This document shows positions 1-41,225 of a DNA stretch of 41,225 bases, one piece after another (the first letter of the stretch is position 1; every line of letters starts with the position of its first letter). Where the stretch lies: IMG/VR virus record IMGVR_UViG_3300046512_000098, positions 1 to 41,225 of that record; one strand, given 5' to 3'. Source of the DNA: a virus. Both the position numbers and the translations under genes were made by a program. The notes beneath the pieces were generated by a model. The model saw nothing but the letters and a program-made list of their open reading frames with translations. It searched no databases and was not told where the DNA came from.

Positions 1-56
1 GGCACCGCGAATTCTTCCTCCACGCGACGAAGGGTTGGCGCTCCCGTACCGCCTAA
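1..56 (+). CDS. 3' end of small basic protein (continues from 40884)
   Basis: This is the C-terminal tail of the gene that starts at 40884, ending in TAA at 54-56. It is visible here only because the circular genome was cut inside the gene. The full-length copy is at 40884-41186. Confidence 0.8.
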   Translation, partial: HREFFLHATKGWRSRTA

Positions 57-85
57 TCGATCACCACCCCCAACCCCACCCTCCC
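1..85. repeat. Terminal direct repeat, left copy (circular overlap)
   Basis: These 85 bases are identical to 41131-41215. Beyond base 85 the two copies still agree at most positions (7 of the next 10), as expected if the last bases of the contig are low quality. The repeat lies inside a gene tail (40884 onward), so it is a circular or circularly permuted assembly overlap rather than a repeat element. It implies a unit length near 41,130 bp. Confidence 0.9.
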
Positions 86-117
86 TCACGGCGAAACCGG
101 TTGGAGCAATAGAGGAA

Positions 118-294
118 ATGAAGATGGGACCGAATTGGTACAAACGCGCGATGGAACAGCTCGATCGTGATTACGAAGCTGGCCTGATCGACTTCGGAGA
201 ACTGCACAATCAGCAGCGCGAACTCAACCGCGAACTTCGTGACGCCGCCGAAGAGGCAGCGAGAGACGCTTACGACGAATATGGCGGCTGGTAA
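118..294 (+). CDS. Small acidic hypothetical protein, 58 aa
   Basis: An ATG at 118 lies a few bases after an AGAGG ribosome binding site; a second ATG at 124 is possible. The 58-residue product starts MKMGPNWYKRAMEQLDRDY and is a charged, probably helical protein ending in YGGW. It is too short for most ORF lists but has phage-like codon use and sits in the gap after the basic protein gene. The upstream AACC/GGTTGG leader motif is shared with the next two genes. Function unknown. Confidence 0.65.
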   Translation: MKMGPNWYKRAMEQLDRDYEAGLIDFGELHNQQRELNRELRDAAEEAARDAYDEYGGW

Positions 295-308
295 CCCCAC
301 CCCACGGT

Positions 309-330
309 AACCGAGGTTGGTAAGAAGAGG
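309..330 (+). promoter_or_regulatory. Repeated intergenic leader motif (AACC...GGTTGG + SD)
   Basis: AACC, a short spacer, then GGTTGGTAAGAAGAGG precedes the gene at 340. Nearly the same block (AACC...GGTTGGTAAGAAGGAG) lies at 821-846 before the gene at 853, and a shorter version (AACCGGTTGG) at 95-104 before the gene at 118. AACC/GGTT can form a small stem just before the Shine-Dalgarno sequence. It may set translation levels; this is inference. Confidence 0.45.
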
Positions 331-339
331 AACGAGACG

Positions 340-822
340 ATGACGAGCGAAATCCCGGAAGACATCATGAACACTGCACGGGCGGTTGCCATGAAGATTG
401 CGGCGGTTCTGCCAATATCGTCTAGCGATGATGTGGAGCACATAGCCAAGGCCCTTTTCGCTGAACGCGAACGCTGTGCATCTATTGCTGATGCGAAGAT
501 GTATGATTTTGGGTGTGTAGCGGGCACTGAAGCATCTGATTACGTTGAGATATGCGCAGAGCTTGCCGCTGATATTCGCGCAGCCCCGAAAGGCTGGCGA
601 ACAGACAACCCGCCGCTGGACGGAACGCCGATCTACATGCGCGTCATCCAGCCCTACCGGTTCCTTCCATACAAGCCGAACAGTCAGCAGTTTAAGCGCG
701 GCGATCAAGGCCGATGGCAGATGATGAACGAATACGGCGGATGGGACAACTGCTCGCACCCGCTTGGGAACGAATGGTCCCTGAGCAGCCCGTTCTATCG
801 CTTTTCCAAAGCAACCGCGTAA
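340..822 (+). CDS. Conserved hypothetical phage protein, 160 aa (AERERC motif)
   Basis: The ATG at 340 follows a purine-rich site (AAGAAGAGG). The N-terminal half contains IAKALFAERERCASIAD, a motif common in small alphaproteobacterial phage proteins and also present in the minus-strand gene at 37621-37989 as AKAILAERERCAKIAE. The C-terminal half (about residues 85-160) is a different domain, rich in aromatic residues with YRFLPYK and NEWSLSSPFY. No catalytic motif or membrane segment is evident. It lies early in the rightward operon. Function unknown. Confidence 0.75.
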   Translation: MTSEIPEDIMNTARAVAMKIAAVLPISSSDDVEHIAKALFAERERCASIADAKMYDFGCVAGTEASDYVEICAELAADIRAAPKGWRTDNPPLDGTPIYMRVIQPYRFLPYKPNSQQFKRGDQGRWQMMNEYGGWDNCSHPLGNEWSLSSPFYRFSKATA

Positions 823-852
823 CCGGCCCGGGTTGGTAAGAAGGAGATGGGC

Positions 853-1083
853 ATGGCAATCAAGCTCTCAGAACTCATCGCAGCATATGGCGACGACAAG
901 GTTCAGTTCCAGAACCTCGATCAGTGCGCCGAGAAGCTGAACATGAACAAGGGCGTGACGAAGATCACGTTTAGCACTGAGCAGCCAAACAACTTCGACC
1001 GCATGGAGAGACTTGGCCTCGTGGTCTGGTTCGACCGCGAAAAGGTTGCCGAGATCATTACCGCTTCGAAGGAGGTCGTCTGA
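853..1083 (+). CDS. Hypothetical protein, 76 aa
   Basis: Two in-frame ATGs exist (847 and 853). I choose 853 because AAGGAG at 841-846 abuts the first ATG but is 6 nt from the second. The product starts MAIKLSELIAAYGDDKVQFQ and looks soluble. Its TGA overlaps the ATG of the next gene (TGATG), implying translational coupling. Function unknown. Confidence 0.7.
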   Translation: MAIKLSELIAAYGDDKVQFQNLDQCAEKLNMNKGVTKITFSTEQPNNFDRMERLGLVVWFDREKVAEIITASKEVV

Positions 1084-1322
1084 TGTACCTCGTCCCCCGC
1101 CACGCCATCTCCCGCCCTACTGCTTCCGGTGTTGAATACTGGGACGGCTGCGGCTTCTGGTCCGATCTTCGCGAGGACGCTGAAGAATACCGGACGCTCG
1201 AAGCTGCCGAGGAAGATGCAGCAATCCTTGGAGGCGAGGTGTTCTCGTATGAGCGCATGTCCAACCTGCCCGACACATTCTCAAAGCCGATCATTCAGCT
1301 TTCGCAAGCGAGGGTAGCATGA
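1083..1322 (+). CDS. Hypothetical protein, 79 aa
   Basis: Starts at ATG 1083 inside the stop of the preceding gene and ends with ATGA overlapping the next gene at 1319. The product (MYLVPRHAISRPTASG...) is soluble and carries an acidic helix around residues 30-50. A compact chain of overlapping genes is the main support. Function unknown. Confidence 0.65.
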   Translation: MYLVPRHAISRPTASGVEYWDGCGFWSDLREDAEEYRTLEAAEEDAAILGGEVFSYERMSNLPDTFSKPIIQLSQARVA

Positions 1323-1660
1323 GCAACACGTTCAGAGCGCAGCAGGACATTCACATCTCAGGTTGGGAATGCGGCACAGAGATCGAACTGAAGATGGTCG
1401 TTACCTTCACGGTTATGAAGGGCTATCCAGCAACCCTTGAACAACCTGCAGAGCCGGCGACTGTTGAAGTAGACAAGGTTCGCTTCTTCGACGGCAAGGA
1501 TGAACTCACCTTGCCGTGGTCCATTGAGGATCGTTTCACCAGCGCCGAAGGCTTCAAGGATTGGCTGATGCAGGAAGCCGCCGATCAACACGAAGCCGCG
1601 CTTGACGCTCGTGCGGAGGCTCGCCGGGAAGACATTCTCCTAAACCGCGAGGGCTTCTGA
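1319..1660 (+). CDS. Hypothetical protein, 113 aa
   Basis: ATGA overlaps link it to both neighbours. The N-terminal 75 residues look like a small beta-rich domain (IELKMVVTFTVMKGYPATLE), and the C-terminal 35 residues form a charged helix (AALDARAEARREDILL). A fold of this kind occurs in small phage accessory proteins, but I recognise no family. Function unknown. Confidence 0.7.
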   Translation: MSNTFRAQQDIHISGWECGTEIELKMVVTFTVMKGYPATLEQPAEPATVEVDKVRFFDGKDELTLPWSIEDRFTSAEGFKDWLMQEAADQHEAALDARAEARREDILLNREGF

Positions 1661-2154
1661 TGACCGTAGTTCATTCAACCCGCAAAGCATCCATTGATGA
1701 GATTGCCTCCGAAATGGACCGTCGTGGAGCGGTGATTGAGAAGCTTGAGGCAGAGCGCAATCTCTACAAAGGCAAATATCGAGCCCTTCTCAAACTCATC
1801 AGCAAGACGCGCGCCAAGCTCGTGCACGTCACCGACAATATCGAGGACGAAGGCGACCGCCGGTATTTCGGTAGTTCGAACGATGCCGACGACTTGCAAG
1901 ACCTCTACGACGAAATGATGTCGTGGGTGTGGGATGCGACAGACGAGACGAACCGGATGAAGAGCGACCCATACGCCGACATTCGAAAGCAGCGCGCTCG
2001 TGCTGAAAAGGCGGAAGCCGCAACTGACCAGCTTGCCGACAAGATCGAGGATCTGATCGCTGAGTTTGGCGATGACCCGAGAGCCGCGCTTGAGTGCGTT
2101 TCGGAGCATCTGAGCCTTCGTCGATCTCCCCACCCCCATTCATCCAACTCGTAG
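1660..2154 (+). CDS. Coiled-coil hypothetical protein, 164 aa
   Basis: The start codon shares its A with the stop of the previous gene. Residues about 20-60 and 105-140 are heptad-like and highly charged (EKLEAERNLYKGKYRALLK; RARAEKAEAATDQLADKIED), with an acidic middle segment. There is no membrane segment or enzyme motif. This is likely a cytoplasmic coiled-coil protein, of a type that often precedes recombination genes in temperate phages. Function unknown. Confidence 0.7.
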   Translation: MTVVHSTRKASIDEIASEMDRRGAVIEKLEAERNLYKGKYRALLKLISKTRAKLVHVTDNIEDEGDRRYFGSSNDADDLQDLYDEMMSWVWDATDETNRMKSDPYADIRKQRARAEKAEAATDQLADKIEDLIAEFGDDPRAALECVSEHLSLRRSPHPHSSNS

Positions 2155-2169
2155 CCGAAGGAGGCTGAC

Positions 2170-2388
2170 GTGACCAACAGCAAAGCCACCATGCTTCGCC
2201 AGTACGAAGCCCTGCTCGAAGAAGCTATCGACGACGAGAGCATATTCGCAGCCAAGATGGCTGATGCCACGCGCCGGCGGAAGTATTGGCAGCGCCGGAT
2301 TTCCGAAGAGACCGGAGATGGCGACCGGTACGACTTCCGCGGAGAGACGCCTGTGTTTGTGGTGGAAGGAGTTCCCGCAAATGGCTGA
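2170..2388 (+). CDS. Hypothetical protein, 72 aa, GTG start
   Basis: A GTG at 2170 follows GAAGGAGG (2157-2164) at good spacing. The 72-residue product is charged, with ATRRRKYWQRRISEET in the middle. Its last codons overlap the start of the HNH endonuclease gene at 2381. Function unknown. Confidence 0.6.
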   Translation: MTNSKATMLRQYEALLEEAIDDESIFAAKMADATRRRKYWQRRISEETGDGDRYDFRGETPVFVVEGVPANG

Positions 2389-2929
2389 TGTTTCAATCCC
2401 AAACCTGACAGTAAGCTATATTCAGACTTCCCTCGACTACGACGAGGAGACAGGGCTCTTGTATTGGAAAGAGCGGCCACGCCATCATTTCAAGAGAAAG
2501 CTTGAGTTCAATAGGTTCAACAACAAGTTTGCTGGTCTATGCGCAGGATGCGTAAAGCCCAATGGTTACGTTCATCTAACTATTAACCACTGCACATATT
2601 CGGCGCATAGGATTTGTTGGGCACTTTACTATGGATGCCACCCGACTGAGATAATTGACCATATTGATGGCAACAAAGCAAACAACCGGATCGCAAATCT
2701 CAGGCTGGTTTCCCACGAGGAAAACGCAAAAAACAGGCCGTTATCCTCGAGAAACAAAAGCGGAGTCAGTGGTGTAGGGTTCTACGAAGGAAGATGGCAG
2801 GTGACGATCGGCGTAGACCGAACCGTCAAATACCTTGGCGTCTTTCGCGACAAAGACGAGGCTATCGCAGCTCGAATGCAGGCTGAAAGGGAATACGGAT
2901 ATCACCCGAACCACGGGAGGCCGATGTGA
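2381..2929 (+). CDS. HNH homing endonuclease with AP2-like DNA-binding tail
   Basis: The 182-residue product starts at the ATG at 2381 (MADVSIPNL), overlapping the previous gene by 8 nt. Residues about 75-115 contain the HNH core: the first histidine (YSAHRICWAL), then IDHIDGNKANNRIANLR. The C-terminal part (SGVSGVGFYEGRWQVTIGV...KYLGVFRDKDEAIAARMQAE) is the AP2/ERF-like DNA-binding module common in phage HNH_3 homing nucleases. A paralogue with the same two-part design is at 8620-9183. Such genes are usually selfish insertions that cut allelic sites lacking them. Local base composition is more AT-rich than its neighbours, which fits transfer. Confidence 0.9.
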   Translation: MADVSIPNLTVSYIQTSLDYDEETGLLYWKERPRHHFKRKLEFNRFNNKFAGLCAGCVKPNGYVHLTINHCTYSAHRICWALYYGCHPTEIIDHIDGNKANNRIANLRLVSHEENAKNRPLSSRNKSGVSGVGFYEGRWQVTIGVDRTVKYLGVFRDKDEAIAARMQAEREYGYHPNHGRPM

Positions 2930-3165
2930 TCCCCTGCTCTCTCCGCACCCTTGGCGAATGCCCTGTCCCCTGCAAAGACCACTGCTCTGTACAGCCCCCC
3001 AAGGCTCAGGAAGCGCCGATCCGGTTCAGAGTGCGGGATCAGCTTGTGGTGATCGTCTTCGGCATTGCCATGACCGGCTTTGCCTATCTCGCCCTTTCAG
3101 AAGCAGACCGGCAGTTCAAGGCCCAGGATCTGCGAAATCAGGAGGTGTCTCGTGCATACCGCTGA
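2926..3165 (+). CDS. Small single-pass membrane protein, 79 aa, Cys-rich N-terminus
   Basis: A GTG start at 2926 overlaps the HNH stop (GTGA). The N-terminus has four cysteines (MIPCSLRTLGECPVPCKDHC), followed by one membrane helix (LVVIVFGIAMTGFAYLAL) and a charged C-tail. With its Cys-rich end on one side of the membrane it could be an exclusion or regulatory peptide, but no family is recognised. Confidence 0.65.
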   Translation: MIPCSLRTLGECPVPCKDHCSVQPPKAQEAPIRFRVRDQLVVIVFGIAMTGFAYLALSEADRQFKAQDLRNQEVSRAYR

Positions 3166-3364
3166 CGAATACCGATCGCTAGCCGATAAAGCCTATGCGG
3201 ATTCCCTCGAATATTACGTCGAGGCAGTAACTGCAGCCGGAATTCGCAAGGACATGCTTTTGAAGTGGGCTGAGAACCGCGAAGAAGACGGCGACTTTTA
3301 CGAGAGCCGCGCCCAGATCGCGGAAGATGTTGAAGCCCGCAAGCACCAGCAGGTGGCGGCATGA
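3152..3364 (+). CDS. Hypothetical protein, 70 aa
   Basis: I place the start at GTG 3152 because AGGAGG at 3140-3145 is 6 nt upstream; it overlaps the previous gene by 14 nt. The product begins MHTADEYRSLADKAYADS and is an acidic, helical protein. Its TGA overlaps the ATG of the Gp157-like gene (ATGA). Function unknown. Confidence 0.65.
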   Translation: MHTADEYRSLADKAYADSLEYYVEAVTAAGIRKDMLLKWAENREEDGDFYESRAQIAEDVEARKHQQVAA

Positions 3365-3864
3365 GCTTCCTCTTCAAAGACGCTCAGTTCGTCCGCACGC
3401 AGATCCAGGCGCTGATCGCAGCCTATCCCGAGCTTGAGGAAGACGCAACGCTGCTGGCCGATATGCTCGACGGCGAGACGGATCTGTACCGAGTCCTTGA
3501 AAAGCTCCTGAACGAGCGCCGGGAAGCCGAGACGATGGCAACCGCCGTCAAGGAGCGGGAAACCGATCTCGTCGAGCGCCGCAAGCGTTTCGAGCGCAAG
3601 GCCGACGGCGTGAAGAAGATCATGCTGCAGCTCATGGAAGCGGCACAGCAGGACAAGGTGGTGCTGACAGAAGCAACGCTGTCGATCACGAAGCCGCGCG
3701 AGGGCGTCGAGGTGACGGATCTGGACGCTCTACCGCAGGGCTTCTTCAAAACCGAGCGCAAGGCTCTTTCCAAGGAAATTTTGGCAGCACTCAAGGCCGG
3801 CGAGAAAGTTCCCGGCGCGGAAATCCGCATTGGTGAGGCTGGCCTTATGGTGAGGACGAAGTGA
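3361..3864 (+). CDS. Siphovirus Gp157-family protein
   Basis: The 167-residue product has the Gp157 (PF05565-type) pattern: an acidic N-terminal helix region (ELEEDATLLADMLDGETD), a long charged coiled coil (about residues 45-95), then a beta-rich end with LSITKPREGVEVTDLDALPQ and a basic/acidic tail. Family members sit next to SSB and recombination genes in many temperate phages and have been linked to phage resistance. Its exact activity is not established. Here it is coupled to the next gene by an ATGA overlap. Confidence 0.85.
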   Translation: MSFLFKDAQFVRTQIQALIAAYPELEEDATLLADMLDGETDLYRVLEKLLNERREAETMATAVKERETDLVERRKRFERKADGVKKIMLQLMEAAQQDKVVLTEATLSITKPREGVEVTDLDALPQGFFKTERKALSKEILAALKAGEKVPGAEIRIGEAGLMVRTK

Positions 3865-4583
3865 TGACGACTCTTGAACCGCGCATTGAGGCAGTCCGCG
3901 TGAAGTACGGGCTTGCACAGGAAGATTTTTGGCAGATCAAGCAGAATAAGCAGTGGGTATGCAAACATGCCGCTCTGGAGATCGTAGCCGTCAAGGCCGG
4001 CGTCGAATGGTATCCGCCGCAGATCATCGAAGCAAATGCGCCGGGGCTCGTCACGTCTATGGTTGTCACCGGCAAGATGGACGGTCGCGTTGAATGGGCG
4101 ACGGGCGAAACCAACCCGACGAATTATAGCGTCATCGGCAAGCAGCCCGCCTACCCTTGGGCTATGTCGGAGAAGCGCGCGAAAGACCGCGTTGTCCTGA
4201 AGCTCGTCGGCATTCATGGGCTCGTCTATTCCGAAGACGAAATGTCCGGCATTGACGACGCCCGCAAGGAAGATGAGCAGCCAAAGAAGACAAGCGCAGC
4301 AGAGCAGAAATCTCAGATATCCGAGATCGACAAGGATTTGCTCGATGCGCATTCCGAATCTGACCTGACGAAACTCGTCAACGTGTGGGCTTCGATAGCC
4401 GAGCGCGACGGGTGGTCGAAAGACTACTGGGATGAAGCTCGACGCCGGTTCGCACGCAAGAAGCGTGAGCTTGCCGATGGCGTTGTTGACGATGTTGTCA
4501 GGCAGGCAGGCGGCACGGTCGTTGACGAGCGCGTCATTCGCGACAGCACCGGCAGAGAACTTTCCAACGTGGAGGCGGCATAA
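3861..4583 (+). CDS. Conserved phage recombination-cassette protein, 240 aa
   Basis: Located between the Gp157-like gene and ssb, overlapping both. Residues about 30-125 form a conserved block (KHAALEIVAVKAGVEWYPP; a YPWAMSEKRAKDRVVLKLVG segment at about 94-113), followed by a charged linker and a helical C-terminus. An AEKRAK/R-type block of this kind occurs in phage single-strand annealing and ssDNA-binding proteins, and the position suits a recombination mediator. I cannot assign it firmly to the Rad52, ERF or RecT groups. Profile comparison would settle it. Confidence 0.7.
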   Translation: MMTTLEPRIEAVRVKYGLAQEDFWQIKQNKQWVCKHAALEIVAVKAGVEWYPPQIIEANAPGLVTSMVVTGKMDGRVEWATGETNPTNYSVIGKQPAYPWAMSEKRAKDRVVLKLVGIHGLVYSEDEMSGIDDARKEDEQPKKTSAAEQKSQISEIDKDLLDAHSESDLTKLVNVWASIAERDGWSKDYWDEARRRFARKKRELADGVVDDVVRQAGGTVVDERVIRDSTGRELSNVEAA

Positions 4584-5047
4584 TGTCTGGAAGCATTAAC
4601 AAGGTAATTCTGATCGGAAACGTGGGTGCCGACCCCGAAATCCGCCGCACGCAGGATGGCCGGCCGATCGCCAACCTCCGCATCGCGACGTCTGAAACAT
4701 GGCGCGACCGCAATTCCGGCGAGCGCCGCGAAAAGACAGAATGGCACACCGTAGTGGTCTTCAACGAAGGCCTCTGCAAGGTCGTCGAGCAATATGTGAA
4801 GAAGGGCGCCAAGCTCTATATCGAAGGCGCGCTGCAGACCCGCAAGTGGCAGGACCAGACTGGCGCCGACCGCTACTCGACGGAAGTCGAGCTGCAGGGC
4901 TTCAATTCGACGCTGACGATGCTCGACGGCAACGACGACAAGCAGGCCAGCCGTGACAATTCGAAAGACAGCTACGGCAACAACCAGCCTGCCAATTTCT
5001 CTCGCGATCTGGACGACGATATCCCGTTTTCTCCGGAGTGGCGCTGA
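4583..5047 (+). CDS. ssb: Single-stranded DNA-binding protein
   Basis: A clear OB-fold SSB of 154 residues: N-terminus SINKVILIGNVGADPEIRRT, then TEWHTVVVFNEGLCKVVEQY and KGAKLYIEGALQTRKWQD, then a low-complexity linker. It coats ssDNA during replication and recombination. The acidic tip DDDIPF, normally the last residues and the docking site for partners, is followed here by five more residues (SPEWR). The extra codons also contain the GGAG used by the next gene. It overlaps genes on both sides. Confidence 0.97.
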   Translation: MSGSINKVILIGNVGADPEIRRTQDGRPIANLRIATSETWRDRNSGERREKTEWHTVVVFNEGLCKVVEQYVKKGAKLYIEGALQTRKWQDQTGADRYSTEVELQGFNSTLTMLDGNDDKQASRDNSKDSYGNNQPANFSRDLDDDIPFSPEWR

Positions 5048-5469
5048 TGTCGAAGAAAGAGAAAGAGGCACCCCCAGTATACTGCATTCGCCGCGGCGAA
5101 ACGCTCATAGGCGAAATGCAGATGGACCGCGACCGCATTGCCGAGTTTGCTGCGGGAGACCGCATCAAGTTGCATCTTTCCACTGGCCGCGCTCCCTCGC
5201 GCCTGCGCTTCTACTGGGCGTTCCTACGCGATGTTGTGGAGGCAACCGAGTGCTGCCCGAACGCCGAGGCACTTCACTCTCTGGTGAAACTCGAAACCGG
5301 CTTCACTACCCCCGTCAAGGTCAAGGGCTACACGGTCCTTGTGCCTCGTAGTGTTTCGTTCGCGTCGATGTCGGAAGAGGAGTTCATGCAGTTCCTCGCC
5401 GGCGCTGAGCGCTTCATAGCCGCCACTTACGGCATTGTCCCGAAGGATACGAAGGGAGCAGCAGCATGA
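5047..5469 (+). CDS. Conserved hypothetical phage protein downstream of ssb, 140 aa
   Basis: I choose the ATG at 5047 (TGATG overlap with ssb) over an upstream GTG because GGAG lies 9 nt before it. The conserved centre reads RLRFYWAFLRDVVEAT, then TGFTTPVKVKGYTVLVPRS and SMSEEEFMQFLAGAERFI. This resembles short recombination-cassette proteins (NinB- or DUF1367-like) found next to SSB in alphaproteobacterial phages, but no active-site residues are evident. Probably a DNA-metabolism accessory protein. Confidence 0.75.
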   Translation: MSKKEKEAPPVYCIRRGETLIGEMQMDRDRIAEFAAGDRIKLHLSTGRAPSRLRFYWAFLRDVVEATECCPNAEALHSLVKLETGFTTPVKVKGYTVLVPRSVSFASMSEEEFMQFLAGAERFIAATYGIVPKDTKGAAA

Positions 5470-5612
5470 ACCGACTTCTCCGCAAAGCCATCCGATCCTG
5501 GCTCTCATGGCGAGCAGACAAGCGCCTATCCGCGCCATCCCGTCATATGCCACAAACAGGGCTCGTCTCCATCAGCTCAAGCGCAGCCACAAGAACACGC
5601 AGCCCGCCCTGA
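5466..5612 (+). CDS. Small basic hypothetical protein, 48 aa (possibly frameshifted)
   Basis: Starts with ATGA overlapping the previous stop, with AAGGGAG 7 nt upstream. The product is MNRLLRKAIRSWLSWRADKR followed by a low-complexity end. A second frame across 5507-5671 (MASRQAPIRAIPSYATNRAR..., ending ALRGHSAPAE) has no ribosome binding site of its own. Its C-terminal half looks more protein-like than the 48-residue tail, so the two may be one gene broken by a frameshift. Confidence 0.45.
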   Translation: MNRLLRKAIRSWLSWRADKRLSAPSRHMPQTGLVSISSSAATRTRSPP

Positions 5613-5684
5613 AGGAAATGCAGACAGCAATGCTCTGCGCCCTTCGTGGCCATTCCGCACCAGCTGAGTAGGGAGAGGATTCCA

Positions 5685-5795
5685 ATGGCTAACCGCCGAG
5701 AATTTACCAAAACGACGAAGCGCGAGGCCCTGACGCGCTCCGGCATGCTCTGCGAGGCTGTCGGGCCAATGTACGGAGAGGCCGTGAATGGCTAA
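5685..5795 (+). pseudogene. Truncated HNH endonuclease N-terminus, 36 aa
   Basis: A strong Shine-Dalgarno (GGGAGAGG) precedes ATG 5685. The peptide MANRREFTKTTKREALTRSG, continuing with MLCEAVGPMYG, matches the N-terminus typical of short phage HNH nucleases, where the first zinc-binding cysteines and then the HNH core should follow. It ends at a stop (5793-5795) just inside the start of the homing-type nuclease at 5788. I read it as the remnant of an HNH gene interrupted or replaced by that insertion. Confidence 0.6.
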
Positions 5796-6405
5796 AGCCC
5801 TCAACATCAATCCTGGCGACAAATTCGGCAACCTTACTTGCATCGAAGAGCTGCCCCGCGTTCAAAAGATGCGCCGTTGGCTCGTAAAATGTGACTGCGG
5901 CAATACTATCGTGATGCTGCAAAAATCATTTGTCACGGCGCATAGGAAGTCATGCGGATGCGCGCCCCGCCTTGCTCCTCATGGGTTGTCAAATGAGCCT
6001 GAATATAAGCATTGGCTAAATATGATTTCTCGCTGCGAGAACCCCAACGTCCCTCGTTATCCAAACTACGGCGGGCGCGGTGTAAAGGTTTGCGAGCGAT
6101 GGAGATCAAGTGTTGAGACTTTCTATGCTGATATGGGAAAACGACCATCTCCTAGACATTCATTGGATAGGGTAGATGTCAACGGCCATTACGAGCCCAA
6201 GAATTGCCGTTGGGCTCTCCCGAAGATTCAATCCAGAAACAAGCGCACTAATCGTTTAGTAGAGGTCAACGGGTGGACAATGACGCTCGCCGAGGCGGCT
6301 GAGAGATCAACTCTTCCATACAACACGATACTCTATCGGTTGAGGCGCGGTTGGTCACTTGACGATGCTCTGGCTCTTCCCGCCCATAAGGGGCGCAGGC
6401 CATGA
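5788..6405 (+). CDS. Homing-endonuclease-like protein, 205 aa
   Basis: Contains an N-terminal zinc-ribbon-like part (VKCDCGNTIVMLQKSF...SCGC, about residues 35-62), then the conserved block WLNMISRCENPN, YPNYGGRGVKVCERW, SLDRVDVNGHYEPKNCRWA typical of a large phage HNH-like family, and a C-terminal helix-turn-helix tail (MTLAEAAERSTLPYNTILYR...GWSLDDALA). Such proteins act as mobile site-specific nucleases. Its start overlaps the 36-residue HNH remnant and its stop overlaps the next HNH gene (ATGA), so it is wedged between two HNH fragments or genes. Confidence 0.85.
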   Translation: MAKALNINPGDKFGNLTCIEELPRVQKMRRWLVKCDCGNTIVMLQKSFVTAHRKSCGCAPRLAPHGLSNEPEYKHWLNMISRCENPNVPRYPNYGGRGVKVCERWRSSVETFYADMGKRPSPRHSLDRVDVNGHYEPKNCRWALPKIQSRNKRTNRLVEVNGWTMTLAEAAERSTLPYNTILYRLRRGWSLDDALALPAHKGRRP

Positions 6406-6806
6406 CAGATGTCGGTACCACCAAACGAAAGGCAATGAGCCCAACTAGGAGGCTTCGACTTTTTGAGGCACACAACGGCATATACTGCCTATGCCTGAAA
6501 AAGATCGATGGTGTTCATGAAAAATGGACGATTGAGCATCTCCGGGCTCTAGGGCTTGGCGGTGAGGACGCAGACAGTAACTGCGCTCCCGCTCATGAAG
6601 ATTGCCGCCGCGTCAAGGATAAGGATGATGTCGAGCGCATCGCCAAAGCCAAGCGCGTCAAGCAGAAGCACATCGGCATCCGCACGGCTCCAGCGAAGAA
6701 GCTGAACGGCCCCGGCTTCCCCGTCTCGGAGAAATCCGCTTCCCGCTCTCCAAAGCAATCGTTGGGGTATAGAGCGCTTTATAGATCGGTGGAGGAGTCG
6801 AGATGA
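6402..6806 (+). CDS. HNH endonuclease, 134 aa
   Basis: HNH fold evident from the CLCLKK cysteine pair (about residues 27-32), WTIEHLRALGLGGEDADSNC (about 43-62) and HEDCRRVKDKDD, followed by the basic KAKRVKQKHIGI segment that usually trails this family. It ends in a Pro/Ser/Arg-rich tail (GPGFPVSEKSASR). Likely a free-standing DNA nicking or cutting enzyme. It is in the same reading frame as the 36-residue remnant at 5685, but has its own start within the overlap with the homing gene. Confidence 0.85.
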   Translation: MTDVGTTKRKAMSPTRRLRLFEAHNGIYCLCLKKIDGVHEKWTIEHLRALGLGGEDADSNCAPAHEDCRRVKDKDDVERIAKAKRVKQKHIGIRTAPAKKLNGPGFPVSEKSASRSPKQSLGYRALYRSVEESR

Positions 6807-7147
6807 GCGATATCGATGACCTGCTCGACCGCTATTGGCAACTCGCCTACGCAAAAGGGCGTGGGAACCGTCGGCACGACACCGAGAACGGAGACGCGCA
6901 GGAATGCCGGTCGGCTATTGATGCGGCTATCCAAGAGATGGAGATGCGCGCGCTTGTCGCCAAACCTCTCTATAGCCGCCGACAGCTTCAGGAGCGCATT
7001 GCCGAACTGGAGAGGGCGCTGGAACGACAAGGCGACAACATGGCCTTCGTCATCAATCACGTTACCATTCCAGACCAGTGGTACGAGAAGTTCAGGCGAG
7101 AACTGGACGAAGACCGCGCCGCACTCGACGCCATAAAGGAGGGGTAG
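6803..7147 (+). CDS. Hypothetical protein, 114 aa
   Basis: Begins with an ATGA overlap after GTGGAGGAG. The middle is a coiled coil (RRQLQERIAELERALERQGD) and the N-terminus reads MSDIDDLLDRYWQLAYAKGR. It sits between the HNH gene and the excisionase. No motif suggests a function. Confidence 0.7.
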   Translation: MSDIDDLLDRYWQLAYAKGRGNRRHDTENGDAQECRSAIDAAIQEMEMRALVAKPLYSRRQLQERIAELERALERQGDNMAFVINHVTIPDQWYEKFRRELDEDRAALDAIKEG

Positions 7148-7148
7148 G

Positions 7149-7442
7149 ATGACAGTCTTCACGCCAGCAACATTAGCTACGCGCTGGGAGTGCTCCGAGC
7201 GCCACGTTCGAAACCTTATCTCGAGCGGCCAATTGCCTTGCTTCCGCCTTGGAGGCAAATTGCTCCGAATTAAACAAGAAGACGTGGAGAGGTTCGAATG
7301 CCAGACTGGCGACTTACAAGACTCAACGGAGAGTTCTGCGTCACATGGGACGACCCGGATGGAATCCGCCGGCGTTATCGACTTGGAACAACCGATGCGA
7401 AAGAGGCGTCCCGCCGCGCCACGTCTCGATATGCGGAACTGA
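7149..7442 (+). CDS. xis: Excisionase-like HTH DNA-binding protein
   Basis: Residues 1-50 are a winged HTH_17/MerR-like domain: TPATLATRWECSERHVRNLI then LPCFRLGGKLLRIKQEDVER. This is the usual fold of small phage excisionases and AlpA-type regulators that bend DNA at att sites. AGGAGGGG is just upstream. The last 48 codons overlap the start of the integrase gene in another frame by 145 nt. The C-terminal tail shows no recognisable domain and may simply be tolerated read-out of the integrase frame. The role in excision is inferred from position. Confidence 0.8.
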   Translation: MTVFTPATLATRWECSERHVRNLISSGQLPCFRLGGKLLRIKQEDVERFECQTGDLQDSTESSASHGTTRMESAGVIDLEQPMRKRRPAAPRLDMRN

Positions 7443-8281
7443 CCAGGCCGAAAGGTACGAAGGTTCGCGACCTGTGGGCGGCATACCGCCATGCCAAGGA
7501 AGGTCTGGCTGTTCTCGTCACAATGACGCACACATGGAAAGCCCTCGATCTCCGGTTTGGGAACCTCGAGGGCGAAGCCGTTTCAGTTGATGATTGCCGA
7601 GCTCACACGCTCGAGCGCCGATCAGCCGGCATCAAGGATGGAACCATCCATACCGAGCTCGGTCATCTGCGAATGGTTCTGAAGTGGGCAGAGAACAATA
7701 CGCTTATTGCTCGAGCTCCGTATATTGAGCGGCCGGCGAAACCGGACCCTAAGGAGTACCATATCACCCGCGTCGAGGCTGGGCGGCTGCTCGAGGCGGC
7801 AAACGTCCCTCATATCGCATTGGCGATCCGGCTGCTGTTGTCCACAGGAGCTCGTAGCACAGCCGCTCTCGAGCTCACCTGGGACCGCGTGGACTTGGAT
7901 AGGAAACTGATCAACCTCAAGAATCCGTTTGACCGAGCTCGCCGTAAAGGCAGGGCGACAGTTCCTGTGAATGACATGCTTTATGCGGCGCTGATCGAAG
8001 CAAAGGCCTCTGCGATGTCGCCGTTTGTGGTAGAATGGGCCGGGAAGAAAGTCGGATCCATCAAGAAGGGCCTGAAGGCCGCCGCGACGGGGGCAGGGCT
8101 GCCGGAAGTATCGCCGCATGTGCTCCGCCATTCGGCTGCCGTGTGGCTGGCAGAGGACGGACATTCGATGTCAGAGATTTCACAGTTTCTCGGCCACAGC
8201 AACACCAAGATCACCGAGCGCGTATATGCCCGGTATAGCCCAGAACATTTGCGCGATCTGGCGTCGTCTCTAGAGTTCTGA
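7298..8281 (+). CDS. int: Tyrosine-type integrase
   Basis: A 327-residue phage integrase. The N-terminal part (about 1-60) is a beta-rich arm-type binding domain, the core-binding helical domain spans about 60-145, and the catalytic domain follows. Catalytic residues are visible: R186 in TGARSTAALELTW, H274 and R277 in SPHVLRHSAAVW, H300 in FLGHSNT, and nucleophile Y310 in ERVYARY. A GGAGAGG precedes the ATG, which lies inside the excisionase gene. It recombines attP (just downstream) with a chromosomal tRNA site to integrate the prophage. Confidence 0.96.
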   Translation: MPDWRLTRLNGEFCVTWDDPDGIRRRYRLGTTDAKEASRRATSRYAELTRPKGTKVRDLWAAYRHAKEGLAVLVTMTHTWKALDLRFGNLEGEAVSVDDCRAHTLERRSAGIKDGTIHTELGHLRMVLKWAENNTLIARAPYIERPAKPDPKEYHITRVEAGRLLEAANVPHIALAIRLLLSTGARSTAALELTWDRVDLDRKLINLKNPFDRARRKGRATVPVNDMLYAALIEAKASAMSPFVVEWAGKKVGSIKKGLKAAATGAGLPEVSPHVLRHSAAVWLAEDGHSMSEISQFLGHSNTKITERVYARYSPEHLRDLASSLEF

Positions 8282-8406
8282 ATAAATAGTGCTCTTTGGC
8301 ACGCCGAACCGGGGAAGGAGAACACAGGGTGAATTCAATGCCGGAAATTACCAGATATTTAGCGCTCTTTTCCCGGCGTTGCAGGGCTTTCATACAGGGG
8401 AACAAT

Positions 8407-8452
8407 GTTGACATCGTAGGGGTCCACAGTTCGATCCTGTGCACGCCCACCA
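8407..8452 (+). other. attP core matching the 3' half of a tRNA gene
   Basis: The sequence folds as the 3' part of a tRNA: loop TTGACAT (anticodon GAC, T33, A37), stem strand CGTAG, variable GGGTC, a perfect T-arm (CACAG, TTCGATC, CTGTG), acceptor strand CACGCCC, discriminator A and encoded CCA (8450-8452). Upstream bases do not complete the anticodon stem, so only the tRNA 3' half is carried. This is the classic attP design in which integration restores the host tRNA. GAC points to tRNA-Val. Confidence 0.82.
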
Positions 8453-8480
8453 TCCTTTTCTTTTTGTTATCAATCGTTTG

Positions 8481-8502
8481 CGGCTCCTTACGGGGCCGTT
8501 TT
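8481..8502 (+). terminator. Rho-independent terminator after int/attP
   Basis: CGGCTCC (8481-8487) pairs with GGGGCCG (8492-8498), with one G-T pair, around a TTAC loop, followed by TTTT. It is placed to end the rightward operon. Confidence 0.65.
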
Positions 8503-8558
8503 GCGTATTTCCCTACCGGTTCGTTGAACCCGGCTCCCGCATATGCTAGAAACAAATC

Positions 8559-8592
8559 GGGCCTCAAAGGTGCTGGTAACACCTCGAGGCCC
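8559..8592 (+). other. Stem-loop upstream of the second HNH gene
   Basis: GGGCCTC (8559-8565) pairs with GAGGCCC (8586-8592) and AGGTG (8568-8572) with CACCT (8580-8584) around a 7-nt loop, with a small internal loop. There is no T-run, so it is not a typical terminator. It lies 27 nt before the HNH start and may shape that mRNA leader. Confidence 0.45.
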
Positions 8593-8619
8593 TAACCGAA
8601 GCGATCACGGAGCGATCGA

Positions 8620-9183
8620 ATGGCTGAACTTTCTTACGCACAAGTCAGTGCGCTTCTCAAGTACGATTCCGAAACTGGCAAACTCTATTGGCTCGAAAGG
8701 CCAGTTGAGCTGTTCAAAGGCGACAACATTGGAAACGCCGTAGCAGCTCGTCGATGGAACAAAATGTACGCCGGCCAAGAGGCATTCATATGCCTATCAA
8801 ACTCAGGGTATCGGAAGGGCAACATCTTCGGGCGCCCATACCTAGCTCACCGCATCGCGTGGCTGTTATGCATGGGGGATTGGCCGTCAGGGGTGATCGA
8901 CCATATAGACGGCAACAAGTTGAATAATACGCTGCGGAATCTGCGTGATGCCTCTTATTCGGAAAACGGTTGCAATGGCAAAATGCGGTCCGACAACACC
9001 AGCGGCGTAACTGGTGTCTACTGGAACAAGAAGGCGAGGAAGTGGCAGGCGCAAATGTCGCTGCACGGCCGGTGGAAGTCGTTGGGAGCTTTCGACAGCC
9101 TAGACGATGCGGCGGCAGCGCGACGGGAAGCCAACATCAAATACGGCTTCACGGAACGCCACGGGACTATGATAGCCCTTTGA
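8620..9183 (+). CDS. HNH homing endonuclease with AP2-like tail (second copy)
   Basis: A 187-residue paralogue of the gene at 2381-2929. The N-terminus (LLKYDSETGKLYWLERP) precedes the HNH core YLAHRIAWLLCMGDWPSGV, IDHIDGNKLNNTLRNLRDAS, and the AP2-like part SGVTGVYWNKKARKWQAQM...KSLGAFDSLDDAAAARREA. It lies beyond attP and the int terminator, so it is probably expressed separately. Its 3' end overlaps the DUF1515 gene on the other strand by 17 nt (convergent). It is probably a selfish insertion near the attachment site. Confidence 0.9.
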   Translation: MAELSYAQVSALLKYDSETGKLYWLERPVELFKGDNIGNAVAARRWNKMYAGQEAFICLSNSGYRKGNIFGRPYLAHRIAWLLCMGDWPSGVIDHIDGNKLNNTLRNLRDASYSENGCNGKMRSDNTSGVTGVYWNKKARKWQAQMSLHGRWKSLGAFDSLDDAAAARREANIKYGFTERHGTMIAL

Positions 9184-9577
9184 GCCATGCCAGCGCCGAG
9201 ATAATCGCCGCCTTCCCGTAAACCGCGATTATCGTGCCGATGGTCAGCCCCGATAGGGCTATAAGGCCGCTGATGCCACTGCCAAGCGTCTTGAGCTTTT
9301 TCCATTCATCCAGCGCCGGCTGGACAGATGCATGGTTCCTGTCTACGGTTTCCTTGAGCGCCTTTATCTCCTCGCGGATCTGAGCGTCTACCCCGCCGCT
9401 GATGGCTACCGTGGTATCGAGATGGCCGATCTGCTTGGCCTGACTATCGAGCCTTGAATGGATGACTGCCCTGCTCTCATGGGCGCTTTTTTTCTCTTCC
9501 TGAAAGTCTTCGCGGATTCTCTTTACGCCCTCTTCGACGCGTCCGAGCATACGAAGTATGTCTTCATTCGTTGTCAA
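9167..9577 (-). CDS. DUF1515-like membrane protein, 136 aa
   Basis: The start appears to be TTG at 9577; an internal ATG gives MLGRVEEGVKRIREDF. The N-terminal two-thirds is a charged coiled coil (EEIKALKETVDRNHAS) and the C-terminus carries a membrane helix (SGLIALSGLTIGTIIAVYG). This architecture and the LGRVEEGVKR segment match the DUF1515 family of rhizobial phages. As the last gene of the late block after lysozyme and spanins, with one or two C-terminal hydrophobic segments, a holin or lysis-timing role is possible but unproven. Confidence 0.75.
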   Translation of the reverse strand: MTTNEDILRMLGRVEEGVKRIREDFQEEKKSAHESRAVIHSRLDSQAKQIGHLDTTVAISGGVDAQIREEIKALKETVDRNHASVQPALDEWKKLKTLGSGISGLIALSGLTIGTIIAVYGKAAIISALAWLKGLS

Positions 9578-9719
9578 TCTGCGCGCCCTGCCCTGTCATG
9601 TCTTCAGTAAATAGAAACCATGGAAGGGTACGATGTGCCCCAGCCATCTCGATTTCCTGTGAATCGCGGTGTGTTAGGCTCGGCGCTCTGGTGGAACAGC
9701 GCGTCGGGCCGCTTGTCGA

Positions 9720-11435
9720 TTAGGAGCCGAAACCCCATAATGCCACCGGGTCAACGTCTTCCATTACCTTTATTTTGGAAAACTGAAACGCAGAGGGAGC
9801 CGATGTGCGATCCCCCGTTAAGCGGATCTCTATGCCTACTCGGTCGGCCGTACCCCATGCGGAGTCCCATCGGAACGGCTCGGAAATAACCTTGTATGTG
9901 CCCGCTCGTCCTGTACTGAAGACGAAAGTGTCGGAGGAAAGGCGATAGCCGCTGAAGCCACTTGAACGATTTGTTGTGCTCTGCCTCGTCATATAGCGCA
10001 TCTCGACAAAAGCCGGAGTACCGTCGAAAGTCTGGATCTCGCACATTGCGCGATACCATTTCGTCTGATCGAGCGTGAAGGGGATGGAAATAGACTGCGC
10101 CAAGAGTTCAAAGTAGGCTCCGATATCCACCTGAAGAGGGGTGTAATCGATGCGCTGGGCGTTATAGCCTCCACCGATATTCACGATAGACGCAACGGCA
10201 CGGACATTGCGCAAGACGCTGATCGCGACACCGGTAGCAACAGACCCGGTTCCGGTTCGGTTTGCATCCGTATTCGCCCATGTCCCGGCAGTGCCACCAT
10301 TAAGCTGCGATATGCCGGTCGGAGCAAGGTTATTATTGGCCGGGTTGAGGTCGATGAAGGTTCCGACAGAAAAGAGGCTTTGGATTACCGGGAGTACGAC
10401 ATCTTCGCCGATAGCGCGGGCGCCTTTAGGGCTCTGGTGAATCTTGTCACTCAAATACATGGTCAGATCAGGAACGCCCCCCGGCGCAAGCACCGTGTCG
10501 AGGTCGAGAACTGCCACGACTCCGCTTCGGGTGGATTGTGTTGCGATCCATGCGTTGAACGCGGTACGCTTGGCGTAGCGGGGGTCACCTGCGGGCCAGT
10601 CGCCGCGATATGGCACCTTGATCACAATGGCGAGTTTCCCGGCCTTGCGGATCTTCGACAGGCCTTCGTCGAATTTCGTGATCAGATATGTCAGGGAGCT
10701 TTGCCCGTCATCGCCCGACGATATGGAGTTCGAGCCACCTTCGAAGATCATGGCCTTGAAATCGCCAAGCAGGAAGGCGTCGAGGCGGGGGACGATCCCA
10801 CCCAGAAAGCCTGCGCCTGAAAAGGCAAGATGGTCGGCCGATTTCGCGTTGTTGAAGCCCGAGGTGTTCAGCCCCAGCGGTGATGTCGTATCGAACCACT
10901 GATCAGCACGGAAGCGCGGGTCGAGACGCTTCGCCCATTCGATGAAACCGATACCGATGTTGAAGCCGGCGCGGCCGGATGCCGTGTCGGGAATGTTGGC
11001 ACTGAAATCGAGGTTGTTGTAGGCGACGTAGCTATCACCAATGGCACCGAGAAGGTCGCCGGCAGCAAGCGGAGTGCTCGGCAGGGCGACGAATGCGCCA
11101 ACCGGGCCGATGGCGATGCTAGTCGTCTGAACAGACACAGAGCCGACCGTGGCCGTCTCGATCACTCGCAGATACTTCCCCGTCGGTGTCCCGATGGTGA
11201 ATGTCGCCCCGCTGAATGCGCTCCCGGTATTCGTCCACCCGGTCGATCCATCATCGGAAACCTGCATCTGCCGGCTGATGCTATCGGGCACGAAATTATA
11301 GATGGCGGCTTGGACTGTGAGATCCAGCGTATTCATCGGCGTCCCAGTGAGGAAAACATCCGACAGAGAGGCCGGGGCCGCGCCCCCATTCCCACCAATC
11401 GTGATGCCGAGCCCGATGCCAAGGCCTATTGTCAT
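9720..11435 (-). CDS. Tail spike/fibre with SGNH (GDSL) hydrolase domain, 571 aa
   Basis: The N-terminus is Gly-rich and then beta-rich (residues 1-120), fitting virion attachment. Residues about 125-350 form an SGNH hydrolase: block I GAIGDSYVAYNN with Ser135, Asn236 in FEGGSNSIS, and block V D330-x-x-H333 in YLSDKIHQSPKGARAIG. The C-terminal 200 residues look like a beta-sandwich carbohydrate-binding region. It likely de-acylates capsule, exopolysaccharide or O-antigen during adsorption. It follows the spanins at the 3' end of the tail block. Confidence 0.85.
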   Translation of the reverse strand: MTIGLGIGLGITIGGNGGAAPASLSDVFLTGTPMNTLDLTVQAAIYNFVPDSISRQMQVSDDGSTGWTNTGSAFSGATFTIGTPTGKYLRVIETATVGSVSVQTTSIAIGPVGAFVALPSTPLAAGDLLGAIGDSYVAYNNLDFSANIPDTASGRAGFNIGIGFIEWAKRLDPRFRADQWFDTTSPLGLNTSGFNNAKSADHLAFSGAGFLGGIVPRLDAFLLGDFKAMIFEGGSNSISSGDDGQSSLTYLITKFDEGLSKIRKAGKLAIVIKVPYRGDWPAGDPRYAKRTAFNAWIATQSTRSGVVAVLDLDTVLAPGGVPDLTMYLSDKIHQSPKGARAIGEDVVLPVIQSLFSVGTFIDLNPANNNLAPTGISQLNGGTAGTWANTDANRTGTGSVATGVAISVLRNVRAVASIVNIGGGYNAQRIDYTPLQVDIGAYFELLAQSISIPFTLDQTKWYRAMCEIQTFDGTPAFVEMRYMTRQSTTNRSSGFSGYRLSSDTFVFSTGRAGTYKVISEPFRWDSAWGTADRVGIEIRLTGDRTSAPSAFQFSKIKVMEDVDPVALWGFGS

Positions 11436-11447
11436 GAGGCGCGTTCC

Positions 11448-11654
11448 TTACTTCCAGCAGCCCTGAGAGGCGCCAAATCTGTTGTGAGATGCGACCTGAT
11501 TGGCGAATGGCCGGTCGCGCTGAATAATCAGGACGGAAGTCTCAAGGCTTGGATGAAGCTTCTCGAATCCTGCGCATGCAATCGGCTTTGTCGCTGTCTG
11601 GCAGGCCGAAATCGTTGCACAGAGCGGCAGCATCAAGAGAAGAGACTTCACCAT
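11448..11654 (-). CDS. Rz1: Outer-membrane spanin (Rz1-like lipoprotein)
   Basis: Starts at ATG 11654 with AAAGGAAAG just upstream, inside the Rz-like gene in another frame. The 68-residue product has a signal peptide (MVKSLLLMLPLCATISAC) with lipobox ISAC, so the mature protein would be lipidated and anchored in the outer membrane. The overlapping arrangement with the gene at 11542-11832 is the standard Rz/Rz1 design for fusing the inner and outer membranes at lysis. Confidence 0.8.
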   Translation of the reverse strand: MVKSLLLMLPLCATISACQTATKPIACAGFEKLHPSLETSVLIIQRDRPFANQVASHNRFGASQGCWK

Positions 11655-11832
11655 TGATCTTTCCTTTTTCGGCAAAGCGTTTGACAGCGGACTCCAGCGC
11701 AGCAGTTGCGGCGATCTGCTTGCCTTCGGACTGGCCGAGCCAACGCACCGGATAGAAGGCGACTGCCGCGCCAAGGAGCAGCACGGCCGGGAGCTTGATG
11801 ATGTCGGGAACGAGATTCAGCAGCGCTAGCAT
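11542..11832 (-). CDS. Rz: Inner-membrane spanin (Rz-like), 96 aa
   Basis: N-terminal membrane helix (IIKLPAVLLLGAAVAFYPV), then a short periplasmic helical region (AATAALESAVKRFAEKGKIN) and a C-terminal Cys-containing tail. It directly follows the lysozyme gene (stop/start sharing base 11832) and contains the start of the Rz1-like gene. Short for Rz but typical of small rhizobial-phage versions. Acts with Rz1 to disrupt the outer membrane. Confidence 0.75.
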   Translation of the reverse strand: MLALLNLVPDIIKLPAVLLLGAAVAFYPVRWLGQSEGKQIAATAALESAVKRFAEKGKINGEVSSLDAAALCNDFGLPDSDKADCMRRIREASSKP

Positions 11833-12521
11833 CAGTTCTTCACCCGATCCCAGACATACAGACCGCCACCAACCAGGCAGGCGATGACGAGGATGGCGGC
11901 GAAGGCATAAGCAAGCGGGCCGTCATGCGGGACGAACTGCAGGCCGCCGCCAGAGATGATAGCCGTGGCTGTGCTGGCAACCTTACCGTTGATGAGCGGG
12001 GCGCGCTGCTTGTCGGCAACGGAACCGGAGGACTGGACGAACGAGCCTTCAGCCCACAGACCGGCCTCAGCGGCGCGACGGTTCACCAGCCCCTGCATCG
12101 TCTTGCCCTTGGATTTCGTCCACTTGGCAAGTTCTGCCGGGACAGCGGCGAAGTTGCCGGCGTTCAGCTTCTTCACGAGCGTGGAGGACTTGAAGTTTGC
12201 CGCACCGACGTTGAAGGCAAAACTGACGAGCGCTGCGAACTGGTTGTCGTTGAGCGGAACCGTGACACTTCCCTCTACGACCTTTTCGAAGGACGCGAGG
12301 TCGAGATAGAGAAGGCTGGTGGACTGCTCGGGCGTGATCGTCATGCCAGGCCGAACGTCAGGGCCTGTGTGCCCTACCCCGATCGTGAGCGTGCCCTTCA
12401 CCTTGTCGCCGGCCTTGATGCGACGGCGATTGGACGGCGGGTCGAAGTCGTCATAAGCGAAGAGGATTTCCCCTTCCCACTGCTTAAGCTTAGAGATGCC
12501 ATAGACGCTGATCTTGCGCAT
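11832..12521 (-). CDS. Endolysin: GH24 (T4-type) lysozyme with C-terminal membrane helix
   Basis: Residues 1-160 carry the GH24 pattern: catalytic Glu16 in KQWEGEILFAYDD, Asp24/25, and Thr46 in LTIGVGHT, then ITPEQSTSLLYLDLASFE and FAALVSFAFNVGAANF. The loop between Asp and Thr is longer than in T4 lysozyme (basic, NRRRIKAGDK). Residues about 200-222 form a membrane helix (YAFAAILVIACLVGGGLYVW), which is unusual and suggests membrane tethering before release. Cleaves peptidoglycan at lysis. Confidence 0.92.
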   Translation of the reverse strand: MRKISVYGISKLKQWEGEILFAYDDFDPPSNRRRIKAGDKVKGTLTIGVGHTGPDVRPGMTITPEQSTSLLYLDLASFEKVVEGSVTVPLNDNQFAALVSFAFNVGAANFKSSTLVKKLNAGNFAAVPAELAKWTKSKGKTMQGLVNRRAAEAGLWAEGSFVQSSGSVADKQRAPLINGKVASTATAIISGGGLQFVPHDGPLAYAFAAILVIACLVGGGLYVWDRVKN

Positions 12522-12607
12522 GGTTTGTAGTCTCCGGATTGTGAGAGAGTGTCAGGCCCGCTTTCGCGACGGGCGGGAATAGTGTAGAAAGCCCTCAGGA
12601 GGCTTCC

Positions 12608-12781
12608 ATGCTAAAACTGTTCTGGCTACCGACGACGATATTGCTGGCCTATCGCGAGCGGTTTTGCCGTGAATGGCAGGCGGACAGCCCGCAGGAGATG
12701 CGCAGGTGGCGTAACGGGGCTTGGGAAACGCGGCCTACGACGGCAGACGAAGAAGCGGAATACCGGTCGATATCGGGCTAG
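12608..12781 (+). CDS. Plus-strand small protein within the late block, 57 aa
   Basis: A strong AGGAGG (12597-12602) lies 5 nt before ATG 12608. The product starts MLKLFWLPTTILLAYRERF and ends with an acidic tail; the N-terminus could be a short membrane-associated helix. It runs against the surrounding late genes and sits alone between the lysozyme and the kelch-like gene. Its TAG shares the palindrome CTAG (12778-12781) with the TAG of the opposing gene. Candidate moron (lysogeny-expressed) gene. No clear promoter is visible. Confidence 0.55.
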   Translation: MLKLFWLPTTILLAYRERFCREWQADSPQEMRRWRNGAWETRPTTADEEAEYRSISG

Positions 12782-13743
12782 ATATCCGGCGCCAGTTCCC
12801 AGACATCCTTTTGAACGCTCGTGCCGTTGTTGGTGTTGCCGCAGACCATCAGCAGCCTGCCGTTACGGCTGAACAGCGTAGGAGCATGGCGGCCGGGATA
12901 CAGCGTCGAGACTTCGACCCTCTCCCATGTCTCGCCATCTGGCGAACGCCACGTGTCGTTGCGGTTGGCGCCAGTGAAGTTGTCGTAACCACCTGTGACG
13001 TACAGCATGCCGGCGTGGATGCCGACACCCGGCCACATGCGCTGAACCCAAGGCGGGGCAGGATGCTTGACCCAAGACGTGGGACATTCCGGATCATCTG
13101 TAGACCATACGTCGTTCAGGCTCGTCATGTTCGTATAGCCCCCGCCGTTCTCAGGGGGGATATTCGCACCAGGCTTCGCACCGCATAGGATGAAGATGCG
13201 GTCGTTGAACTTGATGCGGACATGACCAGCAACGGAAATGTTCGGGTTGGCGACTGTCGTGAAGACGCCCGTCGTCATATCGAAGGTATCGACAGCAGCA
13301 GTCCTGATGATGTGGAGCTTGTTGCCCATCTGGAACATGGGAGCCTCCGCTTCGAAAGGCGGATTGCAAGAGGACGTTACGGCCTCGAATGTCGTGCCGT
13401 TCGTTGTCCGCTTCATCTGGCCATCGTAGATGTAGATCCAGTCGCCGACGGGACAGAGCGCGGCATAAGGGCCATATGGGGTTGCTGGGTTGATCATCCC
13501 CCAGTCAAAGCCGTCATTCGATGCTACCAGATCCCGAACGGTGTTATTCCCGACAAGGAATCCATTGCTGATCCAGATCCGCCCGCGGAACTCGAAGCCA
13601 TAGCCGCAATCACGCGCGACAAGGCCCGTGTCTGCTGATCTCAAAACCCATCTGTATTTCTTGCACGGGTCAAACTGAGCCCCTTTTGCCATAAGCGGCC
13701 AGAAAGAAGCCGCTGCACCCGCGATGAAACTCCTACGTTCCAT
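12778..13743 (-). CDS. Kelch-like beta-propeller tail protein with signal-like N-terminus, 321 aa
   Basis: The N-terminus MERRSFIAGAAASFWPLMAKG resembles a twin-arginine or Sec signal, odd for a virion protein. The rest is repeated beta-blades: GRIWISNGFLVGNN, DWIYIYDGQMKRTTNG, GNKLHIIRTAAVDTFD, GMLYVTGGYDNFTGANRNDT and DTWRSPDGETWERV, as in kelch/galactose-oxidase propellers. It lies among tail fibre genes, so a receptor- or glycan-binding tail part is likely. Alternatively it could be a secreted protein that alters the host surface. Confidence 0.75.
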   Translation of the reverse strand: MERRSFIAGAAASFWPLMAKGAQFDPCKKYRWVLRSADTGLVARDCGYGFEFRGRIWISNGFLVGNNTVRDLVASNDGFDWGMINPATPYGPYAALCPVGDWIYIYDGQMKRTTNGTTFEAVTSSCNPPFEAEAPMFQMGNKLHIIRTAAVDTFDMTTGVFTTVANPNISVAGHVRIKFNDRIFILCGAKPGANIPPENGGGYTNMTSLNDVWSTDDPECPTSWVKHPAPPWVQRMWPGVGIHAGMLYVTGGYDNFTGANRNDTWRSPDGETWERVEVSTLYPGRHAPTLFSRNGRLLMVCGNTNNGTSVQKDVWELAPDI

Positions 13744-13746
13744 AAT

Positions 13747-14916
13747 CTAACCTTCTATAGAAGCAAAAATGAAGCATGTTGACCCACCGGTGCCAAGCCA
13801 AATTGCCGTGCCCGATGTGACCCCGCCCAACAGGGTCGCATAATGGTAGCCGATTGTAGGTTGTATCGGCCCAGAGATCGATAGGGGAATAACGTAATCC
13901 TGAAGAGTTTGCTGTGAAGCTTGAGCAAACCAGTTGACTGTCCCATCAAGCGTTATGCGCGTGCTCTGCAGGCCGCCACCGGGACTTGTCGCCATGGCCC
14001 CACCTGTGGAAAACCACAATTCCGTGTCGCCCCACGCCAGGAACTCGACGCGGATCTCAGTGTTGATTTCGACAAATGTGCCGCTTGTCGTGCTTCTGGT
14101 GGCGGTAAAGTTGCCCTCGCCGTGCTTTTTGACGCGATTGTAGTAGCTAAGAACAAACCGCTGTTTCGCGCTATCAGCCCAAGCCGGACCGGTAATGGGC
14201 CTTGCCATGCCGACCAGCGTGCGGGTCGCATCTCCAGTTTTGATCTGGATGCCGGTCGCTGTGTCGGCCGCCGGGACCGTCGCCGATGCTTCCAGCGTCA
14301 TCGTGCCTGAATTCATATAGGCATAGATGTAATAGAGGGTGGAGGGCGTCAGCGCAGTGGCTGCAAGAGTGATGCCCGCAGCTGGGATAACCTCACCGAC
14401 GCCATTGATCGTCAGGCGCCTCCCGTTGCAGCGGGAAAGAAGGAGATTCGCGCCGGAAAGCGTCAGCCGGCAATCACCGTATGCTGTCGTCGAAATGATG
14501 ACAGCATAGAATGCTGTCCCGGTGCAGATGACATAGACGAGAGAACCGTCAGGGACGCGAAGAGTTGTCGCGCCGTTGATGAGTTCTGAAGCGTTCGGGT
14601 CGATGACCAAATCACCGCCGTCAGCCATTGCCGAGTAATGCCAGTCTGCCCCGAGAGTGGCGGCGGCAGTCAGTGCAATCGTTGCGGTGGCGCTGTAGCG
14701 ATGGAAGGCGTTATTGTCCGCCGCAAGCGCGGTATAATTGCCCGATTTGGCGGCAAACGCTGTCCCTGCATCGACGCCGGCCCTAAGTTGTGCCATGACC
14801 TCACGGATAGCATTGTTTATGTTAGACGGCGGGCACCCCTCGGCAATGTTGATGTTACCAACATCAGTGTTATTATTGGCAACTAAATCCCAAGAAAGAA
14901 AGTCGTTCTTAGCCAT
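13747..14916 (-). CDS. Tail fibre protein, 389 aa
   Basis: The N-terminal 60 residues (FLSWDLVANNNTDVGNINIA, INNAIREVMAQLRAG) match the virion-anchoring start seen in many phage tail fibres. The body is Thr/Ala/Gly-rich and beta-structured (TALAADNNAFHRYSATATIA), and the C-terminus is likely the receptor-binding tip (WLGTGGSTCFIFASIEG). It precedes the kelch-like gene by 3 nt and follows the glucosaminidase gene in transcription order. Confidence 0.8.
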   Translation of the reverse strand: MAKNDFLSWDLVANNNTDVGNINIAEGCPPSNINNAIREVMAQLRAGVDAGTAFAAKSGNYTALAADNNAFHRYSATATIALTAAATLGADWHYSAMADGGDLVIDPNASELINGATTLRVPDGSLVYVICTGTAFYAVIISTTAYGDCRLTLSGANLLLSRCNGRRLTINGVGEVIPAAGITLAATALTPSTLYYIYAYMNSGTMTLEASATVPAADTATGIQIKTGDATRTLVGMARPITGPAWADSAKQRFVLSYYNRVKKHGEGNFTATRSTTSGTFVEINTEIRVEFLAWGDTELWFSTGGAMATSPGGGLQSTRITLDGTVNWFAQASQQTLQDYVIPLSISGPIQPTIGYHYATLLGGVTSGTAIWLGTGGSTCFIFASIEG

Positions 14917-14927
14917 CTATACTTCCT

Positions 14928-16271
14928 TCAGTATAAACCAATGCCACGTGACATTGCGTCTCTGAATTGACCGGAATCGTTACTGACAGATCGCCCATAA
15001 CTGTTAAGCGATCTGTCGTTCGTGCTCTTGCTCTTCGGAGCCGGTTCTGGCGCCTCGGGGAAGTAGTTGCGATTGGCAAGGCTCTTCCCGAGCAGGCCGC
15101 CGCCGATAGCCCCGACAGGGCCAAGAACAAGGCCGCCGAGAAGACCCCCGCCTAGCCCGCCGAGCAGAGACTGGCGCTGCATGGCCTGCGCATTGCGGGC
15201 TGCTGCCGCCTGTAGCTGCGCCGGCGAGGAATGGGCCATCGGGCCGCCGAGCAATCCCTGCTGCTGCTGAACCTGCGCGGCTTCCTGAGGTGACATGAGG
15301 CCGGATGAGACGGCGGGGGCTTGTTCCGGAGCCTGAACGCGCGCCGTCTTGATCGATGCCGGCTCCGTCGTCACTCTCGGATCGGTATAGGCAGTTGCGG
15401 CGGTTGGCACCTGACCGGGCCAGGATGTTGCGGGGCCGAGAAGGCCGGGGAGTTCGCCGACGTCAAGCTGCTGGTCGAGAAGGCCGCGCTGTAGCTGCTG
15501 TGGAGTGGTTGCGACCTTAGCCGGCGCTCCGAAACGGGTGTCGTCAAACTGGTTCGGCAGGTCCGGGGCAAGCAGGCCGGTCGTGTCAAAATAGCCTGTC
15601 TGGGTCGGCGCGGGGCCAAATCGACTATTGTCGAACGCGGCAGGAGCGCCGAAGCGGGAATTATTGAAGGCAGCAGGTGTCACGTCGGCCAATGCCTCTC
15701 TCTGGACGGGTGCGGAAGCGGCGGGGAAGGACGGCTCTTGCGGTTCGGCAAGGATAGCGTTGAAGGCATTCACGGCGTCATTCGGGCGCTGCTGTGGCGT
15801 CGGCGGGTCGATGACGCTCATGATCCCGAGCTGCGGGCCGTAGTTGTTCTTGTCGATCGAACGGAGCTTGCTTTCGTAGTTCCGATCGGAGGCATAGCGC
15901 CCATTCACGCCGTTCCCGAGCCCGTCAACCGCCTCGTCGAACGTGTCAGCCTTGGCGCTCGACGGCCAGTTGCGCCCAAGCTGCGAAGACCAGTCGAGGA
16001 GCGAGCCGAACGGGTTGCTGTAGGATCGGAAATTGGCGCGGGTATTGTATGCGCCGCCGGGGCCGTCTTCCCATGTGCCGGCATTGACTGACGGGCCATT
16101 CCACGACTTTCCGGCCTTGATGCCGAAATAGTTGTTGCCGACCGAGCTTTTGCCGTATCCCGTCTCAAGCGATGCCTGAGATGCGGCCAGGCGTGCTTGC
16201 GCGTCGGATAGACCGGCCGCTCTGGCGTTATTGTAAACACCGGAGTAGAAATCGTTTTGCCGAGATGCCAT
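14928..16271 (-). CDS. Virion-associated glucosaminidase (GH73/FlgJ-like), 447 aa
   Basis: Residues 1-145 form a glucosaminidase domain: LAASQASLETGYGKSSVGNN with catalytic Glu36, then YFGIKAGKSWNGP and FRSYSNPFGSLLDWSSQLG. Residues 150-330 are a Pro/Gln-rich linker with three copies of a short motif F[ND][ND][ST]RFG (at 202-208, 213-219 and 242-248). A Gly-rich hydrophobic segment follows (LLGGLGGGLLGGLVLGPVGA). It likely opens peptidoglycan locally during DNA entry. Confidence 0.85.
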   Translation of the reverse strand: MASRQNDFYSGVYNNARAAGLSDAQARLAASQASLETGYGKSSVGNNYFGIKAGKSWNGPSVNAGTWEDGPGGAYNTRANFRSYSNPFGSLLDWSSQLGRNWPSSAKADTFDEAVDGLGNGVNGRYASDRNYESKLRSIDKNNYGPQLGIMSVIDPPTPQQRPNDAVNAFNAILAEPQEPSFPAASAPVQREALADVTPAAFNNSRFGAPAAFDNSRFGPAPTQTGYFDTTGLLAPDLPNQFDDTRFGAPAKVATTPQQLQRGLLDQQLDVGELPGLLGPATSWPGQVPTAATAYTDPRVTTEPASIKTARVQAPEQAPAVSSGLMSPQEAAQVQQQQGLLGGPMAHSSPAQLQAAAARNAQAMQRQSLLGGLGGGLLGGLVLGPVGAIGGGLLGKSLANRNYFPEAPEPAPKSKSTNDRSLNSYGRSVSNDSGQFRDAMSRGIGLY

Positions 16272-16298
16272 TATTGGCCCTCACCTGAAGGAGAATGA

Positions 16299-16574
16299 AT
16301 GGAAGAAGAGCCGAAGCCCGATAACGCAGTGATCAGATATGCGGGGATTATCGGGATGGGGGTCGCGATCGGATGGAGCCGCCTTGGCAACATGCCGCTC
16401 AACTGGATGGATTATTCGGCTATAGCCGTTTTCCTGCTTTTACTGTGCTGGTGCCTGTCGCCCGGTCGCCATCGAAACGCCGGTGACGATACGGGCAATA
16501 GTCTCGCGTTGCGATTGGGTAAGCTGTGCAAGCGCGCCTTGGGCCGATCTAAGCGCCGCCGCGTCGCCCCCTGA
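16299..16574 (+). CDS. Plus-strand small membrane protein, 91 aa
   Basis: AAGGAG (16288-16293) is 5 nt before ATG 16299. The product has two hydrophobic segments (YAGIIGMGVAIGWSRLG and MDYSAIAVFLLLLCWCLSPG), then a basic tail (KRALGRSKRRRVAP). It runs opposite to the late genes, and its last 135 nt are antisense to the 3' end of the 541-aa virion gene. Two helices and a basic C-tail resemble a class II holin, but strand and location also fit a superinfection-exclusion moron. Confidence 0.55.
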   Translation: MEEEPKPDNAVIRYAGIIGMGVAIGWSRLGNMPLNWMDYSAIAVFLLLLCWCLSPGRHRNAGDDTGNSLALRLGKLCKRALGRSKRRRVAP

Positions 16575-18065
16575 ACGGATAAGCGCATCAAGAGCCTCAA
16601 CACCTTGACGCACACCCCGGTCAGCAAGCGATTTTGCCCCGAGGCCGGTCAGAGAAGCCACCCCGAAGGCGGGATTGACCATCGCGCCACCAACACCAAG
16701 AGCCGCCATAAGGCCATTACCCTGCGGCGACAGCTTGCCGGTGAGGCGAAGGAAGTTCTGCCCCGGCGTGCCGCGGACAATCTCGTCCATCGCCGCTTTT
16801 TCGTCTCCGGTGAAGCCCTTCCCCTTTTCGAGGAGCTTTCTGACATTCTGCCGAGTGGCGTTTTCAACATTGCCGCCCGATCCGGTAGATGCAGCACGCA
16901 ATTCGGCGCTGTTGACGGCTTCAAGGAAGCGTTCATTCTTGCGGACTCGACGGCCGAGAGAGATAGCCTCTTTCAGAGCCTTCGGACCGGTGAGCCTGTC
17001 GCCCACGAGGACGTGTTGTGGGCCAAGATTGTCCATGAAATTGTCGATGCTATCGATAACCATCCTGGCGGCGGTTCGCTCGCTCTTATCCTGGCTGATG
17101 GCAGCATTGCCGGCAAGCTTCCGGAGCGTGTGCACACCCTTGAGCGTTATATTGCCGTTACTGAGATCATCCAGACGATTTAGAACGGGAGCGATGCGCG
17201 GCTGAAGACCGGGGTCATACCCAAAGTCCGCGAGCTTTGTCTTGATATCGGTGGACAGATCCTGCAGCCCTTGCGGCTTGATGATGACGCCTGCCTTTTC
17301 GGAAGCATCATAGGCCGCCTTCTCTGCCGTTTTGAGTTGCGCCAGATCAGGGACCTTCGGCTTGCCTTTGATGAGGGATGCAGCTTTCGTCACCCCCGCG
17401 CCAATAGCATCCCCGATCATGGAACCAGCAGCCCCACCGGCCGCGCCGTATGCAGCGCCTTCACCAAGACTTGTGTCGTGACCGGCAGCGCCGAGAGCGC
17501 CATATCCAGTACCTTCTGCACCAAGCAGGCCTGCGCGCGCGACAACGCCTTTGGCGCCGTTCATCGCGCCAGTGCCCAAGCGGCTGGCCAAGGTGATGCC
17601 TTTGCCAGCAAGTGCCATTGGAGCCACGACTGAGCCAACCACGTCAGCCCCAAATCCCGCTGAGCCTGCTCGTTCCCGAGCCGACTGTGTGCCCGCACGC
17701 ATCCCTGCCAGTTCTTCGGCATAGTCCTTGCCTGTAAAGGGTGCCCGAATGCCGGCGGCGATCTTGTCGCCGAAGCCGAAAGTAGCCGCATCGCCCATGA
17801 TGCTCCCGACGTCCTGCGCGGCTATAGCGGCTTTCTGCCAGCCGGGGCGCTGCTCATAGAGCGCTTTGGCCGGGTTCTGCGTAATATCCGAGAGATCGGA
17901 GGCAAGCGCCTTTGCATCTGCGCCCTGAAGCGTTTGATCGGGTTCGGAAGATACGCCTATCTGGCTGGCAATCTCGTCAACCGTGCGGTTCTGCTCTTCC
18001 GGCGAAAGCTGGAGGAAGGAATCGTCCACCTTCACGCGCTTGCCCTGGATGTTGAGTGTCGGCAT
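16440..18065 (-). CDS. Internal virion/ejection protein, 541 aa
   Basis: Follows two other ejection-type genes in the P22-like order. Ala/Gly-rich hydrophobic stretches (about residues 135-235: GADVVGSVVAPMALAGKGI, YGAAGGAAGSMIGDAIGAG) alternate with long amphipathic helices (TLKGVHTLRKLAGNAAISQD). This composition is typical of podovirus proteins ejected with DNA that form a channel through the envelope. The start overlaps the stop of the upstream gene by one base. No enzymatic motif. Confidence 0.75.
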   Translation of the reverse strand: MPTLNIQGKRVKVDDSFLQLSPEEQNRTVDEIASQIGVSSEPDQTLQGADAKALASDLSDITQNPAKALYEQRPGWQKAAIAAQDVGSIMGDAATFGFGDKIAAGIRAPFTGKDYAEELAGMRAGTQSARERAGSAGFGADVVGSVVAPMALAGKGITLASRLGTGAMNGAKGVVARAGLLGAEGTGYGALGAAGHDTSLGEGAAYGAAGGAAGSMIGDAIGAGVTKAASLIKGKPKVPDLAQLKTAEKAAYDASEKAGVIIKPQGLQDLSTDIKTKLADFGYDPGLQPRIAPVLNRLDDLSNGNITLKGVHTLRKLAGNAAISQDKSERTAARMVIDSIDNFMDNLGPQHVLVGDRLTGPKALKEAISLGRRVRKNERFLEAVNSAELRAASTGSGGNVENATRQNVRKLLEKGKGFTGDEKAAMDEIVRGTPGQNFLRLTGKLSPQGNGLMAALGVGGAMVNPAFGVASLTGLGAKSLADRGVRQGVEALDALIRSGGDAAALRSAQGALAQLTQSQRETIARIVTGVSMATGRQAPAQ

Positions 18066-19135
18066 TATGGTTCAATGCTCCACTTGACGCCAGACGATGT
18101 TGCGCCGGGTGCCGTTGGTGCGATACCGGGGGGTGCCTGCACCTGCCCGCCACTCTGCTGGATACGGCCCTGAGCGCGCGCCATGCCCTGCTTGATGATC
18201 TTCTCGTAATCATCAAGTGCGGCGTTGAAGGCTTCTTCTGATGTCGCCGTATTCATTCGGGTAACAGCAGCGGTTGCCGCACCGCCTTCTGCGTTCGAAA
18301 GAGACCCGAGGCCGCGCATCTGCTGGATTGCGGTGAGGAAGGCCCCGGATTTCGCCTGATCGACTAGATTGGAGAAGTCGTATCCACCAGTTCCCGGCAC
18401 ATTGTTGAGTATCGACGACATGCCAGTGCCGCGGGCCTTGTACGGGTTGTTACGGATCTGATCAAGGATACCGAGTGCGTTCTGACCGGCCTGAAGGTCT
18501 CCGGGAGCCGCTGCCATAGCATTACCCTGGGCCGTTCCGATTGCTTCCTGCGTTTGCTTCCCGGCGACGTCGATAGGGGCCGTGCCGATGATGTTCCCTG
18601 CTCTGTCGCGCGTCTGGTAGGTCGTGCCAAGGTTCAAATTCTGCGTGGTGCCGACCGGCTTGAAGCCCTGAGTATCGACCTTGTGGAAATTTCCGGCTTT
18701 ATCGACCTGACCAATAACTGTGTTTCCATTCTCGTCCGTGCCATAGATCGGGTTCAGACCAAATTCGGCATCCATGCCCGCGCCGGCAGGAGGTGTAATC
18801 CACTGCCTCGTTTCGGTGTCGTAGAGCGACCCGCCGGCTGACATGAAGTTGTTCTTCGGCTTTTCCGCCTCCCGCTTCTGAGCATAGAAGAGCTTGTAGG
18901 CATCGCCACCGGACAGCGCGCCACTTTCGACGGCGGCGGCAAGTTCCGGGTTCTGCTGGCGAAGGAAGTCGATCGTCTTGTTGCGCTGGCGAACGCCTGC
19001 AACGCCTTGCGCGAGGCCTGCGACCTGCTCGGGAGCCGTGCGTCCGCCGAGTAGGCCGGCGCCAGCCTGCAGCAGCATGTCCGAGTTGTTGCGGAGGAAC
19101 GGCTGGAAAGCGCCAGTGAATGGAGGGAGAGCCAT
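18065..19135 (-). CDS. Putative internal virion/DNA-transfer protein, 356 aa
   Basis: N-terminus MALPPFTGAFQPFLRNNSDM, then an Ala/Gln-rich helical region (RNKTIDFLRQQNPELAAAV), a middle beta region with TQNLNLGTTYQTRDRAGNII, and a helical C-terminal part (FLTAIQQMRGLGSLSNAEGG). Blocks of this type occur in alphaproteobacterial phage proteins near the DNA-transfer genes. By position it corresponds to one of the P22 gp7/gp20/gp16 ejection proteins. Confidence 0.7.
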   Translation of the reverse strand: MALPPFTGAFQPFLRNNSDMLLQAGAGLLGGRTAPEQVAGLAQGVAGVRQRNKTIDFLRQQNPELAAAVESGALSGGDAYKLFYAQKREAEKPKNNFMSAGGSLYDTETRQWITPPAGAGMDAEFGLNPIYGTDENGNTVIGQVDKAGNFHKVDTQGFKPVGTTQNLNLGTTYQTRDRAGNIIGTAPIDVAGKQTQEAIGTAQGNAMAAAPGDLQAGQNALGILDQIRNNPYKARGTGMSSILNNVPGTGGYDFSNLVDQAKSGAFLTAIQQMRGLGSLSNAEGGAATAAVTRMNTATSEEAFNAALDDYEKIIKQGMARAQGRIQQSGGQVQAPPGIAPTAPGATSSGVKWSIEP

Positions 19136-19150
19136 GGTTTACCGCTTTCT

Positions 19151-19981
19151 CTAGAACAGGCCGCCAAGAAGGCCGGCGCCTGTCAGTCCATACCCCGCCG
19201 CCTGTAGCCATGGGTTTTGACCTGGCTGAGCCGTTGTCTGCGTGCCGCCCAACTGCCCTGCACCGGAAGCGATGGCATTGAGGCGAGAGAGGTTCTGCCA
19301 GGGCAGGTTTTGTTCTTCGTTCCACATGCGCAGTTTGTCGTTAAGCTGGCGGGTGGCGTAATCCTCGTTCATGGCCCCGACCTTCATCAGATCCTGAGCG
19401 GGCGCCTGCAGGCCGCTATAGGCCGTGTTGAGGTTGCCAAACGCAGTCTGCCCCATATTGAAGAGGTTGCTGTTCGCCGCATCCTTGCGCTGCTGGAACG
19501 CTTGGTACTGTCGAGCGCCGAGATCGCCGACAGTGTTGACGATGTTCTGGTCACGCATGCCGCCGCCGTAGCGCCCTGCCGCGCTGGCCCCCACATTGAC
19601 GTTGTTGCGTGCGAGATCGACGACCTGCTGAAAGCCTGGGTCGGAGTTGATGTCAAACGTGCTGTTGGCTACGTCTCGAGTGTTGTTCAACGCATTGAGC
19701 TGAGCCGAGTTATAGCCGCCAGTGTCGATGACGCCCTGAAGCTGCCCGGAAAGACCGCTGGTGCCACCGTTATTGTATGCTCCCTTCTTGAGCATCGTCA
19801 TGGCGTCCTGCGACTCCGTGGACCACGGGACAACCGTGCTGCCATAGTAGGGCTGCGCACCGGTGCCAGAGTTAAAGAGGCTCTGCGCCGCGCCAATGGA
19901 CTGCTGCAGCGCCGGCTGTGCTCCCGACCACGGTGCGCTGTTCGTGGTCTGTGTCGTCGTGGATTTGCCGCCACCGTTCAT
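19151..19981 (-). CDS. Putative DNA-transfer/internal virion protein, 276 aa
   Basis: I start it at ATG 19981 (MNGGGKSTTTQTTNSAPWSG), overlapping the stop of the upstream gene as ATGA. The body is Asn/Gln/Ala/Gly-rich (SAQLNALNNTRDVANSTFDI; ASAAGRYGGGMRDQNIVNTV) and ends in a Gly-rich hydrophobic tail (YGLTGAGLLGGLF). The composition suits a virion protein ejected with DNA. No enzymatic motif. Confidence 0.7.
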   Translation of the reverse strand: MNGGGKSTTTQTTNSAPWSGAQPALQQSIGAAQSLFNSGTGAQPYYGSTVVPWSTESQDAMTMLKKGAYNNGGTSGLSGQLQGVIDTGGYNSAQLNALNNTRDVANSTFDINSDPGFQQVVDLARNNVNVGASAAGRYGGGMRDQNIVNTVGDLGARQYQAFQQRKDAANSNLFNMGQTAFGNLNTAYSGLQAPAQDLMKVGAMNEDYATRQLNDKLRMWNEEQNLPWQNLSRLNAIASGAGQLGGTQTTAQPGQNPWLQAAGYGLTGAGLLGGLF

Positions 19982-20382
19982 AGTTCTACCTCGTAGACCA
20001 CACGTAATTTCTTTGCCGTTGGGAAAACTCTCGTCCAGCCGACGCGGCCGTCTGTGACAATGCTCTTGGCCCCGCCATCGGCCGCCATTCTGGTGACGAA
20101 CCCTTTCGCCATCGAAAGCCATTGCTTCATGTCATCCCCGACAAGAGCCAGAATCCGAAGGATTTGCTTTCCAGACCAGTTCTGAAACTGCATGATGAGC
20201 GCAGCGATGAAGCCGGCTTCATCATAAATGAGAACGAGAAATGCCTGGCCGGATCTGCACATCTGCCATAGGTCGCCCGATGACAGATCGCCGCCTGATT
20301 TCTGGCAAGATTCCTGCAGACGTTCCGCAAATGTTGGCCATGTCGCATCTACCTGCGCAGAAGTCGCTATCATGATATTCAT
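19978..20382 (-). CDS. GNAT-fold-like virion cluster protein, 134 aa
   Basis: The pattern of strands and helices (WQMCRSGQAFLVLIYDEAGF; KQILRILALVGDDMKQWLSM; GGAKSIVTDGRVGWTRVFP) resembles the degenerate acetyltransferase-like proteins placed before ejection genes in podoviruses such as T7 gp13. Catalytic acetyl-CoA motifs are not clear, so a structural or assembly role is more likely. Coupled by ATGA overlaps to both neighbours. Confidence 0.6.
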   Translation of the reverse strand: MNIMIATSAQVDATWPTFAERLQESCQKSGGDLSSGDLWQMCRSGQAFLVLIYDEAGFIAALIMQFQNWSGKQILRILALVGDDMKQWLSMAKGFVTRMAADGGAKSIVTDGRVGWTRVFPTAKKLRVVYEVEL

Positions 20383-20732
20383 TGCGAGCGAACGCTGCTC
20401 ACTTCGGCGATGACGGCCACGACATGCAGGGCGTTGCCAGCACTGGCGATAACCTCAAGCTGCCAACCTACCGGGATCTGGATGCTATGGTCCTTGATGA
20501 ACAGCGTCGTATGTGAGGCGACCGGGAACACGTCGTAGATCTTGAACAGGTTCGCCCCGTCATTGAGCTGTAGCGTAAAATTCACCGACCCCGCGCTGTC
20601 GTTGCAAACGGACATGCTCTCCAGCGTGCCGCGAAGCTGGTTTGAGCTTTCATAGACGTCCACAGCGGTTGCCACGGTCAGGTCAAGGGGAACGGTTCTG
20701 GCATTGGCGATAAGCGGAATATTGACGCTCAT
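20379..20732 (-). CDS. Small beta-rich virion protein, 117 aa
   Basis: Nearly all beta-strand by pattern (SVNFTLQLNDGANLFKIYDV; TTLFIKDHSIQIPVGWQLEV), with no membrane segment. It sits between the nozzle-like protein and the GNAT-like protein, overlapping both by 4 nt. Probably a neck, decoration or tail-assembly component; the family is not recognised. Confidence 0.65.
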   Translation of the reverse strand: MSVNIPLIANARTVPLDLTVATAVDVYESSNQLRGTLESMSVCNDSAGSVNFTLQLNDGANLFKIYDVFPVASHTTLFIKDHSIQIPVGWQLEVIASAGNALHVVAVIAEVSSVRSQ

Positions 20733-22180
20733 AGGTTCCCCGATGCTGCGCCGTTGGCGTTGACCGCGCTCAATGTCTTCCAGATGGCTCCAGCCCGAAT
20801 GATGGCCCGAAAGGCATGCAGAAGACCGTCGGCGCGAAAATCGGCCCGATACGACCGGGAATTAGGCGTCTGCGGCCCTTGCCATGTCGGAGAGTCGCCG
20901 TGGGAATCCAGTACGGCGCAATCAATGGTGATATCGGAGACACCCGCATCGGTGATCGGCCGCACTTCCGACACGAAAGCCCGAGAACCTTCGACAAGCT
21001 GCGTCTGACCGGTCTCTACCGTTGCCTGCTGTGGCAAGCCGGTGAAGAACCCGAGCCGAAAATCTGCATCGAAGCCTGCGAAAGACGGTGGGCCACCCTG
21101 ATAGGCAGAACTGTCGAGCGAGAATGGCAGAAGATCGATGGACGAGGAAATCAGGTCTAGATCGTCGAGTGTCTTTGCCGAGGTAGCAAACACCCCGAGG
21201 CCGGTAACAACCGTGTCGGACTGGAACCAGCGGTCAAGCTGCCATGCGTAGCCGAGGATATAGCCGTTTCCGCTCGGATCTTCGTAGCGCCACATGACCA
21301 CCTTGCGGAACGGATCATAGACGCCCTTGATCTGAGCGCGCGTTGAGTCGTTCGTAACCGTCTGTATCCACCGGTCAACACGCTCAGCGCCGATCGGTGT
21401 TGCACTCGCGCCGCGGTAAAAGCCGGTATCAGAGTAATAGACGAAATCCCCTCGGCCAATATCGACGAGAGACAGCGGGGAAGCGCAGCCCCTGCCCTTT
21501 GCCAGCGGGGAGAAGGTGAAGACATACCCGGAAGCAGGGTCGAACGTCATGGTTCGGAAGCCAGAACGAAACGCCAGGGTAGCACCAGACCCGTTGACGC
21601 TGATTGCCTGCAGCTCCTCACCGTCCGGAAAGGTGTTGATGTCGGAAAGCTCTTCGCCGGAAACCCACTGTTCGGAATTGTTGATGCCGGACCACTGCAA
21701 GGCAGTCCGGTCGTTGGGATGCTGCCACAGAACGACAAAATCGCCGATGATCTTGACGAAGCGGGCCTTTGGAGGGCTGCCGGCAAGCGGGGCAAAGTCG
21801 GTGCTTACGCCGATATCGTAATATTGCGGCCCATCTGTCAGGTTCGTGGCGATTATGCGCGATCCGAACACATCGAAGGACCACTCATCGCCATCCGGCA
21901 CATTGTACGGAGAACCGACGCCGGAAACATCCGTCAGGCTCCCGTCATTCTCGACCTTATACAGGCCTGTCGTCGTGCCCTCGATCGTCACCTGAGTACC
22001 GGATGATAGGCGCGCGGTAATGGAGCCCTTCGGCGCGCTGGCAAGAGCGTGGGCATACGGCACAAGCGCTGGCATCGGCCCCCAGCCATCAGCAACAGGC
22101 AGCACGTTCAGCGCTACGGCCGTTGCGTTGCTGTTATAGGTCGCCTTGTCTGGCTCGAACGGCGCAAATGGGACAATCAA
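20729..22180 (-). CDS. Head-tail nozzle-like protein (P22 gp10 / T7 gp12 type), 483 aa
   Basis: A long beta-propeller-like protein located directly after the adaptor gene. The N-terminus MIVPFAPFEPDKATYNSNAT is typical of podoviral nozzle or DNA-stabilisation proteins. Repeated blade-like motifs follow: WSFDVFGSRIIATNLTDGPQ, FVKIIGDFVVLWQHPNDR, FVYYSDTGFYRGASATPIG, VVMWRYEDPSGNGYILGYAW. It likely extends the portal/adaptor channel and holds packaged DNA. The assignment is from order and fold pattern, not direct alignment. Confidence 0.75.
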   Translation of the reverse strand: MIVPFAPFEPDKATYNSNATAVALNVLPVADGWGPMPALVPYAHALASAPKGSITARLSSGTQVTIEGTTTGLYKVENDGSLTDVSGVGSPYNVPDGDEWSFDVFGSRIIATNLTDGPQYYDIGVSTDFAPLAGSPPKARFVKIIGDFVVLWQHPNDRTALQWSGINNSEQWVSGEELSDINTFPDGEELQAISVNGSGATLAFRSGFRTMTFDPASGYVFTFSPLAKGRGCASPLSLVDIGRGDFVYYSDTGFYRGASATPIGAERVDRWIQTVTNDSTRAQIKGVYDPFRKVVMWRYEDPSGNGYILGYAWQLDRWFQSDTVVTGLGVFATSAKTLDDLDLISSSIDLLPFSLDSSAYQGGPPSFAGFDADFRLGFFTGLPQQATVETGQTQLVEGSRAFVSEVRPITDAGVSDITIDCAVLDSHGDSPTWQGPQTPNSRSYRADFRADGLLHAFRAIIRAGAIWKTLSAVNANGAASGNL

Positions 22181-22812
22181 GTGCTGACATCCGTCGTGTA
22201 ATTGTAGCCCCGGCGCAGAAGCATGGGATCAACCCTAAGCTGGCTGCGTTTGCTCTGGGCAGTGATGCTGCGGACCTCCGCAACGAATTCGTCGAGCATC
22301 GCCTTCCATTGCCCGATCGCGGCATCCTTGACATAGGTGCAGCCCCAGACGATCGATGCGGCCAGATAGAGATCCGGGTTGTTCGTCAGAAATTCGTTGG
22401 TCGGCGCAGCTACGGAGAGCGCGAAGCGACCCTGATAGGTGAAGCGGATCGGATAGGCGATATCCAGGGGGCAATCGAACCTGATGTTCGTACCCTCGAT
22501 CGCCCAATTTGACGGGATATTCGGCGTATCCTGCTCGAAAAACGTACCGAGCGCCGATTGTGGGATGAACTTTTCCTGCACGTTCGCTGTCAGATAGAGC
22601 GATACGGGTTCCACCATCTGAAGCGATGCAATGCTGACCACATTCGAGTTGCTGACGCCCGTCAGGTTGGCAGTCGTTGCCACAGGCTCCAGGATGCGGT
22701 TCAGGCGCGCTTCGCCAAGCGTGATGAAGTCCGCGGCGCTGCCGGAGATATCAGAACGGGCCATCCAGTCGGAAATCGCCGCCTGCAACTCGGTATAATT
22801 GGAAATCGCCAT
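22177..22812 (-). CDS. Head-tail adaptor protein (P22 gp4 / T7 gp11-like), 211 aa
   Basis: I take ATG 22812 rather than an upstream TTG. The N-terminus NYTELQAAISDWMARSDISG, with DFITLGEARLNRILE after it, is the hallmark of podoviral adaptor (tail tubular A-like) proteins, followed by a beta-domain and a helical end (WKAMLDEFVAEVRSITAQSK). It binds the portal ring after packaging. The position between coat and nozzle genes matches P22. Confidence 0.8.
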   Translation of the reverse strand: MAISNYTELQAAISDWMARSDISGSAADFITLGEARLNRILEPVATTANLTGVSNSNVVSIASLQMVEPVSLYLTANVQEKFIPQSALGTFFEQDTPNIPSNWAIEGTNIRFDCPLDIAYPIRFTYQGRFALSVAAPTNEFLTNNPDLYLAASIVWGCTYVKDAAIGQWKAMLDEFVAEVRSITAQSKRSQLRVDPMLLRRGYNYTTDVST

Positions 22813-22829
22813 CAATCACCCCTGCGGAA

Positions 22830-22861
22830 GAGGAAAAGGGCGAGACCGAAGCCCCGCCCTT
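22830..22861 (-). terminator. Terminator downstream of the coat gene
   Basis: On the minus strand AAGGGCG and CGCCCTT pair around a GC-rich TTCG-containing loop, followed by TTTTCC. It lies just after the coat stop and before the adaptor start, so it probably attenuates transcription and keeps coat mRNA most abundant. Confidence 0.65.
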
Positions 22862-22873
22862 GCATATTTTCGC

Positions 22874-24121
22874 TTACGGAGAGCCGCTGAAGCGGGTGGC
22901 GAAGCGCGGGTCAATGGTCTTCGCGCCAAAAAGTACGTCATAGCGCCAGCCGGCGATGTCGTTCGTGCTATCGTAGACCGGGATCAGGCGGATGCTGATC
23001 CCCTTGTACGACTGGCGAGAGCCGTTGTAGACCGCCGCCGGCATTTCCATCGGAACGGAAACGAAGGCGAAGGCGTTCTTCGCAAACACCATGTTCTGGC
23101 GATAGCCGGTGCCCCCCGTTCCGAGGACGGTGATGGCTGCATTGTCGGCCGGCGAGGAATCGACGGTAGCCTGAGAACCACCGACGATGATCGGCGGGCT
23201 GATGGTGATCGTCGCAGGGCCGGTCGATGCACCGGAGTTGGCATCGGCCTTGACGACGAACTGGCGCAGGAACGGCAACTTTGCCTTCGTCACCGGGTTG
23301 ACGGCATAGACATTGGCAATGGTGAAGACGTCGCCCTGCTTCAGGATGCCGGTCGTTGAGTTGGTCCAACCATCAGTGACGAGCGTTGACTGATAGGTGT
23401 CCTTGACCGACAGATACGTCACTTCCTGCGATGCGCCGTTGACGAGCGGCGTACCGGTTGCGACACCGACAGTGTGCGTCGGCACGTTCTGGGCCATGTA
23501 GGTGTCAACGTCGCCGATCTGGCCGAGGCGGGCCATGCGGTAAGCGTCGTTGGCCGGCTGGTTGATGTAGAGTGCCGTCTGCGAACCGAGCATGCCCCAG
23601 TAATCGGCCGGGGACAGGACGCCGGTACGATCGCCATCAACCGCAAACTCGTCCAGGCGCTGGGGAGCGACGGAGAAGTCTGCGAAGGAGTTGATGACGT
23701 TACCAGGAGTACCGACCCACGACGGGACGTCCTTGTAGAGGCCCATCAGGGTAACGTCGATGTTGTTCGCAAGCTGGATCATGGCCGGCTTGAGAACGCG
23801 TTCACGAACGCCGGACTCGTCGATATCGAGCGTCAGTTCCTTCGATGTGAAGTTGACATCAACACCGATCTGGTTGTTGACGACGAGTGTGGTCGAGCCT
23901 TCTACGACATCCTGTACCGACCGGACGGCGCCGGAACGGACAGTGAAGTCCGCGGGGCGCTTGATCGAGATCGTATCGCCCTTCTTGTAACCGTTGATCG
24001 TCTGGGAATACTCGCTGTCATAGTCGACATAGACCTTCTTGGTCATGACGAGGGTATTTTCGAGGATCTTCAGCGATTCCTTCGCGAAGACGCTCACCTG
24101 TTTTGCTACGCTATTTGCCAT
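22874..24121 (-). CDS. Major capsid protein (P22 coat-like)
   Basis: 415 residues, close to the P22 coat protein (430). The N-terminal region matches that family: ESLKILENTLVMTKKVYVDY, GDTISIKRPADFTVRSGAVR, VDVNFTSKELTLDIDESGVR. The C-terminal part includes KNAFAFVSVPMEMPAAVYNG and ISIRLIPVYDSTNDIAGWRY, typical of these HK97-fold coats. It follows the scaffold gene and is followed by a terminator, as expected for the most abundant virion protein. Confidence 0.93.
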   Translation of the reverse strand: MANSVAKQVSVFAKESLKILENTLVMTKKVYVDYDSEYSQTINGYKKGDTISIKRPADFTVRSGAVRSVQDVVEGSTTLVVNNQIGVDVNFTSKELTLDIDESGVRERVLKPAMIQLANNIDVTLMGLYKDVPSWVGTPGNVINSFADFSVAPQRLDEFAVDGDRTGVLSPADYWGMLGSQTALYINQPANDAYRMARLGQIGDVDTYMAQNVPTHTVGVATGTPLVNGASQEVTYLSVKDTYQSTLVTDGWTNSTTGILKQGDVFTIANVYAVNPVTKAKLPFLRQFVVKADANSGASTGPATITISPPIIVGGSQATVDSSPADNAAITVLGTGGTGYRQNMVFAKNAFAFVSVPMEMPAAVYNGSRQSYKGISIRLIPVYDSTNDIAGWRYDVLFGAKTIDPRFATRFSGSP

Positions 24122-24133
24122 CGGAGAGATTCC

Positions 24134-25048
24134 TTATCTCTTGAACTTCTGATCCGACCACTTCGCGTACTCGTCCATCGACATGTCAGCCGGGTTCTTC
24201 GTCACGTTCGGGCTGGATTTGGCCGAAACGGTACGGAGGGGCTGGACAGTCGTGGTTTGAGGCTTTGGAGCGGTCTGTTGCTTCTGCAGTGACTGGTTGC
24301 CGAGCCATGCGAGGTAGAGCACTTCGTAAACCGGCGGGCTGTACGCATTGAGAAGCGTTTCCCTGGTGAACCCTTTGCTCTCTGCAAATTCGGTGATTTT
24401 GGCGTCCACTTCCGTAGACCAGCCAGGAATTTTCTCTTCAGCAAACTTGCGTGTTTCCCGAAGGCGATTGGCTGTCTCCAGCTTCGCTTTTTCGGACATC
24501 TGGTTCTGCTGCTGGTCGAGGAAACCGCCGATGTTCCCACGAGCCTCTTTCAACTGCTGGAAATGACGCCATGCGGACATGGCCCCGACAGGATCTTCGT
24601 CTTCAAGCTGCTGCCAGTTCATTTCATTGTATTGCTTCAGCTGAGCATCGACGTTGATCAGCGTGGCGCGAGCCTCAAGAACCTCCTGAGACACGTTGTA
24701 GAAGGTTTCCGCTTCTGCAATCCTGGCTTTGACGGCCTTGTCTTCTTCGGCTACCGCCTGCGTCTTGCGGGTGTAATCCGCCTGCATGAGGTAGCCGTCC
24801 TTGAGTTCAGCCGGGACGTTGTACTTCTTCCCGTTGATCTCAATTTCCACGATATCCGGCTCGACAGGAGCCTCAAGCGTGGGCTGCTCTTCACCTTCCG
24901 GTGCAAGCTCGGGCTGAATTTCTTCCCGAGGCGCGTCAAGGTCGATAGGCTCGTCCTTGGGGTCAGGTATCTGCGCAGTTTCGGGCTTTTGCGTCTCGAT
25001 TGCTGGCGTAGCCAGTTCTTCGGCAACAGCCGTTACACCCTCTTCCAT
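24134..25048 (-). CDS. Scaffolding protein, 304 aa
   Basis: I choose ATG 25048 (AAGGAG 8 nt upstream) over GTG 25057. The N-terminal 90 residues are Pro/Glu-rich and acidic. A region like EIEINGKKYNVPAELKDGYL then YTRKTQAVAEEDKAVKARI starts a long coiled coil (residues 95-200), and the end is short and basic (MDEYAKWSDQKFKR). An acidic start, helical core and basic C-terminal coat-binding tip are typical for scaffolds placed before the coat gene. Confidence 0.85.
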   Translation of the reverse strand: MEEGVTAVAEELATPAIETQKPETAQIPDPKDEPIDLDAPREEIQPELAPEGEEQPTLEAPVEPDIVEIEINGKKYNVPAELKDGYLMQADYTRKTQAVAEEDKAVKARIAEAETFYNVSQEVLEARATLINVDAQLKQYNEMNWQQLEDEDPVGAMSAWRHFQQLKEARGNIGGFLDQQQNQMSEKAKLETANRLRETRKFAEEKIPGWSTEVDAKITEFAESKGFTRETLLNAYSPPVYEVLYLAWLGNQSLQKQQTAPKPQTTTVQPLRTVSAKSSPNVTKNPADMSMDEYAKWSDQKFKR

Positions 25049-25093
25049 GAAGGGCACTCCTTTTTGAGGTTGGTGCGATTGAAGTTGCGCCGC

Positions 25094-27133
25094 TTACCCT
25101 TGGCGCTGGGGAGCTTGTGCGGCCTGATTGGCCTTCTGGCTGACGGACATGGCGTGCGTTGCCAGTTTGGTGTTTGCGTCCTGCCGGATCTTGGCATGGT
25201 CGTTAACGAGATCGCCCTCGACTTTCATGCGCTGTGTCTTGGCATTGAACTGATCGACGCTCTTGTCAGCTTCCAACGCCTGTACCTTGGCAGTCAGCTC
25301 CTGAATGGCCTGCTGGCCCTCCTGGATCATCTTCTGCATCTCAGGCGGGATGCTTTGCCCCTGCAGCGCCGGGTTGATCTTCTTCAGTCGATCGGCAATC
25401 TCGTCGGCACCCTGCCAATCCATGGCCTTGACGAGGATATCGCCAATGACCGGTGCCGCCTGCGGGAAGGCGCGGACGAATTCCGTCATCTGCGCCGCCG
25501 TTTCCTCGCGCTGTGTCGTATAGGACGGCCCAGTCGATACCGTCAGATCATACTTGCCGGCCGTCAGATCGAAGACGCCCATGATCGGCTGGCCCTGCTC
25601 GTCTACTTCCGGCTGACCATTCGGGCCCATGACCGGTTGCGGCTGCTGGCTGTTGACCGTGGCACTCTTCTGCGCCCCATCCTCGCCGATAACGCGGATG
25701 ATGCGCTCTTCGGTGTACACGCTCGGGATAAGGTCAATGAGGATGCGCCCGGTGTGACGGATGGCGCGGGCCATGTTGTCGATGAAATGGAAGGTGGATA
25801 CATCGCCTTCACGCTGGCGGGCCATAATGGCCTTGCCGCTCGTCTCGTTTGAGCGAGCGCCAAGCGATGCATCGTACATGCCGATGATCGCCTTCATGTC
25901 GTCTGAGGCATTCAATGCCTCCTGAAGCGCGCCGGCTGCAACACCGCTGTCGAGAGGCTGGCGCTGTGGAGGCGTTGCACCTTCATATTCGAGATAGCTA
26001 TGGCTCTGCGTGTTCGCCGTAGCCCAGCGTGCAGCATCGCTGTCAAACGCGCCCTTCGGCCCGATGAATGGTACGCGAGGGGCAAGCGCGACAAGCTCAG
26101 TTGCTGTCGTGCGCCAGTAGTTCACCATGCGCTGTGCGTCTTTGGCGTCGTGGATCAGCGAACGGAAATAGCGCTTGCCCTCGACAATGATTTCATCGCC
26201 ATAAATCGGGATAATCGGGATATAACGGCCAGGCCACTCATTGACCTCAAGCACATCGGCTCCGGTCATGATGGTCTGCGTGACCTTGTATGTCTTGCCG
26301 GGGCGGCGCTTGACTTCCTTGATGATCCCGTTGGCGAGAAACATCTGCAGGGTTTGGTTTTCGGCCAGCTCGTCGGCCTTGTAGGTGTGGCCGTTCGAAA
26401 GCCTGACGATCTCCGTCTCGACTTCCTTGCGCTGCCACCATTCGGCGATCATCACGCCTTCGTCATTCAGCCAGTTGTCGCCATAGGCCCATGCATCGCT
26501 ATCGAAATCGACCGCGCAGGGCTCGTCATCAACGTTCTTCTTGCCCTGATACTTGCGCTTGAACTCTTCCTTCGGAATGCGATCGACTACGAAGGCCACA
26601 TCCCAGTCGGAGGAATCGGCAGCCGTCGAGTTCGGATCCCCATAGACCGAGAACTGGTTGGCAACGCGCTGGATGGACAGGTCCATGTCGAAGCTGTCGT
26701 CGCAAGCGTAATCCATGCCGACACGCCAGTAGCCGAAGCCACCGGAGACGGAAGCCTCAACGCCGGTATCATAGGCAACGTCAGCATTCGACGTGTATTC
26801 GATGTTGCGGATCAGGCCGTTCATGATATCGGCCGTCTTGACATCTGCGCCGCTATCGGCCGGATGGATCTTGATCGACGGCTTGTTCTGCCGGCTGTCA
26901 TTGACGACCTGGCGGATGAACGCCTTCATCTTGTTGATGGTCAGGCACGGGCGCTGCTCAAGCTCACGCTGCTTGACAATATCGGAAGGCCATTGCTCAC
27001 CGAGACGGGCGAAGCGGATGTCATCGAGCGCAACAACGCGGTTATCGCTCTCCGCTTCAGCGCAGAACTCGAACGCCTTCTTGCCCGCGGCGAGGATATC
27101 GTCCGGGTCGTTCTTGTCTTCGCTATCGGCCAT
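25094..27133 (-). CDS. Portal protein (P22-like)
   Basis: 679 residues, in the range of P22 gp1 (725). Family features include a core with GEQWPSDIVKQRELEQRPCL, TINKMKAFIRQVVNDSRQNK, GFGYWRVGMDYACDDSFDMD and YRSLIHDAKDAQRMVNYWRT-type segments, then a Gln-rich coiled-coil C-terminus (IQELTAKVQALEADKSVDQF). It forms the dodecameric vertex through which terminase packages DNA. Starts 4 nt after the terminase stop. Confidence 0.92.
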   Translation of the reverse strand: MADSEDKNDPDDILAAGKKAFEFCAEAESDNRVVALDDIRFARLGEQWPSDIVKQRELEQRPCLTINKMKAFIRQVVNDSRQNKPSIKIHPADSGADVKTADIMNGLIRNIEYTSNADVAYDTGVEASVSGGFGYWRVGMDYACDDSFDMDLSIQRVANQFSVYGDPNSTAADSSDWDVAFVVDRIPKEEFKRKYQGKKNVDDEPCAVDFDSDAWAYGDNWLNDEGVMIAEWWQRKEVETEIVRLSNGHTYKADELAENQTLQMFLANGIIKEVKRRPGKTYKVTQTIMTGADVLEVNEWPGRYIPIIPIYGDEIIVEGKRYFRSLIHDAKDAQRMVNYWRTTATELVALAPRVPFIGPKGAFDSDAARWATANTQSHSYLEYEGATPPQRQPLDSGVAAGALQEALNASDDMKAIIGMYDASLGARSNETSGKAIMARQREGDVSTFHFIDNMARAIRHTGRILIDLIPSVYTEERIIRVIGEDGAQKSATVNSQQPQPVMGPNGQPEVDEQGQPIMGVFDLTAGKYDLTVSTGPSYTTQREETAAQMTEFVRAFPQAAPVIGDILVKAMDWQGADEIADRLKKINPALQGQSIPPEMQKMIQEGQQAIQELTAKVQALEADKSVDQFNAKTQRMKVEGDLVNDHAKIRQDANTKLATHAMSVSQKANQAAQAPQRQG

Positions 27134-27137
27134 TCAG

Positions 27138-28685
27138 CTATCCCATCCAGGATCCAACGGCAGCGCGCCGAGGATCTGGTTTCTTTTTGCGCTCGACAAC
27201 CGGAGCGGCGAATGTCAGAGCAACCGCATCCCACTCATCCGGGGAACGTACTCCCCGTTTGCGCATCTGCTCTTTGGACTCGATGAGCAGGTATTGGTTA
27301 GCGTCGTATCGGTACTGAGGCCCGCAAGCGTCGGTCTGCAGCGCGTCTTCGTCGGGGATGTCGGCGCCACCCGGTTCGTCGAGCCAGTCACGCGACCGCA
27401 TCCACATTTCCGCCCGTCTGTTGCGGGGGCCTGGCCGTGTCTCGCCATTCGGGAGAATGATATCCATCGCCTGCGGAGAACCGCCGAAATCGATAGCCTC
27501 GCACACGTCCGAATATGGCGGGCCCCAGCTTTTAAGGATGTCGAAGACGCCAGCACCTTGCCCGCCGACATCGATGAACACCTTGTCGGGCTTGTCAGCG
27601 TCGATGATCTGCTTGATCCAGTTAGCGCCAGCAACATTATCAAGCTTGCTTTTGCTCTCGCGCTTCGAAACCTTGCGGCCACGGCGCCATGCGATCGAAA
27701 ACCGGTCATCCCCGAACCGAGATGGGTCAACGCCGAGGATAAGCGGACCAATGCCCTCGATCGTCGCCTTTCTCGCAGCGACGACAGGCTCAGGCTTGAT
27801 AAACCCGTCATGGCCGGTCATCTGGAATGCTTCAGCCGCTGTCGCCGGGTATTCCTGCTTGAACAGGGTCGGGTCTTTTAGCTCAGCCACCTTTGCCCGC
27901 CTCCAGACCATTTGCCCGAGCGTGAGGCCGTATGCCTCCTGGTATGTCGTCTCTTCCTCGTCGAGCGTGAAACCATCTGGAATCGTCCGGGAATATTCCG
28001 GCTGCCAGAACCAAGGAATGAAGATGGCGATGTAGTCTCCTATCCCCGCTTCCGCCTGCTGCCAGCGTTCGTGAAACTCACCGCCGACGCCATTGGCCGT
28101 GCTTTCTAGGATGATCTCCGTTTCTGGAAGATCTGGTATTGCTTGAACGACGCCAGCAAAGTGTGTCGGCGCATTCGGCCAGAACGCCACCTCGGAGCCG
28201 TGGAACAACTGCACCGTCTGCGATCGACCGACTGCCTTTGCTCCTGCAGTGCCGACTGCATAGCCGCTGTCCAGCTTTGGAAACGCAAGCTCCTTGGCGT
28301 TGGCTGCGCCTGTCGTGGGCTTCACCAGTTCCGGGCAATGATCATGGTACCGTTCGACCATGCCGAAGAGATTGTTTGTCGCATCCTGCTCATGTGTCAG
28401 GATGAAGACGCGCCGCCCACGCTTGTGCGTGACACGATGGTAGAAGCGACCGCCGACATAGGTTGATATGCCCTGCTGCCTGCCCTTGAGGACGAGGGCG
28501 CGAACCTTACCAGTCCTGGCGCGTTGTTCCTCTAGCCGGGAATGAAGATAGATCTGCGCCGCATTGAGTTCGAACGGCTCGACGCTGCCGCCCTTTGTTC
28601 GGATCTTTAGACATTTGCCGGCGTAATGAGGGAAGTCATCGCGCAATCTGATGCGGATGGCCTTCTCTCGTTCACTCAAGCTCAT
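27138..28685 (-). CDS. terL: Terminase large subunit
   Basis: 515 residues with an N-terminal ATPase and a C-terminal RNase H-like nuclease. Walker A-like KGRQQGIST at residues 67-75, Walker B and catalytic Glu in TEIILESTANG, and nuclease acidic residues in LGVDPSRFGDD, VFIDVGGQGAGVFD and SPDEWDAVALTF. It cuts and packages DNA at the portal. Its start overlaps the small gene at 28672 by 14 nt. A P22-like gene set and a circularly closed assembly are consistent with headful packaging. Confidence 0.95.
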   Translation of the reverse strand: MSLSEREKAIRIRLRDDFPHYAGKCLKIRTKGGSVEPFELNAAQIYLHSRLEEQRARTGKVRALVLKGRQQGISTYVGGRFYHRVTHKRGRRVFILTHEQDATNNLFGMVERYHDHCPELVKPTTGAANAKELAFPKLDSGYAVGTAGAKAVGRSQTVQLFHGSEVAFWPNAPTHFAGVVQAIPDLPETEIILESTANGVGGEFHERWQQAEAGIGDYIAIFIPWFWQPEYSRTIPDGFTLDEEETTYQEAYGLTLGQMVWRRAKVAELKDPTLFKQEYPATAAEAFQMTGHDGFIKPEPVVAARKATIEGIGPLILGVDPSRFGDDRFSIAWRRGRKVSKRESKSKLDNVAGANWIKQIIDADKPDKVFIDVGGQGAGVFDILKSWGPPYSDVCEAIDFGGSPQAMDIILPNGETRPGPRNRRAEMWMRSRDWLDEPGGADIPDEDALQTDACGPQYRYDANQYLLIESKEQMRKRGVRSPDEWDAVALTFAAPVVERKKKPDPRRAAVGSWMG

Positions 28686-28941
28686 TCAGAGCGTCTTCGT
28701 GCCGGAATGTGAGATTGCCCTCAAGCTGCGTCGGCAGAACCTTGCCCAGCAACGCCATGAACGGGCCAGGGTTGGAGGATGCCTGCGCCTTCAGATAGCC
28801 GACAAGGCCATCTGTGCCGCCGGCTTCTTCCGCAGCTTGCAGGATCGCGTCCTTGAGCAACGCTGTAGTCTTGTTCTTGGCGCCTTTGGGCCGGCCTTTG
28901 CCTCTGTTGCCCGTATTGACGCCTATTTTAGGTTCTTCCAT
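28672..28941 (-). CDS. Putative terminase small subunit, 89 aa
   Basis: The N-terminus is basic with GRPKGAKNKTTALLKDAILQ, a start common to small terminase-associated or DNA-binding phage proteins, followed by helices (GLVGYLKAQASSNPGPFMAL). It is directly upstream of and overlaps terL, the usual small-subunit position. AGGAG precedes the ATG and CCAACCT lies just before it, a leader shared with the scaffold gene and the gene at 29601. Recognition of the packaging site is inferred from position. Confidence 0.7.
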   Translation of the reverse strand: MEEPKIGVNTGNRGKGRPKGAKNKTTALLKDAILQAAEEAGGTDGLVGYLKAQASSNPGPFMALLGKVLPTQLEGNLTFRHEDALNELE

Positions 28942-29027
28942 CTTCCACTCCTGAAAGGTTGGTGGAATATTATTCTACGCTGCCGGATATTTTACCGCAG
29001 ATAAGCGATACTTTTAGGAACGAAATT

Positions 29028-29288
29028 CTACGCCATCGCGACAATGCCGGTCGCGGTCGTGCTCGTTGAGAGGATTTTCTTTGTCCGAAGCGCTATCTGT
29101 ACCCCTGCGGCAACAGGGACGACAACATTGGCAAGCTTACCAGTCGCCGGGTCGAACATCTCGCAGTTCACATTGCCAGCTACAGCAACGACGATCGCCC
29201 GGGTGTGCTTGACGAGATCCGTAGAGTCATTGGGAGAGACCGACCAACCGTAGCCTGCCGGTGCAATCTCTTCGAAGCTGCTTGCCAT
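29028..29288 (-). CDS. Small beta-rich structural protein, 86 aa
   Basis: Sequence like HTRAIVVAVAGNVNCEMFDP and GVQIALRTKKILSTSTTATG resembles small conserved proteins near terminase and head genes in alphaproteobacterial phages, where a spike or decoration function has been proposed. There are no membrane or enzyme motifs. It lies 86 nt before the small-terminase gene. Confidence 0.65.
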   Translation of the reverse strand: MASSFEEIAPAGYGWSVSPNDSTDLVKHTRAIVVAVAGNVNCEMFDPATGKLANVVVPVAAGVQIALRTKKILSTSTTATGIVAMA

Positions 29289-29301
29289 GACTTACCTGCC
29301 T

Positions 29302-29445
29302 TTAGATTTTGCCGGAAATGACGAGAATAAGCAGCACGATCAGCACAATCCCCAAACCACCTGCGGGATAAGGCCCGATGGCTGGGGAATAGTGGAATGC
29401 TCCGAAGAGAAGGACGAGGATGAGAACAAGGAGGACGGTGTTCAT
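29302..29445 (-). CDS. DUF3309-like membrane peptide, 47 aa
   Basis: A 47-residue product: MNTVLLVLILVLLFGAFHYS, then a GPYPAGGLG turn, then a second hydrophobic helix (IVLIVLLILVISGKI). Two helices joined by a Gly/Pro turn with this spacing match the DUF3309 family of tiny bacterial membrane proteins. It sits at the start of the late operon between head genes; its function in phage is unknown. Confidence 0.75.
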   Translation of the reverse strand: MNTVLLVLILVLLFGAFHYSPAIGPYPAGGLGIVLIVLLILVISGKI

Positions 29446-29746
29446 GGATAACCCCTGCGAATTGCCGGCTTGCACCATTGGCGCCGTAACATGGGGACTA
29501 CAAACCCCGGACTGGCGGCGGATCTTCTACAGATGCGATGGGATGCCTTGTTCCGAGTGCCGGCGGGCTCAGTTGAAATGCCCAGTCCTTCAGAATTTGG
29601 TCAGGCCGAAAGCTCGCGCTCCAAGCGGTTTAGCTGGCTGGAGGCGGTGCGCAGCAATTCGAACGTGGAGTCGGCGTTGTCGCGAAGAGACCCGAATAGG
29701 TCGCCAGATGTTTCGCCGCGGACCTTCTGCGCCAGCTGGGGCGTAG
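29444..29746 (+). CDS. Possible plus-strand Cys-rich ORF (uncertain)
   Basis: The ATG at 29444 overlaps the start codon of the divergent DUF3309 gene, and AAGGAGG (29428-29434) lies 9 nt upstream. The first 55 residues have many cysteines (NPCELPACTIGAV, CDGMPCSECRRAQLKC). The second half is antisense to the 102-aa gene at 29601 and looks like a shadow. The region 29446-29600 has no other gene. It may be a real short gene with the true end uncertain, or chance. Confidence 0.25.
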   Translation: MDNPCELPACTIGAVTWGLQTPDWRRIFYRCDGMPCSECRRAQLKCPVLQNLVRPKARAPSGLAGWRRCAAIRTWSRRCREETRIGRQMFRRGPSAPAGA

Positions 29747-29909
29747 AGCCACATGCGCGATCGACCAAGGCGCTGATCCGATTGGCAAGGTCCTTCGCCT
29801 CGTTCAAGGCGCCATGTGCGGCGTTGATAGCGGGCTGCTGAGGAGGAGCCAAAGTCTGAGAGGCATCGGCAAGCGAGCCGCCGCCGATGTAATTCGAAGG
29901 ATTTGCCAT
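29601..29909 (-). CDS. Hypothetical helical protein, 102 aa
   Basis: The N-terminus MANPSNYIGGGSLADASQTL is followed by a mostly helical chain (AINAAHGALNEAKDLANRIS; NADSTFELLRTASSQLNRLE). GGAG is upstream, together with the CCAACCT leader motif shared with the scaffold and small-terminase genes. One Cys, no membrane segment. Function unknown; position suggests a virion or assembly factor. Confidence 0.65.
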   Translation of the reverse strand: MANPSNYIGGGSLADASQTLAPPQQPAINAAHGALNEAKDLANRISALVDRACGSTPQLAQKVRGETSGDLFGSLRDNADSTFELLRTASSQLNRLERELSA

Positions 29910-29940
29910 ATCATTTCTCCATTTAGGTTGGGTTTGATTG

Positions 29941-30081
29941 TCACAGCGATCGCCAGATCCCGTCGCCAGGCGGCTGATACGGCGTTGCGCACCCTGCCAG
30001 CATCAGGAACGGGCCTGCGAGGCAAATGGCTGCAATGACGAGGGCAAGCCATATGAGAACTGTGCGGAGTGGTTTGCTCAT
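29941..30081 (-). CDS. Small lipoprotein, 46 aa
   Basis: MSKPLRTVLIWLALVIAAIC continues as LAGPFLMLAGC, giving a hydrophobic signal with lipobox LAGC at residues 28-31. A 16-residue mature peptide follows (CATPYQPPGDGIWRSL). It overlaps the upstream gene as ATGA. Small phage lipoproteins can act as superinfection-exclusion factors or as extra spanin parts. A Rz1-like protein already exists at 11448, so exclusion is at least as likely. Confidence 0.65.
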   Translation of the reverse strand: MSKPLRTVLIWLALVIAAICLAGPFLMLAGCATPYQPPGDGIWRSL

Positions 30082-30338
30082 GCTGCTGCCAGTGCGCCTT
30101 TGGCGACCAAGGCCTTGAGCTTTTCAGCCTTACGAACCCGCTTGGCTTCAGCGAGACGCATGCGGTTGCGGATGACGCGCTTCTCTTCCATGGTAGCCCT
30201 GCGAGGCGCCGGCGGGATATATGGAGACGACAGATCGAGAGAGCCGCGCCTGACAAGCTTGGGAGCGCCGCGCGACAGGCCAAAATCAGTAAAGGTCGTC
30301 AGAGCTGCAGCCATGGCCGCAACAGCCAATCGTCTCAT
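30078..30338 (-). CDS. Basic hypothetical protein with signal-like N-terminus, 86 aa
   Basis: I place the start at ATG 30338 (AGGAG 6 nt upstream). Residues 1-25 (MRRLAVAAMAAALTTFTDFG) could be a signal peptide or membrane anchor. The rest is Pro-rich, then very basic (RRATMEEKRVIRNRMRLAEA). First gene of the late operon after the long leader. Function unknown. Confidence 0.6.
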   Translation of the reverse strand: MRRLAVAAMAAALTTFTDFGLSRGAPKLVRRGSLDLSSPYIPPAPRRATMEEKRVIRNRMRLAEAKRVRKAEKLKALVAKGALAAA

Positions 30339-30494
30339 CTCGTTCTCCTGAACTGCTGTATGGTGTTGATGGAAGGCTCGGGAAGGCCCTTTCAGGCTTG
30401 CAGCGGGCGAGCACATCTAGCATCTGCGCGTCGTGCTCAATCAAGCTGCCGGTGATCCCCTGCACGTCGAGCCGTGCTGCTTCCCGATAAGTTC

Positions 30495-30509
30495 GTGCAT
30501 TTTATGCAC
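30495..30509. promoter_or_regulatory. Perfect palindrome GTGCAT-TTT-ATGCAC
   Basis: Six-base arms around TTT. The right arm is part of TTATGCACA (30502-30510), which fits the DnaA-box consensus TTATNCACA exactly. It could be a protein-binding operator or an RNA hairpin in the late leader. Confidence 0.55.
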
Positions 30510-30524
30510 ATACTCGAATTGATT

Positions 30525-30550
30525 GCCCCGATTTATCCACCATTCGGGGC
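30525..30550. promoter_or_regulatory. Hairpin GCCCCGA/TCGGGGC with DnaA-box-like loop
   Basis: A perfect 7-bp stem encloses a 12-nt loop containing TTATCCACC (30533-30541), one mismatch from the DnaA box TTATCCACA. It starts 31 bp, about three helical turns, from the box at 30502 in the same orientation. No T-run follows on either strand. Confidence 0.55.
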
Positions 30551-30717
30551 AAGATGGTTCAACACAAGATCAACGAGCGGGGGCTGCTAAGACCATCAAG
30601 TCGATCTTCTGGATAGGATTTGGGAGAGGTGCTAACCGTGGCTGAGAGCCTCAAGGCGAATGCGTACAGCCGTTTAAACGTTGCCTGCTTCCAAACTTTA
30701 AAAACAGTTCTTCTAAC

Positions 30718-30736
30718 GCTGGTCGTGAACACCAGC
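30718..30736. promoter_or_regulatory. Hairpin GCTGGT/ACCAGC in the late leader
   Basis: A 6-bp perfect stem with a 7-nt loop (CGTGAAC on plus). On the minus strand a TTTTT run begins about 14 nt after the stem, too far for a classic terminator, but it could be a pause site. Confidence 0.4.
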
Positions 30737-30788
30737 AGAGACGCGGCGAATTCCGCAACAGAACCGTCTCGAAACAAATCACTCCCGT

Positions 30789-30816
30789 ATATTAACCAAT
30801 TTCAAGTTAATGGCAA
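30789..30816 (-). promoter_or_regulatory. Predicted late-operon promoter
   Basis: On the minus strand TTGCCA (30811-30816), a 16-nt spacer, then TAATAT (30789-30794), close to the sigma-70 consensus. It lies between the end of the NusG-like gene (30831) and the long leader, as expected for a separate late promoter. Confidence 0.55.
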
Positions 30817-30830
30817 GTGGGCTCAAGAGG

Positions 30831-31430
30831 TTAGCTGGCGAGTTCCACAAGAGGCACGGGTATCTCTACATTCACCATGCCATTTAGGGTTTCGATGATG
30901 GCCTTGATGGTGTTCCTGCCTGTGGCGTCAACGACACGGCCTCTCCTGCCACCGAACATGCCGTAGGTCGAATCGATGGCGATCGGGGCTCCGGCAGGGT
31001 ACATGACGCGCAGACGGCTTTGCGGGATATGTTCCTTTCGCTCCTCCTTTTCTTCGTCTCTGATCCTCTTCCTGATCTTTGCTTCCTCGTAATCCTTGTC
31101 GAACTTGGCTTCCTGCTGCTTGATGAGGTCAATAATTGCATCTCGAAACGGGATAGGGGTGCCTTTCGTCCCGAGGATTCCGGCTACATAATCGCACCCC
31201 TCAAGCTTGGTCCAGTAGCAAGGGCCGACAACAAAAGCATAGCCTGGGATAAGCGGAAACCATCTGTCGATCGGCTTCTTCGTGCGGTGGTGAATGAGCA
31301 TTCGGCGTTCAAGAGGCATATAGACCTCGAAGCCCTCCCGTTGCAGGGAAAGCTCGATGTTGGTGATACGCGGGTCTTTTTTTGAAGGTCGCTGGGCGTT
31401 CGGCTTCAGGCGGATTGCATACCAGTTCAT
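30831..31430 (-). CDS. NusG-family transcription antitermination protein, 199 aa
   Basis: I take ATG 31430; GTG codons at 31436 and 31439 are alternatives. The N-terminal NGN domain is clear: NWYAIRLKPNAQRPSKKDPR, NIELSLQREGFEVYMPLERR, then DRWFPLIPGYAFVVGP. A long charged insert (about residues 100-135: IKQQEAKFDKDYEEAKIRKR) precedes a KOW-like end (GAPIAIDSTYGMFGGRRGRV). NusG paralogues such as RfaH bind RNA polymerase and suppress termination in chosen operons. As the last early gene, just before the late promoter and leader, it is the likely late-gene activator. Confidence 0.85.
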   Translation of the reverse strand: MNWYAIRLKPNAQRPSKKDPRITNIELSLQREGFEVYMPLERRMLIHHRTKKPIDRWFPLIPGYAFVVGPCYWTKLEGCDYVAGILGTKGTPIPFRDAIIDLIKQQEAKFDKDYEEAKIRKRIRDEEKEERKEHIPQSRLRVMYPAGAPIAIDSTYGMFGGRRGRVVDATGRNTIKAIIETLNGMVNVEIPVPLVELAS

Positions 31431-31432
31431 TG

Positions 31433-31987
31433 TCACCACCCTCGCTTGAAGTGCTTCTCAGTCCACATAAGGGCTTCTTCGACACGTTCGATGGCGATGT
31501 CTCTGTCCCTAGTCTTAACGCCGGCGACACGGAGCTTTGCGATGAGATGGATACCCATGCTATTGATCTCCTCCAGCAGTCGGCCCCGGCTGTTGCCATT
31601 GACTGCCTCATAAGGAAGGGCTTTGGGTGCTGGGCCGAAAGGCTCCGCCAACATCTGGACGTAGCTTCCCGGTATTGTGGCCGGCTTCTGCTCCTCGTGA
31701 TTAACAGCCTTAATTGCAGGTTTTACGCTCTTCTGCCTATCCCATGCGATAAGTTCCGCTTCATCGAAAAGCCTGCGCCTGCCAATGACGAGAGGGCTCG
31801 GGAACCCCATATCCTCCTGTCTCATCCATCTCCACAAAGTCATTTCAGATATTTTGTACCGGTCTTTAACCTGCGTCGCCGTGAGATACGTCTTGTTTGC
31901 CAACCTCTTGCTCGCTCCATCTTGGATGTTGCGCATCAGCCCGTCGATGACTCCTTCAAGTTCCTGGGTGTCTGCCGCCTTTGCCAT
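31433..31987 (-). CDS. AlpA-like HTH DNA-binding protein, 184 aa
   Basis: Residues about 33-85 are a winged HTH of the AlpA/HTH_17 type: YLTATQVKDRYKISEMTLWR then SPLVIGRRRLFDEAELIAWD. The C-terminal half (about 120-184) is helical, ending EEALMWTEKHFKRGW. It sits between the DnaA-like and NusG-like genes, 2 nt before the latter. Probably a phage transcription regulator or small-terminase-like DNA binder; target unknown. Confidence 0.75.
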   Translation of the reverse strand: MAKAADTQELEGVIDGLMRNIQDGASKRLANKTYLTATQVKDRYKISEMTLWRWMRQEDMGFPSPLVIGRRRLFDEAELIAWDRQKSVKPAIKAVNHEEQKPATIPGSYVQMLAEPFGPAPKALPYEAVNGNSRGRLLEEINSMGIHLIAKLRVAGVKTRDRDIAIERVEEALMWTEKHFKRGW

Positions 31988-32013
31988 TCTATGCCTCGTT
32001 ATTGTGATGCCGA

Positions 32014-32616
32014 CTACGATGCTGTTTTCTTTATGGAATTTAAAATTGTGGTGTGATCACGCCCACCGAAGATGCGGCCGATAACCACTGAGGACAGGTC
32101 TTTCCGCTCGTCAAAAACAGCGCGGACGCAAGCATGCCGGGGTGCAACAAGCGATCTTGTTCTGCGAATACCGCGGATATCATCCCACGTGACGCCGGGC
32201 CAATCGCGGAGAACATCCTTGACGATCAGTTCGACACTGCGGCGGCGGTCTCCTTCTTCTGGGAAGTCGCCCTCAAGCGGGATTTTCAAAAGATCGGCTT
32301 GCGCCAGTATCCGTGCCCTAGCGTCACTCAGATCAAGCTCCAGCTTCTCGGCGCGATCTTCTGCTTTGCGAAGCTGCTTGGCGATGTCGACATAGGTACG
32401 GTTGACCTGTTCAGCCGCCTTAAGCGCGCTGCTCAGATGCTTAATCCGCGTCTCAAGCGCGCTTATTGCTGAGCCGGTGACGGCGTTGATGTCAATTGCC
32501 GCGTCTTTCTCGGTCGCCTTCCCGCTTGCATTGCCGTCGGCGCCCATAAGGCGCTTGCGGATGCCCGTGTAATGGTGCCCTAAGCGGTTCGCTAAATCTG
32601 GCTGGTGGACTGTCAT
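32014..32616 (-). CDS. Stand-alone DnaA domain IV protein with coiled coil, 200 aa
   Basis: Residues about 125-200 are a complete DnaA C-terminal DNA-binding domain: WDDIRGIRRTRSLVAPRHAC, then LSSVVIGRIFGGRDHTTILN. The RDHTT signature and the basic-loop Arg residues that contact the DnaA box in E. coli DnaA are kept. The AAA+ ATPase and domain I are absent. Residues 50-110 form a coiled coil (likely dimerisation), and residues 1-25 resemble a small HTH (LANRLGHHYTGIRKRLM). It should bind TTATNCACA-type sites but cannot hydrolyse ATP. Role inferred: origin factor or regulator. Confidence 0.88.
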   Translation of the reverse strand: MTVHQPDLANRLGHHYTGIRKRLMGADGNASGKATEKDAAIDINAVTGSAISALETRIKHLSSALKAAEQVNRTYVDIAKQLRKAEDRAEKLELDLSDARARILAQADLLKIPLEGDFPEEGDRRRSVELIVKDVLRDWPGVTWDDIRGIRRTRSLVAPRHACVRAVFDERKDLSSVVIGRIFGGRDHTTILNSIKKTAS

Positions 32617-32638
32617 GGCTTACTCGCCTCATCACTGG

Positions 32639-32866
32639 TTACTGTGGCATGCCGCGGCGAAGAGCTTTTTCCAAGTCTCCGTCTTCCGGCCAGTCGATTG
32701 CGTAGGCCCTCCCCGTCAGAACGAGAAAGGCGGGCTTCAGTCTTTCGAAGAAGTTTGCGGGGTAAGGTGAAGGAACCGCCCTCACCCACTTGCCGGGGTG
32801 CAGTTGGCGCTCGACGCCAAACTGGCCGATCATGTCGGCAAGCCTATACATTCCCCACGCTGTCAT
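32639..32866 (-). CDS. Hypothetical protein, 75 aa
   Basis: Start at ATG 32866, overlapping the previous gene's stop (ATGA). Product MTAWGMYRLADMIGQFGVER..., with a C-terminal segment AFLVLTGRAYAIDWPEDGDL. Soluble, with no recognised motif. Lies in the leftward early operon. Confidence 0.65.
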   Translation of the reverse strand: MTAWGMYRLADMIGQFGVERQLHPGKWVRAVPSPYPANFFERLKPAFLVLTGRAYAIDWPEDGDLEKALRRGMPQ

Positions 32867-33051
32867 TCTGCCGCTATCCTTTCCTGTCTCGGGGCGTAGA
32901 CGCTTTGGATCGCGTAGAAATACCGAGCCTTCGCCGGCCACTTCCGCTGCTTGCATCCCGATACCCACGCTTCCTGATTGATGTTCTCCGCTACGAGATG
33001 GAGGTATTCCTTCTCGACGATCTGGAGTTGGCGTAAGGCTTGGTCGATCAT
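32863..33051 (-). CDS. Hypothetical protein, 62 aa
   Basis: Linked by ATGA overlaps on both sides. Product MIDQALRQLQIVEKEYLHLV... with a basic, aromatic centre (CKQRKWPAKARYFYAI). Function unknown. Confidence 0.6.
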   Translation of the reverse strand: MIDQALRQLQIVEKEYLHLVAENINQEAWVSGCKQRKWPAKARYFYAIQSVYAPRQERIAAE

Positions 33052-33245
33052 GGCGCGTCAGCGTCCCGAACCTTGCCGATCAGCTCGAACTCGGCGACGC
33101 CTTCAGGAAGATCCACCTGAAGCATTGCCTGCTCGATCGCCTGATCTTCCAGTTGCAACTCGCCGTCATCTTCGAAGGCGATCGTGAAGGTGATCCTGAT
33201 ATCAGCGTATTTCTTAGCCTTGCGGCTTTTCGGTCTCTTGCTCAT
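33048..33245 (-). CDS. Hypothetical protein, 65 aa, basic then acidic
   Basis: The N-terminus is strongly basic (MSKRPKSRKAKKYADIRITF) and the remainder acidic (AFEDDGELQLEDQAIEQAML). ATGA overlaps join it to its neighbours. Function unknown. Confidence 0.6.
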   Translation of the reverse strand: MSKRPKSRKAKKYADIRITFTIAFEDDGELQLEDQAIEQAMLQVDLPEGVAEFELIGKVRDADAP

Positions 33246-33640
33246 GACGGCGCCCTCATCCCTGCCGCCACCTCACGTAGCCGAGCTGCCATCTCTGCGC
33301 GGCGCTCTGGGCTTTCCTGCTGTTGAGGCTTTAGCTCGACGACGTTGGCGGCCTGCTGGCGCTGCTCGACACGCTGCTGAAGGGCGCGCTCGGCCTCGGC
33401 CATGTCTTCATAGGCGCCGCGGTTCAGCCAGGTTGCCGAGAGCGGCACAAATTCCTTGTCGCGCTCCTTCATGGTGCGGAAGAAGTATCGAGCTCCGTCT
33501 ATGATGTCCTGCGGGCAAGCACCGGCTTTGATGTGTCTGGCGAACGCTTCTCGAGCGAGGCCACGGCCATCGGTGTGACGGGCATGCGGACGCCATACCT
33601 GTTCCCAGAATTCCTTGAAGCCTTCGGGCTCTTCTCTCAT
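33242..33640 (-). CDS. Primosome/replication-accessory-like protein, 132 aa
   Basis: I use ATG 33640 (MREEPEGFKEFWEQVWRPHA). The segment GLAREAFARHIKAGACPQDI, IDGARYFFRTMKERDKEF, VPLSATWLNRG is the pattern found at the C-terminus of many phage replication initiators and primosomal proteins (FWxxYP...GAR...FxPxxxTWLN). The C-terminus is a Gln/Glu-rich coiled coil. Here that domain stands alone. It may help load host helicase; inferred. Confidence 0.65.
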   Translation of the reverse strand: MREEPEGFKEFWEQVWRPHARHTDGRGLAREAFARHIKAGACPQDIIDGARYFFRTMKERDKEFVPLSATWLNRGAYEDMAEAERALQQRVEQRQQAANVVELKPQQQESPERRAEMAARLREVAAGMRAPS

Positions 33641-34158
33641 GCTGCGACCGCCTCTCTTGCAAAGAACCGCGGGCCGCCGACATGCTGGATGTGGAAGCGA
33701 TGCCACGCGGCGTTGTCTTTTCCGGTGAATGCCGAGTCTTCAATCCACTTCACCCGGCCGACGCTGACGATATGGCTGCACTGGTCGATGAAGGGGATGG
33801 CTTGACGGGTATGCAGCCAATCAGCATCGAATAAGAGCCAAGTAGGCGCGATCGACTGGAACCGCAGGATCATGGGGTGAAGGAGTTCTCGGGTCCAAGG
33901 TGGGTTGGTGATGATGGCATCGAATTTGACGTGATCGAGCGCTATGCTGGTGAGCGCGTCAAAACCTGTCTCGATATCTCCGGAGAATGAACAGGAAAGG
34001 CCATTACGCTCCAGCTCGGCTAGAAGCTTGCCCTCTCCGACGCATGGCTCTGCAAACGTCCTGATGCCGCGAAGATGCGGGATGAGCGGCCACACTGCAG
34101 ACGGTGGAGTCTGATAGGCGTCATTCTTGCGTCGTTCGAAATCGCTACGCTTTCCCAT
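33637..34158 (-). CDS. DNA adenine-type methyltransferase, 173 aa
   Basis: Class I SAM-binding motif FAEPCVGEGKLL (residues 35-46), acidic D61 in SGDIETG, and the catalytic NPPW at 85-88 in FDAIITNPPWTRELLHPM. NPPW marks N6-adenine (or N4-cytosine) amino-methyltransferases. No partner restriction gene is present, so it probably protects phage DNA from host enzymes or adjusts host methylation-sensitive control. The product is short and lacks an obvious separate target-recognition domain. Confidence 0.85.
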   Translation of the reverse strand: MGKRSDFERRKNDAYQTPPSAVWPLIPHLRGIRTFAEPCVGEGKLLAELERNGLSCSFSGDIETGFDALTSIALDHVKFDAIITNPPWTRELLHPMILRFQSIAPTWLLFDADWLHTRQAIPFIDQCSHIVSVGRVKWIEDSAFTGKDNAAWHRFHIQHVGGPRFFAREAVAA

Positions 34159-34514
34159 TATTCAGCCCACTCCAGCTCGACCTTGATCATGCCGGCGCGC
34201 TCAACAGGGCCTCGCGGCGCAATGGTGATTTCAAACTTGCTGTCATCGATGCCGATCGCCGCGGCAATGCCGTCCTGGTATGCCTTGCAGCTCGAAAGGA
34301 TGTTGTCGGCATCACGAGCGCGTCGGTCAGGCGGGAAGAACGAGTATTTGACGGAAAGGCTATCGGCATCGATCTTGCCAATGCCGGCTTCCAACGTCGT
34401 GTAGTAGGCCGTGCGCTTCGCTGCCTTCTTGGCGCGGGCGAGAGATGACCAATGCACGCGAGCGTTCGGCGACAGGCGTTTATCTGGCCATGGAAGGAAT
34501 ATCTCGGCCATCAT
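34158..34514 (-). CDS. rusA: RusA-family Holliday junction resolvase
   Basis: 118 residues, normal for RusA. The N-terminus FLPWPDKRLSPNARVHWSSL is followed by the active-site region RRARDADNILSSCKAYQDGI (Asp68, Asp70, Lys77, Asp81) and GIDDSKFEITI with Asp90/91. Acts as a dimer that cuts four-way junctions, resolving recombination or replication intermediates before packaging. ATG 34514 overlaps the preceding stop; ATG 34511 is an alternative. Confidence 0.9.
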   Translation of the reverse strand: MMAEIFLPWPDKRLSPNARVHWSSLARAKKAAKRTAYYTTLEAGIGKIDADSLSVKYSFFPPDRRARDADNILSSCKAYQDGIAAAIGIDDSKFEITIAPRGPVERAGMIKVELEWAE

Positions 34515-34726
34515 GTCCCTGCCCTCGCCTCACGCATTTCCTGGCGGATGCGGCGGTGACGTTCGCGCTGATAAAGACGGCGGCGCTCGTCCTTACCTGC
34601 CTTGTTGTATTCTTTCTCCCGAGCCGCATGGAGGACTGAATAGATCGTAGCTTCGGAACAGCAGAAGAAATCGGCTATGTCCTGCGTATCCATACCGGAG
34701 CGGAAGAGTGTGAGGGGATCGGTCAT
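34511..34726 (-). CDS. Small HTH-like protein, 71 aa
   Basis: ATG 34726 overlaps the upstream stop. The segment MDTQDIADFFCCSEATIYSV is a short helix-turn-helix (AraC/resolvase-like), followed by a very basic tail (DERRRLYQRERHRRIRQEMR). Probably a DNA-binding accessory protein in the early operon. Confidence 0.6.
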   Translation of the reverse strand: MTDPLTLFRSGMDTQDIADFFCCSEATIYSVLHAAREKEYNKAGKDERRRLYQRERHRRIRQEMREARAGT

Positions 34727-34920
34727 GCTGCACCTCGCCGCCGCTGCGCAGCGTTTTCGTAGTCGTCTCGGATCTCCTTCAGGATCACCAAGCGCGCCTC
34801 TTTCAGATCTATCTCGTGATGCGGCCGCATCTTGGGGCCGGCTCCGAACGTTGCGAGCCATGCGCGGGTGTTGTCGATGATGACCTGAATGGCATCACGC
34901 TTTTCTTCGAGGCTAGACAT
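34723..34920 (-). CDS. Hypothetical protein, 65 aa
   Basis: Starts at ATG 34920 (MSSLEEKRDAIQVIIDNTRA), overlapping the upstream gene by 8 nt. Predominantly helical and charged (EIDLKEARLVILKEIRDDYE). Function unknown. Confidence 0.6.
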   Translation of the reverse strand: MSSLEEKRDAIQVIIDNTRAWLATFGAGPKMRPHHEIDLKEARLVILKEIRDDYENAAQRRRGAA

Positions 34921-35230
34921 GTTGCGGAGCCTCGTATTTTTCTCGGAAGGAATCGAATACGGGCCGATCGACCGCCTCGAATGTCTGCGGCGTGTCGTCG
35001 AAAAGGCCATCGGCAGACGAAGTGCAAAGCCCGTTCTCGATCAGGAAGCGGCCAACACCAGTTGGGAACTTCACGTTGTCGCGCACGGTGAAATAGATGT
35101 AGTTCCCGCCGATACGCTGCGCCTCTTCACTCTGCGAGAACTGCCGGCAGAGAAGGCGGCCGCTTTTATGCAGGCGCTGGAACGCAACGATGATATTCTT
35201 GTTGAGCTTCCGTCTCTTCGGCTTCGTCAT
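34913..35230 (-). CDS. Hypothetical protein, 105 aa
   Basis: Begins MTKPKRRKLNKNIIVAFQRL; the middle RIGGNYIYFTVRDNVKFPTG looks beta-rich. Coupled to the GIY-YIG-like gene upstream by an ATGA overlap. It may be a small DNA-binding protein given its basic start. Function unknown. Confidence 0.65.
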   Translation of the reverse strand: MTKPKRRKLNKNIIVAFQRLHKSGRLLCRQFSQSEEAQRIGGNYIYFTVRDNVKFPTGVGRFLIENGLCTSSADGLFDDTPQTFEAVDRPVFDSFREKYEAPQHV

Positions 35231-35793
35231 TCGGATTTCTCCTTGATCTCGGGGCGGATCCCCTGGATGACCGAAATAAGGTCACGGATCACCCAAAGCT
35301 GGATGTTCGTGGACTCTCTGGCCTGGATTGATTTCAGCTTGCGAAGCGTCCATGCGGGATTGAGCGCCTTCAGTTTTGGGAAAAGGCGATGCTCCATCAC
35401 GGTCGAGCGTGTTTCACCCGGAGCGATCGGCCCGAGAGCCACCGCCATCAGTTCGCCGGCGATGCGCAGATCTTCGATAGCAGCCTCATTCACAAAGCTG
35501 CCGTCATTGTCAGCCGATATAGGCTTCGTCGGCGCCGAAACGCTCTTAACGTCGTTGATTAGCGCAAGAACCTCGTCGGTCGGCTTAAACCATTCCCCGA
35601 AATAGCGGCTGGCTTCCAGCTTCGAATGAATGAGACGCTCCGTCTCCTTGCCGCCGTCGATGGTTGCAATGACCTTCACCGGCATGGCGCAGTTGGTTTG
35701 GATCGCCGTGGCCCGCTTCGAAACATTGTCGGAATAGCCGATCTTAATCAGGCCATCCTGCGAGTCCTGCTGCTGAACGAAGTAAACCGTCAT
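35227..35793 (-). CDS. T5orf172/GIY-YIG-like protein, 188 aa
   Basis: Residues 1-80 match the T5orf172 (MUG113) branch of GIY-YIG proteins: VYFVQQQDSQDGLIKIGYSD, KRATAIQTNCAMP, and ETERLIHSKLEASRYFGEWF. The C-terminal part (about 100-188) contains ATRSTVMEH-like and TLRKLKSIQ helical stretches without a known domain. A paralogue with the same N-terminus lies at 38240. Nuclease activity is plausible but unproven for this branch. Confidence 0.8.
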   Translation of the reverse strand: MTVYFVQQQDSQDGLIKIGYSDNVSKRATAIQTNCAMPVKVIATIDGGKETERLIHSKLEASRYFGEWFKPTDEVLALINDVKSVSAPTKPISADNDGSFVNEAAIEDLRIAGELMAVALGPIAPGETRSTVMEHRLFPKLKALNPAWTLRKLKSIQARESTNIQLWVIRDLISVIQGIRPEIKEKSE

Positions 35794-35805
35794 TCACCGT
35801 CCTCC

Positions 35806-36156
35806 TTAAGCTCGGGTGCTATGCGATAAGCCCAGCGCCGAGACGACCGCAGTAACCACCGCGCGAATGAGATGCGTATTCTCGCCGCCAAGGATAGCCG
35901 TGGCTCGTTCGATTGCTTCGTCATGTTTGCGCATCTCCTCTCGTGCAAATTGCAAGCCGCTTACCGCCTCGACACGGAAAAGCTCTTTTGGATCCAATCT
36001 CATTCGGGGCTCCGCATACCAAGTGTCCTTGGTTCTGGAGATCGACCACCCAAGATCGCGAGCTGCCTTGGTGATGCGCTCCTTCACGCTGCCGACATGA
36101 CGTGGCGCGATGTGCTCTTTAAGCGCAAACTGGCAAAAGGACTCGACTGTAGACAT
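35806..36156 (-). CDS. Conserved hypothetical phage protein, 116 aa
   Basis: I choose ATG 36156 (GGAG 9 nt upstream); ATG 36207 would add 17 Arg/Glu-rich residues. The core VGSVKERITKAARDLGWSIS, RTKDTWYAEPRMRL is an HTH-like segment seen in small rhizobial phage proteins, followed by a helical end. Possibly a DNA-binding regulator. The upstream 77 nt separate it from a divergent plus-strand gene. Confidence 0.65.
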   Translation of the reverse strand: MSTVESFCQFALKEHIAPRHVGSVKERITKAARDLGWSISRTKDTWYAEPRMRLDPKELFRVEAVSGLQFAREEMRKHDEAIERATAILGGENTHLIRAVVTAVVSALGLSHSTRA

Positions 36157-36233
36157 TTCGGACTTCTCCGATCGTTGTTCCGACACTTCCAATCTCCTTC
36201 GGTGCATCTTCATCTCGTTCCAAGGAGAGACAG

Positions 36234-36530
36234 ATGCACACGAAGCATTCTGAGAGAGACGAAGGGGCCGCTGCCTTTCATGCGGAGGGCGAGTTAGCCC
36301 CTTCGTCTCAGTCCGCCGCATCGGCGGGTACCGTTATTCAATTTCCAAATTCCAGCGCCATAACCGCCGCCGCCCTCCTGGCTCTGGAAGATGCGATGGA
36401 GCCCGATACGTTCGAGAGTCTGGGCTCCATCGCAGTACGCATCGTGGCAGATTGGAAGCTGCCGAGAATAAGCTGCAGGTCGGCGGCTTGGGAGGAGGCC
36501 ATCGCCGACCTGCTACCGTCACGGCCCTGA
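36234..36530 (+). CDS. Divergent plus-strand gene in the leftward early block, 98 aa
   Basis: AAGGAG (36222-36227) lies 6 nt before ATG 36234. The product starts MHTKHSERDEGAAAFHAEGE, has a Thr/Ser/Ala-rich middle (TVIQFPNSSAITAAALLALE) and a helical end (DWKLPRISCRSAAWEEAIAD). It opposes all neighbours, and its 3' end overlaps the gene at 36519 by 12 nt. Likely expressed on its own, perhaps in lysogeny. Function unknown. Confidence 0.6.
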   Translation: MHTKHSERDEGAAAFHAEGELAPSSQSAASAGTVIQFPNSSAITAAALLALEDAMEPDTFESLGSIAVRIVADWKLPRISCRSAAWEEAIADLLPSRP

Positions 36531-36818
36531 AGGGGAGGAAGGCGCGTGCGGGTCTGAAAGATTGTCGAGGTATTGGCGTCCAGCAGGCGTAAGGCCATAT
36601 CCGGAACCCGCTACTTCACCGTCTTCGGTCCAAAGCCCTTTGCCGAACTCCAAAAGTCCTTTTCTGGCTATGGAGCGAACAGAACGGCGGATGCGATGAA
36701 GCTCAACTCCACTCCGGCTCGCCGTGGCGCTGAAGGAAAGATACCCGAAGTCCTCTTGAGTTCCTTCCCAGGCTTTGAATACCTTGGCTTCAGTCGCGGA
36801 AAGGCTGATATCGCCCAT
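36519..36818 (-). CDS. Winged-helix-like regulator, 99 aa
   Basis: ATG 36818 overlaps the previous stop (TGATG), with GGAGG at good spacing. LSATEAKVFKAWEGTQEDFG, SGVELHRIRRSVRSIARKGL, FGKGLWTEDGE, LTPAGRQYLD is the order of a small winged HTH (MarR/PadR-like) domain. Probably a DNA-binding protein; target unknown. Confidence 0.65.
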   Translation of the reverse strand: MGDISLSATEAKVFKAWEGTQEDFGYLSFSATASRSGVELHRIRRSVRSIARKGLLEFGKGLWTEDGEVAGSGYGLTPAGRQYLDNLSDPHAPSSPSGP

Positions 36819-37066
36819 CACATGCCCTCCAGTTCTGATACATGCGCGCGGCAGACATCGATTGCCGCCTGAGCCTTTGCGAGGAACCTTCGATCGTCTA
36901 CGTGCCGGTAGCTGTCGTCGATATCCTCGAAGAGATGCTCTTCACCGTCTGAATAGGTGAGCGTGTATTCGGATATGCCATCGACAAGCTTGGTCAGGCG
37001 AAGGTTGTAGCCAACGTCTGCTGCCTGGATGGCTTCGGCGACTTTCTGGAGGAGACCGGTGGTCAT
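36818..37066 (-). CDS. Hypothetical protein, 82 aa
   Basis: MTTGLLQKVAEAIQAADVGY..., with the acidic LTYSDGEEHLFEDIDDSYRH. Overlaps its upstream neighbour's stop (ATGA). Soluble; function unknown. Confidence 0.6.
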   Translation of the reverse strand: MTTGLLQKVAEAIQAADVGYNLRLTKLVDGISEYTLTYSDGEEHLFEDIDDSYRHVDDRRFLAKAQAAIDVCRAHVSELEGM

Positions 37067-37188
37067 TGACGGTCCTTCCTCTGCAAAGCCGGATATCTGC
37101 GACGATTGGCCTTGGGGGCTTGGCCGAGGAGAAGAGCAAGCGGGGTCGTGAGAAGGAAATATGCTACGATGCCGGTGAAGATGGTCAT
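37063..37188 (-). CDS. Small membrane peptide, 41 aa
   Basis: MTIFTGIVAYFLLTTPLALL, then LGQAPKANRRRYPALQRKDR, gives one membrane helix and a basic tail. ATGA overlaps at both ends fix its place in the operon. Function unknown. Confidence 0.6.
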   Translation of the reverse strand: MTIFTGIVAYFLLTTPLALLLGQAPKANRRRYPALQRKDRQ

Positions 37189-37370
37189 GCCTCTTCCTCC
37201 TCGCCTACCCGCTGTCGAAGGACCTTCAGAAGCCTAGGGATTTCGTCATTGGTGATGAATACAACGTCAGTCCTGCCGCCCTGGCCGGTGATCGACCACT
37301 CAGGCGATTGACACGGCTGGGATAGCTCTATGCCGTCTTCAGTGGATTGGATCTTAATGGGAGTGGTCAC
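37185..37370 (-). CDS. Hypothetical protein, 61 aa, GTG start
   Basis: GTG 37370 overlaps the upstream TGA (GTGA). Product MTTPIKIQSTEDGIELSQPC..., with RTDVVFITNDEIPRLLKVLR and an acidic tail. Function unknown. Confidence 0.55.
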   Translation of the reverse strand: MTTPIKIQSTEDGIELSQPCQSPEWSITGQGGRTDVVFITNDEIPRLLKVLRQRVGEEEEA

Positions 37371-37624
37371 GCTGCACCGCCTTCTTCTTCGCACCAGCGA
37401 AGCATGTTTTCGAATTTCTCCGAGGGGGTCAGATGGCGGCCGCGCCGTATCGTTCTCGCAGCAATCATCAATGCCATTCTGGTACGTGGGTGCTTGTTGA
37501 AAGCCGGGTCTTCCATCATCTGATCGACAAGCAGGGCACACGCTTCACGAGCGGGGCTTGGGCCCGTACCGGCGTCAAATGCCTCTATCGCTTCGCGGAG
37601 AGCCTTTGCAGTGGAATCGCTCAT
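37367..37624 (-). CDS. Hypothetical protein, 85 aa
   Basis: MSDSTAKALREAIEAFDAGT..., helical, with MALMIAARTIRRGRHLTPSE. Coupled on both sides by 4-nt overlaps. Function unknown. Confidence 0.6.
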   Translation of the reverse strand: MSDSTAKALREAIEAFDAGTGPSPAREACALLVDQMMEDPAFNKHPRTRMALMIAARTIRRGRHLTPSEKFENMLRWCEEEGGAA

Positions 37625-37989
37625 TCGACTGGCTCCGGAAGAAGGGCGTTGAAGGGGTTGGGAAGGCGCATCCCGAGTTGGAACCCAGGTAGGATTTCTT
37701 GGGCGATTGCCAGACGAACGCCATTGGCGCCAACCTCTAGATCGTTCCCATCAGCAAGAGACGCCTGAAAATCGAACTGCGCGGCGTTGCCTTCTGCAAT
37801 CTTGGCGCAGCGCTCACGCTCAGCGAGGATCGCTTTGGCTATGGCAAGCTCAACATCGAACTTGAACGGAGGCCGAGGAGGCATCGCCTCAACAGCTTCT
37901 GAAGCCGAATTGAGTATGTCAGACGGAAAGTCTGATATGCCGTTCGCGTCGAGGCGCTGCTCTTGTGTTGCTTTGTCCCAGTATGTCAT
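37621..37989 (-). CDS. Conserved hypothetical protein with AERERC motif, 122 aa
   Basis: Residues about 45-70 (ELAIAKAILAERERCAKIAE) match the central motif of the plus-strand protein at 340-822. The N-terminus MTYWDKATQEQRLDANGISD is distinct. No membrane or catalytic features. The shared module on both early operons suggests a common small fold mixed with different ends. Confidence 0.7.
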   Translation of the reverse strand: MTYWDKATQEQRLDANGISDFPSDILNSASEAVEAMPPRPPFKFDVELAIAKAILAERERCAKIAEGNAAQFDFQASLADGNDLEVGANGVRLAIAQEILPGFQLGMRLPNPFNALLPEPVE

Positions 37990-38243
37990 TGGATTGCCTC
38001 CAGAAATTCCTTTTCAGAATTGCTACCGAAAGCCTCAATCCATGCCGTTTTCAGCAGATCGTGAGTGTTGATGTGGTCAATCAGCTTGTCCCAGACACCA
38101 GATTCCTTGAGCTTCCTGACGCGGTTTTCGCCCGCGTTTTTTCCCGTGAAATGCAGATCGTGCTTGGCGACATGGTTGGCATCGACGGCGCCCGCATACT
38201 GCGCAAGGAACAGATCGTCGCTCATGGTCCAGCGCCGGCTCAT
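37986..38243 (-). CDS. Small HTH/Myb-like protein, 85 aa
   Basis: MSRRWTMSDDLFLAQYAGAV, GKNAGENRVRKLKESGVWDK: the W...DD..L..Y......G....R...L pattern resembles a SANT/Myb-like or Rap1-type helical DNA-binding unit. Coupled to the second T5orf172-like gene by a 4-nt overlap. Function inferred only. Confidence 0.6.
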   Translation of the reverse strand: MSRRWTMSDDLFLAQYAGAVDANHVAKHDLHFTGKNAGENRVRKLKESGVWDKLIDHINTHDLLKTAWIEAFGSNSEKEFLEAIQ

Positions 38244-38815
38244 GCCGCCACCTCTTCAGAGGTCGTGCCGACCCGCCGCGGCGCGCGGCATTCAGCTATG
38301 AACACCTCAATTTTTGAAATCTCGTCTTCGGAAAGGAGACGGTAGGCTTGCCGATACCCACCAGCGCCATCGAGGATTGCCTTGACAGCCCGAGGTATTG
38401 CGACGTGCTTCCTGCGAATGTAGGAGGCATACTTCGCCGCTCGGTCGACCCGCATCTTGTAAGTCCCGACGACTTTAGCTTCGGGGCTTTTGGTTGGTGG
38501 GCGACGAAAGAACTTCCCGGTCCACACCGAAAGATCAACCAGCTCACGCAGGGCTTTTCCATCTCGGATGCCTTCGGCGAGAACGACCAGATCGGGGACC
38601 GCCTCAAACCATTCGCCCCGAATTTGGTACTTGGCGAAACGCTCATGAATGGCGCGTTCCATCTTCCGGCCGCCCTCAAGCTGAGAGATTATCTCAAGCT
38701 CTTCGTAGCTCCACGCCTGCAGGCTTATGAGCCTTGCCGGAGGGAAAACGGAGTGACCAATCTTGATTGGCCCAGCCTTCCCGACCGGGCGGATGAAGTA
38801 GACGTATTCGCTCAT
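38240..38815 (-). CDS. T5orf172/GIY-YIG-like protein, 191 aa (second copy)
   Basis: The N-terminal domain YVYFIRPVGKAGPIKIGHSV, ARLISLQAWSYEELEI, and RKMERAIHERFAKYQIRGEW parallels the gene at 35227. The C-terminal region (about 95-191) is different and basic (YASYIRRKHVAIPRAVKAIL). It is the second gene of the Cro operon, a place often used by early anti-host or recombination functions. Enzymatic activity unproven. Confidence 0.8.
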   Translation of the reverse strand: MSEYVYFIRPVGKAGPIKIGHSVFPPARLISLQAWSYEELEIISQLEGGRKMERAIHERFAKYQIRGEWFEAVPDLVVLAEGIRDGKALRELVDLSVWTGKFFRRPPTKSPEAKVVGTYKMRVDRAAKYASYIRRKHVAIPRAVKAILDGAGGYRQAYRLLSEDEISKIEVFIAECRAPRRVGTTSEEVAA

Positions 38816-39027
38816 GTCCGCAATCTCTCTCTTTTGGCAAAGTCCACCGGTCTAACGGCGTTGCCCGACAGTTCCTGGATCTTGATGGCGAGATCGAGTG
38901 AAGGGGTTCTCTCCCCTGTCTCAAGCCGGTTTATGAACCAGCGCGAAACGCCCAGCTTATCCGCCAGAGCTTTCTGTGTGAGTGGTTGGCTCTTGCGCCA
39001 AGAGGTGAGTGCGTGTTCGTTTGCCAT
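38812..39027 (-). CDS. Cro-like XRE-family repressor, 71 aa
   Basis: HTH_XRE: LTQKALADKLGVSRWFINRL, ETGERTPSLDLAIKIQEL. It diverges from the CI-like gene and is the first gene of the leftward operon. No Shine-Dalgarno is visible; an operator-like site (39036-39052) is only 8 bp upstream, so the 5' UTR must be very short or absent. Expected to act as the lytic-state switch. Confidence 0.85.
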   Translation of the reverse strand: MANEHALTSWRKSQPLTQKALADKLGVSRWFINRLETGERTPSLDLAIKIQELSGNAVRPVDFAKRERLRT

Positions 39028-39035
39028 TTTTGTAG

Positions 39036-39052
39036 GTTGTCACATAGCCAAC
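39036..39052. promoter_or_regulatory. Operator-like site O1 (cro side)
   Basis: GTTGTCACATAGCCAAC has 4-bp outer arms and a matching inner C/G pair (GTTGnCnnnnnGnCAAC). It lies just before cro. Its reverse complement differs from the site at 40379-40395 at one of 17 positions. Confidence 0.7.
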
Positions 39053-39080
39053 TCATATTCAAGGGGGTCTCGAAAATAAT

Positions 39081-39097
39081 GTTGGCAGGCTGGCCGT
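39081..39097. promoter_or_regulatory. Weak operator half-site
   Basis: GTTGGCAGGCTGGCCGT keeps GTTGnC and an inner G but not the CAAC arm. It is 45 bp from O1, the same spacing as between the two sites at 40.3 kb. Confidence 0.4.
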
Positions 39098-39102
39098 CTA
39101 CA

Positions 39103-39119
39103 GTTGGCGCGAAGGCAAC
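39103..39119. promoter_or_regulatory. Operator-like site O3 (CI side)
   Basis: GTTGGCGCGAAGGCAAC fits GTTGnCnnnnnGnCAAC and ends 6 nt before the CI-like start, suiting autoregulation. Confidence 0.65.
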
Positions 39120-39125
39120 TAAGAT

Positions 39126-39473
39126 ATGAGCATGGTTACAAGAATCGGTCCATCTAAGCCGTTCAGACATTTCCTGAAGGAGTGGCGCCAGAAGAAAGGC
39201 CTCACCCAGCAGCAGCTCGCCGATCGCTTGCCAATAGGCGACGACGGCAAGCCGACCGGGAAAGACCAGGTAAGCCGATGGGAGCGCAATGAGCGCGGCA
39301 TGACGATGGACGTTCAGGCGGCGTTAGCCGAGGCGCTGAACCTGAGTTCTCCCGGAGATCTTTTCCGCGATCCCGATATGCCGAGCGCTGATGAATTGCT
39401 ACGCGGCGTAGGAAGCGAAGACAGAAAGCGGATCTTCGCCGTGATCGAGACGCTGGTAAAGACCGGGACTTAA
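39126..39473 (+). CDS. CI-like XRE repressor without cleavage domain, 115 aa
   Basis: HTH_XRE: FRHFLKEWRQKKGLTQQQLA, KDQVSRWERNERGMTMDVQA. An 8-10 residue insertion (PIGDDGKPTG) sits between the HTH helices. The C-terminal 40 residues (LLRGVGSEDRKRIFAVIETL) are a short oligomerisation-like helix; the S24/LexA autoproteolytic domain is absent. It diverges from cro and should maintain lysogeny. Without the peptidase domain, induction must use another route. Only a weak ribosome site (AAGG) is visible. Confidence 0.82.
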   Translation: MSMVTRIGPSKPFRHFLKEWRQKKGLTQQQLADRLPIGDDGKPTGKDQVSRWERNERGMTMDVQAALAEALNLSSPGDLFRDPDMPSADELLRGVGSEDRKRIFAVIETLVKTGT

Positions 39474-39682
39474 ATCCGGTAGGCGTGGATCATCAGCGGA
39501 ATCTGCTCGTCGGCAGGCCGAAATTCAATCTGCACTTTTCTCAAGCCTGGCAACTCCCGCATTAGCGCGCGCTCCAGCTCTGGAAGTATGTCAGTTAGTT
39601 TGGATATCTCGTCGGCTTTTTCGGCACCTACTGTAACTACGCCGGCCGCTGCGGCAATCAGGACTTCCCGTCTTGTTCTCAT
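39470..39682 (-). CDS. Small exported protein with Tat-like signal, 70 aa
   Basis: MRTRREVLIAAAAGVVTVGA is a twin-arginine-like or Sec signal/anchor. The mature part (LTDILPELERALMRELPGLR, then a beta end) is short. It converges on the CI-like gene, and the two stop codons share TTAA (39470-39473). Next to the repressor, a lysogenic-conversion or exclusion role is possible. No match to a known family. Confidence 0.55.
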   Translation of the reverse strand: MRTRREVLIAAAAGVVTVGAEKADEISKLTDILPELERALMRELPGLRKVQIEFRPADEQIPLMIHAYRI

Positions 39683-39865
39683 TGTTGCCAGCCCTACTCC
39701 CTCTTAACGCGAAAAAGGTATGCCTACGTAGACCTTTTAGCAACCATGAAAACATGTCGTGTGAATTTAGGGTGACATTGCATAACCCGATCGGACTAAA
39801 GTCTGACCCCGCGGTTATCACAGGTTGAACGCGTGTTCATAGCGTATATGTGAGCTATACCTACA

Positions 39866-39890
39866 ATATCCTGTCAATGATATAGGATAT
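39866..39890. promoter_or_regulatory. Inverted repeat ATATCCT/AGGATAT
   Basis: Seven-base perfect arms separated by 11 nt, in the gene-poor stretch 39683-40656. Likely a protein-binding site; the regulator is unknown. Confidence 0.45.
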
Positions 39891-39927
39891 GTCCTGCTCT
39901 TTGGTGGGATCGTTGTGTTTCCGCAAA

Positions 39928-39964
39928 CCAAGAACCTCGCCGTCAAAAGACAGCGAGTTCCTGG
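39928..39964. ncRNA. 37-nt imperfect hairpin with AAAA loop
   Basis: CCA, GAA, CTCGC, GTC on the left pair with GAC, GCGAG, TTC, TGG on the right around AAAA, with two single mismatches and one bulged C. This gives 14 base pairs in all. It lies in a region with no gene and could be part of a structured RNA; nothing shows that it is transcribed. Confidence 0.35.
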
Positions 39965-40200
39965 CTCGGGAGGAGTAATCTGCTCTTCGGAGCCGACCGC
40001 CGCTTATCCCGCTACATGCCAACCTATAGCCGGTCGCATGTCTTGAGGTCTTTTTCAGGGGTTATCCTGACGATCTGGGCACCTCACCAGCTTTCGCCGC
40101 CAGAGACCCACTGAGCCTGATCGCAACCCGTTCCTTGCTCAAACATCAACGCACGACCGAACCGGATTCGCGTCATTTCGTGCGCTCTGAATGAAACTAG

Positions 40201-40228
40201 TTGCAATCTGAAGACAGTCTGGTAATAT
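40201..40228 (+). promoter_or_regulatory. Predicted promoter TTGCAA-16-TAATAT
   Basis: TTGCAA (40201-40206), 16 nt, TAATAT (40223-40228). The -10 lies in the centre of a 24-bp palindrome, and a terminator follows about 40 nt after the expected start. Confidence 0.55.
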
Positions 40229-40238
40229 TACCACACTG
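40215..40238. promoter_or_regulatory. 24-bp near-perfect palindrome (operator)
   Basis: The centre TGGTAATATTACCA (14 bp, perfect) is flanked by CAGT and ACTG with one mismatch per arm, so 11 of 12 pairs match. It overlaps the -10 and start point of the predicted promoter, so binding there would block transcription. It differs from the GTTGnC sites and implies another regulator, possibly a host one. Confidence 0.65.
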
Positions 40239-40301
40239 GTTCGGTCCGCAAACCACTCTCACCAGTCACGCCCCGGAGCCTGCTAGCTCGCGGGGCATTT
40301 T
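40235..40301 (+). ncRNA. Candidate short RNA from regulated promoter to terminator
   Basis: If the promoter at 40201-40228 is used, the transcript would start near 40235 and end at the terminator at 40270-40301, giving about 65 nt with no room for a gene. Prediction from the promoter/terminator pair only. Confidence 0.35.
40270..40301 (+). terminator. Rho-independent terminator in the control region
   Basis: GCCCCGGAGC (40270-40279) pairs with GCTC(G)CGGGGC (40286-40296), 10 bp with one bulged G and loop CTGCTA, followed by ATTTTCATTT. It separates the palindromic promoter from the downstream operators. Confidence 0.75.
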
Positions 40302-40334
40302 CATTTCCCGAACAAGCTATCTCAAAAAACATCG

Positions 40335-40351
40335 GTTGTCTATACGCCAAC
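40335..40351. promoter_or_regulatory. Operator-like site, right operon (distal)
   Basis: GTTGTCTATACGCCAAC fits GTTGnCnnnnnGnCAAC. It is 44 bp from the site at 40379, matching the spacing on the cro side. Part of the presumed rightward early promoter. Confidence 0.65.
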
Positions 40352-40378
40352 TTTCTTTCGTTCCCCTCTTGCAATTGT

Positions 40379-40395
40379 GTTGGCTATGTGTCAAC
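40379..40395. promoter_or_regulatory. Operator-like site, right operon (proximal)
   Basis: GTTGGCTATGTGTCAAC is the reverse complement of O1 except at one base, and has the same orientation relative to outgoing transcription as O1 has to cro. This places the rightward early promoter under the same repressor. Confidence 0.7.
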
Positions 40396-40415
40396 TTCTC
40401 CTCACACCACAGCGA

Positions 40416-40437
40416 CGGCCAGCCACAAGCTGCTCCC
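40416..40437 (+). repeat. 22-nt direct repeat, copy 1
   Basis: Identical to 40611-40632; both contain CAGCCACAAGCTGCTCCC. Copies are 195 bp apart in the rightward leader; no gene is evident between them. The stretch 40440-40656 has GAGGAG followed by ATGTAG (40496-40501), a two-codon start-stop. Confidence 0.75.
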
Positions 40438-40610
40438 GACCTGAGTGTTACCAACCGGACGTGCAGTTGCGTCTGACAGCTTTGAGGAGACGGCCATGTA
40501 GATCGCAGCTCGGGGCGAGCGACTTAGGACTTAGAGAAATCGACGAGAGTTTTGAAACTTACGGCAAGTGCGTTCCTGGGCATGAACTCAAAAGGCCCAT
40601 CAATTTCAAG

Positions 40611-40632
40611 CGGCCAGCCACAAGCTGCTCCC
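40611..40632 (+). repeat. 22-nt direct repeat, copy 2
   Basis: Second copy, ending 24 nt before the ATG at 40657. The repeat may be a duplicated leader or a recognition sequence for RNA or protein. Confidence 0.75.
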
Positions 40633-40656
40633 CGCTCACAGCAAGAGGATACGGAA

Positions 40657-40848
40657 ATGACCAAGGCGCTTTTCACCACGATTGAAGAAGCAACCGAAAC
40701 CCTCGGCCGCACTGGTCGTACGTGGACGGCCATCAAGGTCAAGGGTGGCTATCAGGCCCGCATGAACTTCGGCAACGGTTTCCGCTTCGTCGAGCAGATC
40801 GACGTTTTTCACATCCTGGCAAACGGCATGTACCGGGTCGCGGCCTGA
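40657..40848 (+). CDS. Small hypothetical protein, 63 aa (first rightward gene)
   Basis: ATG 40657 follows AGAGGA at about 8 nt. The product MTKALFTTIEEATETLGRTG, then IKVKGGYQARMNFGNGFRFV, is a small alpha/beta protein. As the first gene after the right operators it is probably made early. Function unknown. Confidence 0.65.
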   Translation: MTKALFTTIEEATETLGRTGRTWTAIKVKGGYQARMNFGNGFRFVEQIDVFHILANGMYRVAA

Positions 40849-40883
40849 TCTCCCCGCTTCAACACCAAAGAGGATGACGACCG

Positions 40884-41186
40884 ATGAAATCGAGACAGGT
40901 TGAACGAGCCGAGTTCCGTGCAGAAATGAAGCGCGGCCGCCAGATGGCAGCGCAGCGTGGCCGACAGAACGCGAAGCGAGCATTGCTTGCTCGCCAGACC
41001 GAGCGCGAGAACGCCGGCTTCTATACCGGCCGTGGCGTCAACGCTACCCGCGCGCCATCCCGTTCTCGCGTCACTAGTCGCCGCATCAAGAAGGGCGTCG
41101 AGTTCGGCCGCATCATCAAAAAGATCGTCGGGCACCGCGAATTCTTCCTCCACGCGACGAAGGGTTGGCGCTCCCGTACCGCCTAA
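40884..41186 (+). CDS. Small very basic protein, 100 aa
   Basis: GAGGATGACGACCG precedes the ATG. The product is rich in Arg/Lys throughout (MKRGRQMAAQRGRQNAKRAL; SRVTSRRIKKGVEFGRIIKK), so binding to nucleic acid is likely. The gene spans the contig cut, and its last 56 nt reappear at 1-56. Function unknown. Confidence 0.7.
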   Translation: MKSRQVERAEFRAEMKRGRQMAAQRGRQNAKRALLARQTERENAGFYTGRGVNATRAPSRSRVTSRRIKKGVEFGRIIKKIVGHREFFLHATKGWRSRTA

Positions 41187-41215
41187 TCGATCACCACCCC
41201 CAACCCCACCCTCCC
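41131..41215. repeat. Terminal direct repeat, right copy
   Basis: Exact copy of bases 1-85; the final 10 bases diverge slightly from 86-95. Marks the circular closure of the sequence. Confidence 0.9.
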
Positions 41216-41225
41216 ACACCGCGCA

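Follow-up and report, generated by a model that had tools for sequence, protein, structure and literature searches.

Transcription activators consisting of a stand-alone DnaA domain IV are already known, in the form of GafY and the N-terminus of GafA. GafY binds upstream of the structural operon of a gene transfer agent, contacts domains 3-4 of RpoD, and depends on IHF, with GafZ acting as its antiterminator partner (PMC11150451), and activation of this operon by GafY and GafZ is under the S24-type repressor RogA (PMC11150451, PMC9632790). Under the name HdaB, GafY had originally been regarded as a replication factor; the effects on replication were later attributed to induction of the gene transfer agent (PMC9632790). 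GafY (HdaB) of Caulobacter crescentus, its orthologs in Hyphomicrobiales, and the GafA N-terminus of Rhodobacter capsulatus are the known systems closest to the phage locus analyzed here. LoaP with the dfn hairpin (PMC12691694) provides a further comparison, in that a NusG paralog gene likewise lies beside an operon with a conserved leader RNA, the structure of which is a predicted one in the phage case. Similar phage genes annotated as DnaA-like are known as well, and phiLM21_p033, EVB88_078 of RHph_N28_2, and EVB37_086 of RHph_TM3_3_3 (phrog_27829) belong to the same broad set as the protein studied here. Proteins of the phiLM21_p033 type are annotated as replication initiators, and the phiLM21 papers propose no regulatory function.

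The DNA analyzed, referred to as the window, is the whole 41,225-nucleotide IMG/VR virus record IMGVR_UViG_3300046512_000098. Encoding an integrase along with a replication module and structural proteins, this 41-kb entry probably represents a temperate phage. Rhizobia are the hosts of its relatives, and root-nodule bacteria are probably those of the phage itself. On the minus strand, genes for a RusA-like Holliday junction resolvase of the replication/recombination module (34158-34514; phrog_34), a methyltransferase, and a replication initiation O-like protein (33242-33706; phrog_270, phrog_9474) precede the gene of interest (32014-32616). It is followed by genes for an HTH_17/excisionase-like DNA-binding protein (31433-31987; PF12728, phrog_4745) and a NusG paralog, a putative phage transcription antiterminator (30831-31439; PF02357, 39.1 bits; phrog_25909), and then by the late operon. 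The candidate first gene of this operon (30078-30338) has a homolog in L038, as found by comparison of translations, and the large terminase subunit is encoded at 27138-28685 (phrog_2).

The gene at 32014-32616 (minus strand) encodes 200 amino acids, and its start is backed by a homolog from the closest relative, L002, that is 87-88% identical and begins with MTIHQPDL at the same position. The C-terminus is a genuine DnaA domain IV. Pfam Bac_DnaA_C (PF08299) matched residues 140-197 with 42.4 bits (E 7.4e-11; curated cut-off, 31.5 bits), and the nearest solved structures by sequence are DnaA domain IV proteins, among them 1j1v, the crystal structure of domain IV on a DnaA box. An AlphaFold2 model, run on an alignment of 12 relatives, matched 1j1v in Foldseek with an rmsd of 1.3 Å, a target TM of 0.71, and a probability of 1.0. 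In this model, the five helices of domain IV (residues about 128-199; 32020-32235, minus strand) are preceded by a long predicted coiled coil at residues 35-109 (32290-32514, minus strand), most of which has a pLDDT above 90. No DnaA AAA+ domain (PF00308) was matched anywhere in the record, and the protein scored 41.7 bits with the whole-DnaA model TIGR00362, against a cut-off of 343.9. The initial annotation, made from the letters alone, had described the protein as a domain IV joined to a coiled coil, with the AAA+ module missing, and the profile search it proposed and the structure prediction bear out this reading. The short HTH-like N-terminus that it also listed is modeled instead as a single low-confidence helix at residues 6-23. 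Retention of the box-reading signature, a further point of that annotation, extends to seven equivalents of Escherichia coli DnaA residues: upon alignment, R152, R154, and R160 correspond to R399, R401, and R407, and D187, H188, T189, and T190 to D433, H434, T435, and T436. The position of E. coli Q408 is taken by H161.

Relatives were found in phages and prophages of Rhizobium, Sinorhizobium, and Bradyrhizobium upon searching viral contigs, isolate phages, and genomes; an initial broad genome search with the domain IV protein returned mostly host DnaA. Most relatives have at their N-terminus a short motif (M-x-h-H ... RxRL type), which a linker or coiled coil, differing in length between proteins, connects to domain IV. 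Across the aligned phage family, there is little or no variation at the positions of R407, H434, and T436. The window protein has the domain IV fold and the box-reading residues in common with host DnaA but differs from it in the missing AAA+ module and in one additional residue, shared by the phage family, between the PRH/PRQ motif and the recognition helix. In a domain IV tree based on 67 columns only, the phage proteins are set apart from host DnaA (90/89) and from the GafY orthologs, which form a clade of their own (100/100) with the window protein outside. Two Bradyrhizobium prophage proteins are exceptions to this pattern, and the deep forks are without resolution; the Sinorhizobium set is nested within the phage group. 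In the prophage at L020 (6022-9384), transposase-like genes appear to be inserted in the domain IV gene, after its N-terminal part.

The features common to the phage proteins and GafY are a small stand-alone domain IV lacking AAA+, an adjoining putative antiterminator gene, a phage-type structural operon, and, as seen for the Sinorhizobium relatives, an S24-type repressor gene upstream. However, GafY orthologs encoded beside DUF6456 carry RDRTT in the recognition helix, whereas the window protein has RDHTT, and the GafY orthologs found are mostly about 130-170 amino acids long, without the N-terminal coiled coil and C-terminal domain IV that make up the phage layout. The partner also differs, being a phage NusG paralog or a phrog_15385 protein in place of the DUF6456 protein of GafY; no DUF6456 (GafZ, PF20057) was found in the window. 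The window protein is not a member of the GafY family.

A fixed gene order recurs in the rhizobial phage and prophage relatives, namely replication genes, the domain IV gene, the gene for a NusG paralog or a phrog_15385 protein, and terminase. At 14 loci, the NusG paralog gene lies 0-1.7 kb downstream of the domain IV gene, in several cases with a 4-base overlap; five of these loci came via the leader RNA described below and so cannot be counted independently of it, although the domain IV gene played no part in their selection. A reverse search with the NusG paralog alone against 50,697 isolate-phage records matched four records, representing only the three phages phiLM21, RHph_N28_2, and RHph_TM3_3_3. 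All three carry the domain IV gene just upstream, separated from the NusG paralog gene by an HNH gene in RHph_N28_2 and RHph_TM3_3_3. L106 has the NusG paralog and the leader without a domain IV gene, and in L004, L006, and L025 the domain IV gene is present and a NusG paralog was not detected.

A second cassette was found in RHph_I1_23, RHph_I3_18, and RHph_N3_2, where the domain IV gene is followed by genes for a LuxR-type HTH protein and a phrog_15385 protein. Terminase was seen after this cassette in RHph_I1_23 and RHph_N3_2, and the domain IV protein of RHph_I3_18 scored 25.6 bits, below the Pfam cut-off. In RHph_Y1_10 (L123, 3221-3727), the slot ahead of the LuxR-type HTH gene is occupied by GcrA (PF07750, 37.4 bits versus a cut-off of 26.9), which serves alphaproteobacteria as a transcription-activating cofactor of sigma-70 (PMC7403470). 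Replacement of the domain IV protein by this unrelated transcription activator, albeit in one phage only, argues for a role in transcription.

In Sinorhizobium prophage remnants (L007, L012, L028-L032, and others), the domain IV gene is divergent from an S24-type repressor gene, with repeated CAACATG/CATGTTG elements in the intergenic region, and is followed by the gene for the same phrog_15385 protein as in the second cassette. No replication genes were seen near the domain IV gene in these remnants. By analogy, the layout of S24 repressor, domain IV protein, and phrog_15385 protein recalls RogA, GafY, and GafZ. An interpretation of the element as a gene transfer agent was dropped in favor of a prophage remnant because S. 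meliloti 4H41 seems to have a disrupted terminase reading frame. The three genes are intact in the remnants while structural genes decay, and L012 (8960-11224), L028-L032, and L126 (18419-19036) apparently occupy a shared chromosomal site in Sinorhizobium. We also considered phrog_15385 as a GafZ homolog and rejected it at an hhalign probability of 0.6-1.5%. By eye, phrog_15385 proteins (L012, 10604-11224; L004, 8884-9639) and the DUF6456 of GafZ display a common motif order, which reads ITxxQxxAGxxY, then NVC or DVCC, then L-N-A/S-L.

Between the NusG gene and the leader, the window contains a predicted sigma-70-type late promoter on the minus strand (30789-30816; -35 TTGCCA, spacer 16, -10 TAATAT). 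Support for this promoter comes from its conserved place in relatives and not from the promoter scan, whose count was not above expectation (3 found versus 2.0 expected in shuffles). A palindrome, ATTAAC-N9-GTTAAT (30791-30811, minus strand), lies across the promoter spacer and is conserved in most leader-bearing relatives. It is absent from L091, L101, and L106, and these three have a better -10 box.

Downstream of the promoter, a conserved 78-nt leader RNA with a predicted three-way junction (30694-30771, minus strand) was identified in the window and, by collection scans, at 11 further loci (L002, L046/L097, L091, L092, L093, L101, L102, L104, L106, L111, and L115); chance matches to a shorter pattern were removed by eye and by folding. 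Among the nine leader loci with upstream sequence, the NusG paralog gene is present in all nine and the domain IV gene in eight. Wobble changes preserve the 25 pairs of the fold, two-sided changes being absent, and folding of the window copy gave a z-score of -2.74. The 5' half is nearly invariant, which may reflect protein binding to the RNA or DNA or, alternatively, a packaging site. This half could also pair as GAGACG/CGTCTC, giving a possible alternative fold. A search of Rfam with the leader yielded nothing convincing. A covariance model of the leader produced one strong match among 397 genomes of the order, in G028, which carries the domain IV locus L046; a weak match in G112 (30.8 bits), with no NusG or domain IV gene nearby, was judged to be due to chance. 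In comparison with LoaP, lambda Q, and HK022 put, the arrangement described here concerns a phage late operon with a predicted leader of different RNA sequence and fold, and it includes an additional domain IV gene.

As targets of the protein, the initial annotation had named two DnaA-box-like sites, TTATGCACA at 30502 and TTATCCACC at 30533 (30502-30541, plus strand). These are the best such sites in the window, but we judge them to be chance occurrences and rejected them as targets, since they are not above chance in shuffles and not conserved in relatives. Shuffled sequences contained an exact TTATNCACA in 37.5% of cases and two sites no more than 40 bp apart in 15.5%; a pair including the exact site was seen in 0 of 200 shuffles, a combination picked after the fact. 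Neither site is intact in L002, where the first reads TTCTGCACA and the second is absent. DnaA-box sites with up to one mismatch numbered 11 in the window versus 13.7 expected, and no cluster of them was found there. Exact boxes occurred in only two of the other related loci scanned (L006 and L025), in neither case at the late promoter. Upstream of the late promoters of the relatives we found no shared DnaA-box-like site or convincing short motif, and no IHF consensus lies near the late promoter. A published survey reported DnaA sites without asymmetry in alphaproteobacterial phages (PMC9437464). The sequence conserved around TTATGCACA possibly derives from a former coding region (EYVHKMHELIGK); it differs from L002 at two places, both of them third positions of codons.

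We consider it probable, at roughly 0.6, that the domain IV protein is a transcription activator of the late operon, working in the manner of GafY and paired with an antiterminator. The observed basis of this proposal comprises a domain IV without an ATPase, a conserved gene order, a conserved promoter and leader, and the GcrA swap in one phage. The protein, made from the last part of the replication operon and probably dimerized through its coiled coil, would act as a phage-specific regulator that reads DNA via domain IV without ATP control, and most likely it would assist transcription initiation by RNA polymerase at the late promoter, right in front of the structural genes. Its neighbor, the NusG paralog, would probably load on the elongating polymerase at the leader RNA and carry it through the late operon. 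An activator and an antiterminator ahead of a long structural operon would thus be the logic common to GafY-GafZ and the phage cassette, although the parts differ.

Three roles had been offered initially, in starting phage replication, in competing with host DnaA, and in regulating transcription, and the gene neighborhood best supports the last. By position alone, a function in replication would fit too, since in nearly all phages the domain IV gene comes right after the replication genes; its immediate neighbors in the window, L011, L039, phiLM21, and others are O-like, DUF1376, or DnaB genes. In such a scheme, domain IV would mark the origin, as an initiator or an origin-binding accessory, and an O-like or DUF1376 primosomal protein would bring the helicase, in keeping with the database labels of relatives ("DnaA-like replication initiation," "chromosomal replication initiator"). 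We regard this as unlikely, considering that an O-like or DUF1376 protein is already present in these phages, that the Sinorhizobium remnants keep the domain IV gene with no replication genes seen nearby, that GcrA fills the slot in RHph_Y1_10, and that the window yielded no DnaA-box cluster.

The palindrome, overlapping the late promoter spacer in most leader-bearing phages, would suit a repressor or an early-to-late switch that shuts off the early/replication operon or keeps the late promoter silent until needed, and might be recognized by a dimeric protein through its two domain IV heads. However, the neighboring LuxR-type HTH or HTH_17 proteins are equally good candidates for palindrome binding, and L091 has the domain IV gene but lacks the palindrome, which makes such a role rather improbable. 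Competition for the chromosomal DnaA boxes with the host's own DnaA, altering host replication or transcription, found no direct support and seems very improbable. It would fit with the retention of all main box-reading residues, including H188 (E. coli H434), which is lost in GafY, and with the initial report that HdaB affects replication (PMC9632790). Those effects were, however, later ascribed to induction of the gene transfer agent, the phage gene is tied to the late operon, and its binding specificity may differ from that of DnaA because of the one-residue insertion and the Q408-to-H change.

Tentatively, and at a little less than even odds, we suggest that rhizobial temperate phages possess an undescribed late-gene switch, composed of a domain IV activator, a NusG-paralog antiterminator, and the 78-nt three-way-junction leader. 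Such a switch would parallel, on the phage side, the GafY-GafZ control of gene transfer agents and might be its distant source. As far as searches show, with the literature search covering open-access papers, the pairing with a NusG paralog, the phrog_15385 and GcrA arrangements, and the leader RNA are apparently new. Databases file such proteins as replication initiators; were they late activators, many alphaproteobacterial phages would carry a mistaken annotation, and there would be a phage parallel to the DnaA-like portion, so far a puzzle, of the regulators of gene transfer agents. Consisting of a single activator, antiterminator, and RNA leader, the cassette would offer a compact test system for the recruitment of NusG paralogs in alphaproteobacteria.

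Some further features were noted around the cassette. The early region of the window contains two related T5orf172/MUG113 (GIY-YIG-type) nuclease-like genes on the minus strand (35227-35793 and 38240-38815). Downstream of the leader, L002 has a tRNA-like 3' end (GGTTCGAATCC...CATTCCA; 2259-2366), and in phiLM21 and RHph_TM3_3_3 an annotated tRNA-Met is located between the cassette and terminase.
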